Assembly (NCBI RefSeq): GCF_017876755.1
Contig: NZ_JAGIOO010000001.1
Location: 930,001 to 994,000 of the forward strand
Reading direction: 5' to 3'
Origin: Crossiella equi
GTDB taxonomy: Bacteria > Actinomycetota > Actinomycetes > Mycobacteriales > Pseudonocardiaceae
DNA: 64,000 bases
Shown here: positions 1-64,000 of the stretch, piece by piece
How positions within the stretch are numbered: the stretch's first letter is position 1
Layout of the letters: each line of letters starts with the position of its first letter
Translations under genes and position numbers: made by a program
Notes under the pieces: generated by a model
What the model was told of the DNA's origin: nothing
What the model saw: the letters and a program-made list of their open reading frames with translations, nothing else
Databases searched by the model: none

Positions 1-2
1 TG

Positions 3-632
3 CGGGTGCGGTTGGCCGCCGCCACCGGGCACGACGATCAGGGCCGGAGCACCTACGGTGCCACCCGGCGGGCGTACGCGTTGCCCAACGTGGTCCAGGT
101 GGTCGACGCCGGCGACGCGAACGGCGTACTCAGCCTCGGCATCGGCCTGGCCCGGGCCACCTCGGTGCGGCTGTACACGCTGACCAGCCCAGACCGGGTC
201 GTGCTCGACATCGACTCGGCCTTCCGCGTGGTCGACGTGCGCGTGCACTTCCTCGACGAGTCGCGGCTGGCCGCGGGCACGCCGCCGTACACCCGCGCGG
301 TGAACCGTCCGGTCCTCCCGCCCGCGCTCGCCCGCGGCGCGCTGCACCGCCTCTTCGCCGGGCCCACCGAAGCCGAGCTGGACCAGCACCTGCGGTTCGT
401 CGGGTCCGCGGCCACGGGCTTCGCCCGGCTGTCGGTCACCGACGGCATCGCCAGGGTGCGTCTGACCGGTGGCTGCTCCAGCGGGGGGTCGACCTTCTCG
501 GTCGCGGACGAGATCATGCCGACCCTGCGGCAGTTCCCGTCGGTGCGATGGGTGAAGGTCTACGACCCGGCGGGCGCCACGGAACGCCCCGACGGCCTGG
601 TGGACTCCATCCCGGAGTGCCTGGAGCCCTGA
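3..632 (+). CDS. GerMN/AMIN-like domain lipoprotein (partial, 5' end outside window)
   Basis: The reading frame is open from the window edge, so the N-terminus (probably a signal peptide with lipobox) is missing. About 208 residues are visible. The first part (ALPNVVQVVDAGDANG, then RVVLDID) resembles the AMIN-like fold of actinobacterial secreted proteins. The second part, from the RPVLPPALARGALHRLFAGPT region to RLTGGCSSGGS and the C-terminal DSIPECLEP, fits a GerMN domain. Such proteins are usually cell-surface lipoproteins of unknown function. The assignment rests on recalled family patterns. The gene ends 38 bp before the palindrome upstream of hypF and is probably unrelated to the hydrogenase genes. 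Confidence 0.6.
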   Translation, partial: RVRLAAATGHDDQGRSTYGATRRAYALPNVVQVVDAGDANGVLSLGIGLARATSVRLYTLTSPDRVVLDIDSAFRVVDVRVHFLDESRLAAGTPPYTRAVNRPVLPPALARGALHRLFAGPTEAELDQHLRFVGSAATGFARLSVTDGIARVRLTGGCSSGGSTFSVADEIMPTLRQFPSVRWVKVYDPAGATERPDGLVDSIPECLEP

Positions 633-664
633 ACCGCGGTGCCGCTGGACCTCGGTTCTCCGCT

Positions 665-688
665 GGGCAGGGACTTTCGCCCCTGCCC
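665..688. promoter_or_regulatory. DosR/DevR-like palindrome upstream of hypF
   Basis: The core GGGACTTTCGCCCC (670-683) fits the mycobacterial DosR box pattern GGGnCnnnnGnCCC. Flanks extend it to a perfect 8-bp inverted repeat (GGGCAGGG / CCCTGCCC) with the same centre. It lies 61 bp upstream of the hypF ATG. It could instead be a terminator stem for the preceding gene, but no T-tract follows and two similar boxes precede other genes of the cluster. Confidence 0.6.
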
Positions 689-743
689 GGCCCCACGGCG
701 TCATGACAGCGTCTGACGGACTCGTCACGGCGAAGGAGTGTGC

Positions 744-3050
744 ATGGACTTGAGCGCGGGGCCTTCCGCCGTGGAGGTGACCGTCCGCGGCCGTGTGCAG
801 GGGGTGGGATTCCGCCCGTTCGTGCACCGGCTGGCCAGCGGCCTCGGGCTGCCCGGCGACGTGCGCAACCACGACGGTGCGGTGGTGATACGCCTCGCCG
901 CCGAGCACGGGCCGCTCGCCGAGTTCCTGGACCTGCTGCGCGACCAGGCCCCCCGGCACGCCCGGATCGACGAGATCGCATTGGCACCCCGCACCGAGCG
1001 ACCCGGTCCGGGGTTCACCGTGCTGGCCAGCACCAGTGCCGACGGGAACCTGCCCGAGCCGCCCGCGGACCTGGCCACCTGCCCGGCGTGCCTGCGCGAG
1101 CTGTTCGACCCCGCCGACCGCCGCCACCGCTACCCCTTCCTCAGCTGCACCGACTGCGGGCCGAGGGCCAGCATCGTGTTCGGCCTGCCCTACGACCGGT
1201 CGGCCACGGTGATGCGGGAGTTCGCGATGTGCGAACGCTGTGCCGCGGAGTACGACGACCCGGCCGACCGCCGTTTCCACGCCGAGCCCATCGCCTGCCC
1301 GGACTGCGGGCCGCAGCTGTCCTGGTCGGGGCGGGGCGGGGCGGCCCCCTCGGCGTGCGCGGAGCGCGCCTTGGCGGCGGCGGTCGCGGCGGTCGCCGCG
1401 GGCGGGGTGGTCGCGGTGAAGGGCCTGGGCGGCTACCAGCTGGTGTGCGACGCCACCGACGAGAGCGCGGTGGTCCGGCTGCGGGCGGTGAAGGCGCGGG
1501 CCCGCAAACCGCTCGCCGTGATGGTGCCCGACCTGGCGGCCGCGGGGAGGCTGGCCGAGTGCTCCGCACAGGCGCGCGAGGCGCTGACGTCGGCCGCGGC
1601 ACCGATCGTGCTGCTGCCCCGCCTCCTGGGCAGCGCCCTGGCCCCGTCCGTGGCACCGGACCTCGCCGAGATCGGCCTGTTCCTGCCGTACACGCCCCTG
1701 CACCACCTGCTGCTGGCCGCACTGGCCCGCCCGCTGGTGGTGACCAGCGGCAACCCCGGTGGCGTCCCGGTCATCACCGAGGACGAGGAGGCCTTGCGCG
1801 TGCTCGGACCGGTCTGCGACGGGGTGCTCGGCCACAACCGCCGCATCCACGCCCGCCACGACGACTCGGTCGTCCGGCCGGCCCGCGGCGGCATCGCGGT
1901 GCTGCGCCGCGCCCGCGGGTACGCACCGGCCGCCCTGCCGCTGCCACACCCCCCTCGGGTGCCCGTGCTCGCACTCGGCGCCCAGCTCAAGCACACCGTC
2001 GCCCTCGCGGCGGGTGAACGGGTCATCCTGGCGCCGCACACCGGTGACCTGTCCACCGCCGAGGGGCTGGCCGCGTTCGAGCACGGCGTGGACCTGCTCT
2101 GCCGCCGCCAGCGGGTGGCCCCCTGCGTCTACGCCCACGACGGGCACCCGGACTACCTGTCCACCCAGTACGCGCGGCGGCGCCCGGCCACGGCCCGGAT
2201 AGCCGTGCACCACCACCACGCGCACGTCGTCGCGACCGCGGCCGAGCACAGTGTCCAGGAACCGTTCGTGGGCCTGGCCTTCGACGGCCTGGGCCTGGGC
2301 GAGGGCGGCGAGCTCTGGGGCGGTGAGGTGCTGCTGGCCACCTACCGGGACCACCGCCGCGTCGGCAGGTTCGGCACCGCGCCGCTGCCCGGCGGCGAGG
2401 CCGCGGTCCGCCGCCCGGCCAGGATGGCGCTGGGCTACCTGTTCGGCGCGGAGGACAGCGGAGCGGGCGGGCTCGACCCCGCCGCGGCCGGTGCCCTGCT
2501 GGCACGGCTGCCCGCCGACGAGGTCGGCACGGTCCGCGCCATGGTGGCCAACGACGTGGGCTGTCCCCGCGCCTCCAGCGCAGGACGGCTCTTCGACGCG
2601 GTGGCCGCGTTCCTGGGCCTGTGCCTGGACAACGACTACGAGGGCGAGGCGGCCGTGCTGCTCGAAGCGGCCGCCACCGGGCAGCCCGAGCTCGCCCCGT
2701 ACCCCGTACGACTGACCACTGTGGACGGACTCTCGGTGTACGACCCGGTGCCCGCCCTGCGTGCGCTGCTGGCCTCGGCGGAAACGGTGGCCGAGCGGGC
2801 GGCCAGGTTCCACGCCACGGTCGCCGACGCCGCGTGCGCGCTGGCCCGGCGCGCGTGCGCGCAGGCCGAGGTGGACCGCGTGTGCCTGGGCGGCGGGGTG
2901 TTCCAGAACCGGCGGCTCACCGAGTCGCTGCTGGAGCGCCTGGCCGCCGCCGGACTGCGCGCCTGGACCGCGGCCCGGGTACCCGTCGGCGACGGCGGGA
3001 TCAGCTACGGGCAGGCCGTGGTCGCCTCGGCCCGGCTCCGGCGGGGGTGA
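744..3050 (+). CDS. hypF: carbamoyltransferase HypF
   Basis: HypF uses carbamoyl phosphate and ATP to make carbamoyl-AMP and loads the carbamoyl group on HypE, the first step towards the CN ligands of the NiFe site. All domains are visible in about 768 aa: an N-terminal acylphosphatase domain ([16 protein letters not shown], residues about 9-25), two CxxC-x18-CxxC zinc modules (CPAC...CTDC and CERC...CPDC, about 112-195), a YrdC domain ([19 protein letters not shown]), and a Kae1-like domain ([21 protein letters not shown]). The ATG at 744 has AAGGAG seven bases upstream; the GTG at 738 overlaps that ribosome site. First gene of hypFCDE. Confidence 0.96.
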
Positions 3051-3055
3051 GCGCG

Positions 3056-3334
3056 GTGTGCCTGGGTGTGCCCGGCCGGATCGTCTCGGTGGCGGTACCG
3101 CCGGACCGCCCCGACCTCAGGGCGGGCACCGTGGACTTCGACGGCGTGCGCCGCGAGGTCTGCCTGGCCTACACCCCGGAGGCCGAGGTCGGCGACTACG
3201 TGATCGTGCACGTCGGGTTCGCCATCAGCCACGTCGACGAGGCGGAGGCGGCCCGCACCCTGGCGGTGCTGCGGGCGATCCCGGACGCGCTCGCGGCCGA
3301 GCTCGGCCCCGACCAGGACGGAGGAGCGGCGTGA
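3056..3334 (+). CDS. hypC: hydrogenase assembly chaperone HypC
   Basis: HypC/HupF chaperones carry the Fe(CN)2CO unit with HypD and deliver it to the large subunit. Family members start Met-Cys, and Cys2 must be exposed at the N-terminus. The GTG at 3056 gives [10 protein letters not shown], so it is preferred over the GTG at 3047 that overlaps the hypF stop but would put three residues in front of the cysteine. About 92 aa. The C-terminal half has the usual [17 protein letters not shown] stretch. The stop overlaps the hypD start (GTGA), indicating translational coupling. Confidence 0.93.
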
Positions 3335-4443
3335 AGTACCTGGCCGAGTACCGGGACCCCGAGCTGGCACGCGTGCTGCTCGCCGAACTGCACGCCACCG
3401 CCACCAGGCCGTGGACGGTCATGGAGGTGTGCGGCGGGCAGACGCGCACCATCGTCCGCCAGGGCATCGACGAGCTGCTGCCCGCCGGGATGCGCATGAT
3501 CCACGGTCCCGGCTGCCCGGTGTGCGTCACCCCGCTGGCCACCCTGGACAAGGCGGTGGCCATCGCCGCGCGCCCCGAGGTGGTGCTGACCAGCTATGGC
3601 GACATGCTCAGGGTTCCCGGCACCTCCGGCGACCTGCTCGGGGCCCGCGCCCGGGGCGGGGACGTGCGCGTGGTCTACAGCCCGTTGGAGGCGGTGCGCC
3701 TGGCGGCGGACAACCCGGGCAGGCAGGTGGTGTTCCTGGCCGTCGGCTTCGAGACCACCGCGCCCGCCAACGCGATGGCCGTGCTGCGCGCCGCCGACGC
3801 CGGGCTCACCAACTTCAGCGTGCTGGTCAGCCACGTGCTGGTGCCGCCCGCGATCACGGCGATCCTGGACGCCCCGGACAACGCGGTGCAGGCCTTCCTC
3901 GCCGCCGGCCACGTGTGCGCGGTGATGGGCTGGACGGAGTACGAGCCGATCGCCGCACGTTACCGGGTGCCGATCGTGGTGACCGGTTTCGAGCCGCTGG
4001 ACCTGCTGGAGGGCATCCTGATGGCCGTCCGGCAGCTGGAGGCGGGCCGGGCCGAGGTCGCCAACCAGTACGCGCGGGCGGTCCGGCGCGAGGGCAACCC
4101 CCGTGCGCGGGCGGCCGTCACCCGCGTGTTCGAGGTGACCGGACGCGGCTGGCGGGGCATCGGCGAGATCCCGCGCAGCGGGCTGCGGCTGACCGAGGAG
4201 TTCGCCGCCTTCGATGCCGAGAACCGGTTCCCCGCCGCCACGCCTCCGGTCCGGGAGGACCCGGCGTGCATCGCCGGGGAGGTCCTGCGCGGCACCCGGT
4301 TGCCCACCGACTGTTCCGCCTACGGGACGCGCTGCACACCGCGTACCCCGCTCGGCGCGCCGATGGTGTCCGCGGAGGGCACCTGTGCCGCCTTCCACTC
4401 CGCCGGGCGCCGCCCGGTTCCATCCACTGTGGAGAGACGATGA
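3331..4443 (+). CDS. hypD: hydrogenase formation protein HypD
   Basis: HypD is the iron-sulfur scaffold on which Fe(CN)2CO is assembled together with HypC and HypE. The 370-aa protein has the conserved motifs [19 protein letters not shown] (iron-binding cysteine region), [15 protein letters not shown] and [10 protein letters not shown], and a C-terminal cysteine group ([12 protein letters not shown], then [10 protein letters not shown]) for the 4Fe-4S cluster. The GTG start overlaps the hypC stop and has GGAGGAG upstream. The stop overlaps the hypE ATG (ATGA). Confidence 0.96.
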
Positions 4444-5492
4444 TCCTCGGCGATCCCCAAGCCGCCTGCTGCCCGCTGCCCCGCGGCGAACAGGAGGTCG
4501 TGCTGCTGGGGCACGGGGCCGGTGGCAGGCTCTCCGCCGAGCTGCTGGCCGAGGTGATCACGCCGCGGCTCGGTGGCCAGGAGGTCCTGGAGGACGCCGC
4601 GGTGGTGCCCACCGGTTCAGCGGAGGTCGTGGTCAGCACGGACAGCTTCGTGGTGACCCCCCGGTGCTTCCCCGGCGGCGACATCGGCTCGCTCGCGGTG
4701 CACGGCACCGTCAACGACCTCGCCATGCGCGGTGCGCGGCCGGTGGCACTGACCCTGGCCTGCATCCTGGAGGAGGGCCTGCCCCTGGCTGAGCTCGCCC
4801 GGATCACGGAGTCCGTGGCGCGAGCCGCGCGCGAGGTCGGGATCTCGGTGGTCTCCGGCGACACCAAGGTGGTCGGCCGGGGCGCCGCCGACGGCGTCTA
4901 CCTCAACACCACGGGTGTCGGCGTCCGTCTGCCGGGGCTGAGGCCCGGCGCGCGGGGCGGCCGCCCCGGGGACGTGGTGCTGCTGTCCGGACCGATCGGC
5001 CTGCACGGCACCGCGGTGCTCAACGCCCGCGCCGATCTCGGTTTCGAGGGCGAGCTGCGCTCGGACAGCCGGCCCCTGCACCGGCTGGTGGCCGCCATGG
5101 CCCGCACCCGCGCACACGCCGTGCATTCCCTCCGCGACCCCACCCGGGGTGGCCTGGCCGCCGCGCTGAACGAGCTCGCCGCCGCCTCGGGCGTGGCGGT
5201 GGAGATCGTCGAGGACGACCTGCCCGTGCCCGCGCCGGTCGCCGCCTTCTGCGAGCTGCTGGGCCTGGACGTGCTGCACGTGGCGAACGAGGGCTGCCTG
5301 GTCGCCTTCGTCAGCCCGGAGGCCGCCGACGATTTGCTGGCCGCGCTGCGTGCGCTGCCCGAGGGCGCCCAGGCCCGCGTTGTCGGGCGGGTGCTGCCCG
5401 GCCCGGCCGGACTGGTCACCGCGCGCACCACCGTCGGTTCGGCCCGGGTGGTCGACCTGCCACTCGGCGAGCAGCTGCCCCGCATCTGCTGA
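4440..5492 (+). CDS. hypE: carbamoyl dehydratase HypE
   Basis: HypE dehydrates the thiocarboxamide on its C-terminal cysteine to thiocyanate using ATP and passes CN to the HypCD iron. The 350-aa protein shows [11 protein letters not shown] near the N-terminus, the PurM/AIR-synthase-like signatures [10 protein letters not shown] and GDTKVVGRG, and [16 protein letters not shown], and ends in PRIC, the obligatory terminal cysteine. The ATG overlaps the hypD stop. hypA and hypB (nickel insertion) are not found here. Confidence 0.96.
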
Positions 5493-5495
5493 ACC

Positions 5496-5509
5496 GGGCC
5501 CTTGGTCCC
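5496..5509. promoter_or_regulatory. DosR/DevR-like box upstream of hyhB
   Basis: GGGCCCTTGGTCCC matches GGGnCnnnnGnCCC and starts three bases after the hypE stop, about 92 bp upstream of the hyhB ATG. It may give the structural operon its own promoter under the same regulator as hypF. Confidence 0.55.
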
Positions 5510-5601
5510 GGCGCGAGGCGCCCTCCGCCCCTGGGACCGGCTCCGGTCGCGCAGCACCATCGGAAGAGGAGAACCACCCACCACCTGCCGAGGAGTTGGC
5601 C

Positions 5602-6750
5602 ATGGTCCCGCCCGCGGTGCTCAGCCGCACCGGTCTCGACGAAATGGTCGAGCTGCTGCTCGACCGCGGCCACCGGGTGATCGGCCCCACCGTGCGGGAC
5701 AGTGCGATCGTCCTGGACGAGCTGGACTCACCCGCCCGGCTGCCCAGCGGTTGGGGCGTGGTGACCGGACCGGGCCACTACCGCCTGCGCCGCCGCGCCG
5801 ACGCCGCGGTCTTCGGGCACTCCGCCGGACCGCTCACCTGGAAGCACTTCCTGTACCCGCCCAGGGAGGACCTCTGGTCGGTGGCGCGGGACGGCGCCGG
5901 TGAGGTCGTACCGGCCGCCGAGCCCGACGACCGGCCGATGGCCTTCCTCGGCATCCGGGGCTGCGACCTGGCCGCGATCGGCGCGCTCGACCGGGTCCTG
6001 CGCCTCGGCCAGTACCCCGACGGTCGCTACGACCGCAGGCGGCGCCGGACCCTGCTCATCGCGGTCGACTGCACCGAACCGGGCGAGCTCTGCTTCTGCG
6101 CCTCCACCGGCACCGGACCGGCCGCCGGTCCGGGGTACGACCTGGCGCTGACCGAGGTCCTGGACGGCGAGCACCGCTTCCTCGTGGTGGCGGGCAGCCC
6201 GGCGGGCGCCGAGCTGCTGGCGGCGCTGCACACCCGCCCGGCCACCGACGAGGAGCTCGCCTCGGCGCGGGCCGCGGTGGCCGCGGCCTCCGACCGGATG
6301 GGCCGGACTCTCCCGGCGGCCGACCTCCCCACCGTGCTGGCCGCGAGCCGGGAGTCCTCGCGCTGGAGCGAGATCGCCCAGCGCTGCCTGAGCTGTGGCA
6401 ACTGCACCATGGTGTGCCCCACCTGCTTCTGCACCACCACCCAGGACGCCACCGCCCTGACCGGCGAGCACGCCACGCGCAGCAGGCACTGGGCCTCCTG
6501 CTTCGAGCTCGGCTTCTCCGAGCTGCACGAGGGTCCGGTGCGCGCCTCCGCGGAGAGCCGGTACCGGCAGTGGCTGACCCACAAGCTCGGCACGTGGCCC
6601 GAACAGCTCGGCGGCCCCGGCTGCGTCGGCTGCGGCCGCTGCATCGCCTGGTGCCCGGCCGGAATCGACTTGACCGAGGAGGCCGCCGCACTGGCCACGG
6701 AGTGGGGAGGAGACGCCGGTGACCGTGACCGAGCAGACCGGTCCGGCTGA
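5602..6750 (+). CDS. hyhB: group 3b NiFe hydrogenase beta subunit, 4Fe-4S protein
   Basis: This electron-transfer subunit of cytoplasmic group 3b hydrogenases (sulfhydrogenase beta type) links the small subunit to the flavin subunit. The 382-aa protein has the family motif GIRGCDLAAIGALDR, a DCTEPGELCFC segment, and two C-terminal ferredoxin-type clusters: CLSCGNCTMVCPTCFC (about 255-270) and CVGCGRCIAWCP (about 343-354). The ATG at 5602 has AGGAG six bases upstream. Gene order B-G-S-L equals the mycobacterial hyhBGSL operon. It overlaps the next gene by 32 bp. Confidence 0.92.
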   Translation: MVPPAVLSRTGLDEMVELLLDRGHRVIGPTVRDSAIVLDELDSPARLPSGWGVVTGPGHYRLRRRADAAVFGHSAGPLTWKHFLYPPREDLWSVARDGAGEVVPAAEPDDRPMAFLGIRGCDLAAIGALDRVLRLGQYPDGRYDRRRRRTLLIAVDCTEPGELCFCASTGTGPAAGPGYDLALTEVLDGEHRFLVVAGSPAGAELLAALHTRPATDEELASARAAVAAASDRMGRTLPAADLPTVLAASRESSRWSEIAQRCLSCGNCTMVCPTCFCTTTQDATALTGEHATRSRHWASCFELGFSELHEGPVRASAESRYRQWLTHKLGTWPEQLGGPGCVGCGRCIAWCPAGIDLTEEAAALATEWGGDAGDRDRADRSG

Positions 6751-7576
6751 GGCCGCCCCCTGGCACCCGGTGCCGTACCGGGTGACCGCGCGGCACCGGG
6801 AGACCGCCGACACCACGACCCTGGTGCTGCGTCCGGTGCACCGGCCGGTGGCCGGGTTCCGGCCCGGCCAGTTCACCATGCTCTACGCCTTCGGTGTCGG
6901 CGAGGTGCCGGTCTCGATCAGCGGCGACCCGATCCTGTCCGGCCATGCCCTCGTGCAGACCGTGCGCGAGGTCGGTGCCGTCAGCCGGGCGCTGGCCAGG
7001 GCCGCCCCCGGCACCCGCGTCGGGGTGCGGGGGCCGTACGGCCGCCCGTGGGACCTGGACGGGCACGTCGGCGACGATCTCCTGCTCGTCGGCGGCGGCA
7101 TCGGGCTCGCTCCGCTGCGCCCGGCGCTGCGCCTGGCGCTGGCCAGGCGGCGGCGCTACCGCAGGCTGGTCCTGCTCGTGGGCGCGCGCAGCGCGGCCGA
7201 CCTGCCGTTCCGGGCCGAACTCGACCGGCTGCTCACCCGGGCCGACGTGGAGGTCGTGGTGACCGTGGACCGGGGCGGGCCGGGCTGGGACGGCCGGGTG
7301 GGCCTGGTCACCGCACCGCTGGCCGAACTGCCCCTGGACCCGGCGCGCACCACGGCACTGCTGTGCGGGCCCGAGCCGATGATGCGGGCGTGCGCCGAGG
7401 CGCTGCGACGGCGCGGGGTCCGTCCCGGGAGCATCCAGCTCTCGTTGGAACGCAACATGAAGTGCGGCACCGGCCTCTGCGGGCACTGCCAGCTGGGTCC
7501 CCTGCTGTTGTGCCGGGACGGTCCGGTCGTGCCCTGGGCACGGGCCGAGCCGCTGTTGAGTGTCAGGGAGCTGTGA
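6719..7576 (+). CDS. hyhG: group 3b NiFe hydrogenase gamma subunit, FAD/NAD(P) reductase
   Basis: Flavin subunit that exchanges electrons between NAD(P)H and the iron-sulfur chain. The 285-aa protein has a ferredoxin-reductase-like FAD domain ([21 protein letters not shown]), an NAD(P)-binding domain ([16 protein letters not shown], then [11 protein letters not shown]) and a C-terminal cysteine set for a 2Fe-2S centre ([15 protein letters not shown], then LLLC). It starts at a GTG inside hyhB, after GGGGAGGAG. Its stop overlaps the next start (TGATG). Confidence 0.93.
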
Positions 7577-8379
7577 TGGGCACACCGAGACTGGCGGTCT
7601 GGAAGTTCACTTCCTGCGACGGCTGCCAGCTGAACCTGTTGGACTGCACCGACGAGCTGCTGGCGCTCGCCGATCTCGTGTACATCAGCCACTTCACCGA
7701 GGCCTCCAGTGTGGATGAGCCGGGACCGTACGACATCTCGGTGGTGGAGGGCTCGATCAGCACACCCGAGGAGGTCACCCGGATCCGGCGCGTGCGCGAA
7801 CAGTCCGGCGTCCTCGTCGTGCTGGGGGCCTGCGGCACCGCGGGCGGGATCCAGGCGCTGCGGGAGTTCGGGGACGTGGCCGAGTTCAGCTCGCAGGTCT
7901 ACGCCAGTCCGTCGCAGGTCGCGGCCCTGGCCACCAGCACACCCATCGCCGCGCACGTGCCGGTCGACTACGAGCTGCGGGGCTGCCCCATCAACCGCCA
8001 CCAGCTGCTCGAGGTGCTCGACGCGCTCCTGGCCGGGCGCAGGCCGGACCTGCCCGACACCAGCGTCTGCACCGAGTGCAAGCGCGCCGGCCACACCTGC
8101 GTGCTGGTCGCCGAGGGCGCCACGTGCCTGGGCCCGGTGACCCAGGCGGGGTGCGGCGCGGTGTGCCCGGCCTACCGGCGGGGCTGCTTCGGCTGCTTCG
8201 GGCCCTCGCGGGGCGCCAACGTCCCGGCCCTGCTGCCGCTGCTGCGCGACCGCGGTGTCACCGACGACGCCCTGCGCCGGGTCTTCGGCACCTTCAACGC
8301 GACCGCGCCCGAGTTCCGGCAGGTACCGGACCTGGTGGACGGAGGATGCCGGTGTCACACCGGGGACATCGACAGCTGA
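7576..8379 (+). CDS. hyhS: group 3b NiFe hydrogenase small subunit
   Basis: Carries the 4Fe-4S clusters that conduct electrons from the NiFe site. The 267-aa protein begins with the proximal-cluster motif [13 protein letters not shown], has [13 protein letters not shown] and the [12 protein letters not shown] motif, and then a cysteine-rich C-terminal half ([29 protein letters not shown]) that coordinates the medial and distal clusters. It has no twin-arginine signal, which fits a cytoplasmic enzyme. The stop lies inside the start of the large-subunit gene. Confidence 0.95.
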
Positions 8380-9647
8380 CCGTCAGCGGCCTCACCCGGG
8401 TCGAGGGAGAGGGCTCGCTGCGGGTCCGGGTACGCGACGGCCGGGTCCGCTCGGTGGCACTGGAGATCTACGAGCCACCCCGCTTCTTCGAGGCTTTCCT
8501 GCGCGGCCGCGCCCACACCGAACCGCCCGACATCACCGCGCGGATCTGCGGGATCTGCCCGGTGGCCTATCAGCTGACCGCGTGCCAGGCGATCGAGGAC
8601 GCCTGCGGCGTGCCGGTCGGCGGGCAGCTCGCCGCACTGCGCAGGCTGCTCTACTGCGGTGAGTGGATCGCCAGCCACGCCCTGCACATCCACCTGCTGC
8701 ACGCCCCGGACTTCCTCGGCCACCCCGACGCGCTCAGCCTCGCCCGGCAGGACCGGGCGGTGGTCGAGCGCGGGCTGGCGCTCAAGCAGGCGGGCAACTC
8801 GATCCTCGAACTGGTCGGTGGCCGGGCCATCCACCCGGTCAACGTGCGGCTCGGCGGGTTCTACCGGCCCCCCGGCCGCGCCGAGCTGACCGCGCTGGCC
8901 GCCGGGCTCCGGGAGTCGCTGGAGCAGGCCGTGGCCACCGTCGCCTGGGTGGCCGACTTCGACTTCCCGGACTTGGTACTGCCCCACGAGTTCCTCGCCC
9001 TGCACGAGCCCGGCCGCTACGCCATCGAGGCCGGCACCCCGCGAACCGGCTCCGGGCGGAGCTGGCCGCTGCGCGAGTTCACCGACCACGTGGCGGAGTA
9101 CCAGGTGCCCCACTCGACCGCGCTGCACGCGGCCCTGGACGGCGAGCCCTACCTGGTCGGACCGCTGGCCCGGTACGCGATCAGCTCGGCCTCCCTCTCC
9201 CCCACCGCGCGCGAGGTGGCCGCCGCGGCGGGGCTCGGCCCGGTGTGCCGCAACCCGTTCCAGGCCATCGTGGTGCGCGCCGTGGAGATCGTGCACGCAC
9301 TGGAGGAGGCGCTGGCGCTGATCCGGGACTACGAGCCGCCGGAGACCGCCGCGGTGGCGGTGCCGCCCCGCGCCGCGGTCGGGCACGGTGCCACCGAGGC
9401 CCCGCGCGGCCTGCTGTACCACCGCTACGCCCTGGACGGGAACGGTCTGGTCGCCTCGGCCGACATCGTGCCGCCGACCGCGCAGAACCAGGCCGCGATC
9501 GAGGCCGACCTGCTCCGCGTCGCGCAGCAGAACCTGCACCTGGACGACGAAGCGCTCACCTCGCTGTGCGAGCGCGCCATCCGCAACCACGACCCGTGCA
9601 TCTCCTGCTCGGCGCACTTCCTCGACCTCACCGTGGACCGGGGATGA
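8352..9647 (+). CDS. hyhL: group 3b NiFe hydrogenase large (catalytic) subunit
   Basis: Holds the NiFe(CN)2CO site. The 431-aa protein has the N-terminal RVEGEG motif, the first cysteine pair in RICGICP (about 60-66), GGRAIHPVNVRLGG, and the second pair in DPCISCSAHF near the C-terminus. Nine residues follow the conserved His (FLDLTVDRG). This short tail is what the maturation protease removes, and that gene is next. The GTG at 8352 has GGAGG six bases upstream; the ATG at 8346 is directly adjacent to that site and less likely. Confidence 0.95.
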   Translation: MSHRGHRQLTVSGLTRVEGEGSLRVRVRDGRVRSVALEIYEPPRFFEAFLRGRAHTEPPDITARICGICPVAYQLTACQAIEDACGVPVGGQLAALRRLLYCGEWIASHALHIHLLHAPDFLGHPDALSLARQDRAVVERGLALKQAGNSILELVGGRAIHPVNVRLGGFYRPPGRAELTALAAGLRESLEQAVATVAWVADFDFPDLVLPHEFLALHEPGRYAIEAGTPRTGSGRSWPLREFTDHVAEYQVPHSTALHAALDGEPYLVGPLARYAISSASLSPTAREVAAAAGLGPVCRNPFQAIVVRAVEIVHALEEALALIRDYEPPETAAVAVPPRAAVGHGATEAPRGLLYHRYALDGNGLVASADIVPPTAQNQAAIEADLLRVAQQNLHLDDEALTSLCERAIRNHDPCISCSAHFLDLTVDRG

Positions 9648-10165
9648 GCGGTCGGCGCACGGTGCTCATCGGGGTGGGCAACCCGTTCCGGGGTGACGAC
9701 GGGATCGGGCCGGCGCTGGCCGCCGCGGTCCGCGCGCGCGGGCTCCCCGGCGTCCACGTGGTCGACACCGACGGCGAACCGGCCTCCCTGCTCGCGGCCT
9801 GGACCGGGGCTGGCCTGGTGGTCCTGGTCGACGCCGTCCGGTGCCTGCCCGCGCACCCGGGCCGCATACACCGCACCAGCGTCGGCAGCCTGCCGCACGG
9901 CGCCGCCCCGGCCAGCTCGCACGGCATCGGTGTGCCCGAGGCCATTGAGCTCGGGCGGGTGCTCGGGCGGGTGCCGGAGCGCCTGGTGGTCTACGCGGTG
10001 GAGGCGGCCCACCTCGGCTTCGGCACCACCCTCAGCCCGGAAGTCGCCGCGGCGCTGCCGGAGCTGCTGCGACAGGTACTCGACGAACTGGACCAGGCCG
10101 GAGATCCGGCCGTGAGGAGGCGAGCCCCATGTCCGCCCGGGAAACCCTGGACAAGCGAGGTCTGA
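9644..10165 (+). CDS. hydrogenase maturation protease (HycI/HyaD family)
   Basis: Nickel-dependent endopeptidase that trims the large-subunit C-terminus after metal insertion. The 173-aa protein has the family motifs VGNPFRGDDGIGP near the N-terminus (metal-binding Asp), VVLVDAVR, and SSHGIGVPEAIELGRVLG (metal-binding His). It overlaps hyhL by 4 bp (ATGA) and the downstream aldolase by 37 bp. The last 20 residues are basic and proline-rich, unlike the family, and may exist only because the frame runs on into the aldolase gene. Confidence 0.9.
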   Translation: MSGRRTVLIGVGNPFRGDDGIGPALAAAVRARGLPGVHVVDTDGEPASLLAAWTGAGLVVLVDAVRCLPAHPGRIHRTSVGSLPHGAAPASSHGIGVPEAIELGRVLGRVPERLVVYAVEAAHLGFGTTLSPEVAAALPELLRQVLDELDQAGDPAVRRRAPCPPGKPWTSEV

Positions 10166-11022
10166 GCACCGGGAAGAAGGCCCGGTTGCACCGGATCCTG
10201 CACCAGCACGGACTGCGCAACGGCACCGCGCTGTTCCTGCCCTACGACCAGGGGCTGGAGCACGGACCACGCGACTTCTTCCCCAACCCCGCCGCCGGGG
10301 ATCCCCGGTATGTCCTCAAGCTGGCCCTGGAGGGCGGCTTCAACGCGGTCGTGGTCCAGATCGGGCTGGCGGAGAAGTTCTTCTGGGACTACGCGGGCGA
10401 AGTGCCCCTGGTGCTCAAGCTCAACGGCAAGACCGACCTCCCGCCCGACGACCAGGCCAGGTCCCCGGTCAACGCCTCGGTGGCCGATGCCGTGCGCCTG
10501 GGCGCCGACGCGGTCGGCTACACCCTGTACGTGGGCACCCCGGCGCAGGAAGCGGACTTCGAGCACTACCACCAGGTCCGCGCCGACGCCCAGCGGTTCG
10601 GCATGCCGCTGGTGGTGTGGGCCTACCCACGAGGCTCGGCGGTGGCCGCGAAGGGCGGCAAGGACTCCTTCTACGCGGTGGACTACGCCGCCCGCACCGC
10701 GGCCGAGCTCGGGGCGGACGTGGTCAAGGTGAACTTCCCGCACCCGGACAAGCAGACCGGGGTACCTGGCTGCTACCGGGAGGAGTTCACCTCGCAGCGG
10801 GCGATCGACGCGGTGGTGCGCTCGGCGGCCCGCACCATGCTCCTGGTCTCCGGTGGTGAGCGCGCGGGCGAGGACGCCATGCTGGACAAGGCGAGCCAGG
10901 CCATGGCCGCCGGTGCCACCGGCCTGATCTTCGGGCGCAACGTCTGGCAGCGCGATCACGAGCAGTCGCTGCGCTTCGTCGCCCGGCTGCGGGAGGTCCT
11001 CGGCCACTACCCGGCCTGCTGA
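10129..11022 (+). CDS. class I fructose-bisphosphate aldolase (DhnA/archaeal type)
   Basis: Cleaves or forms fructose 1,6-bisphosphate through a Schiff base. The 297-aa protein matches the DeoC/FbaB family: PYDQGLEHGP near residue 40, GYTLYVGT, PLVVWAYPRG, the Schiff-base lysine in ADVVKVNFP (about residue 200) and LLVSGGER in the phosphate-binding region. GAGGCGAGCCCC precedes the ATG. It overlaps the maturation protease gene, so it is the last cistron of the hydrogenase operon and is probably induced with it, which suggests a switch of sugar metabolism when the hydrogenase is made. Its 3' end overlaps the convergent gene by 16 bp. Confidence 0.93.
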   Translation: MSARETLDKRGLSTGKKARLHRILHQHGLRNGTALFLPYDQGLEHGPRDFFPNPAAGDPRYVLKLALEGGFNAVVVQIGLAEKFFWDYAGEVPLVLKLNGKTDLPPDDQARSPVNASVADAVRLGADAVGYTLYVGTPAQEADFEHYHQVRADAQRFGMPLVVWAYPRGSAVAAKGGKDSFYAVDYAARTAAELGADVVKVNFPHPDKQTGVPGCYREEFTSQRAIDAVVRSAARTMLLVSGGERAGEDAMLDKASQAMAAGATGLIFGRNVWQRDHEQSLRFVARLREVLGHYPAC

Positions 11023-12326
11023 GGCGGTCGGGGGCGAACCAGTGCCCGGCTCCCGCTCACGAGCTGGGCGCTGAACCAGGAGCACGCCAGCCTGGCCAGC
11101 CAGCCGCGCGCCGTCGCGGTGGTGAAGTCGTGGTCGGCGTCCGGGACGAGCTCGGCGCGGCTCTCGCCCCTGATCCGTTCCCGGGCGCGCACCGCGCGGT
11201 CCAGGCCGCGCTCGTCCAGACAGGGCACCAGGAACAGCGTTGCGCTCTGCACCCGGTCCAGCACGGACAGCCTCAGGTCCGGGCGGCCTCCGCCGACCAC
11301 GATGGCCCTGACCGCGGTGCCGCGCTCGGCCGCGGTGCGCAGCACCACAGCGGTGCCCAAGCCGATGCCGAGCAGGCCCGTGGCCAGCCCTCGCGTGGCC
11401 TCGTGCTCGCGCAGCCGGTGCAGCACACCCGCCAGCCGCAGGGCGAGGACGTGGCTGTCCGCGGCGCCGACCTGCCGGGCGTCGTTCTGGCCGGTCAGCA
11501 GGTCCACCGACAGCGTGGCGAAGCGGTGCTGGTTGAGCCGCCCCGCGACGTGGCCGGGCCAGGCCCCGGGCCGGGCACTGGCACTCGCGTGCGCGAGCAC
11601 CACCAGCCCGCGGGGTTGCCCTGGCACCTGGAGCACCCCGGGCAGGCCGAGCGGTCCGGTCCGGGTCCGCTCACCGGCCACGCCGTTCGCCCGGACCGCC
11701 GGGCGCCGGAGGAACCCGGCGAGCTCGTTGTCGGTCACCGCGCGGAAGTCGCGGTAGTGCTGGCCGACCTCGGCGAACCACCGGGGTGCCTGGAGGTAGA
11801 CGAGCTCCTCGGCCAACTCGGCCACCCGCGCCGCGGCGGCCGGCGCGCAGACCGGGGTCGCGAACACGAGCCTGTCCGCGCCCCGCGCCCGTGCCACCTG
11901 GCAGGCCGCCCGCGCGGTCACCCCGCTGGCGATCCCGTCGTCGACCACGACCGCGGTACGGCCGTGCAGATCCCGGGGTGAGGAGATGCCGCGCAGGACC
12001 TCCCGGAGCCGGGCCAGCTCCGCCCTGGCCACCCTCTCGGCCGCGGCCAGCTGCCCGGCGTCCAGACCGGCCTGCCGGATCGCGTCGCCGTCCAGCACCC
12101 GGACGCCGCTCTCGCCAACGGCTCCCAGCGTCGCCCAGGGCGGCCTCGGTGACACGATGCGCACCACGGGCACCGCGCACGGCACGCCACCGATCCGTCG
12201 CGCGACCTCGTCCGCGACCGGTGTGCCGCCGTGCGGAACACCCAGCACGACCACGTCCTCGCCACGCAGGTGCCCCAGCCGTTCGGCCAGCCGCCCACCC
12301 GCCTCGCGGCGATCGCTGAATGCCAT
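11007..12326 (-). CDS. phosphoribosyltransferase fused to a dienelactone-hydrolase-like domain
   Basis: Two domains in 439 aa. Residues 1-215 are a PRTase-fold domain with the PRPP-binding motif TAVVVDDGIASGVTARAA. Residues 225-439 are an alpha/beta-hydrolase domain (GLVVLAHASASARPG, SVDLLT, VGGGRPDL, final DADHDF). The nucleophile elbow, usually GxSxG in this family, reads GIGLG, so the serine is absent while the late histidine remains; the hydrolase half may be inactive. Such fusions are common near actinobacterial stress genes; the substrate is unknown. The start at 12326 is chosen because homology begins there (MAFSDRREAG). A DosR-like box lies 66 bp upstream. Confidence 0.85.
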   Translation of the reverse strand: MAFSDRREAGGRLAERLGHLRGEDVVVLGVPHGGTPVADEVARRIGGVPCAVPVVRIVSPRPPWATLGAVGESGVRVLDGDAIRQAGLDAGQLAAAERVARAELARLREVLRGISSPRDLHGRTAVVVDDGIASGVTARAACQVARARGADRLVFATPVCAPAAAARVAELAEELVYLQAPRWFAEVGQHYRDFRAVTDNELAGFLRRPAVRANGVAGERTRTGPLGLPGVLQVPGQPRGLVVLAHASASARPGAWPGHVAGRLNQHRFATLSVDLLTGQNDARQVGAADSHVLALRLAGVLHRLREHEATRGLATGLLGIGLGTAVVLRTAAERGTAVRAIVVGGGRPDLRLSVLDRVQSATLFLVPCLDERGLDRAVRARERIRGESRAELVPDADHDFTTATARGWLARLACSWFSAQLVSGSRALVRPRPPQQAG

Positions 12327-12658
12327 CTGCCTGCCTTTCCCGGAAGTCGACTCCGCTGCGGCACGGTTCCTGTTCTTCGCCCGCGTGCACAGGGTCCGAA
12401 GACCCGGACAACTCGGGACCACCGCCGGTGCGGAAACGGCGACGCTTCTCTGAGCAGGCGCTGACCGAACCGCTCCGGGAAACGTGAGGACGGCGCACTG
12501 GGCCGGACCCGAGGCCACTGTCCGTCCCAGGAGCTGCCCGGCAGGCTGGACACAGGCCCCCACCGCACCAGATCCCCCCGGCTCCGCGTGGACGCCGACG
12601 TGCCCACCGGCGCGGCGGAGCATGCGCGCCAAGATCACCGCGTTGGCCCGAGTGCCGC
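12327..12658. other. intergenic region with promoter of the PRTase-hydrolase gene
   Basis: A 332-bp stretch between the Acg-family gene (which ends at 12659) and the fusion gene, both on the minus strand. I see no convincing gene. It contains the DosR-like box listed at 12392-12405. Confidence 0.6.
12392..12405. promoter_or_regulatory. DosR/DevR-like box upstream of PRTase-hydrolase gene
   Basis: GGGTCCGAAGACCC is a 14-bp match to GGGnCnnnnGnCCC and a perfect 5+5 palindrome (GGGTC/GACCC). It is 66 bp upstream of the gene start at 12326, similar to the placement of the other two boxes. Confidence 0.5.
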
Positions 12659-13501
12659 TCACTCCGGTTTCGGCCGCGGGCGCTCGCCGGAGGCCTCCGC
12701 CCCCTCCAGCGGAGCCACCACAGGCACCCCGCTCACCGCCCGGGCACGCACCCCCACCGCCAACTGCGGAACCCCGCCCAACCCGAAACGCCGGGCGAGC
12801 TCACCCCGCAGACCAGGATCGTGGAACGGGGCGACCAACGGACCAGCGGCCAGACCACCTTCGGCCGCGGCCAGCCGGACCCGTTGCAACGCCGCACCCG
12901 CACGCACCACATCGGCACGCTCATCTCCCCCGGTCACCACGAGCATCCCCCCGGTGAGACCTCGCACCTGCTTGGGCGTGTGCGCCGCACCGGCCAGGGC
13001 ATCGGCCACGGCCAACGCGGCCACCGGGCACAGCCAGTGCGCCCGGACCCGAATCTCCCTGGCCGCGACGAGCAGCGGCTGGGCCTGGACCCCGGTCAAC
13101 GGCTCACCCGACAGCGGCAGATGCGCGGTGTGCCTGCGCACCCGCGTGATCGCCGCGTACCGGGCGTGGTCGGCGGCGGAGGGCGGCTCGACCCTGGCCG
13201 CGGTGACCACGGCCAGCAGGTCCGGCTGCCGGGAGCGGACCGGGAAACACACCGTGCTCCGCCACCCCATCGCCCGCAGGGCGACCACGACGTTGGCCAG
13301 GGCCGAGCCGCAGGCCAGCAGCCGGGTGCGCGCGGTCGGGTCACCAGGAACCGCCGGGTGCATCTGCTCGTAGAACAAGACCCGGCGCCCGTGCAGCTCC
13401 ACCACACACGGCTGCGGCGAGCCCAGGTCCGGTGCCCGCCGGGCCGCCCGGTCCAACAGCTTCCGCTGCTGAGCGGAGAAGAACTCCACCACAGGCATCA
13501 C
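12659..13501 (-). CDS. Acg-family FMN nitroreductase-like protein
   Basis: The 280-aa protein resembles the mycobacterial Acg family, nitroreductase-fold proteins that bind FMN, are induced with the DosR regulon and may sequester FMN instead of reducing substrates. Visible: a nitroreductase-type N-terminal half (LLDRAARRAPDLGSPQPCVV), the central ACGSALANVVVALRAMGW stretch (family: ACGAALxNLRLAL) and a C-terminal FGLGGVPQLAVGV motif. Start ATG at 13501 or 13498. Co-location with a group 3b hydrogenase recalls the M. smegmatis DosR region. No strong box is seen directly upstream. Confidence 0.8.
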   Translation of the reverse strand: MMPVVEFFSAQQRKLLDRAARRAPDLGSPQPCVVELHGRRVLFYEQMHPAVPGDPTARTRLLACGSALANVVVALRAMGWRSTVCFPVRSRQPDLLAVVTAARVEPPSAADHARYAAITRVRRHTAHLPLSGEPLTGVQAQPLLVAAREIRVRAHWLCPVAALAVADALAGAAHTPKQVRGLTGGMLVVTGGDERADVVRAGAALQRVRLAAAEGGLAAGPLVAPFHDPGLRGELARRFGLGGVPQLAVGVRARAVSGVPVVAPLEGAEASGERPRPKPE

Positions 13502-14088
13502 AGATCACCCGGTGCCACTGTCCTGGAACCCCACCCCGCCTCGTGGTGGGTGCCCGCCCCGGGAAACCTGAGCGGCCAAGCCCGAGCGGATGGCTGCCAG
13601 CGCGGTGCGCTCCACACTCGTCCTCCTCGATCGCGCCGCCCGGAGCGGCATCCCCGTTGCTGCCGATGCTGCTCCCGAGGAAGCCACCGGGGCAGAGGCA
13701 CACGCCCCTCGGCACCGGGCCCAAAGGCCGGGACTCCCGGACCCGCGGGTCAGGCCGAGTGCGCTCCGTTGTGCCCAACCCGATCGGCCGGAAGCAGCTC
13801 TCCTCCTGCACGAAGCGCAGGCGGGACAGCCATCAGGTCCTCGGCCTGCCCGGGATGGATGCCACCTGGCGCCCCGGCCGCATCGAGGAGGTCACCGAGG
13901 CGGCGGGTGGGCCGTTCGATCTCGGTGTCGCCCGGCACGTCGTCCGCGAGGCCTCCTCGGCCGCACCACCGACGCCGCGCCCGCCAACACCGTGCGCTCC
14001 CGGTCGGCTCCTGTTCCGCTGTGCCCAGCGGGTGTGCGCACCCGCCGGGGCGTTGTCCGGTGCCGGGGAACAGCGGCCGGACGACAAC
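13502..14088. other. gap of about 590 bp without a recognised gene
   Basis: Several overlapping frames are open but none has convincing codon bias or a recognisable product. The best candidate is a minus-strand frame at 13750-13938 (GTG start, about 62 aa, charged and hydrophilic), which I do not recognise. A weak DosR-like sequence (GGGCCCAAAGGCCG, one mismatch in the right half) is at 13717-13730. It may be decayed coding DNA. Confidence 0.4.
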
Positions 14089-14811
14089 TCAGCCGATCTC
14101 CACGTCCCGGATGTCCACGCTGATCGGCAACCACGACCGGTCCGCCGTCCCGTCCTCCTTCCGCAGGTGCACCCGCCGCTGCGTGGGCACGACCAGACCG
14201 CCGACGCTCTGGTGCCCGGACACGTAGTGCGCCACGGGCGACTTGCCGTTGACATCGGGTGCGTAGTCCATGCGCCGCAGCAACGACTCCGAGTCGAAGT
14301 AGTACCGCTGCACCCGGCTGTGACTGTCCACGCTGTCCGGGAAGGTCACGCTCAACACCCGCCACCGCTCCCCGTCCTCCTCCCAAGGATCAACCTCCTG
14401 GGCCGAAGCCCCGGCCCAGGAGAAGGCATAGGGCTCCAGGAAGTAGTGCGACAGCGCGTACCCGCGGAAGTACGCCAGCTGCGCCACGCTCCACTCGGTG
14501 TCCCGGGTGTACCCCGCGAACGTCGCGCGCGGGTTGTCCAGCTCCGCCACGACGGTGCCGTCCGCCTCGGTGACGCTGACCCGGTCCTCCTTCTTCGAGT
14601 ACACGAACACGCGCCCGCTGGCCGAGCTGGTCACGCGGAGGTGCTGTTCCTGCAACCGCGCCTCGACCTGGTCGGTGGCCGCGAAGTCCGGGTGGCCCTT
14701 CGAGGCCCAGAACGGGCCACCGGAGGTGACGGTCGCGCGCAGCGTGCTCGCCCCGCGCCAGCGGGCCAGGCCACCGTGGGCGGCCAGCACCCCGGTCAAC
14801 AGGTCGGTCAT
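14089..14811 (-). CDS. hypothetical protein, LolA/outer-membrane-lipoprotein-sorting-like
   Basis: A 240-aa protein without signal peptide. It begins MTDLLTGVLAAHGGLARWRG, which resembles soluble proteins with a LolA-like half-barrel (e.g. GxxxWxxxxSL openings), and has alternating short beta strands and aromatic residues (YYFDSESLLRRMDY, GLVVPTQRRVHL). The function is unknown. The start at 14811 follows GGAGTGAAC; the upstream frame to 14850 covers the operator and is not used. It is divergent from an HxlR regulator that probably controls it. Confidence 0.75.
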   Translation of the reverse strand: MTDLLTGVLAAHGGLARWRGASTLRATVTSGGPFWASKGHPDFAATDQVEARLQEQHLRVTSSASGRVFVYSKKEDRVSVTEADGTVVAELDNPRATFAGYTRDTEWSVAQLAYFRGYALSHYFLEPYAFSWAGASAQEVDPWEEDGERWRVLSVTFPDSVDSHSRVQRYYFDSESLLRRMDYAPDVNGKSPVAHYVSGHQSVGGLVVPTQRRVHLRKEDGTADRSWLPISVDIRDVEIG

Positions 14812-14817
14812 GTTCAC

Positions 14818-14855
14818 TCCTAATTTAGGACCAACTGGTATCACGAACATACCAG
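14818..14855. promoter_or_regulatory. two inverted repeats between divergent genes (HxlR operator candidate)
   Basis: CTGGTAT-N7-ATACCAG (14835-14855) is a perfect 7-bp inverted repeat. TCCTAA-T-TTAGGA (14818-14830) is a perfect 6-bp one that overlaps the ribosome site of the minus-strand gene. Both lie in the short divergent spacer and are far more AT-rich than the surroundings. A -10-like TAAGCT (14869-14874) ends seven bases before the GTG of the regulator, suggesting a leaderless transcript. Confidence 0.65.
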
Positions 14856-14881
14856 ACAGTCCTCGGCGTAAGCTGTGCGCT

Positions 14882-15523
14882 GTGTCGGAGCGGAGTTACC
14901 AGGACGGCTGCGGGGCGGCCGTCGCCCTGGACCAGGTCGGGGAGCGGTGGGCGTTGCTCGTGGTGCGCGAGCTGGTGTTCGGGCCCAAGCGCTTCCGCGA
15001 CCTCAAGGCCGGGCTGCCCCACGCCAGCCAGAACGTGCTCAGCCACCGGCTGCGCGAGCTGGAGGCCGCCGGGGTGGTGCGCCGCGTCGAGCTGGGCCCG
15101 CCCGCCAGCAGCCAGGGTTACGAGCTGACCGCGCTCGGCCGACGGCTGGAGCCCGCGCTGCTGGAGCTCGCCCGCTGGGGCGCGCTGCTGCCGCAAACCA
15201 AGCTCGGTCTCGGCATGGGCACCGACTCGTTCCTGCTGCTGCTCAAGGCCCTCTACCGGCCGCGCGCGCTCAGCACGAGCGTGCGCCTGCACATCGGCGC
15301 GGACTCCGCGCTGGTCAGCCTGACCCCGGAGGCCATCACCGTCGCCCGGGGCGCCGCCGGTCCGGCCGAGGCCGAGCTGCGTGCCGAGGTCACCACGTTG
15401 TGGCGGCTGCTGTTCACCGGGCTGACCCTCGATGCGGCCGTGGCCGCCGGGGATCTCGGGCTGGAGGGCGACCGCGCCGCTGCCGAGGCCTTCCTCACTC
15501 TGTTCCCGGCGCCGGCCAGCTGA
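14882..15523 (+). CDS. HxlR-family winged-helix transcriptional regulator
   Basis: The 213-aa protein has an N-terminal HxlR domain (CGAAVALDQVGERWALLVVR, then FRDLKAGLPHASQNVLSHRLRELEAAGVVRRVEL) with the usual start CxxxxALDxxGxRW. A C-terminal extension of about 110 residues (from GTDSFLLLLKAL, SVRLHIGADSALVSL) looks like an SCP2/sterol-carrier-like ligand domain found in longer actinobacterial members. The GTG start leaves almost no leader. It probably represses itself and the divergent gene through the palindrome at 14835-14855. Confidence 0.88.
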   Translation: MSERSYQDGCGAAVALDQVGERWALLVVRELVFGPKRFRDLKAGLPHASQNVLSHRLRELEAAGVVRRVELGPPASSQGYELTALGRRLEPALLELARWGALLPQTKLGLGMGTDSFLLLLKALYRPRALSTSVRLHIGADSALVSLTPEAITVARGAAGPAEAELRAEVTTLWRLLFTGLTLDAAVAAGDLGLEGDRAAAEAFLTLFPAPAS

Positions 15524-15649
15524 TCAGGCGCGCGCCGCCCACTCCCCCACGGCCGCCGCGGGCAGGTCCTGCCGCGCCGGGTCGCGGCCGGCCGGTCGTC
15601 GGCGCGATCATGAACGCGGCCGATCAGGCTGCACAGCACAAGGAGTCAC

Positions 15650-16396
15650 ATGAAGGCCTCTGAAGTGGTCACGAAGCTGGCCACACCGCTCACCGCGCCC
15701 GCCTACAACCCGCGCCGCACCCGGTTCCGCGACCGCGAGTACCTCAACATCGTCTACCGCACGGACGCGGAGGCGCTGCGCAAGGTCGTGCCGGAGCCGC
15801 TGGAGTTCGACGAGCCGCTGGTGCGCTTCGAGATCATGCGGATGAACCAGGCCAGCAACTTCGGCCCGTACACCGAGGCCGGACAGGTGATCCCGGTGCG
15901 GTTCGGCGAGGAGCACGGCGAGTACCTGCACCAGATGTACCTCGACAGCTTCCCGGCCACCGCCGCGGGCCGCGAGCTCGCGGGCTACCCCAAGTCGATG
16001 GGCTCGCCGAAGCTGGCCGTCGAGGGCAGCGCACTGCTGGGCACCCTGGACCTGGGCTCGGTGCGCGTGGCCACCGCGACCATGGGCTACCAGTTCGAGC
16101 AGATGGACTTCGAGCAGGCGCACAGCGAGATCTCCGTGCCCACGTACATGCTCAAGATCGTGCCCGGCTACCACGGCAAGCCCCGCATCTGCGAGCTGCT
16201 GCGCACCCAGATCACCGACCTGACCATCAAGGACGCCTGGACCGGACCGGCCCGCCTCCAGCTGTTCGAGCACGTGCTGGCCCCGCTGGCCGACCTGCCC
16301 GTGCGCGAGATCGTCTCCGCCAGCCACATCCTCACCGACCTGCGGCTCGCCCCGCTGACGCCGGTGCACGACTACCTCGCGGAGGCCCAGTCATGA
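15650..16396 (+). CDS. adc: acetoacetate decarboxylase
   Basis: Decarboxylates acetoacetate or a related beta-keto acid via a Schiff base. The 248-aa protein is of family length and closely follows the clostridial enzyme pattern: GRELAGYPKSMGSPKL with the Schiff-base lysine, TLDLGSVRVATATMGY, YMLKIVPGYHG, PRICELL, EAWTGP-like DAWTGPARLQLF and EIVSASHILTDL. In the clostridial enzyme the active-site lysine is followed by a second lysine (YPKK); here it is serine (YPKS). AAGGAG precedes the ATG. It overlaps the next gene by 4 bp. Confidence 0.93.
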   Translation: MKASEVVTKLATPLTAPAYNPRRTRFRDREYLNIVYRTDAEALRKVVPEPLEFDEPLVRFEIMRMNQASNFGPYTEAGQVIPVRFGEEHGEYLHQMYLDSFPATAAGRELAGYPKSMGSPKLAVEGSALLGTLDLGSVRVATATMGYQFEQMDFEQAHSEISVPTYMLKIVPGYHGKPRICELLRTQITDLTIKDAWTGPARLQLFEHVLAPLADLPVREIVSASHILTDLRLAPLTPVHDYLAEAQS

Positions 16397-17325
16397 GCGA
16401 GCGCACGATCGCCGTCGTCGGCGCCGGGGTCATCGGCCTGTCCTGGACGACGTTGTTCCTGGCCAAGGGCTTCCGCGTCCGGCTGTGCGACCCGCGCCCG
16501 GACCTTGCGCAGGCCGCGCGCGAGGGCATCGGGCAGTTCGCGCCGACCGTGCCGGGCTTCACCGGCACCGCCGAGGAGCTGCTGACCCGCCTGGAGTTCG
16601 CCCCGGACGCGGTGCACGCCGTGCACGACGTGGTCGCGGTCCAGGAGAACGGCCCGGAGCGCCTGGAGTTCAAGCAGGACCTGTTCGCCGCGCTGGAGAA
16701 GGCCGCCCCGGCCGACGCGCTGCTGCTGTCCTCCACCTCCGGCCTGGTGCCCAGCCTGCTCGGCGAGAAGATGACCGACCCGGGCCGGGTACTGGTCGGG
16801 CACCCGTTCAACCCGCCGCACGTGCTGCCCCTGGTCGAGATCGTGCCCAACCCGGCGACCACCCCCGAGACGATCGCCCGCGCGGTGGCGTTCTACCGCG
16901 AGCTGGGCAAGACCCCGGTCCCGCTGCACAAGGAGAGCCGCGGCTTCGTGGCCAACCGCCTGCAGGGCGCCCTGTTCGCCGAGGCGATCACCCTCGTGCA
17001 GGACGGCGTGGTCGACCCGGCCGAGCTGGACGAGATCGTGCGCACCTCGCTGGGCGTCCGCTGGGCCTCGGTCGGCCCGTTCGAGGCCTTCCACCTGGGC
17101 GGCGGCCCCGAGGGCCTGCGCCACCTGCTCACCCACCTCGGGCCGGGCATGGCGCGCGGCTGGGCCATGCGGCGCACCCCCGAGCTGGACGAGTCCACTG
17201 TGGACATGCTCGCCACCGCGGCCGAGCAGAGCTTCGGCACCGAGGACTACGCGGGCCGCACGCTGCGCCGCGACCGCCGTCAACTGGCCGTCCTGGCGGG
17301 TCTGGAGCAGGCCGAGGAGGCCTGA
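16393..17325 (+). CDS. 3-hydroxyacyl-CoA dehydrogenase-family NAD-dependent dehydrogenase
   Basis: A 310-aa protein with an N-terminal Rossmann motif (IAVVGAGVIGLSWTTLFLAKG), GHPFNPPHVLPLVEIVP and a C-terminal helical domain (GFVANRLQGALFAEAITLV). The single-domain form and motifs fit the L-carnitine/L-gulonate/3-hydroxybutyrate dehydrogenase branch rather than fatty-acid FadB. Translational coupling to acetoacetate decarboxylase suggests that it oxidises a 3-hydroxy acid to a 3-keto acid, which is then decarboxylated. L-carnitine would give dehydrocarnitine; 3-hydroxybutyrate would give acetoacetate. I cannot decide the substrate. Confidence 0.85.
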   Translation: MSERTIAVVGAGVIGLSWTTLFLAKGFRVRLCDPRPDLAQAAREGIGQFAPTVPGFTGTAEELLTRLEFAPDAVHAVHDVVAVQENGPERLEFKQDLFAALEKAAPADALLLSSTSGLVPSLLGEKMTDPGRVLVGHPFNPPHVLPLVEIVPNPATTPETIARAVAFYRELGKTPVPLHKESRGFVANRLQGALFAEAITLVQDGVVDPAELDEIVRTSLGVRWASVGPFEAFHLGGGPEGLRHLLTHLGPGMARGWAMRRTPELDESTVDMLATAAEQSFGTEDYAGRTLRRDRRQLAVLAGLEQAEEA

Positions 17326-17416
17326 TGTCCGAGCGGGCGCCTGTTCGGGCGCCGCTCGTCCATTTTCGGCCACGTTACGAACATTTGTTGACGCGAACCG
17401 ATCAGAACTAGCTAAT

Positions 17417-17450
17417 GGAAGCGGTCCCACACCGGGGTGGGGCCGCTTCC
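17417..17450 (+). terminator. hairpin terminator after the adc operon
   Basis: A 14-bp stem with one G-T pair (GGAAGCGGTCCCAC / GTGGGGCCGCTTCC) and a six-base loop, followed by GGTCTTCTTG. It separates the dehydrogenase from the GH2 gene. Confidence 0.75.
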
Positions 17451-17510
17451 GGTCTTCTTGGCGCCCACCCCACCCCCGCTTGTCTCCCCTGCACTGGAGG
17501 TTGGCGCCCC

Positions 17511-20500
17511 ATGTCCCCATCCCGCTTGCGCCCGGTCGCCCTGGCCGCGGCGCTGGCCGTGCTGACCGGCACGGTCACCTCGCTATCCCCACCACCGGCC
17601 GCGGCGGCCGAAGCCGTCCGCACGGTCACCGGCCAGGTCCGCGACGCGGTCAGCGGCCAGCCCGTCGCCGGGGCGGTGGTGCACGCGGCCGCCGAGAAGT
17701 CCAGCGTGCGCACCGGTGCTGACGGCCGGTTCACCCTCTCGGCCGTACCCGTGAACACGGTCGGCGTGGTCGCGGCCAAGCAGGGCTACTCCTTCCGCTG
17801 GCTCCCGCTGGAGGAGCGCGGCAACACCTCGGTGACGCTGCGCCTGGACCGGGAGACCGAGCAGAACCAGCCGCACCCGGACTACCCGCGCCCTGACGTG
17901 GACCGCCGGGCGGGCGCGGACGGAAAGTGGCTCAACCTCAACGGCACCTGGTCGCTGGGCTTCGACCCGCAGAACGTGGGCCTGGACCAGGGCTGGGCGA
18001 ACGGCCGCGAGTGGGAGCACGCGGTGCGCGTGCCGTTCAGCTACACCTCGCTGGCCGGGGTCGGCGAGGAGGCGCGGGCCAACAACCAGGTCTATGCCAG
18101 CCAGTTCGAGGCCAACCGCGGTGCCGCCTGGTACCAGCGGCAGTTCACCGTGCCGCGCGACTGGCCCGCCGACCGCGACGTGCTGCTGCGCTTCGGCGCG
18201 GTCGAGTGGAACGCCACGGTCTTCCTGGACGGGGCCAAGCGCGCCGAGCACGACGGCGGCTACTCGCCCTTCGACGTGGACCTGGGCCGCCTCGCGCCCG
18301 GTTCCACGCACTCGCTGGTGGTGCGCTCCTTCGCACCGGACAACAGCGAGCGCACGCCGTACCCGCAGGGCAAGCAGATGGGCTGGTACGCCGACACCGC
18401 GGGCATCTGGCAGACGGTGTGGCTGGAACCGGCCGACGCCGCCCGCCTGGACACCGTGCACGTCTCGCCCAAGCTGACCTTCGACGGCGACCGCCTGACC
18501 AGCGCCAAGGCCGAGGTCGCGATCACCGGCAACGCGGCGGCCAAGGGCAGCCAGGTCAAGGTCACCGTGCGCGAGCAGGCGGGCCGACCGGGCGCGCAGT
18601 CCCAGGGCCTGAACCTGCCCAAGCCGGTCGAGCCCAAGGCGGGCCGCGTGGTCGCCAGCACGACCACCACGCTCGGCGAGGGCACGGCCACCTCCACCGT
18701 GGACGTCCCGGAGGCCCGCCTGTGGTCCCCGGACACCCCGTGGCTGTACCAGGTGCAGGTGGAGCTGTCCGGCCCCGGCGGCCGCGACGCGCTGCACACC
18801 TGGACCGGTCTGCGCACCGTCTCCCGCGACTGGGCGCCCGGCCACTCCCCGGCCGAGCAGTCCAACCCCAAGGAGCAGTACCAGTACCTGCACCTGAACA
18901 ACAAGCCGGTGTACCTGCGCTCGGCGCTGGACCAGGCGTTCAACCCGTGGGGCGTGTACTCCTACACCGGCCTCTACCAGGGCGCGGACCTGCGCGCCGG
19001 TTCGGTGGCCGACCCGCGCAAGGGCTCAGTGCTCTTCGACCTGGCGCTGGCCAAGCAGCTCGGCCTGAACTCCACGCGCCTGCACATCAAGATCAACGAC
19101 CCGCTGTACTACCACTGGGCCGACGTGATGGGCCTGATGGTCTGGTACGACCAGCCGAACTTCGGCTACCGCGGTTACCAGGAGCAGGCCGAGAAGCTGT
19201 TCGAGGGCGTGCTGCACGACGCGGTCAAGCGCGACTACAACCACGCCTCGATCGTCATCTGGGACGTGTTCAACGAGGGCTGGGGCATCGCCAACCCGGA
19301 CAGCACGATCCTGGAGCACGCCAAGCCGTGGATCGAGCGCATGGTGCAGCTGGCCAAGCAGCTCACCAAGGGCGGCAGGCTGATCGTGGACAACTCGCCC
19401 TGCTGCGACAACCACCACCCCAGTGAGAGCACCGACCTCCTCGACTTCCACGGCTACCTGTCCACCTGGGACGAGTGGAAGTCCAATGTGGACAACTACG
19501 TCAACAACACCTACCCCGGCTCCTCCTTCAACATGGAGGAGGGCAAGAAGCAGGCCGGGCAGCCGCTGATGAACTCCGAGTTCGGCCCGTGGTCGGGCGG
19601 CCGGGAGAAGGACCAGGACGTCTCCGCGCCGTTCCGCTACACCACCGAGCTGTTCCGCAACCAGCCCAAGATGAACGGCTACCTGTTCACCGAGCTGGCC
19701 GACATCGAGTGGGAGTGGAACGGCTGGTCGGCCTACGACCGCACGCTCCAGATCCCCGGCTACCTCGACGCCGAGGGCGAGCAGGGCGGGGTGCACCTGG
19801 CCAACGCCGACGACGTGCTGCTCTTCGACGCCCGACCGGTGCAGCGGATCACGCCCGGCCAGCAGCTGTCGCTGACCGCGAAGTCCTCGCTGTTCTCCGG
19901 CCGGGACGTCTCCGGCACGCAGCTGCGCTGGCGGATCTCCGGCACCGACGCCACCGGTACGCCGCTGCGGCCGACCGCGTGGCAGCAGCGCCCGGTCTCG
20001 CCGAAGAAGTACACCACCACCGACCTGGGCAAGGTCGAGGTCACCGTGCCCGGTGGGCTGACCTCCGGCCGCCTGGACATCCAGCTCGTGCGCGGGCGGG
20101 ACGTGCTGGCCACCGGTCAGACCTTCCTGGCCGACTGGAGCGCCGCGACCGACCGGGCCACCGTGCTCGGCGAGCAGCGCACCAGCCCGTCGCGGGTGGC
20201 GGGCACGGTCCGGCTGGACCCGGCCGCGGCGACCGCGAAGTGGCCGCAGGGTCACGACACCTTCCGCAACGACGGGTCCAGCGCGACCTGGGGTTACGGC
20301 GACGGCGAGTTCCAGTGGACCGTGGACCTGCCGGACGAGCTGCGCGACGGCCGGTGGAACAACTCCCAGCTGGTCGTGGAGGCCTCGGCCTCGCGGCCCG
20401 GGATGCCGCGCACGCGGTTCCCGCAGACCTCAGAACGCCGCTACCCCACCGAGTTCCGCGCCTCCGTCGACGGGGTGTCCACGAAGTCCGTGGTACTGCC

Positions 20501-21713
20501 CGACGACCCGGCCGACGCCCGTGGTTCGCTGTCCAACGAGTCCGGGTTCGACCCGGGCCAGTACGGCTACCGCGTCGTGCTGGAGCTGGACGCGCGCAAG
20601 CTCAAGGAAGCGGCCAAGGACGGCAAGTTCACCGTGTCCCTGGCGGGTGCGGGCGGTGGCCTGACCGTGCTCGGGCCGCGCACCGGCCGCTACGGCATCA
20701 GCCCGCAGCTGGTGTTCTCCCAGGGCCGCGGTGTGGCCGGTCCGGAACTGACCAAGCCCGAGGGCTACATCGGCACCACCGAGGGCGCCGGGGTCAGCAC
20801 CCACTTCGTCCCCGGGGCGCTGAAGAACGGCCAGCCCACGCAGGCCTCGGTGCTGGTGGTCAACGACTCGCCGCGCACCGTGCGCCAGGTGCGCCCGGAG
20901 CTCGTGCTGCCCGCCGGGTGGCGCGCGGAGCCGGTCGGCGCGGTGTCCACTGTGGACCTGCGTCCGGGTGAGTCGGCGGTGGCGCGCTTCCGCTTGGTGC
21001 CGGGCAGCGTCGGCGAGGTCACCGTGACCACGCGGGCCTTCTACACCGGCGAGGCCGGGCGCGCGGTGGTGGACGAGCCGTGGCTGGTCACCGTGCCGGT
21101 GCCCGAGCCGAGCGAGGCGAACTACCCCAGGCGCACGGTGCTGGACGGCTTCGACAGCGACACCAGCGCGGGCTACCGCAGCTACCAGCCCTTCGGTGGC
21201 GAGGTGGCACCCGCGCCTACGGTGTCGGAGTCCAAGCTCAAGGTCACCAGCGCGACGCCGTTCTTCAGCATGATCGGCTCCGAGGTGGCCCCGGGGTCGA
21301 ACCCGGCGGTGACCATCGTGGAGGTCGGCCAGCTGGCTGGCGGCAACATGCGGGAGAACAGCCTGTTCACCGGGCTGGTGAAGGACCAGGGGACCTACGT
21401 GGTGGCCTGGTACAACCACTTCCGCAAGCAGGCCGGGTTCGACGTGCGGCTCAACGGGGAGTTCCTGGCGGGCAACCCGACCGCGCGCCTGGACCTCCAG
21501 CCCGGTGACAAGTTCGCCCTCGTGGTGTCCGGGAGGACGCTGACGATCTTCCACGGGCGGGACGGGCAGTGGACCGAGGTGCGCACCGGCTCGGTGGATC
21601 CGCGCCTGAACCTCGGTGACCCGACGGTGCTGGCGCAGTTCCGCCACGGCCTGGCCATGCGCGGGGACGGCGGCACGGTGTCCGTGGAGTCCTTCGAGGG
21701 CCGGACGCGCTGA
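17511..21713 (+). CDS. secreted multidomain GH2-family glycoside hydrolase
   Basis: A 1400-aa exported enzyme. A signal peptide (residues 1-33, ending PAAAAEA) is followed by a carboxypeptidase-regulatory-like beta-sandwich (VTGQVRDAVSGQPVAGAVV...), a GH2 sugar-binding domain (WYQRQFTVPRDW, VEWNATVFLDG), an immunoglobulin-like domain and a TIM barrel. The acid/base Glu is at about 589 (WDVFNEGWG) and the nucleophile Glu at about 690 (NSEFGPWSGG). The C-terminal 350 residues hold an NEW-type and a laminin-G/DUF1080-like beta-sandwich. Expected to release terminal beta-linked sugars from plant or microbial polymers; the substrate is unknown. CTGGAGG lies ten bases before the ATG; upstream in-frame codons cover the terminator. 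Confidence 0.88.
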   Translation: MSPSRLRPVALAAALAVLTGTVTSLSPPPAAAAEAVRTVTGQVRDAVSGQPVAGAVVHAAAEKSSVRTGADGRFTLSAVPVNTVGVVAAKQGYSFRWLPLEERGNTSVTLRLDRETEQNQPHPDYPRPDVDRRAGADGKWLNLNGTWSLGFDPQNVGLDQGWANGREWEHAVRVPFSYTSLAGVGEEARANNQVYASQFEANRGAAWYQRQFTVPRDWPADRDVLLRFGAVEWNATVFLDGAKRAEHDGGYSPFDVDLGRLAPGSTHSLVVRSFAPDNSERTPYPQGKQMGWYADTAGIWQTVWLEPADAARLDTVHVSPKLTFDGDRLTSAKAEVAITGNAAAKGSQVKVTVREQAGRPGAQSQGLNLPKPVEPKAGRVVASTTTTLGEGTATSTVDVPEARLWSPDTPWLYQVQVELSGPGGRDALHTWTGLRTVSRDWAPGHSPAEQSNPKEQYQYLHLNNKPVYLRSALDQAFNPWGVYSYTGLYQGADLRAGSVADPRKGSVLFDLALAKQLGLNSTRLHIKINDPLYYHWADVMGLMVWYDQPNFGYRGYQEQAEKLFEGVLHDAVKRDYNHASIVIWDVFNEGWGIANPDSTILEHAKPWIERMVQLAKQLTKGGRLIVDNSPCCDNHHPSESTDLLDFHGYLSTWDEWKSNVDNYVNNTYPGSSFNMEEGKKQAGQPLMNSEFGPWSGGREKDQDVSAPFRYTTELFRNQPKMNGYLFTELADIEWEWNGWSAYDRTLQIPGYLDAEGEQGGVHLANADDVLLFDARPVQRITPGQQLSLTAKSSLFSGRDVSGTQLRWRISGTDATGTPLRPTAWQQRPVSPKKYTTTDLGKVEVTVPGGLTSGRLDIQLVRGRDVLATGQTFLADWSAATDRATVLGEQRTSPSRVAGTVRLDPAAATAKWPQGHDTFRNDGSSATWGYGDGEFQWTVDLPDELRDGRWNNSQLVVEASASRPGMPRTRFPQTSERRYPTEFRASVDGVSTKSVVLPDDPADARGSLSNESGFDPGQYGYRVVLELDARKLKEAAKDGKFTVSLAGAGGGLTVLGPRTGRYGISPQLVFSQGRGVAGPELTKPEGYIGTTEGAGVSTHFVPGALKNGQPTQASVLVVNDSPRTVRQVRPELVLPAGWRAEPVGAVSTVDLRPGESAVARFRLVPGSVGEVTVTTRAFYTGEAGRAVVDEPWLVTVPVPEPSEANYPRRTVLDGFDSDTSAGYRSYQPFGGEVAPAPTVSESKLKVTSATPFFSMIGSEVAPGSNPAVTIVEVGQLAGGNMRENSLFTGLVKDQGTYVVAWYNHFRKQAGFDVRLNGEFLAGNPTARLDLQPGDKFALVVSGRTLTIFHGRDGQWTEVRTGSVDPRLNLGDPTVLAQFRHGLAMRGDGGTVSVESFEGRTR

Positions 21714-21720
21714 CGGTGAC

Positions 21721-21751
21721 GGGAGCGCCCGGGCTCAGCTCGGGCGCTCCC
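21721..21751. terminator. hairpin terminator between convergent genes
   Basis: Perfect 11-bp stem GGGAGCGCCCG / CGGGCGCTCCC with a nine-base loop. The right arm lies inside the last codons of the convergent AraC gene, so it may serve both directions. Confidence 0.75.
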
Positions 21752-22604
21752 ACTCGCCGATGTGCTCGTGGTCGGTGCGCCGCAGCTGCCGATAACGGCC
21801 CGCGGACATGCCGTACTCGCGCTTGAACGCGTTGGCGAAGGCGAACTGCGAGCCGTACCCGCAGCGCTGGGCGATCGTGGCCAGGGTGGAGTCGGTGGTG
21901 CGCAGCAGCCGGGCGGCGATGGTCAGCCGCCACCAGGTCAGGTAGCTCAGCGGCGGCTGCCCGACCAGCTGGGTGAACCGCCGGGCGAACGCGGCCCGGG
22001 ACAGCCCGGCCTTGGCGCCCAGGGTCTCCACCGTCCACGGCGAGGCCGGTTCCTCGTGGATGGCCCGCAGCGCGGTGCTCACCACCGGGTCCAGCAGCGC
22101 GCCGCTCCAGCTGCTGTCCTCGCAGTGCTCCTCCAGCCAGGCGCGCAGCAGGTACACCAGCAGCACCTCCAGCAGCGAGGGCAGGACGGCGTCACGGCCC
22201 GGGCGGACGTCGGTGAGCTCGGCGCGCAGCAGCGTGGCCACGCCGTGCAGCGTGGGGTGCCGGGTACCGCGCGCGGACTGGTAGAGCACGTCGGGCAGAT
22301 CGGCCAGCAGGGGGTGCACGCGGCTCTGCTCCAGCTGGAAGGCACCGCACAGCAACCGGGTGTGCGAGCCGGAGTCGACGAGCTCGTGCGCGCTGCCGCG
22401 GGGCAGCACCACCGCCTCGCCGGGTTCGAGCAGCACGGTGCCCCGTCCCGGTACCACGACCTTGACCGCGCCCTGGAGCACCACGTGCAGCCGGGCCCCG
22501 GTGAAGGCGGGGAACTCCCGCGACCAGTGCCCGCTCGTCTCGGTCAACGCCGAGTAGGGCCGCCCACTGCGCATGGCGGCGATGGCGTCGCTGAGCACAT
22601 CCAT
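21735..22604 (-). CDS. AraC-family transcriptional regulator (cupin type)
   Basis: The 289-aa regulator has an N-terminal cupin sensor domain (REFPAFTGARLHVVLQG...LEPGEAVVLPRGSAHEL) and a C-terminal double helix-turn-helix of the AraC type (WTVETLGAKAGLSRAAFARRF, IAQRCGYGSQFAFANAFKREYG). Family members of this kind repress or activate a neighbouring gene; the adjacent divergent MBL hydrolase is the likely target. The start at 22604 (MDVLSDAIAAMRSGRPYSA) is where such proteins usually begin; an in-frame ATG at 22631 is possible. Confidence 0.9.
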   Translation of the reverse strand: MDVLSDAIAAMRSGRPYSALTETSGHWSREFPAFTGARLHVVLQGAVKVVVPGRGTVLLEPGEAVVLPRGSAHELVDSGSHTRLLCGAFQLEQSRVHPLLADLPDVLYQSARGTRHPTLHGVATLLRAELTDVRPGRDAVLPSLLEVLLVYLLRAWLEEHCEDSSWSGALLDPVVSTALRAIHEEPASPWTVETLGAKAGLSRAAFARRFTQLVGQPPLSYLTWWRLTIAARLLRTTDSTLATIAQRCGYGSQFAFANAFKREYGMSAGRYRQLRRTDHEHIGEWERPS

Positions 22605-22702
22605 ATGGCGGAACCTATCCCCGACGATCAAGACGAAAGCACAAACAGCAGAGACTCTGAATCATTCCTGTCAGGGTGCTGTGGAACATAGCGTCCACGG
22701 GT

Positions 22703-23572
22703 ATGAACAGCATCATCCTCGGGGATGTCGACATCACCAGAGTGGTGGAGTGGCAAGGCCCGTTCGCCCCGACGAGCACCACCTTCCCGTCCCTGACCCG
22801 CGCGGACTGGGAAACCCATTCCTCGTGGCTGGTCCCGGACCACTGGGAGCCGGAGACCGACCACTTCGTGGCCACCACGCAGGTGTGGGTGCTGCGCAGC
22901 GAGGGCCGGGTGATCCTCGTGGACACCGGCATCGGAGACGACAAGGACCGCGGCAGCGGCCCCTTCCACCGGCTCCGCACGGGCTTCCTGTCCCGTCTGG
23001 CCGAGGCGGGTGTGCGGCCGGAGGACGTGGACGTCGTGGTGAACACGCACGCGCACGTCGACCACATCGGCTGGAACACCCGGCTCGAGGCGGGTTCCTG
23101 GGTGCCGACCTTCCCGAACGCCCAGTACCTCCTGCACCGCGCCGACGCCGAGTTCGTCGACCCGGCCCACGCTCAGCGCCCGGACGACGGCTCGTACGCC
23201 GACAGCATCGCCCCGGTCGTGGAATCGGGCCTGCTGTCCACCTGGGACGGTGACACCCTGGTCCTGGACCGAAACCTGACCCTGGAACTGGCCTCGGGCC
23301 ACACCCCGGGCAGCGCGGCGCTGCGCCTGGCCTCCGGCACCGACCGCGCCCTGTTCCTCGGCGACCTGGTCCACTCGCCGATCCAGGTGGCCGAACCCGA
23401 CCACGAGTTCTGCAGCAGCGAGGACGTCCCGGCCGCGATCCGCGCCCGCCGCCGCTACCTGGCCGAGGCCGCCGACACCGGGGCGCTGGTCGTCCCGGCC
23501 CACTTCGGTGACACGGGCATGGCGGAGGTGGCCCGCGCGGGCGAGAAGTTCACGATTGCCGGGTGGCGCTGA
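22703..23572 (+). CDS. MBL-fold metallo-hydrolase
   Basis: A 289-aa protein with the metal-binding motif THAHVDHIGWN (HxHxDH), GHTPGSAALRL, LGDLVHSPIQ and a late HFGD histidine. It resembles the quorum-quenching lactonase / methyl-parathion-hydrolase branch, but the substrate cannot be read from sequence. The ATG at 22703 is preferred; a GTG at 22676 would extend it. The AraC regulator is divergent at 22604. Confidence 0.88.
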   Translation: MNSIILGDVDITRVVEWQGPFAPTSTTFPSLTRADWETHSSWLVPDHWEPETDHFVATTQVWVLRSEGRVILVDTGIGDDKDRGSGPFHRLRTGFLSRLAEAGVRPEDVDVVVNTHAHVDHIGWNTRLEAGSWVPTFPNAQYLLHRADAEFVDPAHAQRPDDGSYADSIAPVVESGLLSTWDGDTLVLDRNLTLELASGHTPGSAALRLASGTDRALFLGDLVHSPIQVAEPDHEFCSSEDVPAAIRARRRYLAEAADTGALVVPAHFGDTGMAEVARAGEKFTIAGWR

Positions 23573-23597
23573 ACGCGCAGGTCAGGCCCAAGCAGAG

Positions 23598-23642
23598 GGG
23601 GCCGTCCGGGTGCCCTTCCGGGCAGGACAACCGGACGGCCCC
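23598..23642 (+). terminator. terminator after MBL hydrolase gene
   Basis: A 12-bp perfect stem (GGGGCCGTCCGG / CCGGACGGCCCC) with an inner small stem TGCCC-TTCC-GGGCA in the loop, followed by an A-rich stretch. Confidence 0.75.
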
Positions 23643-23721
23643 GACCGCAAAAATAACAAGCAGCACCCGTTCGGGTGAACCCCTTCAGCTATTCCTGAAA
23701 ACGCCCGAACCCCGACATAGC

Positions 23722-23759
23722 GGAAGCCGCCCTGGCCGAGAACTCGGCGGGCGGCTTCC
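23722..23759. terminator. second hairpin, possible terminator
   Basis: GGAAGCCGCCC / GGGCGGCTTCC, an 11-bp perfect stem with an inner CCGAG-AA-CTCGG stem. It lies 80 bp after the first hairpin. No T-tract, so its role is uncertain. Confidence 0.45.
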
Positions 23760-23967
23760 CGGTGATGAACGGCCAGTCCGTCGGACAGCGCGGCGGGCTC
23801 CACAGACCGGCGAGGTGGTGCCGTCCGCTCCCGCGCAGCTGCCCGGTGCCGTTCATCGTGTTGTTCGTGGGATGTGCCAAGCATGCGCCTGTCCGCCCCG
23901 CCCCGCAACGCGATTTCCCCATACGTGCACACTGCCGAGAGGACCACCGGCAGAGGAGAGCACCGCG

Positions 23968-24744
23968 TTGACCGCCAGTTACTACGAGCGCACCGACGAG
24001 CACCGCTTCAAGCCCACCGAGCACACGGGCGGGGCATGGCACGACGACGAACAGCACTTCAGCCCGGTCGGCGGCCTGATCACCCACGCCATCGACCAGT
24101 TCCTCCAGGACCACCCGGCCCCGGGCCTGACCGTCAGCCGCCTGAGCTTCGACATCCTGGGCCGCATCGCCCGGGAGGAGTGCGAGATCCAGGTCCGCAC
24201 CACCCGCCCGGGCCGCACCGTCCAGCTCGTGGAGGCGGTCCTGGAGATCGGCGGCCGCTCGGTGGTCCAGGCTCGCGCCTGGCTGCTGACCACCCTCGAC
24301 ACCACCGCGGTGGCCGACACCCCGGTGCCCGCGATCGCCCCACCGGAGGCCTTCCCGGCCTGGGACATGACCGGCCTGTGGGATGGCGGCTACATCGACT
24401 CCCTGGAAGTGCGGCGCGAGGCCCCCCGCCCGGGCCGCACCACCGCCTGGCTCACCACCCCGGTCACCCTGGTCGCCGGAGAACCGAGCAGCCCGCTCGC
24501 CTCGTACCTGACCCTGGTGGACACCGCCAACGGCATCGCCGTGCAGCGCTCGCCCCGGGAGTGGATGTTCCCCAACGTCGACCTCACCGTGCACCTGCAC
24601 CGCCAGCCCCAGGGCCCGTGGACGGGCCTGGACACCACCGTCAGCTTCGGGCCCGCCGGACACGGGGTGACCAGCACCGTGCTGCACGACCTGCACGGAC
24701 CGCTCGGCACCGCCCAGCAGTCCCTGACCGTGCGCCCCCTGTAG
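23968..24744 (+). CDS. acyl-CoA thioesterase family protein (double hotdog)
   Basis: The 258-aa protein fits the TesB-like thioesterase family with two hotdog repeats: N-terminal FSPVGGLITHAIDQFLQDH...VSRLSFDILGRI and C-terminal PLASYLTLVDTANGIAVQRSP...FPNVDLTVHLHRQPQGPW. The TTG start is chosen because AGAGGAG lies eight bases upstream and homology begins right after it (SYYERTDEHRFKPTEHTGGAW); the open frame further upstream crosses hairpins. It hydrolyses some acyl-CoA; the substrate is unknown. Confidence 0.85.
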   Translation: MTASYYERTDEHRFKPTEHTGGAWHDDEQHFSPVGGLITHAIDQFLQDHPAPGLTVSRLSFDILGRIAREECEIQVRTTRPGRTVQLVEAVLEIGGRSVVQARAWLLTTLDTTAVADTPVPAIAPPEAFPAWDMTGLWDGGYIDSLEVRREAPRPGRTTAWLTTPVTLVAGEPSSPLASYLTLVDTANGIAVQRSPREWMFPNVDLTVHLHRQPQGPWTGLDTTVSFGPAGHGVTSTVLHDLHGPLGTAQQSLTVRPL

Positions 24745-24763
24745 CCAGTCCGCTTCCCAGCAC

Positions 24764-25369
24764 CTAGACCAGGTTCGCCTCGACCTGCGCGAGCACGGTG
24801 TCCAAGCCCGCCTCCAGTGCCACGGTGTCGCGGCGGATCTGGGTCAGCAGCAGCCCGCCTTGCAACGCGGTGAGCAGCGCCAGCCCCAGGTGGTCCGGGT
24901 CGGTGTCCGGGCGCAGCTCGCCCCGGCCGTGCATAGCGCGCAGGCCCGCGGCGATCGCCTCCGCCCAGCGGGCGAAGCCGTCGGCCAGGGCCTCGCGCGC
25001 CTCCGGGTACTCCTCGGCCAGCTCGCTGCCCAGCGAGCCGATCGGGCAGCCGCCCGCGCACCGGCGCTGCCGTTGGAGCTCGACCAGGGCGTCCCGCCAG
25101 GCCCGCAGCCCGGCCAGGCTGTCCAGCTTGGCGAACAGGGGTTGCTGCGCGCCCAGGACCTGCTCGGTCTGGTGGTCGATCACGGCCCGGACCAGGGAGT
25201 CCTTGTCGCGGAAGTAGTGGTAGATCTGCGAGGTGCTCACGGCGGCCGCCACCCGCACGTCGTCCGTGCTGGTGCCCGCCACCCCGTGCTCGAACATCAG
25301 CTGGGCCGCCGCGGCCACGATGCGATCCCGCGTGGCCCGGCCCTTCGGCGTCAGCGAATCCGTTCTCAC
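24764..25369 (-). CDS. TetR-family transcriptional regulator
   Basis: A 201-aa regulator. The helix-turn-helix is at about 10-55 (RDRIVAAAAQLMFEHGVAG...VRVAAAVSTSQIYHYFRDK). The C-terminal domain has RRCAGGCPIGSLGSELAEE, typical of a large TetR subgroup. The GTG at 25369 is preferred because the frame upstream to 25420 would cover the operator. It is divergent from a peroxiredoxin-like gene and most likely represses it via the palindrome at 25399-25416. Confidence 0.9.
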   Translation of the reverse strand: MRTDSLTPKGRATRDRIVAAAAQLMFEHGVAGTSTDDVRVAAAVSTSQIYHYFRDKDSLVRAVIDHQTEQVLGAQQPLFAKLDSLAGLRAWRDALVELQRQRRCAGGCPIGSLGSELAEEYPEAREALADGFARWAEAIAAGLRAMHGRGELRPDTDPDHLGLALLTALQGGLLLTQIRRDTVALEAGLDTVLAQVEANLV

Positions 25370-25398
25370 GGTGCCCAGGCTACCGCCTCCGCCAGATT

Positions 25399-25432
25399 CT
25401 GGAGTTGACACTCCAGACAATCCCGGTACGTT
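25399..25432 (+). promoter_or_regulatory. promoter with TetR operator for the peroxiredoxin gene
   Basis: CTGGAGT-N4-ACTCCAG (25399-25416) is a perfect 7-bp inverted repeat. The TTGACA (-35, 25405-25410) lies inside it, and TACGTT (-10, 25427-25432) follows after 16 bp. A bound TetR dimer would block this promoter. Confidence 0.7.
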
Positions 25433-25491
25433 TTGGAACGTCCCCTCCAGACTTTCCGCTCACCTCGCTCGTTGCGCCGAAAGGATTTCGC

Positions 25492-26145
25492 ATGCCCACC
25501 TACGCCGAACAGGTCGCTGAGCTCACCACCGCCATGGCCCAGCAGGCACCCGCCGAGCTGCTCGCGCCGTTCGCCGCCGAACAGGCCGCCCTGGCCGCCG
25601 CGGGCCTCCCGGCCGGGATCGCCCAGCCGGGCACCGGCATGCCGGACGGCGCCCTCCTCGACGTGCACGGCACCGCCACCAGCCTGGCCGCGACCCGGGA
25701 CGGCCGCCCCGCCGTGGTGGTCTTCTACCGGGGCTCCTGGTGCCCGTTCTGCAACCTCGCGTTGCGCCTGTACCAGGAGCAGCTGCTACCCGCGCTCACC
25801 GAACGCGGTGTCACGCTGATCGCGGTCAGCCCGGAGAGGCCGGACGGTTCCCTGTCCCTGCGAGAGAAGCAGGAGCTGGGCTTCGCGGTGCTCTCCGACC
25901 CCGGCAACCAGCTGGCGGCCGCGCTCGGCATCCGCACCGAACCGTCCGAGGAGGCCAAGCGGTCGCAGGCGGCCATGGGCATCAACGTCGCCAAGGGCAA
26001 CGCGGACGGCACCGCCGGGCTGCCCATGCCCACGGTCGCGCTGGTGGACGCCGCGGGTGTGCTCCGCTGGCTGGACGTGCGCCCCGACTACAGCACCCGC
26101 ACCGAGCCCGCCGACATCATCGCCGCGGTGGACCGCCTCGGCTGA
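25492..26145 (+). CDS. AhpC/TSA-family peroxiredoxin-like protein
   Basis: A 217-aa thioredoxin-fold protein. The redox motif is YRGSWCPFCNLALRLYQ at about 80-97 (a CxxC in the peroxidatic position), followed by IAVSPERPDGSLSL and a C-terminal strand PTVALVDAAGVLRWLD. This is the redoxin subgroup often annotated peroxiredoxin-like. Likely reduces peroxides with thiols, but no assay can be inferred. AAAGGA precedes the ATG. Controlled by the divergent TetR. Confidence 0.88.
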   Translation: MPTYAEQVAELTTAMAQQAPAELLAPFAAEQAALAAAGLPAGIAQPGTGMPDGALLDVHGTATSLAATRDGRPAVVVFYRGSWCPFCNLALRLYQEQLLPALTERGVTLIAVSPERPDGSLSLREKQELGFAVLSDPGNQLAAALGIRTEPSEEAKRSQAAMGINVAKGNADGTAGLPMPTVALVDAAGVLRWLDVRPDYSTRTEPADIIAAVDRLG

Positions 26146-26269
26146 GACCGGCCAGCTCCTGCTCGCGTTCGGCCTTGCGGTCGTCCGCCACCGCCACCGC
26201 GACCACGAAGACCCAGCAGCCGCCGAGCAGTACCGCGAGCAGCAGTTGCGGCCACCATTTGATGTCCAT
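26117..26269 (-). CDS. small single-pass membrane protein
   Basis: A 50-aa protein beginning MDIKWWPQLLLAVLLGGCWV with one transmembrane helix (about residues 7-27) and a charged tail (DDRKAEREQELAGL). GGAGTGACGTC precedes the ATG at 26269. Its 3' end overlaps the convergent peroxiredoxin gene by 29 bp. No family recognised. Confidence 0.6.
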   Translation of the reverse strand: MDIKWWPQLLLAVLLGGCWVFVVAVAVADDRKAEREQELAGLSRGGPPRR

Positions 26270-26401
26270 GACGTCACTCCCACCAGCACGGCCCCGTCCG
26301 GGGTCTGCCTCCAGGAGATCGTCTCGGGCACCGCGGCGTCGAGGGTTGCCGGCGGGCACTGTCCGCGTGCACGTACACCTCTGCCCGAGTTTCCCTGGGG
26401 A

Positions 26402-28999
26402 TCATGGGATCTGGTCGAGCAGCTGGGCGCAGCGGATGAGGCCCAGGTGGGAGTAGGCCTGCGGGTGGTTGCCCAGCGAGCGCTCGGCGACCGGGTCGTA
26501 CTCCTCCGGGAGCAGGCCGGTGGGTCCGGCGCAGTCCACCATCTGCTGGAACAGCTCCTCGGCCTCGGTGCGGCGACCGGTGAGCAGGTAGGACTCGATC
26601 ATCCAGGCCGCGCACAGGTGCCAGCCGCCCTCGGTGCCGGGCAGGCCGTCATCGCGGTGGTAGCGGTAGACCGTCACCCCGGAGCGCAGCTCGGCCTCGG
26701 TGGCGGTGACCGTGGCCTGGAAGCGCTCGTCGGTGGGGTCGATCAGGCCCGAGAGGCCGATGTGCAGGGTGGCCGCGTCCAGGTCGGTGCCGTCGTAGGC
26801 GGTGGTGAAGGACTGGACCTCCTCGTTCCACCCATTCGTGAGCACGTCCTCGCGGATGGTCTCCCGCAGCGTGGCCCAGCCCGGGTCGACCTCGCGGCCG
26901 TAGGCCTCGCCCAGGGCGATGGCGCGGTCGAGGGTGACCCAGCACATGACCTTGGAGTAGACGCGGTGGCGGGGGGCGGCGCGTTCCTCCCAGATGCCGT
27001 GGTCGGGTTCGTGCCAGCGGCGGGTGACGGCCTCGGCCATCGCGCCGACCATGCGCCAGTCCTCGTCGGTGAGCTTGCCGCGGGCGTCGGTCAGTTTCTT
27101 GACCAGGTCCACGACGGGGCCGAAGACGTCGAGCTGGACCTGCTGGTTGGCCAGGTTGCCGACCCGGACGGGGCGGGATCCGGCATAACCCGGGAGGGTG
27201 TCCAGGACGGCTTCGGGGCCGAGGGTGGTGCCGTGCAGGGTGTAGAGGGGGTGCAGGCGTTCGGGGCTGGTCAGGGTGCCGAGCACGGTGTGCAGCCAGC
27301 CGAGGTAGGCCTCGGCTTCGGCGATGGAGCCGACCGAGACCAGGGCCTGGGCTGAGAGGGCGGCATCGCGGACCCAGCAGTAGCGGTAGTCCCAGTTGCG
27401 GACCCCGCCGATCTCCTCGGGCAGTGAGGAGGTGGCCGCGGCCAGGAAGGCGCCGGTCTCACCGTGCTGGAGGCCGCGCAGGGTCAGGGCGGAGCGGGCC
27501 ACGAGCTCGCGCTCGGTGTTGGGCAGGTCGAGCCCGGCCAGCCACTCGGTCCAGTAGGCATCCGCCCGCGCCCGACGCTCCGGCTCCGGCGCCGGGTCGG
27601 CGCTCAGATCCGCTGTGCCGCAACGAAGTTCGAGGGCGATGGGAGCGTCCAGAGTCACGGTCACTACCGCCTGCGCGGTGTCGTGCATACCGTCGGACGT
27701 GATCTCCCACCGCACCCCGGGCGAGCGCAGCACGATCGGATCAGTCGTGCCCAGCACTCGGAGTCCATCGGGTTCGGCCACCAGCGACACCGGCACCTGC
27801 CCGAACTCAGGCCTGGGCGCGAAGGTGATGACGGCGGTCGTGTTGCCGGAGATGACGCGCACCAGGTCGGTGCGCTGCGCCGGGGCGTAGTGGTCGAAGT
27901 AGTCGGTGACCAGCAGCTTCGACCAGCGGGTCTCCACCGTCATGGTGCCCGGCACGTAACGCTGGCCCAGCGGCAGGCCGTTGCGCTCCGGCTTGATCGA
28001 GAAGTGGCCCGCGCTCGGGCCGCCGAGCAGATCGGCGAAGATCGCCGCGGAGTCCGGCTCCGGGTGGCACAGCCAGGTCAGCCGCGCGTCCGGGGTCACC
28101 AGCGCCACCGACCGTTCGTTGGCCAGCATGGTCAGCCGCTCGATCGGCACCGCCTGCTCGCCATAGAGCCAGTTCCGCCGCTCCTCCAGCAGGAAAGCCA
28201 GCATCACGGCCACCTCGGTGGAGTCGTCGAGCCGGTGCGCGGCGGCGGTCGGCCCCTCCCCCACCTTCACGCCGAGGTCCGGCCCCGCCAGCCGCTGGAA
28301 CGCCTTCTCGTCGGTGACGTCGTCCCCGGCGAACAACGTGGCCGAGGCCGCCACCTGGTGGCGCAGCACGTCCAAGGCCTCGCCCTTGTCCGTGCGCACC
28401 ACCGACAGTTCGATGACTTCCTTGCCCTCGGTGACCTGGACCCCGTCCCAGTCGCAGGGACCGCTGCGCACGGCCTCGAACACCCGCGCGGCCACCTCGG
28501 GCTCGGCGCGCCGGGAGTGCACCGCCACCGAGGCGGGCTTGAACTCCAGGTGCATGCCAGGGCCGTCGGCGACGAGGGTTTCCAGAGCGCGTCCCAACCG
28601 GGACAGCCGGTCCTTGGTGAGCTTGTCGAGCTCGTGGACGAAGCCGACGTCGAACTCCGAACCGTGCGAGCCGACGAGGTGCACCTCGGACGGCAGGCGC
28701 GACAGCGTGGCCAGGTCGCGCAGCGCGCGCCCGGAGATCACGGAGACGGTCGTCGCGGGCAAGGCGGCCAGCGATCGCAGGGCGTTCACCGACTCCGGCA
28801 GGGGCCGGGCGTTGTCGGGGTCGGCGACGATCGGGGCCAGCGTGCCGTCGTAGTCACAGGCGACGAGGAGCCGGGGGGTGCGGGCGAGTTCGACCAGTGC
28901 ACGACGCAGCTCGGCGGGCAGGGCGACCGCGCCGCGCTCGCGCACAACGCTCAACCGCGTCTCCGCTGCCGGGAACTCCGCCGCACTGGGCTGACTCAC
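26402..28999 (-). CDS. trehalose-6-phosphate phosphatase fused to GH15 glycosidase
   Basis: A two-domain enzyme of 865 aa. Residues 25-260 are a HAD phosphatase of the OtsB type (LVACDYDGTLAPIV, TVSVISGRAL, AGDDVTDEKAFQ). Residues 270-865 are a GH15 catalytic region, preceded by its beta domain, with NWDYRYCWVRDAALSA, DWRMVGAMAEAV and LLPEEYDP. GH15 includes glucoamylases and the mycobacterial trehalase, so the protein may release trehalose from trehalose-6-phosphate and then split it. The GTG at 28999 follows GGGAGGTG; the frame upstream is low-complexity and not used. Such fusions occur in other actinobacteria. Confidence 0.9.
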   Translation of the reverse strand: MSQPSAAEFPAAETRLSVVRERGAVALPAELRRALVELARTPRLLVACDYDGTLAPIVADPDNARPLPESVNALRSLAALPATTVSVISGRALRDLATLSRLPSEVHLVGSHGSEFDVGFVHELDKLTKDRLSRLGRALETLVADGPGMHLEFKPASVAVHSRRAEPEVAARVFEAVRSGPCDWDGVQVTEGKEVIELSVVRTDKGEALDVLRHQVAASATLFAGDDVTDEKAFQRLAGPDLGVKVGEGPTAAAHRLDDSTEVAVMLAFLLEERRNWLYGEQAVPIERLTMLANERSVALVTPDARLTWLCHPEPDSAAIFADLLGGPSAGHFSIKPERNGLPLGQRYVPGTMTVETRWSKLLVTDYFDHYAPAQRTDLVRVISGNTTAVITFAPRPEFGQVPVSLVAEPDGLRVLGTTDPIVLRSPGVRWEITSDGMHDTAQAVVTVTLDAPIALELRCGTADLSADPAPEPERRARADAYWTEWLAGLDLPNTERELVARSALTLRGLQHGETGAFLAAATSSLPEEIGGVRNWDYRYCWVRDAALSAQALVSVGSIAEAEAYLGWLHTVLGTLTSPERLHPLYTLHGTTLGPEAVLDTLPGYAGSRPVRVGNLANQQVQLDVFGPVVDLVKKLTDARGKLTDEDWRMVGAMAEAVTRRWHEPDHGIWEERAAPRHRVYSKVMCWVTLDRAIALGEAYGREVDPGWATLRETIREDVLTNGWNEEVQSFTTAYDGTDLDAATLHIGLSGLIDPTDERFQATVTATEAELRSGVTVYRYHRDDGLPGTEGGWHLCAAWMIESYLLTGRRTEAEELFQQMVDCAGPTGLLPEEYDPVAERSLGNHPQAYSHLGLIRCAQLLDQIP

Positions 29000-29091
29000 A
29001 GAAATACACCTCCCGCAATTCCACGGCTCCGTTGCCGCCAACCCCGACGGTAGCGGGTGATCCGCACCACGCCGATCCGTTTCGAATCCAC

Positions 29092-29538
29092 TTATCGCCC
29101 CCGGAATGTGTGCAGCGAGGACGTCGACCGCACCGCACCGAGCACGAACTGCCAGGGCGGCAGCGTCTGACCGGGCAGCGGCGGCACCACCCACCGGCCG
29201 ACATCGGGCGGCAGCGGGAGCCAGGTCTGCCGCGGCAGCAGCCGCACTCCGATGCGCCCCAGGTCGAGCAGGGTGGCCAGCCGAAGGCTGCTGCCCGCGG
29301 GCCCGGTGAGGAACACCCACTCCTCTGACGTGCCCGGATAGCCCAGCACCGGCCCGGAGAGCATGTGCACGGCCAGCGCGGAGTTGGTCTCGGCCCCGAG
29401 CCCGGCCCGCATGGCGACGGCGCCGACGAGGTCACCGACGAGCAGCTCCCGCACCCCGGTCTCGGGATTGACGCGAATCCGCCAGTCCATGAACCGGCTG
29501 TGGTCGAACCTTCTGCCGATGTCATCCACGACGGTCAT
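29092..29538 (-). CDS. hypothetical protein
   Basis: A 148-aa soluble protein (MTVVDDIGRRFDHSRFMDWR...) with no signal peptide or membrane segment. The C-terminal half is proline- and leucine-rich (LPRQTWLPLPPDVGRWVVPPLPG). I do not recognise a family. GGAAAGGCGGG precedes the ATG. A small AT-rich inverted repeat (TTTGA-N5-TCAAA, 29613-29627) lies upstream and could be an operator. Confidence 0.6.
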   Translation of the reverse strand: MTVVDDIGRRFDHSRFMDWRIRVNPETGVRELLVGDLVGAVAMRAGLGAETNSALAVHMLSGPVLGYPGTSEEWVFLTGPAGSSLRLATLLDLGRIGVRLLPRQTWLPLPPDVGRWVVPPLPGQTLPPWQFVLGAVRSTSSLHTFRGR

Positions 29539-29692
29539 GGGGACCCGCCTTTCCTCGGGGGTGCGGTGGCCTGCACCCAGGTCAAGAGGAAAGCACCAAC
29601 CAGCCTCCGGCATTTGACAATATCAAAGAACCTGCCCTCACGACGCTACCGAACTGCCCTTATGACCGCGCGTAACTCCAACAATTCTTCCA

Positions 29693-30499
29693 TTAACGAA
29701 CCAGGACAGGCTCGCAAACACGGTCCAACGCCGTCCGGTACCGACCGGCCAGCTCAACCACCTCGGCAGCGGACCCGGTCTCCAGCAGAACCCGCACGAC
29801 CGAGGACCCGATGATCACCCCATCGGCGACCCCGGCGAGCACCACGGCCTGCTCAGGGCTGGAGATCCCGAACCCGGCGACAACGGGCAGCTCACTGTGC
29901 GACCGGACCCGCTCGATGGTCCGCACGGCCCCCTCGGCGAGCTCGGCCCGCTCCCCGGTGGTCTGCATGGCGGTGACGGCGTAGACGAACCCCCGCGACG
30001 CGGCCCCGATCTCCGCGAGCCGATCATCGGAGCACTCGGGCGCGGCCAGCTGCACGGCACTGACCTCCACGGCCTCGGCCTCCACCCGAAACTCCCGGCT
30101 CTCCTCCAGGGGCAGATCGGGCACGATGACCCCGGCCACCCCGGAGTCAGCGAGCCGCTGGAGAAACGCCCGAGACCCACCAGGATGCGCGAACACCACA
30201 TTGGCATAGGTCATGACGGTCAGCGGTATCCCCAGGTTGTCCAACGTGGACAGCTCATCGAGCATCCGGCTGGGCGTGGCCCCGAGCGACAACGCCCGAC
30301 TGGCGGCCTTCTGCACGGTGACGCCGTCGATCATCGGATCGGAGAACGGCAACCCGATCTCCAACCCGTCAACCCCGGCCTCAGCCAACGCGGGAATGAG
30401 CTCAACCCACTCCCGCGTCACCCCAGCCATCAGGTAGGGCATCAGAAGCTTGCGCCCGGCACGAACCCGCTGGCCAAGCTGCTCGGACAAACTGATCAT
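29693..30499 (-). CDS. trpA: tryptophan synthase alpha subunit
   Basis: Cleaves indole-3-glycerol phosphate to indole, which passes to TrpB. The 268-aa protein has the two catalytic acids in GLEIGLPFSDPMIDG (Glu about 48, Asp about 59), PDLPLEES, and the phosphate-binding GFGISSPEQA and IIGSSVVRVL. The ATG follows GGAGTTCACC. Normally trpB and trpA overlap or nearly touch; here they are 830 bp apart with repetitive DNA between them, although in the usual order. Confidence 0.94.
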   Translation of the reverse strand: MISLSEQLGQRVRAGRKLLMPYLMAGVTREWVELIPALAEAGVDGLEIGLPFSDPMIDGVTVQKAASRALSLGATPSRMLDELSTLDNLGIPLTVMTYANVVFAHPGGSRAFLQRLADSGVAGVIVPDLPLEESREFRVEAEAVEVSAVQLAAPECSDDRLAEIGAASRGFVYAVTAMQTTGERAELAEGAVRTIERVRSHSELPVVAGFGISSPEQAVVLAGVADGVIIGSSVVRVLLETGSAAEVVELAGRYRTALDRVCEPVLVR

Positions 30500-30738
30500 G
30501 GTGAACTCCAGGAGTTGGGTTTGTGGGCACAACGGACACAGGACGCCATGAGTCCGGCCTGGGCACGTGCCAGGAGCGGAGCACTGCGCCCGGCTGGCCG
30601 GAGATGACCGCTTCCGGCGACTCGGCGACCAAAACGCCGCCGGACACCGGCAGAACCAGCGACCAGCCACCGAGCACAGTCACCGGGCAGGGGAACGCGC
30701 TGGGCGGCTGACCGCTGCGCGGTCGGTCGGCGGGACAT
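30496..30738 (-). CDS. possible small ORF coupled to trpA
   Basis: An 80-codon frame whose TGA overlaps the trpA ATG (ATGA). It is arginine-rich (RRPTAQRSAAQRVPLPG..., ending VRCAHKPNSWSSP) and has no recognised family or clear ribosome site. The overlap may be chance. Only the coupling geometry supports it. Confidence 0.22.
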   Translation of the reverse strand: MSRRPTAQRSAAQRVPLPGDCARWLVAGSAGVRRRFGRRVAGSGHLRPAGRSAPLLARAQAGLMASCVRCAHKPNSWSSP

Positions 30739-31329
30739 GGCGTCAGGGATCCGGCGGTGCGGCTTGTGTGGTTTCCGGGCCAGCGCGGCGGAGCTGGTTT
30801 GGCGGGGTGGTGGCTGACGGGAACGACATCGGGACTCCTAGTCGGGTCGGAAAAGTCGGCCCGGGGCGGGTCGGTCGGCTCGGTCAGGTTGGGCGAGCCG
30901 AGCCGGTTGGCCCAGCCGGGCTGGGACGGCTTGGGACGAGGCAGTTGGTTCGATCGAGACGGGTGGCTCGGGACGAGCCAGTCGGCACGGTCAAGACGGG
31001 TCGGGTCGAGTCGATTGGTTCGGTCGGGGTGAGTTGGCTCAGGGTGGGTCCGTCGGAGCGGGACAGAGTGGCCGGACCGGATTGAGTCAGCCAGACCAGC
31101 GTGGTTGGGCAGGTCGTGCCAGGGCGAGCCGTGGTCGGAGCGGTTGGGGGTTGGCGTCATCGAGCCTGGCGTGGTCCAGGACCAGGCAGTCGGAATCGGC
31201 GTGTGTCGGGCGAGACGGTCGGCTGATTCCGGTTTGGGGTCGAGGTCGGGCTTCGATCGGGGGCTGCGGGTCGGGGGCCGGAGCCGGGGTTGGAGGGGCG
31301 AGGGTTGCGGGTCGCGTTTTGGGGCTTGG
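30500..31329. other. 830-bp gap between trpB and trpA
   Basis: The spacer contains the degenerate repeats listed at 30835-31130 and otherwise only frames with no recognisable product. A 252-codon minus-strand frame (30402-31160) is rich in Pro, Ser, Arg and Asp because of the repeats and runs into trpA. No tandem Trp codons or attenuator-like leader was seen. Confidence 0.6.
30835..31130. repeat. degenerate GGTCGG/GGTTGG repeat region
   Basis: About 300 bp built of imperfect 5- to 15-bp units such as GGTCGG, GGTTGG, GACGGGTCGG and GAGCCGAGCCGG on the plus strand. Strand composition is skewed to G+T. Related units (GGGCGGGCCGAGCCG) recur at 36650-36780. Origin unknown; it may be a decayed or slippage-prone sequence. 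Confidence 0.55.
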
Positions 31330-32520
31330 TCAGGGGTTGCGGAGGTGGTGGACGTCCTTGTCTCCTCGGCCGGAGAGTGTGAGCAGGACCGTGGCGCCGG
31401 AGGGGAGTTCGGGTGTGGTGCCCGCGGCGCGGAGGATCCAGGCCAGCGCGTGGGCGGATTCCAGGGCCGGGAGGATGCCTTCGGTCGCGGTCAGGGTGCG
31501 GACGGCGGTGAGGGCCTCCTCGTCGGTGACCGTGGAGTAGTGGACCCGGCCCTGGTCGTGCAGGTGCATGTGTTCCGGGCCCACGCCCGGGTAGTCCAGG
31601 CCCGCCGAGATGCTGTGGGCTTCGGCGATCTGGCCCTCGCCGTCCTGGAGGAAGTGTGAGCGGAAGCCGTGCAGGATGCCCGGTACGCCGTTCGTGACGC
31701 CCGCGCCGCCCGCCGCCTCGACGCCGACCAGGCGGGCCGGGGTGTCGACGAAGCCCGCGAAGGTGCCCGCGGCGTTCGAGCCCCCGCCCACGCAGGCCAC
31801 CACTACATCCGGGATGCCCGTGGGCAGCAGCTCGGCGGCCTGGGCTCGTGCCTCGTCGCCGATGACCCGCTGGAACTCCCGCACCAGCCACGGGTACGGG
31901 TGGGGCCCCAGCACCGAGCCGATGCAGTAGTGCGCCGAGCGGGTCTCGCTGACCCAGGCGCGCAACGCCGCGTTCGTGGCCTCCTTCAGTGTGCCCGCCT
32001 CGTCGGGCTGGCCCGCGGCGACCACCTCGGCACCCAGGAGCTCCATGCGGAAGACGTTCAGCTCCTGGCGGCGCATGTCGGTGTGTCCCATGTAGACAGT
32101 GCACTCCAGGCCCAGCAGCGCGGCGGCGGTGGCCGCGGCCACGCCGTGCTGGCCCGCGCCGGTCTCTGCGATGAGCTTGGTGCGCCCCATGCGTTTGGCC
32201 AGCAGCGCCTGGCCCAGGACGTTGTTGATTTTGTGCGAACCGGTGTGGGCCAGGTCCTCGCGTTTGAGGAACAGGCGCACGCCGAGGCGTTCGCCGAGCC
32301 GCACGCACTCGGTGAGCGGCGTGGGACGGCCGACGTAGCTGGCCAGCAGGCGGTGGTACTCCGCGCGGAAGGCCGGGTCGTGCCAGGCCTCGTCGAAGGC
32401 GCGTTCGACGGCCTGGCAGGCTGGGACCAGGGCTTCCGGGACGAAGCGGCCGCCGTGGGCACCGAAGCGGCCGTCGGCGGAAGGCCTGGTCATGAGGGGG
32501 GTGACGAGATCTGGGCTCAC
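31330..32520 (-). CDS. trpB: tryptophan synthase beta subunit
   Basis: PLP enzyme that joins indole and serine. The 396-aa protein has FGAHGGRFVPEAL at the N-terminus, the PLP lysine in LAHTGSHKINNVLG, ETGAGQHGVAAATAAALLG, the glycine-rich phosphate loop VGGGSNAAG and the C-terminal LTLSGRGDKD. Standard TrpB1 type. No other trp biosynthesis gene is in the window. Start is GTG 32520 or ATG 32493; the former abuts the palindrome AGTTCTAGAACT. A divergent GntR regulator probably controls it. Confidence 0.93.
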   Translation of the reverse strand: MSPDLVTPLMTRPSADGRFGAHGGRFVPEALVPACQAVERAFDEAWHDPAFRAEYHRLLASYVGRPTPLTECVRLGERLGVRLFLKREDLAHTGSHKINNVLGQALLAKRMGRTKLIAETGAGQHGVAAATAAALLGLECTVYMGHTDMRRQELNVFRMELLGAEVVAAGQPDEAGTLKEATNAALRAWVSETRSAHYCIGSVLGPHPYPWLVREFQRVIGDEARAQAAELLPTGIPDVVVACVGGGSNAAGTFAGFVDTPARLVGVEAAGGAGVTNGVPGILHGFRSHFLQDGEGQIAEAHSISAGLDYPGVGPEHMHLHDQGRVHYSTVTDEEALTAVRTLTATEGILPALESAHALAWILRAAGTTPELPSGATVLLTLSGRGDKDVHHLRNP

Positions 32521-32559
32521 AGTTCTAGAACTCTAGCACTCTAGGGCGGCAAGTACACT
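32521..32559. promoter_or_regulatory. GntR operator/promoter region with CTAG repeats
   Basis: AGTTCTAGAACT (32521-32532) is a perfect 12-bp palindrome, and CTAGnACT recurs with 8-bp period (32525, 32533, then CTAG at 32541). TACACT (32554-32559) ends seven bases before the GntR ATG and may be the -10 of a leaderless transcript. CTAG is rare in such DNA. Confidence 0.6.
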
Positions 32560-32566
32560 CCCGATC

Positions 32567-33322
32567 ATGGGTTACGAGGAGCGCGTGCCGAAGTACCTGG
32601 CGATTTACGGTTCACTGGCCGCCGCGATCAAGGTCGGGGACTACCCGCCGGGCGAGGCGCTGCCCCCGCAGCGGGAACTGGCCGAGCGGTACGGCGTGAC
32701 CCTGATGACCGTGCGCCAGGCCCTGCGCGCGCTCCAGGAAGACGGCCTGGTCGAGGCCCGCCCCGGCACCGGCACCTTCGTGCGGCAGAGCGGTTTCGAC
32801 TACCACCTCAGCGGCCTGCGCAGCCTCGCCGAGGAACTGACCGCGCAGGGCCTCGAACTGCGCACCCGTGTGCTCAGCTCCAACGCGGCCGAGCCGTCCG
32901 AGGAGATCCGCGCCTGGCTCGACCTGACCGAGGGCGAGCGCGTGATCGGCGTGGAACGCCTGCGCTCGACGGGAGAGCCGCCCTCCCCCGTCCTGTTGCA
33001 GACCTCCTACCTGCCCGAACGCCTGACGCTGCGCCTGGACGTCGACCAGCTCGACGAGGTCTCGCTGTACCGCATGCTGGCCGAGGACCTGGGCCGTCCG
33101 GTCACCAGCGCACGCGAGCGGCTGCGCGCCGTCGCCCTGTCCGCGCGCGAGGCCAAGCTGCTCGGCAGGCGCGAGGGCGAGCCCGCGCTGCTGAGCCTGC
33201 GGATCAGCAAGGACGCCGAGGGCAAGGTGCTGCTCGTGGACCGGGCGGTGCTGCCGGAGGGCGCCGAGGTGGTGGCGGACCGGTCCAGCGACGTCCGGCT
33301 CAGCTATCAAACGGAGCGTTAA
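32567..33322 (+). CDS. GntR-family regulator (HutC/UTRA type)
   Basis: A 251-aa regulator: N-terminal winged helix (YLAIYGSLAAAIKVGDYPPGE, ELAERYGVTLMTVRQALRAL, GTGTFVRQ) and C-terminal UTRA ligand-binding domain (ERVIGVERLRSTGEPPSPVLLQTSYLP...LLVDRAVLPEGAEVVADRSS). UTRA domains bind small effectors. It is divergent from trpB with CTAG repeats between, so it may regulate trpB and itself; the ligand is unknown. Confidence 0.92.
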   Translation: MGYEERVPKYLAIYGSLAAAIKVGDYPPGEALPPQRELAERYGVTLMTVRQALRALQEDGLVEARPGTGTFVRQSGFDYHLSGLRSLAEELTAQGLELRTRVLSSNAAEPSEEIRAWLDLTEGERVIGVERLRSTGEPPSPVLLQTSYLPERLTLRLDVDQLDEVSLYRMLAEDLGRPVTSARERLRAVALSAREAKLLGRREGEPALLSLRISKDAEGKVLLVDRAVLPEGAEVVADRSSDVRLSYQTER

Positions 33323-33448
33323 CAACGCTCATTGCACACCGGGGATTCTTTGCCCCATTCAGGTGACTAACAGGGGATACCACGTACGCCGAGTGGCCGT
33401 CACCGCTAGTCATGAAGGGCCGGTCCGAACTGGGGAAGGAGCCGGTCC

Positions 33449-33997
33449 ATGAGTGCTGCACTGTGTGCACCACCTGTCACCACCGTCCTGGTGGTCACCG
33501 AATCCACGTTGTTGCGGGAAGACCTCGCCGCGAGCCTGGTCCGCTTCGGGGCGGGGGTGGTGCACCAGGCTTCCTCGGTGGCACAGGCCCTCGCCCTGGA
33601 CTCGGCGGGCGACATCGCCGTGCTCGACCTCGGCCTGCCGGGGGGCAGCGGGCTGAGCCTGGTCGAGGCGCTGCGCCGCCGCGGCTGGCAGCGGGTGCTG
33701 GTCCTGGCCTCGGCGCAGGACCCGGAACTGGTCCGCGCGGCCTTCCAGGCGGGCGCCGACGGCGTGCTGCTCGGCGGCTCCACCGACCACGCCGAACGGG
33801 CCTGGGAGCTCAGCGCCCGCGAGGTCGAGGTGCTGCAACACGTCGCGGATGGACTGTCCAACAAGGAGATCGGCCGCAGACTCGGACTGTCCTCGCGCAC
33901 CGTCGACACGCACCTGGCCCGCATCGGCAGGCGACTGGGCACCGGCGACCGCGCGCTGATGGTGCTGCTGGCGCTGCGCGCAGGAGTGATCGGCTAG
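33449..33997 (+). CDS. orphan NarL/LuxR-type response regulator with atypical receiver
   Basis: A 182-aa protein. The receiver keeps the phospho-acceptor Asp (DIAVLDLGLPGGSG) but the N-terminal acidic pair reads VVTES instead of a DD/ED pair, the conserved Lys is missing (GADGVLLGGSTDH) and the last helix is shortened, so activation is probably not by standard phosphorylation. The C-terminal LuxR helix-turn-helix is intact (LSAREVEVLQHVADGLSNKEIGRRLGLSSRTVDTHL broken here for length). GAAGGAG precedes the ATG. No histidine kinase nearby. Confidence 0.85.
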   Translation: MSAALCAPPVTTVLVVTESTLLREDLAASLVRFGAGVVHQASSVAQALALDSAGDIAVLDLGLPGGSGLSLVEALRRRGWQRVLVLASAQDPELVRAAFQAGADGVLLGGSTDHAERAWELSAREVEVLQHVADGLSNKEIGRRLGLSSRTVDTHLARIGRRLGTGDRALMVLLALRAGVIG

Positions 33998-34011
33998 GCC
34001 GGGTACGACCT

Positions 34012-34037
34012 AACGGGTGGCGCGGTCAGCACCCGTT
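34012..34037 (+). terminator. weak hairpin after response regulator gene
   Basis: AACGGGTG / CACCCGTT, an 8-bp perfect stem with a ten-base loop. No T-tract follows, so function is uncertain. Confidence 0.4.
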
Positions 34038-34095
34038 GAGCGGATCGCAACATGCCTCTACCAGGCGTTTCATGAGGGTGAACCTGGGGAGGCAC

Positions 34096-35508
34096 ATGAG
34101 GCCGCTCGACCACGTCGCCGTGCTCGGCGGCGGACCGGCGGGGGTGCTGACCACCTGCGCGCTCGCGCCGCTGGCCCGTCACATCACACTCGTCGACGCC
34201 GACTCCTTCAGCGAACCGGCGGTACCCCGGCGCGGTGCGCCGCAGGCCCGGCACACGCACGTGCTGGTGTCCGGCGGCGCCCGCGCCATCACCGCGCTGG
34301 CACCCGGGGTGCTGGACCGCCTGTACGTCGCGGGCGCGCAACACCTCAACCTGCCCGGGCGCTACCTCGGGCAGGGCGCGGCGGGTTGGCTGCCGAGGTT
34401 CACCGGACCTGAGTACCTCATCGGGGTGAGCCGGGAGCTGTTGGAGGCGGCATTGCGCGCCGAGCTCATCAGGCACCCCAACGTCGAGGTGCTCGACCGG
34501 ACCACCGCGTTGGGACTGCTGGGCGATCCCCGCGGTATCACCGGGGCGGTGGTACGCGGGCAGGACGAACCCGAGCCGCGCCCGCTGCCCGCGAACCTGG
34601 TGGTCGACGCCACCGGACGGCGGTCGCACGCGCCGGTGTGGTTGCGCCAGCTGGGTTTCCCGCGGGTACCGGAGTCCGTGGTGGATCCGGGCGTCTACTA
34701 CGCGAGCGCGCTGTTCCGCGCCCCCGCCGCGGCTGGTCCCGACTTCCCCGGTATCAGCGTGCAGACCAGCCCCGCGGCCACCACCTCGGTGCGCCGGGGC
34801 GGCATGCTGATCCCGATCGAGGACGGGCAGTGGATGATCACTCTGTGCGGGGCCGGGATCAGCCGTCCGGGTACATCCGAGTCGGCGTTCCGGGAGTTCG
34901 CCGCGAGCCTGCCGCACCCGGCCATCGCGCGGCTGATCGAGTCCGCCACTCCCCTGGGCCGCCCGTACGGCTTCCGCGCCGACGCGAACCGGCTGCGGCA
35001 CTACGAGGCGCTGCGCCCGGTGCCGCACGGGTTCCTGGCGCTCGGGGACTCCTACGCGACGTTCAACCCGGTGTACGGGCACGGCGTGGCGGTGGCGGCG
35101 CTGGGGGCGGTGGCACTGCGGGAGGGCTTGCTGCGCCACGGGAGCGGGGACACGCGGGCGGTCCAGCTGGACATCGCGCGGGCCTGCCGGGGCGCGTGGC
35201 GGATGGCGGTGCGGCAGGACCTGCGGTACCCGCAGACGGTCGGGCGGCGCCCCCGTCGGCTGCGGCGTTTGCTGTCACGGTTGCTGGAGAAGGTGACCAC
35301 GCGGATCTCGGCGGCGGGCAAGGCGAGCCGGGAGGTCGCGGCAGCGCGGATGGCCGTGTACGCCCTGGCCGCTCCGACCCGGATCCTCTTTCACCCCAAG
35401 GTGTTATTGGCGACGCTTTTGCGCCGCGGCGTGGTCAGGACCGAGCCGCCGTTCACCGCGGCGGAGTCAGCACTGCTCCAGCAGGCGCCGGGCCACCAGC
35501 TCCGGTGA
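34096..35508 (+). CDS. FAD-dependent oxidoreductase (monooxygenase-like)
   Basis: A 470-aa flavoprotein with the ADP-binding motif VAVLGGGPAGVLTT near the N-terminus, LVVDATGRRSHAP and the FAD motif LALGDSYATFNPVYGHGVAVAA. It resembles actinomycete FAD-binding monooxygenases/halogenase relatives often found with tailoring enzymes. The ATG at 34096 has GGGGAGG close upstream; ATG 34072 is an alternative without a ribosome site. The 3' end overlaps the convergent glycosyltransferase gene by 42 bp. Substrate unknown. Confidence 0.82.
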   Translation: MRPLDHVAVLGGGPAGVLTTCALAPLARHITLVDADSFSEPAVPRRGAPQARHTHVLVSGGARAITALAPGVLDRLYVAGAQHLNLPGRYLGQGAAGWLPRFTGPEYLIGVSRELLEAALRAELIRHPNVEVLDRTTALGLLGDPRGITGAVVRGQDEPEPRPLPANLVVDATGRRSHAPVWLRQLGFPRVPESVVDPGVYYASALFRAPAAAGPDFPGISVQTSPAATTSVRRGGMLIPIEDGQWMITLCGAGISRPGTSESAFREFAASLPHPAIARLIESATPLGRPYGFRADANRLRHYEALRPVPHGFLALGDSYATFNPVYGHGVAVAALGAVALREGLLRHGSGDTRAVQLDIARACRGAWRMAVRQDLRYPQTVGRRPRRLRRLLSRLLEKVTTRISAAGKASREVAAARMAVYALAAPTRILFHPKVLLATLLRRGVVRTEPPFTAAESALLQQAPGHQLR

Positions 35509-36585
35509 CGGCATCGCCTGGATCTCGGCACGGACCTCTTGTGCCGCAACGCGGATGCCGTCGTCGGTGAGCAGGCGGCACAGCAGGTCGAGTGAGGGCT
35601 GGTCGGCCGCCAGGCCCGCACCGCGGGCGTGCACGGCGTCGGCGTTGACGTAGCGGTCGGCACCGCTGGGCAGCACCAGCTGCGGGACCCCCGCGGCCAG
35701 GGCGGTCATCGTGCTGCCCGCGCCGCCGTGGTGGACCACCGCCGCGCAGGTGGGCAGCAGCCGGTTCAACGGCAGCCAGCCGCCGACCCGTACGTTGGGC
35801 GGCAACGGTTCCAGCTCGCCCAGGTCGGATTTCCCCAGCGCCAGCACGAACTCCGCGTCCACCCGGGATGCCAGTTCCAGCAGGTGCCGCACCGGTCCGA
35901 GGCCGCTCGTACCGGGTGCGACGGTGCCCAGCGTGACGGCGATTCGGGGCCGGGAGGGTTGTGTGGTAAGAAAGTTGGGGATGACCGCGGTGCCGTTGTA
36001 GGGCACGTAGCGCAGTGGCCAGCCGGCCTGGGAATCCACCATGCTCGACGGGGCGACGTCCAGCGTGGTGCGGTGCTCAGGCAGTTCGGCGGTGTACTGC
36101 TCGAACACGTCACCGAGCAGTTCCCGCAATCGCGCGTCCAACCCGGTCGCGCGGATCAGGCCGAAGTTGTGCTCTGCCAACGGCACGCCCAGCGCGCCCG
36201 CGGTGACCAGACCAGCACCCTGCCCCTGTGACTGCACCACGAGGTCCGGGCGGAAGTCGCGGGCGAGCGCGACCACCCCGTCCACGAGCACCCGCACCAT
36301 GACGCTCAACGGCACCGCCGCCTCGGCGAGGTCCCGGCTGCGGGCGGCCAGCAGGGCGCGCACCTGCTCGGGGTCGACCTCGCCGACCCGCGCCATGAGC
36401 TGTGCCCGGGTCATGCCCGGCGCCACGTCGTGCACCGGGATCCCGGCCTGGGCGGTCACCAAGGCCTCGCCGGTGGTGGCGAGCAGCACCTCGTGCCCGG
36501 CGGCTTGCAGGGCACGGGCCAGCGGCACCATCGGGAACGCGTGGCCGATGCCGAGAGAGGAGACGAACAGGATTCGCTTCATCAT
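35467..36585 (-). CDS. GT1-family glycosyltransferase (macrolide/natural-product type)
   Basis: A 372-aa GT-B enzyme: N-terminal FVSSLGIGHAFPMVPLARALQAAGHEV and C-terminal nucleotide-sugar motif CAAVVHHGGAGSTMTALAAGVPQLVLP. This pattern is that of antibiotic glycosyltransferases of the EryCIII/UGT type. Start ATG at 36585 or 36582. No polyketide, peptide or deoxysugar genes are near, so it may act on an unlinked metabolite or the product of the convergent FAD enzyme. The latter link is inference. Confidence 0.88.
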   Translation of the reverse strand: MMKRILFVSSLGIGHAFPMVPLARALQAAGHEVLLATTGEALVTAQAGIPVHDVAPGMTRAQLMARVGEVDPEQVRALLAARSRDLAEAAVPLSVMVRVLVDGVVALARDFRPDLVVQSQGQGAGLVTAGALGVPLAEHNFGLIRATGLDARLRELLGDVFEQYTAELPEHRTTLDVAPSSMVDSQAGWPLRYVPYNGTAVIPNFLTTQPSRPRIAVTLGTVAPGTSGLGPVRHLLELASRVDAEFVLALGKSDLGELEPLPPNVRVGGWLPLNRLLPTCAAVVHHGGAGSTMTALAAGVPQLVLPSGADRYVNADAVHARGAGLAADQPSLDLLCRLLTDDGIRVAAQEVRAEIQAMPSPELVARRLLEQC

Positions 36586-36649
36586 TTTCCATGGTGCCGC
36601 AACGACTCACGCCGCGCTCCAGGTTCGCCCGGATGGCCGGTGCGGCGGG

Positions 36650-36780
36650 CGGAGTGGGCGCACGGCCGGACCATGGGCCCGGTCGGGGCGGTCAGGTGGG
36701 CGGGCCGAGCCGAAAGGGCGGGCCGGACTGGGTCAGGCAGGGCCGGGCCTGCCCCGGTGGGCAGGCCGGTCCGGCGGCGG
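36650..36780. repeat. degenerate GC repeat upstream of truncated LysR gene
   Basis: Imperfect units GGGCGGGCCGAGCCG, GGGCGGGCCGGACTGGG and GGGCAGGCCGG resemble those in the trpB-trpA spacer. It occupies the place where the missing DNA-binding domain of the following LysR gene would be. Confidence 0.45.
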
Positions 36781-36788
36781 GTCAGCGG

Positions 36789-37481
36789 GTGGCGTTGAGC
36801 AGGGTGGCGGCCAGGTCGGCCGGGCGGGCGGCGAATGGGGAGACCGGGCGGCTGCGGGTCGGGTTCATCGGGTACGCGCCGCTGTTGCGGGTGCTCGGGC
36901 GGTTCCAGCCCGCGTACCCGGATGTGCGGCTCGGGCTGCACGAGATGTCGTCGGTGCGGGCGGCCGCCGCCCTGGTTGCCGGGGACGTGGACGTCGCCGT
37001 GACGCGGGGCGGGCCGCGCGGGGCCGGGGCGGAGGAGCTCACCTCGGTGCCGGTCGGTCGGGACCGGCTGGTCGCGGTGGTGTCCGACCGGCACCCCTAC
37101 GCCGGGCAGCGCACCGTCGACGTGGCCCAGCTGCGCGCCGCCACCCTCGTCCTGGCCGGCCCCGAGGAGGAACCCGCGACGGTGTCCCTGGTGCACCGCC
37201 TGCTCGGCGAGCGGAACGCGCCGCAGGGCGGCACGGTGGAGGCCCGGGACGTGCACACCATCATCGGGCTCGCCGCCAGCGGGCTCGGGGTCGGGCTCGG
37301 GCCGGAGTGCATGCGCGTCGACCGGCGCGCCGACGTGCGCTTCCTGCCCGTCACCCCGCGCACCGAGCTGCCGCCCCTGGTCATGTCCCATCGCACCGGC
37401 GACCCCTCCCCCGTACTGGCCGCGTTCCTGGCCGTCGCCCGCGAGGAGCTCACCCCTGCTGCGCGGCCAGGAAGTGCATAG
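36789..37481 (+). pseudogene. truncated LysR-type regulator, effector domain only
   Basis: About 230 aa from a GTG at 36789. A short linker (ALSRVAARSAGRAANGETG) leads straight into a complete LysR substrate-binding domain (RLRVGFIGYAPLLRVLGRF, VDVAVTRGG, VHTIIGLAASGLGVGLGP, LAAFLAVAREEL). The N-terminal winged helix of about 60-80 residues is absent, and the sequence in its place is repetitive and non-coding in character. It is either a remnant or a stand-alone effector-binding protein. It overlaps the convergent kinase gene by 32 bp. Confidence 0.65.
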
Positions 37482-38922
37482 TGTCCACAGTGGACGGGTA
37501 CAGCGAGCGGTAGTGCCGGTGGTACTGCTCGTACAGCGCCGCCCGCGCCGGGTCCGGGTGCACCGTGCGGGCCACCGGGTTCCACGCGGACAGCTCCACC
37601 GGGTGGCCCGTGGCGGTGGCCGCCAGCAGGGCGTTGCCCAGGCAGGCGCCCATGGTGTGCTCGGGGACGTCCTGGGGATGGCCGGTGACGTCGGTGACGA
37701 TCTGGGTCCACAGCTCGCCCTGGGTGCCGCCGCCGACCGCGACCAGGCGCGTGGGCGGGCCGCCCGCCGCGGCCATGGTGTCCAGGTTGTGGCGGACGCC
37801 GTGGGCCACGCCCTCCAGGGTCGCGCGGTAGAGGTCCGCGCGGGTGTGGTGCAGGGTCAGGCCCAGGAGCAGGCCTCGGGCGGCGGGGTCGAAGATCGGG
37901 GTGCGTTCACCCGCGAAGTACGGGAGCAGCAGCAGGCCCCGGGCGCCCGGCGGGGAGGTGGCGGCCTCGGCGAGCAGGGTCGGGTAGTCCGCGCCGACCA
38001 GGGTGCGCAGCCAGTCCGTGACCGCGCCGGAGGTGGCCATGCCCGCGGCCAGGCTGTACGTGCCCGGGTGGGTGCCCCGGGTGGTCCACAGCGCCTCGGA
38101 CGGGACCGGGTCGGCCTGGACCTGGATGAGGAACATCGTGGTGCCGTACATGACCATGACCTCGCCCGGCTCGGTCACGCCCACGCTCACCGCCTCCGCC
38201 CAGGCGTCCACCGTGCCCGCGGTGACCGGGATGCCCTCCGGCAGGCCGGTCAGCCCGGCCGCAGCACGGGTGACCGTGCCCGCGATCTCCGTGGGCCACA
38301 GCAGTTCCGGCAGCGGCAGGCCTGGGGCCACCCGCTCCGCCCAGTCGTGGGCCCAGTCCGCGGCGCGCAGGTCGTAGAGCGGGTCGCTCTGGCTGGCCGA
38401 GTGGTGGTCGAGCACGTAGCGGCCGGTGAGCCGGTGCACCAGGAACGAGGAGGCCATGAACCAGCGGCGCGTGCGGCGCCACACCTCGGGCTCGTGCTCG
38501 GCCAACCAGCGCAGCTTCGGGCCCACGGCCTGGCTGGACAGCGGGGTGCCGCCGCGGGCCAGGATGGCCTCGGCGCCCAGTTCCCCGGTCAGCGCGGTGA
38601 TCTGGGCGGTGGCCCGGGTGTCCACTCCGTACAGGATGGCCGGGCGCAACGGGGTGCCCGCCCCGTCCGCGGGCAGCAGGCACGGGCCGATGCCGGACAC
38701 CGCGACCGCCTCGACCGGCTGCGCCGCGGTGGCCAGCAGCTCACGGGTCAGGGCCAGGAAGTCGGCCCACCACACGGTCTCCGCGTCGTGCTCGACCCAG
38801 CCGGGCCGAGGGGTGGACACGCCGTGCGCGCGGGTGGCCGTCGCGACCACGGTGCCGTCCACGCGGGTGAGCACGCCCTTGGAGCCGGACGTGCCGATGT
38901 CGATGCCGAGCAGCAGACCCAT
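37450..38922 (-). CDS. FGGY-family carbohydrate kinase
   Basis: A 490-aa sugar kinase of the xylulokinase/gluconokinase family: N-terminal GIDIGTSGSKGVLTRVDGTVV, substrate-region WWADFLAL and AVSGIGPCLLPAD, and C-terminal ATP-binding motif LVAVGGGTQGELWTQIVTDV. The hinge residues do not allow me to name the sugar. ATG at 38922 or GTG at 38931. The truncated LysR gene at its 3' end may be a remnant of an old regulator. Confidence 0.9.
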   Translation of the reverse strand: MGLLLGIDIGTSGSKGVLTRVDGTVVATATRAHGVSTPRPGWVEHDAETVWWADFLALTRELLATAAQPVEAVAVSGIGPCLLPADGAGTPLRPAILYGVDTRATAQITALTGELGAEAILARGGTPLSSQAVGPKLRWLAEHEPEVWRRTRRWFMASSFLVHRLTGRYVLDHHSASQSDPLYDLRAADWAHDWAERVAPGLPLPELLWPTEIAGTVTRAAAGLTGLPEGIPVTAGTVDAWAEAVSVGVTEPGEVMVMYGTTMFLIQVQADPVPSEALWTTRGTHPGTYSLAAGMATSGAVTDWLRTLVGADYPTLLAEAATSPPGARGLLLLPYFAGERTPIFDPAARGLLLGLTLHHTRADLYRATLEGVAHGVRHNLDTMAAAGGPPTRLVAVGGGTQGELWTQIVTDVTGHPQDVPEHTMGACLGNALLAATATGHPVELSAWNPVARTVHPDPARAALYEQYHRHYRSLYPSTVDTMHFLAAQQG

Positions 38923-38967
38923 GCCGGTCACGGTAGGCCCCGCGCGTCCCGGCGCGGGGCCCCGCCG

Positions 38968-39138
38968 TCAGTTCTGGCCGGTCAGGTCGACCCCGTGCTC
39001 GCCAGCCAGGCGCCGGAGGTTGGCCAAGTCGGCCTCGTGCAGGTCGGCCCGGTGCTCGTCACCGGCCTCACGGGCCGCCCGGACGGCAGCCTCTGCCTCT
39101 GCCACCCGCTGGTGGATGTTCGCTTCGAACTCGCTCAC
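38968..39138 (-). CDS. small charged helical protein
   Basis: 56 aa from a GTG preceded by CAGGGG. Almost entirely helical with heptad-like Ala/Glu/Leu spacing (EANIHQRVAEAEAAVRAARE, RADLHEADLANLRRLAGEHG), no Cys and no membrane segment. An upstream GTG at 39171 overlaps the nitroreductase stop (TAGTG) and is an alternative start. Such short proteins are frequent in Pseudonocardiaceae; function unknown. Confidence 0.6.
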   Translation of the reverse strand: MSEFEANIHQRVAEAEAAVRAAREAGDEHRADLHEADLANLRRLAGEHGVDLTGQN

Positions 39139-39170
39139 CGCATGCCCCTGACCTGTAGGTTTCTGAGCCA

Positions 39171-39818
39171 CTACGGCCTATCCTGCCACCCGTCGTAGTG
39201 CAGGACCTCAGCGAGAGGCTGTCGTGGCGCTTTCCGGAAGTTCAGGCCGGTGTAGAAGGCCGTCGGGATGAGCGCGGCCTGCCGGATGTCGGCGGGCAGC
39301 CCGAGCAGCTCCGCGACCTCCTGCTCGTGGACCAGGTGCAACGTGGTCCACGCGGTGCCCAGGCCCCGGGCGCGCGCGGCCAGCATGTAGCTCCACGCGG
39401 CGGGCAGGATCGAGCCCCACAGGCCCGCCTGGCTGCCGGTGCCCAGGTCGGGGGCGCGCAGGCACGGGATGACCAGGACCGGCACCTCGCCCATGTGCTC
39501 GCCCAGGTACGCGACGCTGTCGCCGACCTTGGCCTGCACCGGCGCCCGGTCGGGGTCCTGGGCGAACAGCTTGCCCGCCGCGCCACTGCTCTCGAGGTAG
39601 CCCGCCACCGCACGCCGGTAGTACTCGCCGATGGCCGCGCGTTTGTCCGCGTCGGTGACCACGAGCCAGTGCCAGCCCTGCCGGTTGCTGCCGGACGGGG
39701 CCTGCAGCGCGATGTCCAGGCACTCCTCGACCAGCTCGCGCGGTACCGGGCGGGTCAGGTCCAGGCGCTTGCGCACCGAGCGGGTGGTGGTGAGCAGTTC
39801 ATCCGGGGTCAGCGTCAT
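39171..39818 (-). CDS. nitroreductase family protein (copy 1)
   Basis: A 215-aa FMN enzyme: TTTRSVRKRLDLTRPVP at the N-terminus (FMN-phosphate Arg/Ser), LQAPSGSNRQGWHWLVV and the C-terminal GLWGSILPAAWSYMLAARAR...GLPADIRQAALIP. It has a close paralogue at 49500-50144, sharing runs such as VVTDADKRAAIGEYYRRA and WGSILPAAWSYMLAAR. Substrate unknown. Starts 14 bp after folP2 on the same strand, so probably one operon. Confidence 0.9.
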   Translation of the reverse strand: MTLTPDELLTTTRSVRKRLDLTRPVPRELVEECLDIALQAPSGSNRQGWHWLVVTDADKRAAIGEYYRRAVAGYLESSGAAGKLFAQDPDRAPVQAKVGDSVAYLGEHMGEVPVLVIPCLRAPDLGTGSQAGLWGSILPAAWSYMLAARARGLGTAWTTLHLVHEQEVAELLGLPADIRQAALIPTAFYTGLNFRKAPRQPLAEVLHYDGWQDRP

Positions 39819-39831
39819 GCGTCCTCACTGG

Positions 39832-40674
39832 TCAGCGAGCCTGGTGGGCGAGCAGGTCGCGCACCGTGTCGAGCACCTTCCTGGTGCGCCCGACCTGGTG
39901 CGCGCGGAAGACCGCCGATCCGGCGGCGGCCGCGATCGCGGTGGCGGCCAGGGTGCCGTCGACCCGTTCGGGCAACGGCACGCCGAGGGTCTCGCCGACG
40001 AAGTCCTTGTTGGACAGGGCCATCAGCACCGGCCAGCCGGTGGCGACCAGCTCGTCGACGTGCCGCAGCAGGGCCAGGCCGTGCCAGGTGTTCTTGCCGA
40101 AGTCGTGGGTGGGGTCGATGAGGATGCCCTCGCGGGGCACCCCGGCCGCTACCAGGCGCTCCGCCCGGCCGACCGCCTCCTCCAGCACCGAGCCGACGAT
40201 GTCCGGGAAGCGCACGCGCATCGGGCGGTGGCGCGGGGTGAGGCCGCCGGTGTGCGAGCAGACGAACCCGGCGCCCAGCTCGGCGGCGACCTCGATCAGG
40301 CCCGGGTCGGCGGCCGACCAGGTGTCGTTGATCAGGTCCGCGCCCTCGTCGATGGCCACCCGGGCCACGTCGGCCCGCCAGGTGTCGATGCTGATCACCA
40401 CGTCCGGGAACCGGGCGCGGACCGCGCGCAGGAACGGGACCGTGCGGCGCAGCTCCTCGGCGACGTCGACGTCGGAGCCCGGACCGGCCTTCACGCCGCC
40501 GATGTCGATGATGTCCGCGCCCTCCTCGACGCCGCGGACCACCGAGCGCATCGCGTCGTCGTCGGCGAAGTTCTGGCCCGCGTCGTAGAAGGAGTCCGGG
40601 GTGCGGTTGATGATCGCCATGACCATCGCGCCGTCCCTGGCCACACGCCTGCCCTTGAACGTGAACTCGGCCAT
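39832..40674 (-). CDS. folP2: dihydropteroate synthase homologue, FolP2 type
   Basis: A 280-aa TIM-barrel protein of the DHPS family. The first loop is changed (INRTPDSFYDAG instead of NxTPDSFSDGG), the second reads IDIGGVKAGPG instead of DIGGESTRPG, the late loop has ALSNKDF where DHPS has SRK, and the C-terminal motif is FRAHQV instead of RVHDV. These are hallmarks of the second, non-folate-synthesising FolP2 copy in actinobacteria. True function unknown. It lies 7 bp after a small membrane protein gene. Confidence 0.85.
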   Translation of the reverse strand: MAEFTFKGRRVARDGAMVMAIINRTPDSFYDAGQNFADDDAMRSVVRGVEEGADIIDIGGVKAGPGSDVDVAEELRRTVPFLRAVRARFPDVVISIDTWRADVARVAIDEGADLINDTWSAADPGLIEVAAELGAGFVCSHTGGLTPRHRPMRVRFPDIVGSVLEEAVGRAERLVAAGVPREGILIDPTHDFGKNTWHGLALLRHVDELVATGWPVLMALSNKDFVGETLGVPLPERVDGTLAATAIAAAAGSAVFRAHQVGRTRKVLDTVRDLLAHQAR

Positions 40675-40681
40675 GTCCGCC

Positions 40682-40954
40682 TCAGCCCGCGGTGTGCAGT
40701 TCGACGCCGAGCAGGAGCAGGGAGAACACCGCCTGCAACACCGCGACCACGATGCCGCTGACCGCGGTCCAGTCGGCGGCGTAGCGGCCCCGGGTGCGCA
40801 GCGAAGCGATGCCGCACGTCAGGGCGACCACCGCCAGGGCGATGCCCCAGATCGGGAAGAACCAGCTGAGCAGGGCCAGCCCGAACGAGAGCGGCCCCAG
40901 CCAGGCGAGACGGCCGGGACGGTCCTTGGCGGGTAAGTCCTCCACGAGCTTCAC
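40682..40954 (-). CDS. small membrane protein, DUF4190-like
   Basis: 90 aa from a GTG (MKLVEDLPAKDRPGRLAW...). Two or three transmembrane helices (LGPLSFGLALLSWFFPIWG, IALAVVALTCGIASL, then AVSGIVVAVLQAVFSLLLL) with an RTRGR loop between, as in DUF4190-type proteins. No enzyme function expected. First gene of the folP2/nitroreductase group. Confidence 0.7.
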   Translation of the reverse strand: MKLVEDLPAKDRPGRLAWLGPLSFGLALLSWFFPIWGIALAVVALTCGIASLRTRGRYAADWTAVSGIVVAVLQAVFSLLLLGVELHTAG

Positions 40955-41106
40955 CCCACCACTGTGCCACGCGAGGTCCGCATCACCCAGTTGAGTGATC
41001 ACGTGGTGATGAGCGGAATTCCCGCCCTCCTGGCTGATCCACCCCTTCGGCCGACCTGGTACAAACGGCGCAACCGAGTGCATCCCAGGAGAGGAGTGCG
41101 CGCGCC

Positions 41107-42081
41107 ATGACCGCGCCCGGTTCCGCCGCCGCCCCCGAGGACGACACCTGCCACACGTGCGGGCACGCGCCGGGCAGGCTCGCGGTGGACCGGATGACCG
41201 GCCTGCTGGACCGCTGGGGCTGGGACGAGCGGGCACCGGCCGAGATCGCGCACGCGGTGGCCCACCAGCAGTCGCTGGCGCTGCTGGCCATCGACATCGA
41301 CCACTTCAAACGGGTCAACGACACCTACGGCCACCTCGCCGGGGACGCGGTGATCAAGGCGGTGGCCGACGTGGTGCGCGGCAGCACCCGCGAGGCCAGC
41401 GACCTGGTCGGACGCTACGGCGGCCACGGCGGCGACGAGTTCCTGGTGCTGCTGCGCCAAGCCGACCCGGCCGAGGCGCTGACCGTGGCGCACCGCATCC
41501 GCAAGGGTGTGCACGACCTGGTGCTGACCGCGCCGAGCACCGACGGCGGCACCGCGCGCATCGACGGCCTGACCCTCTCGGTCGGCATCTGCGCGAAGGT
41601 GCCGCAGCCCGAGGACGAGCTGACCGGCTACGTGCTGGCCGCGGACGCGGCGCTGCTGGCGGCCAAGCAGGCGGGCCGCGACCGCATCCGGCTGGCCGAC
41701 AACAGCCGCACGCCCCAGCCGGTGGCCCGGCACCTGCTGCGCGGCAGGCTGCCGGTGCGGCGGTACGGACCGGTGCTGGTCGGCATCGGCTCGGCGCTGG
41801 CCGCGTTCGGCTACATCCTGCTGTTCTCCCCGCCACCGGAGCGGGAGGTCCCGGCGATGGCCGCCGAACGCCTCGCCCCTCCCCCGGCGCCGAGCACGGA
41901 GACCACGGTCATCGTGGTGACCACGGTGCTGCCGCCGCCCCCGCCCGCGCCCAGGCCGCCCGCGCGCTCGGCGGCGCCGAAGAAGAAGACGAGCAAGCCC
42001 GCACCGACCACCACCACTGAGCCGAAACCGCTGGTGGACGTGTGCAAGATCGTGCGCGGGATCGTCGGCCCGATCTGTTAG
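41107..42081 (+). CDS. membrane GGDEF protein with extracellular Pro/Thr-rich tail
   Basis: 324 aa. A short N-terminal Cys pair (CHTCGH) is followed by a GGDEF domain at about 25-195 (DRMTGLLDRWGWD, IDIDHFKRVNDTYGH, RYGGHGGDEFLVLLR, LSVGI). The catalytic loop has three extra residues: RYGG-H-GGDEF. No RxxD inhibitory site is seen five residues before it. One transmembrane helix (about 222-240) leads to an outside tail rich in Pro and Thr that ends in KIVRGIVGPIC. Cytoplasmic diguanylate cyclase facing inward is the likely topology. AGGAGAGGAG precedes the ATG. Confidence 0.85.
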   Translation: MTAPGSAAAPEDDTCHTCGHAPGRLAVDRMTGLLDRWGWDERAPAEIAHAVAHQQSLALLAIDIDHFKRVNDTYGHLAGDAVIKAVADVVRGSTREASDLVGRYGGHGGDEFLVLLRQADPAEALTVAHRIRKGVHDLVLTAPSTDGGTARIDGLTLSVGICAKVPQPEDELTGYVLAADAALLAAKQAGRDRIRLADNSRTPQPVARHLLRGRLPVRRYGPVLVGIGSALAAFGYILLFSPPPEREVPAMAAERLAPPPAPSTETTVIVVTTVLPPPPPAPRPPARSAAPKKKTSKPAPTTTTEPKPLVDVCKIVRGIVGPIC

Positions 42082-42135
42082 GCCAGCTCGGCGCAGACGT
42101 CGAGCACGGCGTGCCGGTCCACGCAGCGCGACGGG

Positions 42136-42267
42136 GTGGTCTCCGCCGACGGCACCCGGTTCCCCCCGGAGAAGCTGCTGCGCGATGCCAAGGCGTTCAA
42201 GCTCGCCGACGGCGAGACCGACCTGCTGGCCCTGGTCGGCGCGGCCCAGCTCACGCCAGGCGCTTGA
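42136..42267 (+). pseudogene. C-terminal gene fragment
   Basis: In the frame of the preceding gene, after its TAG, about 43 codons look coding (SADGTRFPPEKLLRDAKAFK, then LADGETDLLALVGAAQL) up to a TGA at 42265. There is no proper start; the GTG at 42136 has no ribosome site. It may be the end of a gene whose front was lost. Its end overlaps the convergent acetyltransferase gene. Family not recognised. Confidence 0.35.
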
Positions 42268-42667
42268 CCATGTGCACGTCCTCGTTCCCACCGGGGAAGC
42301 CCGGGGTGCGGCCGGTCTCCACGTAACCGTGCTTCTGGTAGAAGCCGGGTGCCTGGAAGGTGAAGGAGGACACCGCGATCCGGTCGCAGCCGCGCTTGCG
42401 CGCCTCTTCTTCGGCGGCCTCCAGCAGGCGGCGGCCCCAGCCCGCGGCGCGGCAGTCCTCGCGCAGCCACACCAGGTCGATGCCCGCCAGCCCGCCCCAG
42501 GTCCACGCGGTCAGGCCGCCCGCCAGCTCGCCCGCCTCGTCGGTGACCCGGACGCTGAAGTCGCCGCGCGGGGCGTGGCCGGTGGCGGCGTCGTTGAACG
42601 CGGTCAGCTCGTCGGTGAGGCGCTTGTCGAGCTCCGGGTCGAGGTCGCCGGTGGTCAGGGTGTGCAT
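42251..42667 (-). CDS. GNAT-family N-acetyltransferase
   Basis: 138 aa. GNAT features: GLTAWTWGGLAGIDLVWLRED (beta4), the acetyl-CoA-binding RAAGWGRRLLEAAEEEARKR, and the C-terminal FQAPGFYQKHGYVETG. Substrate unknown. The start at 42667 (MHTLTTGDLDP) is preferred over 42694. Confidence 0.88.
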   Translation of the reverse strand: MHTLTTGDLDPELDKRLTDELTAFNDAATGHAPRGDFSVRVTDEAGELAGGLTAWTWGGLAGIDLVWLREDCRAAGWGRRLLEAAEEEARKRGCDRIAVSSFTFQAPGFYQKHGYVETGRTPGFPGGNEDVHMVKRLA

Positions 42668-42712
42668 GGCGTGCAGGGTGCCATTCCCGGCCACCGGCGG
42701 CCAGCCATTTGG

Positions 42713-43744
42713 TCAGGCGAAGGCCTTGCGCACCCTCGGCAGCACCTCGGTGCCCAGCAGCTCGATCGACTTCATCACCGCGAGGTGCGGCACCCCGGAC
42801 CAGTCCATCTGCACCGCGTACCGGTTGGCGCCGACGAGCTTGCCGACGGCGATGAGCCGGTCCGCGACCTCCTCCGGGCTGCCGACGAACAGGGCGTTGG
42901 CCTCGTGGGTGTAGTGGTCGTACTCCGCGCGCGTGGGCACCGGCCAGCCCCGGGCCCGCGCGCCGTACTTCATGGTCTCCAGCCAGTACGGGTAGAAGAG
43001 GTCCTTGGCGTCCTGGGAGCGGTCGGCGAGGAAGCCGATCGCGCCCATGGTGACGTGCAGCTCCTCCGGGGTGTGCCCGCCCGACTCACCGGCCTGGCGG
43101 TAGAGGTCGACCAGGGGCTGGAAGCGCTCGGGGCGGCCGCCGATCACCGCGTAGACCACGGGCAGGCCCAGCAGGCCCGCGCGGATGGAGGACTCGGGGT
43201 TGCCGCCGGTGCCGACCGAGATGCGCAGGTTCTTGCCATACGGGCGGGGCAGCACGCGGACCCCGGTCAGCGGCGGCCGGAACTTGCCGGACCAGGTGAT
43301 CGGGTCCTGGCGGTCCAGGTGCAGCAGCAGCGCCAGCTTCTCCTCGAACAGCTCGTCGTAGTCCTCCAGGTCGGCACCGAACAGTGGGAAGGACTCGGTG
43401 AACGAGCCGCGCCCGGCCAGCAGCTCGGCCCGGCCGCCGCTGAGCTGGTCCAGCGTCGTGAACTGCTGGTACACCCGCACCGGGTCCTCGGTGGAGAGCA
43501 CGGTGACGGCCGAGCTGAGCGTGATCCGCTCGGTGATGCTCGCCGCCGCGGCCAGCACGGTCGCCGGGTTGGAGACCGCGTACTGGTCCAGGTGGTGTTC
43601 GCCGAGGCCGTAGAAGGACAGCCCCAGCTCGTCGGCGAGCTTGATGCGCTCCAGCTGGTTGGCCAGTGCCCGCGCCACCGACACCTGCTCGCCCGTGTGC
43701 GGGTCGGGCGCGCGGTCACCGAAGCTGTAGATCCCGAGTTCCAT
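42713..43744 (-). CDS. LLM-class flavin-dependent oxidoreductase
   Basis: A 343-aa luciferase-like TIM-barrel protein: MELGIYSFGD start, KLADELGLSFYGLGEHH, TERITLSSAVTVLSTEDPVRV, FTTLDQLSGGRAELLAGRG and GGRPERFQPLVDLYRQA. FMN- or F420-dependent; substrate unknown. Stand-alone on the minus strand. Confidence 0.92.
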   Translation of the reverse strand: MELGIYSFGDRAPDPHTGEQVSVARALANQLERIKLADELGLSFYGLGEHHLDQYAVSNPATVLAAAASITERITLSSAVTVLSTEDPVRVYQQFTTLDQLSGGRAELLAGRGSFTESFPLFGADLEDYDELFEEKLALLLHLDRQDPITWSGKFRPPLTGVRVLPRPYGKNLRISVGTGGNPESSIRAGLLGLPVVYAVIGGRPERFQPLVDLYRQAGESGGHTPEELHVTMGAIGFLADRSQDAKDLFYPYWLETMKYGARARGWPVPTRAEYDHYTHEANALFVGSPEEVADRLIAVGKLVGANRYAVQMDWSGVPHLAVMKSIELLGTEVLPRVRKAFA

Positions 43745-43771
43745 GCCGCCTACAACGCACGAGCAGGCGGT

Positions 43772-45388
43772 TCAATGCCCTGGTTGAACGTTGGACAAGC
43801 TCATCCGGTCCACGTCACACACCAGGCGGGCCCCGGTCAGGTCGGTGGCGCACACGCCGAGGAAGGCGCCGGTGAACCCCATGACCGGGGTGCCCTCGGC
43901 GCGGGGTGCGGTGGCCGCGTACTCGTCGGACAGGATCGAGGCGTCCAGCACCGGGCCCACCCCGGTGTACCGGACGCCGTCCCGCGAGGCGGAGAACCGC
44001 AGCTCAGCACGCTGCACGGTGGCCCGCAGCCAGACCGGGCCGCTCGGCCAGGGCAGCGGGACCGGGGTCGGGTCGCGCAGCACGCCCCGGTCGCTGGTCA
44101 GCACGCGCAGACAGCGCCCGGCCTCCTCGTCGTGGGTGAGGTGCAGCCAGTGCCAGAGCGTGCGGTCGTAGTAGTGGATCAGGCCCGCGAGCTGCTGGAA
44201 GTGCCCCGGGCTGGTGTCCAGCAGCACGGTGAACTCGCAGTCGTGGGCGGTCTGCCGCCGCGCCAGCAGGCTGACCTTGTGCGCGCTGGCCGGGGACTCC
44301 CCCGCGCGCAACCGCAGCCAGCCGGGCCGCTCGCCCAGCGAGAGCCAGGACTCCTCCGGCGGGCGGCGCACGCTCTGCCAGCACGGGGCCAGCTCGGCGG
44401 CGTCGAAGTCGTCGGTGACCGGCTCCGGCGGCAGCGGGCGCACCGGACCGGGCGCGACGAACTCGGTCACCGGCAGCCCGTCGGCCACCCTCGGCCAGCC
44501 GTCGGCCGCCCACACCACCTGCTGCACCGCGGTCTCCCGGCCCAGCACGCAGCGCCCGTCCTCGGTGGTCGGACGGGCGGTCAGGTGCGCCAGGTACCAG
44601 TCGCCCGCGCCGTCCTCGGCCAGGCAGCCGTGCCCTGCCTTCCACAGCGGCAGCCGCGGGTGCCCGGCCGAGGTGAGCAGCGGGCCCTTCGGGTCGGCGT
44701 GGAACGGGCCGGTCAGGTGCGGCGAGCGCGCCACGGTGACCGCGTGCTCGGTGCCGGTGCCGCCCTCGGCCGTGACCAGGTAGTACCAGCCCGCGCGGTG
44801 GTAGAGCCGGGGGCCTTCGGTGATGCCCAGCGAGGTGCCGTCGAAGACGCGGTGCACCCGGCCGGTCAGGCGCCGCCCGGCACGGTCGAACTCCTGGAGC
44901 AGGATGCCCGCGAAGCCGCGCCGTCCCGGCCGGTGGTCCCACTCCATCGACAGCAGGTAGGACCGGCCGCCCTCGTGGTAGAGCGAGGGGTCGAAACCAC
45001 GGGCGTGCAGCGGTACCGGCGGCGACCACGGCCCGTACGGCGAGGGCGCCTGCACGTGGAAGTTCGGGCAGTCGTAGAAGCCGTCCACGGAGTAGGAGCG
45101 CACGACGGTGTACACGAGGTGGTACACACCATCCACATAGGACAAATCCGGCGCCCAGATGCCGCCCGAGTCCGGTACCCCGAGCAGGTCCAGCGCCGGG
45201 GCGTGCAGCGGGTGCGGCAGACGTTCCCAGTGCACCAGGTCGCCCGAGCGGTGCAGGGCCACGCCGGGGTACCACTGGAAGGTCGAGGTGGCCACGAGGA
45301 AGTCCCCGTCCACGTGGATCATGGCCGGATCGGGGTGGAATCCGGGCAGCACGGGGTTGCGCACCAGGCGCTCGGCGGAGCTCGTCAT
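43772..45388 (-). CDS. GH43-family glycoside hydrolase (beta-xylosidase-like)
   Basis: 538 aa without signal peptide. The five-bladed propeller carries the three acids in LPGFHPDPAMI (general base Asp), GIWAPDLSY (pKa-modulating Asp) and LGITEGPRLY (general acid Glu). The C-terminal beta-sandwich (FSLSRQ-like SLLARRQTAHDCEFTVLLD) is that of GH43 xylosidases. Probably cytoplasmic, acting on imported xylo- or arabino-oligosaccharides. ATG at 45388 follows GGGAG; GTG 45394 is an alternative. Confidence 0.92.
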   Translation of the reverse strand: MTSSAERLVRNPVLPGFHPDPAMIHVDGDFLVATSTFQWYPGVALHRSGDLVHWERLPHPLHAPALDLLGVPDSGGIWAPDLSYVDGVYHLVYTVVRSYSVDGFYDCPNFHVQAPSPYGPWSPPVPLHARGFDPSLYHEGGRSYLLSMEWDHRPGRRGFAGILLQEFDRAGRRLTGRVHRVFDGTSLGITEGPRLYHRAGWYYLVTAEGGTGTEHAVTVARSPHLTGPFHADPKGPLLTSAGHPRLPLWKAGHGCLAEDGAGDWYLAHLTARPTTEDGRCVLGRETAVQQVVWAADGWPRVADGLPVTEFVAPGPVRPLPPEPVTDDFDAAELAPCWQSVRRPPEESWLSLGERPGWLRLRAGESPASAHKVSLLARRQTAHDCEFTVLLDTSPGHFQQLAGLIHYYDRTLWHWLHLTHDEEAGRCLRVLTSDRGVLRDPTPVPLPWPSGPVWLRATVQRAELRFSASRDGVRYTGVGPVLDASILSDEYAATAPRAEGTPVMGFTGAFLGVCATDLTGARLVCDVDRMSLSNVQPGH

Positions 45389-45447
45389 CGGCACTCCCGG
45401 GGGGTGGGAGCGTGACGTTAGGTCGGTGCCTCGGCCCGGGTCAACGA

Positions 45448-46308
45448 TCAGAGCGGACCTGTAACCGTCACTTCATGCCCGTCCGAGGTCACCAGGGTGA
45501 ACTCGCGCCTGCCCCACGGCTGGGCCTCGACCGGTCCCACGGCCAGGCCCAGGGCGTGCGCGCGGGCGTGCGCGGCGGCCAGGCCGTCGAGCACCGACAG
45601 GGACAGGGCTGTCGGCACCGGGCGCGGGGTGCCGCTCAGGTAGACCTGCGGGCCGCCGCTCCACGGCGTCAGCCCGTACACCGCGAACTCCGGCTCCTCG
45701 TAGACCACCTGCCCGCCGACCAGCGCGTTCAGCAGAGAAATCGTTTTCTCCACCGACCGCACGGACAGGGTGGACACCACCCCGAGCACGGGGCTCTGCT
45801 CGGGTGCGGCCGACCGTCCGAACACGACTGTCTCATGTGGATGTTCCCGGTGCGGGTAGCGCTGCGCGAACCGCCCGCGCTCGGTGAGCCCGGCCCGGCG
45901 CGCGACCCCGGCGGAGCGGGTGTTGGCCACGTCCACCCAGGCCTCGACCCTGGGCAGCCCCAACGCGCCCAGCGCGTGCGCGACCACCGCGCCCGCCGCC
46001 TCACCGGCGTAACCGCGGCCCCAGTAGCGGCGGTCCAGGATCCACGACAACCCCGGTACGGCCACCCCGCCGAGGATTCCGACCAGACCGAGCGCCGGTC
46101 CGGTTTCAGATTCCCGAACCGCCCACGCGTGCGCCCAGCCGCTCTCCACAAGCCTTTTGCACGTTTCGGGGACCTCCAGGGCGACAGGGTGGTGCCAGAA
46201 GGCCATCACCTCGGGATCGGAATAGACCTGGTGGAGGGTCGTCGCGTCCGCTGCGTGATCGAGCGGTCGCAACACGAGTCGATCTGTATAAAGGACGATG
46301 TCGACCAC
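45448..46308 (-). CDS. GNAT acetyltransferase fused to a glyoxalase/VOC domain
   Basis: 286 aa. Residues 1-165 are a RimJ/RimL-type GNAT domain (TDRLVLRPLDHAADA, YWGRGYAGEAAGAVVAHALG, VDVANTRSAGVARRAGL). Residues 172-286 form a VOC-fold half (VLGVVSTLSVRSVEKTISLL, ALSLSVLDGLAAAHARA, GRREFTLVTSDGHEVTVTGP). VOC domains include bleomycin-binding and glyoxalase-like proteins. The pair might act on one antibiotic or metabolite; substrate unknown. Confidence 0.87.
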   Translation of the reverse strand: MVDIVLYTDRLVLRPLDHAADATTLHQVYSDPEVMAFWHHPVALEVPETCKRLVESGWAHAWAVRESETGPALGLVGILGGVAVPGLSWILDRRYWGRGYAGEAAGAVVAHALGALGLPRVEAWVDVANTRSAGVARRAGLTERGRFAQRYPHREHPHETVVFGRSAAPEQSPVLGVVSTLSVRSVEKTISLLNALVGGQVVYEEPEFAVYGLTPWSGGPQVYLSGTPRPVPTALSLSVLDGLAAAHARAHALGLAVGPVEAQPWGRREFTLVTSDGHEVTVTGPL

Positions 46309-46358
46309 CCTGTTCGTTCCTCCCCGGTAACCCAGGCCCGCCTGGCACGATAGCGATC

Positions 46359-46838
46359 GTGTCCGGGTTCGCGAACGAACGCCACCTGCGCCAGCACTGC
46401 CGCAAGCTGCTGCGCGAGCTGCGCCTGACGCCGCCGCTGGACGTGCACGAGCTGGTGCGCCGGGTGAGCGAGCAGCGCGGCCGCCCGATCGAGCTGGTCG
46501 CGCAGCGCTTCTCCGTGCCCGGACCGTTCGGCGCCTGGACCTCGGGCCAGGACACCGACCAGATCCACTACCAGGCCGAGACCACGGCCACGCACCAGAA
46601 CCACATCATCCTGCACGAGCTCAGCCACCTGCTGGCCGGGCACGAGCCGACGCCGGAGCACGCCCTGTTCCGCCGCACCAGCTACGACAGCCGGGCCGAG
46701 TACGAGGCCGAGACCATCGCGACCATCTTCCTGGAGTGGTCGGCGGTGGCCAGGGCCCTGCAACCGAGGCGGTCCACCGGGGAACCCGCGCGGCGCATGG
46801 CCGACAGCCTGCTCGGGGAGCGGGTGGACTGGTTGTGA
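46359..46838 (+). CDS. ImmA/IrrE-like zinc metallopeptidase family protein
   Basis: 159 aa with the zinc motif HELSHLLAGH (about 86-95) followed by a downstream acidic region (SRAEYEAETIATIFLEW) whose Glu can be the third ligand. ImmA/IrrE proteases cleave repressors and are common partners of MAB_1171c-type membrane proteins in actinomycetes; that gene overlaps the stop (GTGA). No Xre regulator lies beside it here, so the substrate is unknown. Confidence 0.8.
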   Translation: MSGFANERHLRQHCRKLLRELRLTPPLDVHELVRRVSEQRGRPIELVAQRFSVPGPFGAWTSGQDTDQIHYQAETTATHQNHIILHELSHLLAGHEPTPEHALFRRTSYDSRAEYEAETIATIFLEWSAVARALQPRRSTGEPARRMADSLLGERVDWL

Positions 46839-47926
46839 CGGCCCTGTACGCGGCCGCCGTCTACACCGCCCTGGCCTGGGTGGTGTTCCTGCTCATCCGG
46901 CGGCCCCACGACGTGCGCCTGCGGGCCATGGTGTGCCTGGTCGTGTGCTGGGCGGCGGCCTTCCCGTTCGGCGGCGTGGCCAGCGCGGACCGCTCGATGC
47001 TCGGCTTCCCGCCGATGGGCTCGCGGTTCGTCGAGCACACGCTCGTGCTCGTCTCGGTGAACTGCCTGATCGCGTTCTTCCTGTACTCGGCGCTGGAGGA
47101 GCGGGCGGCCCGGGCCCGCACCCGCCGCTACGCCGTGCCGCTGGTGCTGGCGATCGCGGTGCTCGCGGTGTCCGCGCTGCTCACCCCGGCCGACGCGGTG
47201 TCCAACGACCACTCGGTGCCCAGCATCGCGGTGTTCTACCTGACCGCGGACACCTACATGGCCATCGGCTTCGGCATGGCCTGCTTCTGGACGCTGCGCT
47301 ACGGGAAGGGCGCCGAGCCCCGCCTGGCCCGGGGCCTGCGGCTGGCCTCGCTCGGCCTGGCCGCGATGGTGGCGGCCAACCTGCTGTTCATCCCGACCGT
47401 GATCGTCCGCTGGGCCGGGTCCGACGTGCCCACCCCGGTCACCCGCACGGCGGTGTTGCTGCTGCTCAACGGGATCGTGGTGTTCCTGTTCGGGGTGAGC
47501 TACCCGGGCGGCATGATGCGGCTGGCCGGGGTGAACGTGTGGTGGCAGCACCTGCGGCTGTACCGCCGATTGAGTCCACTGTGGACGATGCTGAACGAGC
47601 GGTTCCCGCAGGACGCGATGGACTCGCTGCCCACGAACACGCTGCGCGAGCTGTACGGGCTGCGCGGGGTGCACCGGCGCTACTACCGGCGGGTCATCGA
47701 GTGCCGGGACGGCCTGGTCCGCATCAGCCCCTACCTCACGTGCGACCCGCCCGAGGGCGTGGAACCCCTGGCCGAGGAGCTGCGGGCCGCCCTGCGGCTG
47801 CACGCGGCGGGTATGTTGATCACCGCGCACGCCGTGCCGGTGGCCGTGCCCGTCGCGGACGGCCTGGACGCCGACGTGGCGGCGCTGGTGGCCCTGTCCG
47901 ACGCGTTGAAGGCGAGCAGGCGGTGA
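46835..47926 (+). CDS. MAB_1171c-family membrane protein
   Basis: 363 aa from a GTG that overlaps the previous stop. About seven transmembrane helices fill residues 1-225 (TALYAAAVYTALAWVVFLLI, AVFYLTADTYMAIGFGMACF, TAVLLLLNGIVVFLFGVSYP). A cytoplasmic C-terminal domain follows (WWQHLRLYRRLSPLWTMLNE, GVHRRYYRRVIECRDGLVRI). Layout and motifs match the MAB_1171c putative transporter family of actinobacteria. Function unproven. Coupled to a FAD monooxygenase by GTGA. Confidence 0.82.
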   Translation: MTALYAAAVYTALAWVVFLLIRRPHDVRLRAMVCLVVCWAAAFPFGGVASADRSMLGFPPMGSRFVEHTLVLVSVNCLIAFFLYSALEERAARARTRRYAVPLVLAIAVLAVSALLTPADAVSNDHSVPSIAVFYLTADTYMAIGFGMACFWTLRYGKGAEPRLARGLRLASLGLAAMVAANLLFIPTVIVRWAGSDVPTPVTRTAVLLLLNGIVVFLFGVSYPGGMMRLAGVNVWWQHLRLYRRLSPLWTMLNERFPQDAMDSLPTNTLRELYGLRGVHRRYYRRVIECRDGLVRISPYLTCDPPEGVEPLAEELRAALRLHAAGMLITAHAVPVAVPVADGLDADVAALVALSDALKASRR

Positions 47927-49086
47927 CCGAGGCGATCATCATCGGCGGCGGGATCGGCGGTCCGGTGGCGGCGATGGCGTTGCTGGAGGCCGGGATCCGG
48001 GCCACCGTGCACGAGGCCTACCCCGCTGCGGCGGACGGTGCGGGCTCGTTCATGTCGATCTTCCCGAACGGCGTGGACGCGCTCGCCGCGATCGGGGCCG
48101 CGCACGTGGTCACCGACCACGCCTTCCTGGCCACCGGCCTGGAGTTCTTCGGCCACTCGGGCAAGCAGCTCGGCGCGGCGCCGATGGACCCCGGCCCGCA
48201 CACCCTCAAGCGCACCGACCTGCACCGGGCCCTGCGCGCCGAGGCGCTCGCCCGGGGTGTGGAGTTCGTGCACGACTCCCGCCTGGTGGCCGCGCGCACC
48301 GAGGGGGGCCGGGTGAGCGCGGAGTTCGCCGACGGGCGTACCGCCACCGCGGACCTGGTCATCGGCGCGGACGGCGTGCACTCGCGGGTGCGCACGCTCA
48401 TCGACCCGGACGCGCCCGCCCCCCGCTTCCTCGGGCTGCGCACCATCTGCGGCTACGCCCCGGTGCCCGCCCCCGCCGGGGTCTACCGCATGACCTACGG
48501 CAAGCGCGCCTTCTTCGGCAGCACGGCCAGCCCGGACGGCGAGACCTGGTGGTTCGCCACCGTGCCCGGCCCGGAGCTGACCCCGGCCGAGCTGCGCGAG
48601 GCCACCGACGAGCACTGGCGCGGGCTGGCCGCCGGGTTCTACCGCCGGGACCGCTCGGGCGTGGCGGAGCTGGTCGAGGCCACCACCGGAGGGCTGACCG
48701 CGTTCAACTCCTACGACCTGGCCCACCTGCCGCACTGGTCCGGGCGGCGGATGGTGGTGCTGGGCGATGCCGCGCACGCGGCCGCACCCAACGCCGGGCA
48801 CGGTGCCTCGATGGCCATGGAGGACGCGGTCGTACTGGCCCAGTGCCTGCGCGACCTGCCCGTCGAGGAGGCACTGACCAGGTACGAGGCCGTGCGGCGG
48901 CCGCGCACCGAGCAGCTCGTGGCCACCAGCGCGCGGATGGGCGGCCGGGCCGCGCCCGGGTTCGTCAAGCGAGTGCTGCGCGACCTGATGCTGCCCCGGC
49001 TGCTGGCCAACCGCCCGCGCAACGCCAGCACCTGGCTGACCAGCCACCACATCGACTGGTCGGCGACGCCCCAGCCGGGCAGCTAG
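47923..49086 (+). CDS. FAD-dependent aromatic-type monooxygenase
   Basis: 387 aa of the PHBH class: FAD motif IIIGGGIGGPVAAMALLEAG, DLVIGADGVHSRVR (DG motif) and VLGDAAHAAAPNAGHGASMA (GD motif). Hydroxylates an unknown, probably aromatic substrate with NAD(P)H and O2. GTG start overlaps the MAB_1171c stop, giving a three-gene operon ImmA-like/MAB_1171c/monooxygenase. The stop overlaps the convergent gene by 4 bp. Confidence 0.9.
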   Translation: MTEAIIIGGGIGGPVAAMALLEAGIRATVHEAYPAAADGAGSFMSIFPNGVDALAAIGAAHVVTDHAFLATGLEFFGHSGKQLGAAPMDPGPHTLKRTDLHRALRAEALARGVEFVHDSRLVAARTEGGRVSAEFADGRTATADLVIGADGVHSRVRTLIDPDAPAPRFLGLRTICGYAPVPAPAGVYRMTYGKRAFFGSTASPDGETWWFATVPGPELTPAELREATDEHWRGLAAGFYRRDRSGVAELVEATTGGLTAFNSYDLAHLPHWSGRRMVVLGDAAHAAAPNAGHGASMAMEDAVVLAQCLRDLPVEEALTRYEAVRRPRTEQLVATSARMGGRAAPGFVKRVLRDLMLPRLLANRPRNASTWLTSHHIDWSATPQPGS

Positions 49087-49427
49087 CCCAGCGGGACGCG
49101 GACCAGCAGCATGCCGCCGTCGGTGACCAGCACGCCGGGCTGACTGGTCCAGGACTCGCAGGCCCGAAGCACGCTGCGCTGCACGGTCAGGTCCGAGCTG
49201 ACGGTCAGCCGCTGCGCGTCCACCGACCAGGTCGCGGGCACCCGGCGGAACTGGTACTCCACGAACCCGGTGCCGCCCTCCAGGAAGTCCACCAGCAGGC
49301 CGTGGGCCTGGGCGAGGTAGCGGGAGCCGGTGTAGTCGGCCGGGACCTGGCCGCAGGGCAGCTGTTGGGGGGCGGTCAGCAGCAGGGGGACGACGGTCAG
49401 CGCGGTCAGCCAGGACATAGTGATCAT
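49083..49427 (-). CDS. secreted hypothetical protein
   Basis: 114 aa with a short signal peptide (MITMSWLTALTVVPLLLTAP) and two cysteines in the mature part (QLPCGQVPADYTG and LRACESW), which may form a disulfide. No family recognised. The start is ATG 49427 or 49418; the longer upstream frame is a shadow of the nitroreductase gene. Confidence 0.6.
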   Translation of the reverse strand: MITMSWLTALTVVPLLLTAPQQLPCGQVPADYTGSRYLAQAHGLLVDFLEGGTGFVEYQFRRVPATWSVDAQRLTVSSDLTVQRSVLRACESWTSQPGVLVTDGGMLLVRVPLG

Positions 49428-49499
49428 TTTCGCTGTCGGCGGAATCCCACGCTGCGGGATCGGCCCTCCTGATGGGGTGATCTCCGCATACTCGGGATC

Positions 49500-50144
49500 A
49501 TGAGCGAACTGTCCGCCCACGAGGTGCTCACCACCACCCGCACCGTCCGCCGCCGACTCGACCTGGACCGCCCGGTCGACCTGGACCTGGTCAAGCAGGC
49601 GTTGACCACCGCGTTGCAGGCGCCGAGCGCGTCCAACGCCCAGACCTGGCGCTTCCTGGTCGTCACGGACGCGGACAAGCGCGCGGCCATCGGCGAGTAC
49701 TACCGGCGGGCGCACGAGGAGTACGCGAACAGCCCCGCCGCGGCGGGCAAGCTGAGCACCGGGGACGAGGCGCGCGACCGCCAGCAGGCGCGGGTGCGGG
49801 ACAGCTCGCACCACCTGGCCGAGACCATGGGCCGGGTGCCGGTGCTGGTCATCCCGGCCGTGCAGGCCAGCACCGCCGAGCTGCCCGCGGGCAACCAGTC
49901 CGCGCTGTGGGGCTCGATCCTGCCCGCCGCGTGGAGCTACATGCTGGCCGCGCGCTCGCTGGGCCTGGCCGCCGCGTGGACCACGTTGCACCTGAGGTAC
50001 GAACGCGAGGTCGCGGAGCTGCTCGGCCTGCCGGACACCGTGCACCAGGCCGCGCTGATCCCGACCGCGCACCACACCGGCACCGGGTTCAAGCCCGCCA
50101 AGCGGCCGCCGGTCGAGGAGGTCCTTCACCTCAACGGCTGGTGA
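49500..50144 (+). CDS. nitroreductase family protein (copy 2)
   Basis: 214 aa, paralogue of 39171-39818. It shares the N-terminal TTTRTVRRRLDLDRPVD, LQAPSASNAQTWRFLVV, VVTDADKRAAIGEYYRRA, WGSILPAAWSYMLAAR and the closing EEVLHLNGW. FMN-dependent; substrate unknown. Start ATG at 49500. Confidence 0.9.
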   Translation: MSELSAHEVLTTTRTVRRRLDLDRPVDLDLVKQALTTALQAPSASNAQTWRFLVVTDADKRAAIGEYYRRAHEEYANSPAAAGKLSTGDEARDRQQARVRDSSHHLAETMGRVPVLVIPAVQASTAELPAGNQSALWGSILPAAWSYMLAARSLGLAAAWTTLHLRYEREVAELLGLPDTVHQAALIPTAHHTGTGFKPAKRPPVEEVLHLNGW

Positions 50145-50188
50145 GTAGCGTGGCCACCACCCATTCGAGGGGAACGTGCGTCACATTC

Positions 50189-50223
50189 TTGTTGAGTCCC
50201 AGGGGCCGTCCTACGTTCGAGTG
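50189..50223 (+). promoter_or_regulatory. leaderless promoter of EF-hand gene 1
   Basis: TTGTTG (50189-50194), 17-bp spacer, TACGTT (50212-50217), then six bases to the GTG at 50224. The same geometry recurs before EF-hand gene 2. Confidence 0.55.
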
Positions 50224-50796
50224 GTGAGCACTCTCGCCGTCTACGACGTGCTGGACCGGAAGATCGACCTGGCCTTCGGGCACGTCGACGCCAACGGCGA
50301 CGGCGTGCTCGAGGCATCGGACGCGCTCGCGCTGGTCGCCCGCGTGGTGGCCTACGTGGGCGAGCCGTTCGGCTCCCCCAAGGCCCAGCGTGAGTTCGCC
50401 GCGCTGGAGCTGTTCTGGGACCACGTGTCCCGCCGGATGGACCTCAACGAGGACGGCAAGATCACGCCGGAGGAGTGGCGCCTGGGCATGCGCGCCGCGT
50501 TCGGCATGAACCCGGCCGGTTTCGAGGAGGGCTTCCGCCCGCTGGCCGAGGCCACCCTCGACCTGCTCGACCGGGACGGCGACGGCCGGGTCACCGCCGG
50601 GGAGTTCGCCGCCTGGCACCGGGCCTTCGGCACCTCGTCGCTGAACAGCGCCTTCGCCTTCGCGCGGATGGACCGCGACAACGACGGTTCGCTGAGCGTG
50701 CCCGAGCTGCTCACCGCGTGGCGGGAGTTCTACACCAGCATCGAACCGGACGCCCCGGGCAACTGGTTGTACGGAGACCTCTGGTTCGACGACTGA
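50224..50796 (+). CDS. calerythrin-like EF-hand calcium-binding protein 1
   Basis: 190 aa with four EF-hand loops, all close to consensus: DANGDGVLEASD, DLNEDGKITPEE, DRDGDGRVTAGE and DRDNDGSLSVPE. Layout matches calerythrin of Saccharopolyspora. No signal peptide, so an intracellular calcium sensor or buffer. The GTG at 50224 follows a -10-like TACGTT by six bases; a longer start at 50176 (GTG after GAGGGG) is possible but would place the promoter inside the gene. First of three tandem paralogues. Confidence 0.88.
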   Translation: MSTLAVYDVLDRKIDLAFGHVDANGDGVLEASDALALVARVVAYVGEPFGSPKAQREFAALELFWDHVSRRMDLNEDGKITPEEWRLGMRAAFGMNPAGFEEGFRPLAEATLDLLDRDGDGRVTAGEFAAWHRAFGTSSLNSAFAFARMDRDNDGSLSVPELLTAWREFYTSIEPDAPGNWLYGDLWFDD

Positions 50797-50826
50797 GGCT
50801 GCCATAGCCCGATCGTGGGCATCCGG

Positions 50827-50862
50827 TTGTCGATCTCCACGCGCACGCCCTACGGTCGGCCG
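50827..50862 (+). promoter_or_regulatory. leaderless promoter of EF-hand gene 2
   Basis: TTGTCG (50827-50832), 18-bp spacer, TACGGT (50851-50856), then six bases to the GTG at 50863. Very similar to the promoter of gene 1. Confidence 0.55.
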
Positions 50863-51441
50863 GTGAACCTCCCCACTGGTGACGACCTGCTCGACCGCAA
50901 GATCGACGTCTTCTTCAGCCACCTTGACCAGAACGGCGACGGCCAGCTCGAGACCGCCGACGCCCTGGCCCTGGCCGCGCGCATCGTGGCCTACGTCGGT
51001 GAGCCCTTCAGCAGCCCCAAGGCGCACGCGCTCTTCGACGCGCTGGAGATCTTCTGGCAGGCCGTGAACCGGCACATGGACCCGGTCGAGGACGGCCTGA
51101 TCAACCCCGACGAGTGGCGCGACGGCATGCGCCGGGCCTTCGCGATGAACCCGATCGGGTTCGAGGAGGGCTTCCGCCCGCTGGCCGAGGCCACCCTCAA
51201 CCTGCTCGACCGCGACAACGACGGCCGGGTGACCACCGTCGAGTTCGCCGCCTTCCAGCGGGCCTCCGGCACCTCGCCCGGCAACAGCATCTACGCGTTC
51301 TCCCGCCTGGACCGCGACGGCGACGGCGCGCTGAGCGTGGCCGAGCTGCTCACCGCCTGGCGCGAGTTCTACACCAGCTTCGAGGCCAACGCGCCGGGCA
51401 ACTGGCTCTACGGCGACATCTGGTACGAGTACGGCCTATGA
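50863..51441 (+). CDS. calerythrin-like EF-hand calcium-binding protein 2
   Basis: 192 aa. EF loops: DQNGDGQLETAD, DPVEDGLINPDE, DRDNDGRVTTVE, DRDGDGALSVAE; loop 2 has Val at position 3, weakening calcium binding. The linker FAMNPIGFEEGFRPLAEATL and the C-terminal GNWLYGDIW match proteins 1 and 3. The GTG at 50863 is preferred from the -10 spacing; a GTG at 50815 is upstream. The stop overlaps the next ATG (ATGA). Confidence 0.88.
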   Translation: MNLPTGDDLLDRKIDVFFSHLDQNGDGQLETADALALAARIVAYVGEPFSSPKAHALFDALEIFWQAVNRHMDPVEDGLINPDEWRDGMRRAFAMNPIGFEEGFRPLAEATLNLLDRDNDGRVTTVEFAAFQRASGTSPGNSIYAFSRLDRDGDGALSVAELLTAWREFYTSFEANAPGNWLYGDIWYEYGL

Positions 51442-52019
51442 CCTTCCCCTCGGTGCGCGACGTGCTCGATCGGAAGATCGACATCAGCTTCGCGCACCTG
51501 GACGACAACGGCGACGGCGTGTTCGAGCCCGCCGACGCCCTGGCCCTGGCGTGGCGCATCGTCGACTGCGCCGGGGCCCCGCCCGAGGACCCGCGCGCGC
51601 AGGCGGTCTTCGCCGCGCTCGCGGTGTTCTGGCAGCACATCGAGCTGACCATGGACCTCAACGAGGACAGCGTGGTCACCCCCGGGGAGTGGCGGCACGG
51701 CGCCCGGTCGGCCTTCCACACCAACCCGGCCGGGTTCGACGCGGGCTTGCGCCCGTTGGCCGAGGCCACGCTCGCCCTGTTGGACCGCGACGGCGACGGG
51801 CGGGTCAACGCCGAGGAGTTCTCGGCCTACCACAAGGCCTTCGGCGTCTCCCCCGCCGACAGCAGGCTCGCCTTCACCCGGCTGGACCGCGACGGCAGCG
51901 GCTGGCTGAGCGTGGCCGAGCTGCTGGGGGCGTGGCGGGAGTTCTACACCAGCGACGACCCGGACGCCCCGGGCAACTGGTTGTACGGAGACCCCGGCTA
52001 CCAGTCCACTGTGGACTAG
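51438..52019 (+). CDS. calerythrin-like EF-hand calcium-binding protein 3
   Basis: 193 aa, coupled to gene 2 by ATGA. EF loops: DDNGDGVFEPAD, DLNEDSVVTPGE (the position-6 Gly is Ser, so probably non-binding), DRDGDGRVNAEE, DRDGSGWLSVAE. It shares FAHLDDNGDG, RPLAEATL and GNWLYGD with its neighbours. Divergence in loop 2 resembles the degenerate second EF-hand known for calerythrin. Confidence 0.87.
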   Translation: MTFPSVRDVLDRKIDISFAHLDDNGDGVFEPADALALAWRIVDCAGAPPEDPRAQAVFAALAVFWQHIELTMDLNEDSVVTPGEWRHGARSAFHTNPAGFDAGLRPLAEATLALLDRDGDGRVNAEEFSAYHKAFGVSPADSRLAFTRLDRDGSGWLSVAELLGAWREFYTSDDPDAPGNWLYGDPGYQSTVD

Positions 52020-52148
52020 ACTACCCAGGCAAACAGCCTGGTGGGGCAGACAATCGTGCGGGGCTGACCGAGCACACGGCTGCCCTGACCCCGACCGCAA
52101 TACCGTCGAGTGCCTCATCGCACGACGGTATGTGGGAAGGGGAAACCG

Positions 52149-53066
52149 ATGTTGCGCATCACCGCCGATATCTTCTCCGGCCGCCCGAACCCGGTGTGGG
52201 ACGTCGCCGACGGCGCCGAGGCCAGGGACGCGGTCCGCGCGCTGTCCCGGGCCGCGGAGCTGCTCACCGACGGCGTGCCGGCGGGGGCCGGGCTGGGCTT
52301 CCGCGGGTTTCACGTGGAGGCGCTGGGCGACGACCACGGCGCGGACCTGGGCCTGACGCAGGCGTACCTGCCGTTGGGCACCCAGGCCGCCGCGGAGCTG
52401 GGTGAACGACTGCTGGGTCTGGTGCGCGGCTCCTCCGCGCAGGCCGCCGCGCCCGGCGAGTCGCTCCCCGTGGAGGAGGAGGCGCTGACCGACTACCTGT
52501 CCGCGCAGCTGGCCACCTCCAGCACCGCGACGGGGCAGGACCGCCGGGGCGGCGCGCAGGCCCCGGCACCCGAACAGCCCGAGGACGCCGCGGCCGCGGT
52601 CTGCTACTTCGAGCGGTCCGCGTTCAACCCGGGGTTCTGGAACAACGACGCCACCACGTTGCGCTACAACAACTGCTACAACTACGCCTCCAACTGGCGC
52701 ACCAACACCTTCGCCCAGCCCGGGCGGGGCACGGGCAGCATGTACACGGCCATCACCTGCCCCGAGGTCACCCGCGCCGCGCTGCACGACGGCATGCACC
52801 ACCGCTACAACTGCTTCCCGGACAGCGAGAAACCGCGCTACCTGGTCGCCCTGGTGGTGGCGCCCGGACCGGGCTTCCGCGACTACCACTGGTACCGCTT
52901 GCAGCTGGAGGGCTACTGGGGCCACAAGCCCGGCAGCACCCCGGCTCGCAACACCGACAACAGCGGCGTGGTGATCGCCAACCCGGAGACGTGCAACCGG
53001 GGCCCGTACACGCAGTTCTGCGGCTACTTCTACGGCTGCAACACCCAGCGGCAGCGCATCCGCTGA
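52149..53066 (+). CDS. unrecognised two-domain protein, possible cysteine-peptidase-like fold
   Basis: 305 aa without signal peptide. Residues 1-100 (MLRITADIFSGRPNPVWDV..., GFRGFHVEAL) form one domain; an Ala/Gln/Pro-rich linker (about 100-165) follows. Residues 165-305 are rich in aromatic residues, Asn, Cys and His: AFNPGFWNND, YNNCYNYASNWRTNTFAQPG, FRDYHWYRLQLEGYWGHKPG, CNRGPYTQFCGYFYGC. The NNCYNYA plus HWYR plus N/D pattern would suit a papain- or NlpC-like catalytic set, but this is inference. The ATG follows GGGAAGGGG. No family is known to me with certainty. Confidence 0.65.
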   Translation: MLRITADIFSGRPNPVWDVADGAEARDAVRALSRAAELLTDGVPAGAGLGFRGFHVEALGDDHGADLGLTQAYLPLGTQAAAELGERLLGLVRGSSAQAAAPGESLPVEEEALTDYLSAQLATSSTATGQDRRGGAQAPAPEQPEDAAAAVCYFERSAFNPGFWNNDATTLRYNNCYNYASNWRTNTFAQPGRGTGSMYTAITCPEVTRAALHDGMHHRYNCFPDSEKPRYLVALVVAPGPGFRDYHWYRLQLEGYWGHKPGSTPARNTDNSGVVIANPETCNRGPYTQFCGYFYGCNTQRQRIR

Positions 53067-53198
53067 CACCGACGCAGAAGGGGCGGTCACCGCCGAAGGC
53101 CAGGTGGCCGCCCGCCGCGGTGAAGGCCTCGGCCGCTTGGCAGCGCGGCGGCAGGAGGTGGTCTGGACGCCGGTCTTCCCAGGAGTCGACCGGGCCGG

Positions 53199-53810
53199 TC
53201 AGCCGTGGCGCAGGGCCGCGATGATGTAGCCGCGCAGCAGCTGGTGCTTCTGCTCCAGCAGCGGCGCGTCGGTCAGGTTGCCCACGCGGACGTCGAAGGC
53301 GCTCTGCGTGAGCGCGCCGACCGAGAACAGGTAGGCCCAGTGGTGGAAACCCTCGGGCTTGTCCGGCAGCACCTGCTTGAGCGCGGCGATGAACTCCCGC
53401 GCCATCGGGTCGAAGAACTCCTTGAGCACCGCCCGCTCCTGGCTGGACGGGTCGGCCGCCTCGCGCAGCACCAGGCGCGCGAACCACACGTCCTTCTCGG
53501 AGTGGTGCAGCTCCAGCACCGGGTCGACGAAGGCGCCCACGACCCGCTCCAGGGCGTCCGGTGCGCCGAAGTCCAGCGTGGCCAGGATCGTGCGGCGGGT
53601 CTCGTTGATGTGCTGGCGGCGCAGGAAGATCTCGCGGTAGAGGGCGAGCTTGGTGGTGAAGTGGTAGGCCACCAGGGCGAGCGTGGAACCGGCGACCTCG
53701 GCGATGCGGCGCATCGTGGTGCCGTGGTAGCCCTCCTCGGCGAAGATCCGTTCCGCCGCCGTGAGGATCGCTTCCCGGCGGGTGCCCATCGACATCGGGC
53801 GTGTGGACAC
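53199..53810 (-). CDS. TetR-family regulator
   Basis: 203 aa: N-terminal helix-turn-helix (REAILTAAERIFAEEGYHG, MRRIAEVAGSTLALVAYHF) and a C-terminal domain (DUF1956/CecR-like, VLREAADPSSQERAVLKEFF). GTG start after AAAGGCGG. Divergent from the MFS/cyclase/FAH operon; the 18-bp palindrome at 53872-53889 is its likely operator. Confidence 0.9.
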   Translation of the reverse strand: MSTRPMSMGTRREAILTAAERIFAEEGYHGTTMRRIAEVAGSTLALVAYHFTTKLALYREIFLRRQHINETRRTILATLDFGAPDALERVVGAFVDPVLELHHSEKDVWFARLVLREAADPSSQERAVLKEFFDPMAREFIAALKQVLPDKPEGFHHWAYLFSVGALTQSAFDVRVGNLTDAPLLEQKHQLLRGYIIAALRHG

Positions 53811-53860
53811 GGCTGCCGCCTTTCGTTCGTGAGGACCCGTTCAGTGTCCCATCGGCGAGC

Positions 53861-53895
53861 TTGCCAGCCTGACTGTACGCCCGTACAGTGCCGCC
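53861..53895 (+). promoter_or_regulatory. leaderless promoter with TetR palindrome before the MFS gene
   Basis: ACTGTACG-CC-CGTACAGT (53872-53889) is a perfect 8-bp inverted repeat. TTGCCA (53861-53866), 17 bp, TACAGT (53884-53889) form the promoter, and the ATG follows six bases later, so the transcript is probably leaderless. The right arm of the operator is the -10 box itself. Confidence 0.75.
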
Positions 53896-55059
53896 ATGCC
53901 AGTCCGCTGGGTAGTGCTGTGCGGCTCCTTCCTCGCCTATCTCTTCGACGCGTTGGAGATCATCCTCCTCTCCCTCGCGCTGCCCGCGGTCCGGGGTGAG
54001 TTTGGCCTCTCACCTGCGGCGGGAGGCCTGCTGGCCACCGCGACCCTGCTGGGCATCGGGCTGAGCAGCGTGGTGGCCGGGCACTTCGCGGACAACCACG
54101 GCCGCAAGCTCGCCCTGCTCGGCTCGCTGCTGGTCTTCGGCGTGGGCACGGCGGTGCTGTACGTGGTGCCGAACTTCGAGGTGTTCCTGCTGCTGCGGTT
54201 CGTGGCGGGAATCGGACTCGGCGGGGTGTGGAGCGCGGTGTCGGCCTACGTGGTCGAGACCTGGCCCGCCCGCCACCGCGGCCGCGCGGCCGCCTTCGTG
54301 CTCAGCTCCTTCCCGCTCGGCGGCGCGCTGGCCGCGGTGCTGTCCGGGCTGCTGCTGCCGGACTGGCGGCTGCTGTTCCTGGTCGCGGGCGCCGCCGTGG
54401 TGCTGCCGCTGGTGGTCGTGTGGGTGTTCTTCCCCGAGTCCGAGGAGTGGCAGCGCAGCCGGGCCACCGAGGCCCCGGCGCGCATCGCCGAGATCTTCGC
54501 GCCGAACCTGCGCCGCAACACCATCCTGGGCACCGCGGTGGCCGCGCTGGCGCTGACCGGCTGGTGGGGCGGCTCGACCTGGCTGCCCACCTACCTGGCC
54601 GGGGAGCGCGGGCTGCCCACGGGCACGGTCGCGGTGTTCATGACCGTGCTCAACCTGGGCATGTTCCTGGGCTACAACGCCTTCGGGCTCATCGCCGACC
54701 GCATCGGGCGGCGCTCCGCGCTGATCCTGAGCCTGGCCGGGGTCGCGGTCACCCTGCCGCTGTACGCGCTGGCCACCGACCACGTGCTGCTGCTGTGGCT
54801 CGGCCCGCTGTTCGCGTTCTTCGCCGCGTTCGTCGGCATCTTCGGGGCCTACTTCGGCGAGCTGTTCCCCACCCGCGTGCGCACCACCGGCGCCGGGTTC
54901 TGCTTCAACGTCGGTCGCGGCGTGTCCGCGTTCGCCCCGCTCCTGCTCGGTTCGCTCGCCCAGCAGATCTCGCTGGCGGGCGGGCTGCTGGTGTGCGCCG
55001 TGTTCTTCCTCGGCGCCGCGTTGCTGATGACCCTCCTCCCCCGCACGGCGCTCACCTGA
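53896..55059 (+). CDS. MFS transporter (aromatic-acid/sugar-porter type)
   Basis: 387 aa, 11-12 membrane helices. MFS signatures: GHFADNHGRKLALLGS between helices 2 and 3, ADRIGRRSALILS in the second half, and LFPTRVRTTGAGFCFN. Layout resembles aromatic acid:H+ symporters (AAHS). Likely imports the substrate degraded by the two following hydrolases. First gene of the TetR-controlled operon; the next starts 10 bp after its stop. Confidence 0.9.
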   Translation: MPVRWVVLCGSFLAYLFDALEIILLSLALPAVRGEFGLSPAAGGLLATATLLGIGLSSVVAGHFADNHGRKLALLGSLLVFGVGTAVLYVVPNFEVFLLLRFVAGIGLGGVWSAVSAYVVETWPARHRGRAAAFVLSSFPLGGALAAVLSGLLLPDWRLLFLVAGAAVVLPLVVVWVFFPESEEWQRSRATEAPARIAEIFAPNLRRNTILGTAVAALALTGWWGGSTWLPTYLAGERGLPTGTVAVFMTVLNLGMFLGYNAFGLIADRIGRRSALILSLAGVAVTLPLYALATDHVLLLWLGPLFAFFAAFVGIFGAYFGELFPTRVRTTGAGFCFNVGRGVSAFAPLLLGSLAQQISLAGGLLVCAVFFLGAALLMTLLPRTALT

Positions 55060-55069
55060 GGAACCCCAC

Positions 55070-55855
55070 ATGCGCACGTTCGTCGACATCTCGGTGCCCC
55101 TGATGGACGGCATCGCCTCCGACCCCCCGGGCCTGACCCCGTCGATCACCTACCTCGACCACCGGCAGACCGTCTCCGACGTGCTGTCCTTCTTCCCGGG
55201 CGCGAAGGAGGAGGACCTGCCCGACGGTGAGGGCTGGGCGCTGGAGTGGGTGCGGATGACCACGCACTGCGGGACCCACCTGGACGCCCCGTACCACTTC
55301 GCGTCCACGATGGACGGTGGCGAGCGGGCGATCACCATCGACGAGGTCCCCCTGGAGTGGTGCTTCCAGCCGGGGGTGAAGCTGGACTTCCGGCACCTGC
55401 CGGACGGCTACGTGGTCACCCCGGCCGACATCGACGCGGAGCTGGCCCGCATCGGCCACACCTTGAGCCCGCTGGAGATCGTGGTGGTCAACACCAGCGC
55501 GGGCACCCGCTACGGCCAGCCGGACTACGTGTCCAAGGGCTGCGGGGTGGGCCGGGACGCCACCCTGCACCTGCTGGCGCAGGGCGTACGGCTGACCGGC
55601 ACGGACGCCTGGAGCTGGGACGCCCCGTTCGTGCACACCGCGCGCCGCTACGCCGAGGAGGGGGACGCCGCGGTGATCTGGGAGGGGCACAAGGCGGGCC
55701 GGGACATCGGCTACTGCCACCTGGAGAAGCTGCACAACCTGGAGTCCCTGCCGCCCACCGGTTTCCAGATCTCCTGCTTCCCGCACAAGGTGCACAAGGC
55801 CTCCGCGGGCTGGACCCGCGCGGTGGCGATCATCGACACCCCGGAGGCGTCATGA
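55070..55855 (+). CDS. cyclase-family amidohydrolase (kynurenine-formamidase/isatin-hydrolase type)
   Basis: 261 aa with the metal motif TTHCGTHLDAPYHFAS (HxGTHxDxPxHF), preceded by FVDISVPLMDG and followed by KLDFRHLPDG and GTDAWSWD. The family opens N-formylkynurenine, isatin or similar amide/lactam rings, usually with Mn or Zn. Coupled to an FAH-family gene (ATGA). Substrate unknown; an aromatic ring-cleavage pathway is inferred. Confidence 0.9.
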   Translation: MRTFVDISVPLMDGIASDPPGLTPSITYLDHRQTVSDVLSFFPGAKEEDLPDGEGWALEWVRMTTHCGTHLDAPYHFASTMDGGERAITIDEVPLEWCFQPGVKLDFRHLPDGYVVTPADIDAELARIGHTLSPLEIVVVNTSAGTRYGQPDYVSKGCGVGRDATLHLLAQGVRLTGTDAWSWDAPFVHTARRYAEEGDAAVIWEGHKAGRDIGYCHLEKLHNLESLPPTGFQISCFPHKVHKASAGWTRAVAIIDTPEAS

Positions 55856-56778
55856 GGTTCGCGGCGTTCGAGCAGGACGGGCGCACCCGGCACGGCCTGG
55901 TCCAGGGCGAGGCGGTGCTCCCGCTGCCCGAGGGCTCGGACCTGCTGGACCTGCTGGCGGACCGTCCCCAGGAGGCCGACGTGCTGGCCCGGACCGGGGC
56001 TCCGGTCCTGCTGGCCGGTCTGCGGCTGCTGCCACCGGTGCGGGCGGCCTCGGTGCGCGACTTCATCACCTTCGAGGACCACGTGGCCGGCTCGTACCAG
56101 GGCGTGGGCCGGGGCACCGTGCCGCCGGAGTGGTACGAGATCCCGACCTTCTACTTCACCAACCCGCACGCCCTCATCGGCGCGCACGACGACGTGCCGG
56201 TACCGCCGGGCAGCCAGGCCTTCGACTTCGAGCTGGAGGTGGCCGCGGTCATCGGCCGCCCGGGCTACAACCTGAGCCCGGCCGAGGCCGAGGACCACAT
56301 CGTCGGCTACACGATCTTCAACGACTGGTCCGCCCGTGACCTCCAGCAGCACGAGATGCGCGTGGGCCTGGGCCCGGCCAAGGGCAAGGACACCGCCAGC
56401 ACGCTCGGCCCGTACCTGGTGACCCCGGACGAGCTCGCGCCGTACCGCCGGGGCGACCGCTTCGACCTGGCGATGACGGTGTGGGTCAACGGCACCCTGA
56501 TCGGCACCGACTCCCTGGCCAACATGGCCTGGGGCTTCGCCGACCTGCTCGCCTACGCCAGCCGGGGCACCTGGCTCCAGCCCGGTGACGTGCTGGCCAG
56601 CGGCACCTGCGGCAACGGCTGCCTGGTCGAGTTCTGGGGCCGCCGCGGCGAGTACACCCCGCCGCCGCTGGAGGTCGGGGACGTGGTGCGCATGGAGGTC
56701 ACCGGCCTGGGCACGATCGAGAACACCGTCGTGGCCGGTCCGCCGGTGCACCCGGTGCCGCCCGCGCGGCGCCGCTGA
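55852..56778 (+). CDS. fumarylacetoacetate-hydrolase-family protein
   Basis: 308 aa. The C-terminal catalytic domain has the metal-binding acids in FDFELEVAAVIGRPG and TIFNDWSARDLQ, then AKGKDTASTLGPYLVT and LASGTCGNGCLVEF. FAH members hydrolyse C-C bonds of 3-acylpyruvates from aromatic degradation or act as decarboxylases. Last gene of the TetR-controlled operon; a strong hairpin follows six bases after the stop. Confidence 0.92.
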   Translation: MRFAAFEQDGRTRHGLVQGEAVLPLPEGSDLLDLLADRPQEADVLARTGAPVLLAGLRLLPPVRAASVRDFITFEDHVAGSYQGVGRGTVPPEWYEIPTFYFTNPHALIGAHDDVPVPPGSQAFDFELEVAAVIGRPGYNLSPAEAEDHIVGYTIFNDWSARDLQQHEMRVGLGPAKGKDTASTLGPYLVTPDELAPYRRGDRFDLAMTVWVNGTLIGTDSLANMAWGFADLLAYASRGTWLQPGDVLASGTCGNGCLVEFWGRRGEYTPPPLEVGDVVRMEVTGLGTIENTVVAGPPVHPVPPARRR

Positions 56779-56783
56779 CGTGC

Positions 56784-56812
56784 GGTGGCCCCCGGGCACG
56801 CCGGGGGCCACC
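56784..56812. terminator. bidirectional terminator between convergent genes
   Basis: Perfect 12-bp stem GGTGGCCCCCGG / CCGGGGGCCACC with a five-base loop, between the FAH gene and the small secreted protein gene on the other strand. Confidence 0.85.
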
Positions 56813-56821
56813 ACTACCTCG

Positions 56822-57283
56822 TCACCACCAGGACGAGCACCGGACGGTCGGGTCCGGGTAGACCGAACCGCAGACCCGGAAGCTGTAGTCCGGGTGCGTG
56901 CGCTGGGCGGGCGTGGTGGCCGACCCGCCGCTCCGGTTGTTGGCGAACGGTCCACATTGGAGCCACGGGGTCACCGGGCCGCCGGACCAGTCCATCCAGA
57001 ACCGGTCGCTGCCCGCCGGGGAGGTCTTCCCGGCCAGGTGGGCCCAGCCCCGCTGCACACCGTTGACCGTGCCGTAGTACAGCGAGAAGTACACCGGGGT
57101 GGTACCGGCGTTGACGGTGAACCCGGTGGCGTAGGTGCCGGTGTAGCTGTCCGGGATGTCCACGAACCCGTTGGTGCCACCGGTGCACTGGCCGGGCGAG
57201 GCACTGGCCACCCCGGTCGGCCCGACGGCCAGGACGCCGACCGCGAGCGCCAACGCCGCGGCCGCGCTGAAGATCTTCCGCAT
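56822..57283 (-). CDS. small secreted protein of unknown family
   Basis: 153 aa. Signal peptide MRKIFSAAAALALAVGVLAV to about residue 29 (ASA). The mature protein is beta-rich with aromatic residues (YFSLYYGTVNGVQRGWAHL, FWMDWSGG) and four cysteines (QCTGG, LQCGPF, RVCGSV, RCSSWW). GGAAGAG precedes the ATG. It starts 29 bp after the giant protein gene stop and is probably cotranscribed with it. No family recognised. Confidence 0.75.
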   Translation of the reverse strand: MRKIFSAAAALALAVGVLAVGPTGVASASPGQCTGGTNGFVDIPDSYTGTYATGFTVNAGTTPVYFSLYYGTVNGVQRGWAHLAGKTSPAGSDRFWMDWSGGPVTPWLQCGPFANNRSGGSATTPAQRTHPDYSFRVCGSVYPDPTVRCSSWW

Positions 57284-57312
57284 TGCTCTTCCTCTCAGTT
57301 CAGGGGGTTGGC

Positions 57313-60300
57313 TCAGCCGTAGTCGTGGTGCGGCACGGTGCCGTCGGAGCAGAACACCATGCTGGTCGGGTTGGCGTCGGCGGGATCGGCCAGCGCCATG
57401 CCCCAGGGGTTGCCCTCCTGGTCGGCGCGTGCCGGGTTCTCCCCTTCCGGCTGCCGCTGGCAGAAGCCCCACTGGTGCTGACGGGGCGGCAGGGCGGTGA
57501 AGTTGCCGTAGTTGCCCCTGGTCACCGGCTCGGCCGAGGGACGGGCGGAGCCGTCCAGGTTCATCGCCTGGCCGTCGCGGTAGAGGTACAGGTCGGGCAT
57601 GAAGCTGTTCAGCGCCACCGGGGTCGAGGCGTTGACCTTGCGCAGCGACTGGTCCGCGCACGAGGCGAAGTGCAGCTCGTGGTGGATCGGGGAGGCGTGC
57701 GCGAACGGCGAGCCGAGCGCCGGGTTGGGGTCGAAGAACAGGTTCTGGAAGTCCAGCGCGGTCTGGGCGACACCGTGCGGGAGGTTCTTCAGGTCGCGTG
57801 CGGCCTTGACCTGGTTGGCCCACCGGGCCACCTGCGCGGTGAGGTAGTCGCTGGCCAGTGCGGTCCGCAGGGCGATCGCACCGCCACCGGCACCGTGCGC
57901 GACCACGCAGTCGACCGTGCCGCCCGAGGACCCCGGCATCTGCACCAGCTGGGGCGGCGCACCGCCGAAGCGGTAGGCCCGCGCGTTGAACACACCGGTG
58001 CTGTTGCCGTTGACGTGGGTCGTCTTGTGGTTGTGCTGGTTGGCGTCCACCAGGTCGAACTGGAGGTCCGGCGGTGCGATGCCGTAGTCGCGGTGCAGGG
58101 CACCGAACAGGGGCACCAGCATCGGCGGCAGGTGGGTGTTGGCCGTGCGGTGCTGGTAGTCCACGTCCTCCGAGCCCGGCACGATGCGCCCGTCGTCACC
58201 GCGCAGGAACGACGCGGTGGCCTGGGTGCGGATCTTGTACGCCAGGTCGTCGTTCATGAACCAGTCGGGCAGGTAGGCCGAGGTGGGCCGCTTGTCGACG
58301 TGGTTGGAGAAGCCCAGCCACTGCGGGATGCTCTTGCCCCTGGGGTGGTTCACCGGATCGGTGCCCGCCGCCACGATGTTGTCCCGCCACGAGGTGAACA
58401 CGTCCTTGACCGCGGGCCGCACGCACGCGTCGCTGGCCACCTCGCCGCAGACCGGCTTGTTCACCACCTGGCCGGTCAGGTCCATGGCCCAGTTGTAGAT
58501 GGACTGGCGGCTCTCCAGCTTCCCCGCGATCCAGGTGGCCGGGAGGATGGTGTCCAGGTTCTGGTTCTCGTCGAAGTAGGCGACGCTGTCGACCTTGTCC
58601 TCGAAGTAGGTGCCCTTCACCGGGACCAGGGCGAGCGCGTCCCAGGCCACCGTGCCGACGTCGGCGGTGGTGTCGGTCTTGGTGATGTTGCTCAGCTCCA
58701 CCGTGGAGCCCGGGCCCAGCACGTACACGCCGAGGGACTTCCAGTGGTTGAAGTGCTCGTGCTGGTTGATCACCTTCTCCGAGACCGTGCCGTTGGCGGT
58801 CTTGATCTTGTAGACCGCGCTGCCCGCCGACGCGCCCGCCGTCGGGATGTGCGCGCGGACCATGTAGGTGCCGTTGGCGCCCAGGTTCGGCTTCCAGGTG
58901 CCGGTCACGCGCTTGGCGGGCTCACTGGCCAGCGCGTTGCCCGCGAACCAGGTGTGCGCGCCCATGCCGGTGGCCACCTGGTGGAAGTTGATCTCCGAGA
59001 TGGGCATGCCCGCCGAGGTCTTGCCGAAGTCCAGCGAGAACGTGCCGCCGCTGCTCCAGTCGACCCCGTTGCAGAAGATGTTCGTGCCCGGCGAGGACGT
59101 CTCGTCGACGATGATCACGTTGTTGGGCAGGCCCTTCGAGCACGCGGGCGGCCACGGGTTGTCCCCCGCGGGCTCCGGGTCACCGGCCCGGAAGGCGTAC
59201 GGCGAGGCCGCGCACACCTTCGAGCAGTCGACCTGCATGGTCACCGGCGAGTGCCACCAGCAGTGGAAGGCGAGGTCGCCCTCGGTGTAGTTGCAGCGCT
59301 TGGCGGTGTCCGGGTTGCAGTTGTTGGCGCTGGTGCACAGCAGCTTGCGGTCGGGGTAGGTGATGGTGCCGCTGCTGGTGTTGCCGGGGCTCTTCAGCGC
59401 CGGGCGGTAGGCGTCGACGCCCTTGAAGTCCTTGATCGGCGTCTCGGTCCAGCCCAGCACGCGCTCCTGGTACGGCCACTCCCACGGGCGCGCCGCGTCG
59501 GCGTAGCTCTGCCGCAGGAAGACCGTGCGGCCCTCGCGGTAGGAGTCGTTGTTCGGGTTGTTCGTCCAGCCCAGGCCCCAGTTGCCCGCGCGGTCGGTGC
59601 AGGACGGGCTCGGGGTGCAGCCGGTCGGGTTGCCGGTGGCCGCGCTGGGCTGGATGCCGGAGTTGTAGGCCCACAGCGCGAAGTACCAGTTCTCCACGAG
59701 CTCCGGGTTGCTGTTGTTCATCCGGATGCCCATGTCCTGGAGGGTGTTCCACTTGTCCGCCAGGATCTGCATGCCCGCCGTGATGTTCTCGGCGTAGTCG
59801 ACGGCGATCTTGGCCTTGCCGTTGGGCGTGATGCTGGTGTCCGAGGCGCTCATGCCCGTGGTCACCTGCGCGATGCCGTAACCGCAGTCGGCCTGGTCGT
59901 AGTCGATGTTGTCCAGCCCGCCCTTGGCGCCGTAGTAGTCGCCGATCAGCGGGTTGCCGCCGGAACCGGGCAGGGCGCGCCAGGTGGCGTGCTTGTAGGC
60001 GCTCTCCTGCGCCAGCACGCCGTTCATCACCACCGGCGGGACCCGGCCGTTGTTCGGCTTGAGCGCCGCGACCGGGAAGTCGGAGCTGGGGTTGTACGCG
60101 GGCAGGCCGGTCTTCCGGTAGTCGGCGGGCCGTCCCGGGAGCGCCTTGAGGGTGGCCAGGTCGACCGCCCACGCGGTCTGGTTGGCGATCGGGCCGTAGG
60201 CCTGGCGGTTGGGCTGGTTGCGGGGCACCGCGCACTTGGGCGTGGTGAAGTTGCCCTGCGCGCTGCGCTCGCCGGTCGCGGTCATCCGCTGCTCCGGCAC

Positions 60301-61467
60301 GCCGGTGCCGATCTTGGTGCCGGGGGTCAGCTGCACACCGGTGCGCAGGGTCTCGCCGTTGCCCAGCCAGACCAGGGCGGTGCCGCTGCCGAGCTCCTCC
60401 CGGCGGCCGCGCTTGTCCTCCACCGCCTTGGGCAGGTCGGTCAGCGCGATCTTGCCCTCGGCGCTGACGTCGCGCACGCGCATCTCGGGGCCGGACTTGG
60501 CGGCCTTCGCGTACTGCTCGGCCTTCGGCTTGGCCGCGGCGATGCCGGTGCGAGAGGCGCGTTCGGTGCCGAGCAGCCTGCTCGCCCCGGCGGCCGGGGC
60601 GAGCAGCTGGGCGGCCGGGTCGGCGGTGCTGGCCTGTTCGGTGAGCTTGCGGTCGGCCAGGTCCAGCGCGCGCAGCACGGTGCGCTCGCCCGCGCGTTCG
60701 GTGAACTCCAGCGTGCGGCCACGCACCCCGGCGATCTCGACGCCGCCCCTGGCCTCGTGCACGACCTCGGCCCGCTCGGGCTGGGCCGTGCTGACGCGCA
60801 CGATCTGGTTGCCGCGGCGGAGGAAGGTCCGGTCGCCGTCGAGCACCGGGTCGACGAACTGGCCGTCGAGCTGGGCGACCCGGGTGGTCTTCGCGGCGGC
60901 GGGATCGATCGCGAAGACACCGGTCCGGGTGGTCTCGGTGTCGCTGTAGGAGAGCACGGCCGCGCGGCCGTCCTGGCCGCAGCGCAGGCTGGCGCTGTTG
61001 ATCGCGGCGCCGGTGGCGACCGGCTTGACCGCGCCGTCGGCGAGGGCGACCGAGTAGACCAGGCCGCCGCCCGCGAGGTATTTCGGCTTGTTCACCGCGC
61101 GACTGGTGATGAGGCTGACCACGACGTGCTTGCGGTCACCGGTCAGGCAGTACTGGCCGAGCCAGCGGTCGTCGGCGTCGAACGGTTTCACGGTGGCCAG
61201 CGAGCGGAATGCGTAGGAATCGCGTTCCCGGCCGACGAAGAGGTGGAAGCCGTCCTCGTCGCCATTTCCGGTGACCAGTACGTCGTCACCGTCGGCCCAT
61301 TTCGGCGCCAGTTCGTTCAGCCGGTCCAGCACCCGCAGCTGGGTGTCTTCCTGGCCCTGCGGTGCGCTTTCGTGGACCGGTCCGTCCGCTTGCGCCACCG
61401 CGGGCGGAAATAACATCGCCGCCGCGACCACGGCCGCCGCACCAGCGGCGTACTTGGGTCTTTTCAC
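57313..61467 (-). CDS. giant secreted protein with lytic-transglycosylase-like and golvesin-like domains
   Basis: 1384 aa. Signal peptide to about residue 27 (PPAVAQADG). Residues 30-350 look like a beta-propeller-type region. At about 455-620 is an SLT/lysozyme-like domain (VMNGVLAQESAYKHATWRAL with the catalytic-type Glu, CGYGIAQVTTGM, WYFALWAYNSGIQP). A Cys-rich, Trp-rich part follows, then a golvesin-C-like beta-sandwich at about 890-980 (GTYMVRAHIPTAG, INQHEHFNHWKSLGVYVL). The C-terminal 350 residues (NHVDKRPTSAYLPDWF, HHELHFASCADQSL) are not recognised. Probably cleaves peptidoglycan outside the cell. GTG 61467 preferred over ATG 61506 because it opens a normal signal peptide. Confidence 0.8.
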   Translation of the reverse strand: MKRPKYAAGAAAVVAAAMLFPPAVAQADGPVHESAPQGQEDTQLRVLDRLNELAPKWADGDDVLVTGNGDEDGFHLFVGRERDSYAFRSLATVKPFDADDRWLGQYCLTGDRKHVVVSLITSRAVNKPKYLAGGGLVYSVALADGAVKPVATGAAINSASLRCGQDGRAAVLSYSDTETTRTGVFAIDPAAAKTTRVAQLDGQFVDPVLDGDRTFLRRGNQIVRVSTAQPERAEVVHEARGGVEIAGVRGRTLEFTERAGERTVLRALDLADRKLTEQASTADPAAQLLAPAAGASRLLGTERASRTGIAAAKPKAEQYAKAAKSGPEMRVRDVSAEGKIALTDLPKAVEDKRGRREELGSGTALVWLGNGETLRTGVQLTPGTKIGTGVPEQRMTATGERSAQGNFTTPKCAVPRNQPNRQAYGPIANQTAWAVDLATLKALPGRPADYRKTGLPAYNPSSDFPVAALKPNNGRVPPVVMNGVLAQESAYKHATWRALPGSGGNPLIGDYYGAKGGLDNIDYDQADCGYGIAQVTTGMSASDTSITPNGKAKIAVDYAENITAGMQILADKWNTLQDMGIRMNNSNPELVENWYFALWAYNSGIQPSAATGNPTGCTPSPSCTDRAGNWGLGWTNNPNNDSYREGRTVFLRQSYADAARPWEWPYQERVLGWTETPIKDFKGVDAYRPALKSPGNTSSGTITYPDRKLLCTSANNCNPDTAKRCNYTEGDLAFHCWWHSPVTMQVDCSKVCAASPYAFRAGDPEPAGDNPWPPACSKGLPNNVIIVDETSSPGTNIFCNGVDWSSGGTFSLDFGKTSAGMPISEINFHQVATGMGAHTWFAGNALASEPAKRVTGTWKPNLGANGTYMVRAHIPTAGASAGSAVYKIKTANGTVSEKVINQHEHFNHWKSLGVYVLGPGSTVELSNITKTDTTADVGTVAWDALALVPVKGTYFEDKVDSVAYFDENQNLDTILPATWIAGKLESRQSIYNWAMDLTGQVVNKPVCGEVASDACVRPAVKDVFTSWRDNIVAAGTDPVNHPRGKSIPQWLGFSNHVDKRPTSAYLPDWFMNDDLAYKIRTQATASFLRGDDGRIVPGSEDVDYQHRTANTHLPPMLVPLFGALHRDYGIAPPDLQFDLVDANQHNHKTTHVNGNSTGVFNARAYRFGGAPPQLVQMPGSSGGTVDCVVAHGAGGGAIALRTALASDYLTAQVARWANQVKAARDLKNLPHGVAQTALDFQNLFFDPNPALGSPFAHASPIHHELHFASCADQSLRKVNASTPVALNSFMPDLYLYRDGQAMNLDGSARPSAEPVTRGNYGNFTALPPRQHQWGFCQRQPEGENPARADQEGNPWGMALADPADANPTSMVFCSDGTVPHHDYG

Positions 61468-61558
61468 GTCTGCTCGCTTTCCGATTCGGATTGACGGAAA
61501 AATCATCCACAGCCGAATGGGGCGGGAGCAACGGTTTCACACAGGGCTTAATTTGCTC

Positions 61559-61597
61559 GCGCGTGTTGCCGACGAGGGGGCAGTCGGCAACACGCGC
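61559..61597 (-). terminator. strong hairpin closing the small secreted-protein array
   Basis: A perfect 15-bp stem (GCGCGTGTTGCCGAC / GTCGGCAACACGCGC) with a nine-base loop. Reading the minus strand it follows the A5 remnant and is followed by AT-rich DNA (AGCAAATTAAG). It separates the A/B array from the giant protein gene, which must then have its own promoter. Confidence 0.85.
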
Positions 61598-61603
61598 GAA
61601 TGT

Positions 61604-61753
61604 TCACCAGCGAATACCGGCCATGGTGGGCGCGGCAACGCCGTTCACCCGGAGTCGGTACGCACCGGCGGGGGCTCCGGCGCACGTCCAGGACCGCGGC
61701 GGGGCACAGGCGGCGAACGCGGTGCCGAGGACCCGGCTGGGCGTCCTGCGCAT
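61604..61753 (-). pseudogene. A-family remnant (A5), internally deleted
   Basis: 49 codons from an ATG preceded by GAGGAGAG. It joins a short Met-Arg-Arg start to the C-terminal third of an A protein (APPRSWTCAGAPAGAYRLRV, ending AGIRW), which aligns with EDPPRSWTCSNYPTGHYTVKV...IGIRW of A4. The signal peptide and central strands are missing. It still has start, stop and ribosome site, so a short peptide could be made. Confidence 0.6.
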
Positions 61754-61767
61754 GTGCTCTCCTCGCT

Positions 61768-62112
61768 CTACCAGCGGATGCCGATGTTGGACGGTCCCTG
61801 CGGGCCGGTCACCTTCACCGTGTAGTGGCCGGTGGGGTAGTTGGAGCAGGTCCAGGACCGGGGCGGGTCCTCGGCGCGGAAGGTCGTGCCGCATGTGCGG
61901 CCCTGGCCGGACACCGACCAGGAGGCCGTGCCACTGCCGTGCACGTCGGCGTCCACGTGGAAGGTGTTGGCCTCGATGGTCAGGCCGAACACGCACTCGT
62001 TGGTGGAGCAGTCCTGGTACTTGCCGCCCGCGTGGGCGACCTGCGGCAGGAGCACGAAGGCGCTCGCCGCGACGACGGCCGGGAGAACACCACGGAGGAG
62101 CTTCTCGCGCAC
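61768..62112 (-). CDS. A-family small secreted protein, copy 4
   Basis: 114 aa from a GTG. Signal peptide (LLRGVLPAVVAASAFVLLPQ) ends about residue 28 (AHA). The mature part has four Cys (QDCSTNEC, GRTCGTT, SWTCSN), DADVHGSGTASWSV and the family end GPQGPSNIGIRW. It starts 4 bp after the A3 stop. No known family. Likely a compact disulfide-bonded beta protein. Confidence 0.82.
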   Translation of the reverse strand: MREKLLRGVLPAVVAASAFVLLPQVAHAGGKYQDCSTNECVFGLTIEANTFHVDADVHGSGTASWSVSGQGRTCGTTFRAEDPPRSWTCSNYPTGHYTVKVTGPQGPSNIGIRW

Positions 62113-62116
62113 GGGG

Positions 62117-62491
62117 TCAGCTCCCGGTCGGGTTGTCGAGCCAGCGCAGGCCGATGGTGGTCGAGCCCTGCGGGCCGGTCACCCGCGCGTGGAAGCGGCC
62201 CTTCGGCGGCCAGCTGCGCAACCATGAGCCCGGCCCGGCGGCCGCGTCGAACTCCTGGACGTTGTACCAGTCGTAGTCCAGGCTCCACAGTTCCCAGCGC
62301 GCGGTGCCGGTGCCGTGGGCGTCGGCGTCGATGGACAGGCCGCCACCCTTGTAGCCGGAGGTGTACAGGTCACAGACCGTGCCCTGGCAGGTGGAGGAGA
62401 ACGCGGCGGCCGAGGCGGCCTGCGGGAGGAGCACCGCGGCGGAGGCGGCGACCACGCCGACGACCGCGGCGCGGGAGAGGATCTTGCGCAT
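62117..62491 (-). CDS. A-family small secreted protein, copy 3
   Basis: 124 aa. Signal peptide MRKILSRAAVVGVVAASAAV to about residue 28. The mature part keeps the first Cys pair (STCQGTVCDLY), DADAHGTGTARWEL, GPGSWLRSW and GPQGSTTIGLRW but has lost both later cysteines and has a unique tail LDNPTGS. Loss of both later Cys together suggests that they form a disulfide in A1, A2 and A4. No B gene follows it. Confidence 0.82.
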   Translation of the reverse strand: MRKILSRAAVVGVVAASAAVLLPQAASAAAFSSTCQGTVCDLYTSGYKGGGLSIDADAHGTGTARWELWSLDYDWYNVQEFDAAAGPGSWLRSWPPKGRFHARVTGPQGSTTIGLRWLDNPTGS

Positions 62492-62580
62492 CAGTACCCC
62501 AGAGTTGTTGCGGGAGAGGGAAATCAGGCGAGGAAGTAGCGGCAGTCGACGATCGCGTCGGTCTCACTGCTGGCGGGCGC
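62471..62580 (-). repeat. direct repeat, copy 2 (B2 end / spacer / A3 start)
   Basis: Nearly the same as 63191-63300: ATCTTGCGCATCAGTACCCC, AGAGTTGTTG, then the B C-terminal coding run. Copies are 720 bp apart, which is the A-B unit length, and differ mainly by a short indel in the spacer. Confidence 0.8.
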
Positions 62581-62859
62581 GTACCGCGTGCCCGGCGCGT
62601 AGGCCTGGATGCGGTAGAGGTTGCCCCGGTCCCACTGCGCCGTGCACATCTGCACGTCGGTGGCGTTGGTGAACTTCTGCAACCCCTGCTGGTGCACGTC
62701 CGAGGGCAGGTCGCGGTACCACTGGTAGGCGAAGGTGTACGCGGCGCTCTGGCTGGCCACGATGTAGTTCCCGCTGTCCGCGGCCGCCACACCGGGCAGG
62801 GCGGACAGCGCGGCACCCACGGCCACGGCGACCGCCGCGGCGCGCACCGGGGCGCTCAC
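62524..62859 (-). CDS. B-family small secreted protein, copy 2
   Basis: 111 aa from a GTG that overlaps the A2 stop (GTGA). Signal peptide (APVRAAAVAVAVGAALSALP) ends at about residue 26 (AAA). The mature part is aromatic and polar: YTFAYQWYRDLPSDVHQQGL, FTNATDVQMCTAQWDRGNLY, SSETDAIVDCRYFLA. Two Cys, one near the middle and one six residues before the end. Family unknown. Confidence 0.82.
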   Translation of the reverse strand: MSAPVRAAAVAVAVGAALSALPGVAAADSGNYIVASQSAAYTFAYQWYRDLPSDVHQQGLQKFTNATDVQMCTAQWDRGNLYRIQAYAPGTRYAPASSETDAIVDCRYFLA

Positions 62860-63206
62860 CAGCGGAGACCGACGTTGGACGGCCCCTGCGGCCCGTCGAT
62901 GCCCGCGCTGTAGGTACCGGCGGGCGCGTTGAAGCAGAGCCAGGAACCGGGGCCCCACTCCGCCCGGATCGTGATCTTGCAGTAGTAGCCGTTCGGCCCC
63001 CACACCTGCAGGTAGGCGTTGCCGGTGCCGTGCACGTCGCCGTCCACCGAGATGGTGCCGCCCGGGAAGTCGGTGGCCACCACCGTGCAGTAGTTCCGTT
63101 GACAGGTCGCGCTCTCCGGCTTGGCGACCGCGACCTGCGAGGTCAGCAGGGCGGCGGAGCCGACAACCGCGGCCGTGACCGCGGCACGGGACAGGATCTT
63201 GCGCAT
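62856..63206 (-). CDS. A-family small secreted protein, copy 2
   Basis: 116 aa. Signal peptide MRKILSRAAVTAAVVGSAAL, cleavage about residue 28. The mature part has four Cys (TCQRNYCTVV, YYCKIT, WLCFNA), DFPGGTISVDGDVHGTGNAY, GPGSWLC and the end GPQGPSNVGLRW. Its TGA overlaps the B2 GTG. Pair A2-B2 is a near copy of A1-B1. Confidence 0.83.
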   Translation of the reverse strand: MRKILSRAAVTAAVVGSAALLTSQVAVAKPESATCQRNYCTVVATDFPGGTISVDGDVHGTGNAYLQVWGPNGYYCKITIRAEWGPGSWLCFNAPAGTYSAGIDGPQGPSNVGLRW

Positions 63207-63300
63207 CAGTACCCCAGAGTTGTTGTGGGAAAAGGAAATACTGGGTCAGGCGAGGAAGTAGCGGCAGTCGACGATCGCGTCGGTCTCACTGCTGGCGGGC
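63191..63300 (-). repeat. direct repeat, copy 1 (B1 end / spacer / A2 start)
   Basis: Partner of 62471-62580. The spacer between the B stop and the A start is conserved as well as the coding ends, which indicates a recent unequal duplication of one A-B unit. Confidence 0.8.
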
Positions 63301-63581
63301 TGCTTCCCGGAGCGCGGCGCGTAGCCCTGGATCCGGTACAGGGTCCCGCGGTCCCACTCCGCCGTGCACATCTGCACATCGGTGTCGTTGGAGAAGTACC
63401 GCAGCCCTTCCTGGTGGACCTCCGCGGGCAGGTCCAGGTACCACCGGTACCAGTAGGTGTGGTTGACGTTCTGGCTGCTCACCGTGTAGTTCCCGGTGTC
63501 CGCGGCCGCCACGCCGGGCAGGCCCGCGAGCGCGGCCCCGGCGGCGAGTGCGACCGCCGCGAGCCGGACCTTGGCGCTCAC
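63246..63581 (-). CDS. B-family small secreted protein, copy 1
   Basis: 111 aa from a GTG overlapping the A1 stop (GTGA). Signal peptide AKVRLAAVALAAGAALAGLP to about residue 26. The mature part aligns with B2: YTVSSQNVNHTYWYRWYLDL, NDTDVQMCTAEWDRGTLYRI, SSETDAIVDCRYFLA. The last 50 bases and the spacer to A2 are almost identical to the B2-A3 junction. Confidence 0.83.
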   Translation of the reverse strand: MSAKVRLAAVALAAGAALAGLPGVAAADTGNYTVSSQNVNHTYWYRWYLDLPAEVHQEGLRYFSNDTDVQMCTAEWDRGTLYRIQGYAPRSGKQPASSETDAIVDCRYFLA

Positions 63582-63931
63582 CAGCGGAGGCCGATGTTCG
63601 TGTCGCCCTGCGGGCCTTCGACGCGGGCGTTGTAGGTGCCCGCGGGCGCGTTGTGGCAGAGCCACGAGCCCGGGCCCGCCGAGGCGTGGAAGGTGTTCTC
63701 ACACCGGTAGTCGTTCGGCCCCCAGACGGTCCAGCGGCCGATCCCCACGCCGTGCACGTCGGCGTCCACCGAGAGGGTGCCGCCGGGGAAGTCGGTGACG
63801 TCCCAGAGGTCGCAGTAGCTCATCGAACAGGTCACGCTCGACGGCTCAGCCATCGCCACCGGTGCGGCCAGCACGAGGCTGGCACCCACGGCCGCGGTGG
63901 TGATCACGCCGCGCAGCATGGATCCACGCAT
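63578..63931 (-). CDS. A-family small secreted protein, copy 1
   Basis: 117 aa. Signal peptide (MLRGVITTAAVGASLVLAAP) to about residue 28 (AMA). The mature part has four Cys (TCSMSYCDLW, YRCENT, WLCHNA), DFPGGTLSVDADVHGVGIGR, GPGSWLC and the end GPQGDTNIGLRW. First gene of the array in this window; ATG 63931 or 63919. The spacer to the window end (63932-64000) holds TTAAGGT, a possible -10 on the minus strand. Confidence 0.83.
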   Translation of the reverse strand: MRGSMLRGVITTAAVGASLVLAAPVAMAEPSSVTCSMSYCDLWDVTDFPGGTLSVDADVHGVGIGRWTVWGPNDYRCENTFHASAGPGSWLCHNAPAGTYNARVEGPQGDTNIGLRW

Positions 63932-64000
63932 TGGTCTTCCCCAGGATTGTGTGTCGCTGACGGGGCGACCTTAAGACAGCGACCGTCGATGCGGTTGCGG

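Follow-up and report, generated by a model that had tools for sequence, protein, structure and literature searches.

Organization of the locus

The window analyzed here, a 64,000-nucleotide stretch of the Crossiella equi genome (contig NZ_JAGIOO010000001.1, positions 930,001 to 994,000), carries near its end a minus-strand array of short genes in the order A-B-A-B-A-A, followed by an A remnant, where A and B are two families of small secreted proteins. All seven minus-strand reading frames described in an earlier note on this DNA were found at their positions, and they are not chance frames, because homologues in the same order were found in other genomes. The array proved to be one end of a longer block that extends past both ends of the cluster described earlier and that consists, in order, of a DUF2690 gene, the A/B array, a gene for a giant protein with SLT and Golvesin domains, and a gene for a small secreted protein. 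In window coordinates, the features are as follows.

64179-64685 (genome 994179-994685, just outside the window), divergent: DUF2690 gene, above the Pfam cut-off
63932-64000 (in-window part of about 95 bases), minus strand: region upstream of A1, conserved between cassettes
63578-63931, minus strand: A1, family A, 117 aa, signal peptide, four Cys, module I lineage
63246-63581, minus strand: B1, family B, 111 aa, signal peptide, two Cys, GTG start
62856-63206, minus strand: A2, family A, 116 aa, signal peptide, four Cys
62524-62859, minus strand: B2, family B, 111 aa, signal peptide, two Cys, GTG start
62117-62491, minus strand: A3, family A, 124 aa, signal peptide, without Cys3 and Cys4
61768-62112, minus strand: A4, family A, 114 aa, signal peptide, four Cys, GTG start
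61604-61753, minus strand: remnant of a fifth A, 49 codons, leader start fused to the last third of the A domain
57313-61506, minus strand: secreted giant of 1397 aa, carrying a Golvesin_C domain and an SLT/lysozyme-like domain that includes Glu501
56822-57283, minus strand: 153-aa secreted protein at the other block end, no Pfam match

With respect to secretion, a home-made heuristic predicted a signal peptide for all six intact A and B proteins and rejected the remnant, in line with the original description. The four cysteines ascribed to family A are present in A1, A2 and A4, whereas A3 has the first Cys pair only and carries a seven-residue tail beyond the GLRW motif. The remnant matches the A profile over positions 76-116, and a different remnant occupies the same place in a second genome (G003). 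Alignment of five upstream regions showed that the approximately 95 bases preceding A1 are conserved in genomes G003, G213 and G282 and less so in G739, and this segment is a probable promoter or leader. A 5′ truncation of the window A1 by some 75 bases is one possible reading, but G739 has the same short form, and the change may have gone in either direction.

The order of DUF2690 gene, array, giant and 153-aa protein is kept in the window genome and in two further genomes (G003 and G739), one of another genus. The giants beside the arrays of G003 and G739 are 91% and 85% identical to that of the window, and no matches were found between proteins outside the block in the stretches fetched from the three genomes. 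The divergent gene of the block matches DUF2690 (PF10901) at an E value of 1e-8, above the Pfam cut-off, and showed no relationship to A or B in any search made. A DUF2690 gene also adjoins a giant in G109 and is separated from one by two intervening genes in G085 (below the cut-off) and G054.

Pairing of A and B

Identity to A1 is 56% for A2, 44% for A3 and 41% for A4, B1 and B2 are 71% identical, and a comparison of the two families found no relationship between A and B. At all five A-B junctions seen, the genes overlap by 4 bases (GTGA, stop/start); specifically, the start of B1 overlaps the stop of A1, and that of B2 the stop of A2. The overlapping partners also mostly co-vary in type. Module I comprises the window A1 and B1 together with the pair of G003, and module II the window A2 and B2 together with the pair of G739; the window alone holds both lineages. 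A2 falls into one group with the foremost A gene of G739 (support 96/91), the placement of A1 in module I has a support of just 91/58, B1 is nearest to the B of G003, and B2 is nearest to the B of G213, then to that of G739. Types are thus matched twice in the window and in G003 and G739, and mixed in G213, which joins an A1-type A to a B2-type B.

The suggestion that these genes are under diversification did not survive as a claim of positive selection, as dN/dS of the mature parts is below 1 in every pair, with A3 showing the lowest range of the four groups (0.10-0.45). In a few comparisons of the leaders, dN exceeded dS.

Occurrence in other genomes

Family A matched at E<=0.001 in 33 of 297 genomes of the bacterial family, 25 of them below 1e-10; matches weaker than about 1e-6 (such as those at L051 and L052) look spurious and are counted in the 33 and excluded from the 25. 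Family B was found in five of the 297, and all five have an A somewhere. The hypergeometric probability of this co-occurrence, in which shared ancestry is ignored, is 3e-6 with the 25 strong A genomes and 1e-5 with all 33. A B profile search of 390 family genomes likewise found B to be rare, with six genomes, four of which have an adjacent A. This count comprises the six genomes with matches below 1e-50 (the next best was 4e-4) among 77 of the 390 listed at E<=0.1. The other matches among the 77 genomes were partial, many lying within frames of more than 1000 aa.

Adjacency of A and B extends to four of the six B genomes and fails in two Kibdelosporangium genomes (G175 and G067), where the 1.5 kb of sequence examined to either side of B contained no A; at L054 and L055, none was found within 8 kb. 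A usually occurs without B, and in G282 the B gene has been lost from the cassette. Of the two-component system that the note had envisaged, linkage, multiple copies and secretion are borne out, but obligate pairing is not.

The cassette sits at different places in different genomes, and that of G282 starts 139 bases from a tmRNA gene, a common integration site. The majority of the remaining A genes are scattered over unrelated loci away from giants, and two genomes (G213 and G282) hold the cassette without the giant of the block. A match to the giant at E<=0.001 was absent from the two Kibdelosporangium B genomes and from Crossiella G001, which has an A. These placements, and the wide occurrence of A without a giant, would suit an explanation in which A and B are unrelated to the giant and merely share a mobile or recombination-prone locus with it. 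We consider such hitch-hiking quite unlikely given that block content and order are kept in three genomes and that giants in general have an excess of small secreted genes next to them (see below). No relatives were found on plasmids in PLSDB (one A query and one B query), and sequence patterns matched 37 and 8 stretches of viral contigs, none of them a relative.

Relationship to known families and folds

In the libraries searched, neither family has a significant match: the best E values for A and B, respectively, were 0.12 and 0.055 in Pfam and 0.034 and 0.045 in NCBIfam, the best in PHROGs was 0.045 (window proteins only), PDB sequences gave nothing significant, and no PADLOC family was matched by nine block proteins at E<=0.01. 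In one alternative reading, A and B act on their own as secreted antagonists, that is, as toxins or antimicrobial proteins with diversifying tandem copies directed at other microbes. Such proteins might well be secreted, multi-copy and patchily distributed, with modules exchanged and lost between strains, and tandem A arrays do occur in other genera. However, known toxin and PADLOC models found no match, no dedicated immunity gene was recognised next to them, and selection on the mature parts is purifying rather than diversifying, which leaves this role improbable.

In terms of structure, the B model reached a pLDDT of 52, and the fold search was run without it. The A model is a confident beta-sandwich with no close fold match, and its PDB matches, none with a TM by query above 0.54, are of a generic kind. 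The best match in a viral fold library, also a weak beta-sandwich, was a Halobacterium phage protein at 0.59. The weak PDB matches include several carbohydrate-binding modules, namely CBM6, CBM29 and CBM35 (TM by query 0.33-0.46 among the matches listed); A shares the beta-sandwich with these modules but has no sequence match to them and stands alone, with no enzyme fusion in the loci read. Also among them are the PPC/collagen-binding domains of ColG and ColH, secreted beta-sandwiches of similar size (0.38-0.52), and ColH was the sole PDB sequence-profile hit for A, at E 1.5. At the level of sequence profiles, assignment of A to the PPC family (PF04151) was rejected, as none of 19 A proteins matched it in Pfam at E<=1 and a comparison by hhalign with two PPC domains encoded in this genome gave a probability of 0.3%.

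Ena fibre subunits are a further weak fold match and rodlin models are weakly similar to A, which, for small exported beta-sandwich proteins encoded in tandem, could indicate structural components of a matrix or of the surface of hyphae or spores. Nonetheless, the rodlin match covers residues 1-29, that is, the leader only, so that rodlin identity was discarded, and A and B presumably lack the hydrophobic or repeat pattern typical of chaplins. A structural role thus appears decidedly unlikely. At rank 7 in the PDB search was PliG, a periplasmic inhibitor of g-type lysozyme (TM 0.47/0.48), which like A is a stand-alone exported beta-sandwich but differs from it by 5.2 Å rmsd, with 16% identity in the fold alignment.

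The giant and its small neighbors

The window giant matches Golvesin_C (PF25275) above the Pfam cut-off and SLT (PF01464) below it (16.6 versus 21.3 bits). In six other giants, SLT was below the cut-off in four (best 16.3) and not seen in two. SLT-type motifs are nonetheless invariant: QES with Glu501, DCGYGxxQxT and YNSG (residues Q500, E501, S502, D540-G544, Q547, T549 and Y614-G617) were found in all 24 aligned giants, and N574 in 23. The giants share these motifs, including the putative catalytic Glu, with SLT lytic transglycosylases, but differ from known SLT and Golvesin_C proteins in the sub-threshold SLT score and in a length of about 1400 aa, of which large parts are uncharacterised. 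Judged by its motifs, the giant looks like a cell-wall-cutting enzyme of the lysozyme type.

Of 24 giants, 14 have a small secreted neighbor (<=200 aa, signal peptide, same strand, within 400 bases) and ten do not, against 14 with such a neighbor among 99 genes taken as controls (Fisher p 2e-5). The pattern had already been noticed in these very loci before it was tested on them, the thresholds were chosen after that, and the gene finder and signal-peptide rule were home-made. At least two counted neighbors, at L136 (88 aa) and L143 (133 aa), look like membrane proteins or lipoproteins. Ricin-type lectins were found beside giants in three loci, an I36 protein beside one giant, and two PG_binding_1 proteins in a single locus. 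A C-terminal ricin-type lectin domain is present in two of six giants scanned, so that lectin modules occur both fused to giants and as separate proteins.

The giant looks like an active lysozyme-type enzyme, and A and B might be secreted immunity-like inhibitors of it or of related wall hydrolases from neighbors, with the cassettes of G213 and G282 as orphan immunity. The rank of PliG and the I36 "peptidase inhibitor" family protein adjoining one giant are consistent with this idea. On balance, inhibition seems unlikely: many other beta-sandwiches match A just as weakly as PliG does, the lectin and peptidoglycan-binding neighbors of other giants suit binding better, and positive selection was not seen.

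A model for the A/B array

Taken together, we tentatively favor, at rather less than even confidence, a model in which A and B are secreted non-catalytic partners of the giant wall enzyme of the same block. Block order in three genomes with different flanks, the motifs of the giant, the excess of small neighbors, the lectin modules seen both fused and separate, the carbohydrate-binding modules among the weak fold matches of A and the GTGA overlaps support this model; the prevalence of A away from giants, the B genomes of Kibdelosporangium and the A-bearing G001 that lack a giant match, the after-the-fact nature of the neighbor test, the generic fold matches and the sub-threshold SLT score count against it. 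Specifically, the array would yield an exported non-catalytic set working extracellularly with the SLT/Golvesin protein, in which A would be a small beta-sandwich stabilised by disulfides and B, its translation coupled to that of the preceding A, probably binds A. Along with the DUF2690 and 153-aa proteins, A and B may attach to the wall or to extracellular polysaccharide and so target, concentrate or restrain the wall-cutting activity expected of the giant. We infer the disulfides, the coupling and the A-B contact, as well as the binding of wall or carbohydrate, the activity of the giant and the action of A and B on it.

A broader reading, which we regard as speculative and rather doubtful, is that the Pseudonocardiaceae giants belong to a modular secreted system not described before, in which a conserved wall-cutting core is served by exchangeable small secreted partners that set its specificity or control. 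Here the partners would be A and B, and elsewhere they would be lectins, DUF2690 proteins or PG-binding proteins; each A-B pair would act as a matched, co-translated module that strains swap.

What had been an orphan cluster thereby becomes a testable system, in which the block is delimited, an enzyme is the likely partner and two pair lineages are co-inherited, and for which natural variants are at hand in G282 (B lost) and G213 (mixed pair). If the modular reading is true, a portion of the small secreted orphans encoded by filamentous actinomycetes would serve wall-active enzymes as partners for specificity or control.

The array and its two protein families

The window spans positions 930001-994000 of a single 9.44-Mb contig, and the array in it is real: the seven minus-strand reading frames reported in the earlier note are present as described. 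The six proteins said to bear signal peptides, namely four A proteins (117, 116, 124 and 114 aa) and the B pair, both of 111 aa, are also predicted to be secreted by our own signal-peptide heuristic. The four cysteines ascribed to each A protein hold in part. Cys1 and Cys2 occur in all four, but A3 lacks Cys3 and Cys4 together, and this joint absence suggests that these two residues pair with one another. A fifth A copy persists as remnants only, decayed differently in the window (61604-61753) and in a second genome of the same genus, G003 (L053:9044-9148).

In the libraries tried, namely Pfam, NCBIfam, PHROGs, PADLOC and PDB sequences, neither A nor B gave a significant match. Profile comparison revealed no relationship between A and B. 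With respect to structure, the model predicted for A from seven sequences contains eight strands, with pLDDT of at least 90 in 83 of 117 residues, nearly all of the mature part. Its fold matches in the PDB were weak and mixed, with TM by query not exceeding 0.54 among the 50 matches listed. These include a subtilisin-like Tk-SP domain, the ColG/ColH collagen-binding domains and GOLD domains, as well as Cry toxin domains, viral capsids, PliG and carbohydrate-binding modules. The B model (five sequences) reached a pLDDT of 52 and was left out of the fold comparison.

At E ≤ 0.001, a member of A was detected in 33 of the 297 family genomes, with 25 lying below 1e-10. It was also detected in four genomes, the window's own counted, among 394 of the class, and its copies are single or arrayed. 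B is rarer, being found in 5 of the 297 family genomes and 1 of the 394 class genomes; below 1e-50 it was counted in 6 of 390 genomes, and the weaker matches, which bring the number to 77 at E ≤ 0.1, were not counted. A scan of GTDB genomes, which may omit the record of the window itself or those closest to it, placed B at three loci. The B profile also gave a recurrent weak partial match (approximately residues 18-92, E 0.003-0.1) within frames of ~1250 aa in many family genomes, which is probably a chance likeness to one conserved protein. One example is:

G000:C1:1055089-1055298, weak partial match to the B profile

Each of the five B genomes among the 297 has A as well (hypergeometric probability 3e-6 or 1e-5, with shared ancestry ignored), and B adjoins A in four of six B genomes. 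In the two Kibdelosporangium genomes, G175 and G067, no A was found within 1.5 kb or 8 kb of B, and A is located elsewhere in both. Since A is mostly found without B, the term 'two-component system' used for the pair is too strong.

Another genus has its own tandem A arrays (L036, L037 and L038), with four full copies in a row in G097, three in G070, and two plus pieces in G037. Judging by sequence appearance, we take the arrays of G097 and G070 to have a groEL-side gene set on one side and a tsaD-like cluster on the other. An isolated, distant member of A that carries additional cysteines (G000:C1:493675-494076; L020, L108) adjoins genes that, by appearance, presumably encode Ku and a member of the DNA ligase D family.

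A-B pairing and proposed module lineages

Five A-B junctions were seen, two of them in the window and one each in G003, G213 and G739. In every case the A stop and B start overlap in GTGA, which favours coupled translation of the two genes. In the A tree, the first A of G739 groups with window A2 (support 96/91), and window A1 falls together with the first A of G003, of G213 and of G282, a grouping that is weakly supported (91/58). The B protein nearest to window B1 is that of G003, and those nearest to window B2 are from G213 and then G739. We read these groupings and B similarities as two putative module lineages, I (A1+B1) and II (A2+B2). Both are retained in the window, I in G003 and II in G739; G213 is mixed, combining A1 with a B2-type B. 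The A1-A3 spacer of G282 (L057:8466-8555) includes a short segment similar to the 3′ portion of B, which may be the relic of a lost B gene. For the mature parts, dN/dS was 0.40-0.89 for A1-type, 0.27-0.75 for B, 0.10-0.45 for A3 and 0.14-0.98 for A4, as plain Nei-Gojobori values for short GC-rich genes in which single-site selection could still exist.

The block and the giant protein

The array is part of a block shared by the window genome, G003 and G739, in which it is flanked by a divergent DUF2690 gene, the gene for the 1397-aa giant (57313-61506, minus strand, in the window) and a gene for a 153-aa secreted protein. The giant is 91% (G003) and 85% (G739) identical to that of the window, and outside the block no protein match was found between the fetched stretches of the three genomes. 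Conservation extends over approximately 95 bases upstream of A1 and is weaker in G739. Cassettes without the block neighbours occur in G213 (A-B-A-A) and G282 (A-A-A). The latter retains, upstream, 47 bases that match the DUF2690 gene and lies 139 bases from a tmRNA gene (L057:7230-7602), a usual integration site.

In the window giant, Golvesin_C scores over the Pfam cut-off and SLT under it. Among six relatives scanned, SLT was found in four, always under the cut-off, and a C-terminal ricin-type lectin domain in two. Alignment of 24 giants, the window's included, revealed invariant QES (with Glu501), DCGYG, Q547, T549 and YNSG, with N574 kept in 23. We take these motifs to be of lysozyme/SLT type and accordingly read the giant as a putative enzyme of that class. 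Of 120 family genomes, 15 contain a giant at E ≤ 1e-20. Among ten chosen genomes, G001, G175 and G067 gave no giant match, G213 has a 34% relative elsewhere, and G282 has a short piece only.

By our own gene finder and signal-peptide rule, 17 of 28 giants have, on the same strand and within 400 bases, a gene for a small signal-peptide protein (≤200 aa); L142, where no giant was called, was left out. When the orthologous loci L053, L092 and L105 are removed, the figures are 14 of 24 giants versus 14 of the 99 controls, which are genes encoding at least 300 aa (Fisher p 2e-5). This p value is descriptive, as the test was run on the loci in which the pattern was first noticed and both hypothesis and thresholds were drawn from these data. 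The controls came from the same loci and from 16 others, which either had been retrieved because of an A or B gene or adjoin the array; this choice would be expected to raise the control rate. Neighbours include ricin-type lectins (L135, L145 and L146, the last in the window's own genome), two PG_binding_1 proteins in L139 and an I36 protein in L144 (the same gene as L098). DUF2690 adjoins the giant in L133 and is two genes away in L140 (below the cut-off) and L143. The neighbours in L104/L105 and L141 gave no match. Locus L146 (7970729-7978168) holds two more giants, beside which lie a 124-aa secreted protein, a ricin-type lectin and a subtilase.

Possible role of A and B

In the literature on Pseudonocardiaceae and Crossiella secreted proteins, golvesin (mostly amoeba biology), DUF2690, the SLT domain, PliG and PPC/collagen-binding domains, no account of such a system was found among the papers listed, from a collection that excludes most subscription papers and all bioRxiv preprints. 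A and B could act as inhibitors, antagonists or matrix components, or could simply be hitch-hikers. Our tentative reading, with somewhat less than even confidence, is that they are secreted binding partners of the wall-hydrolase-like giant. A better unit than the A+B pair is the secreted block around this protein.
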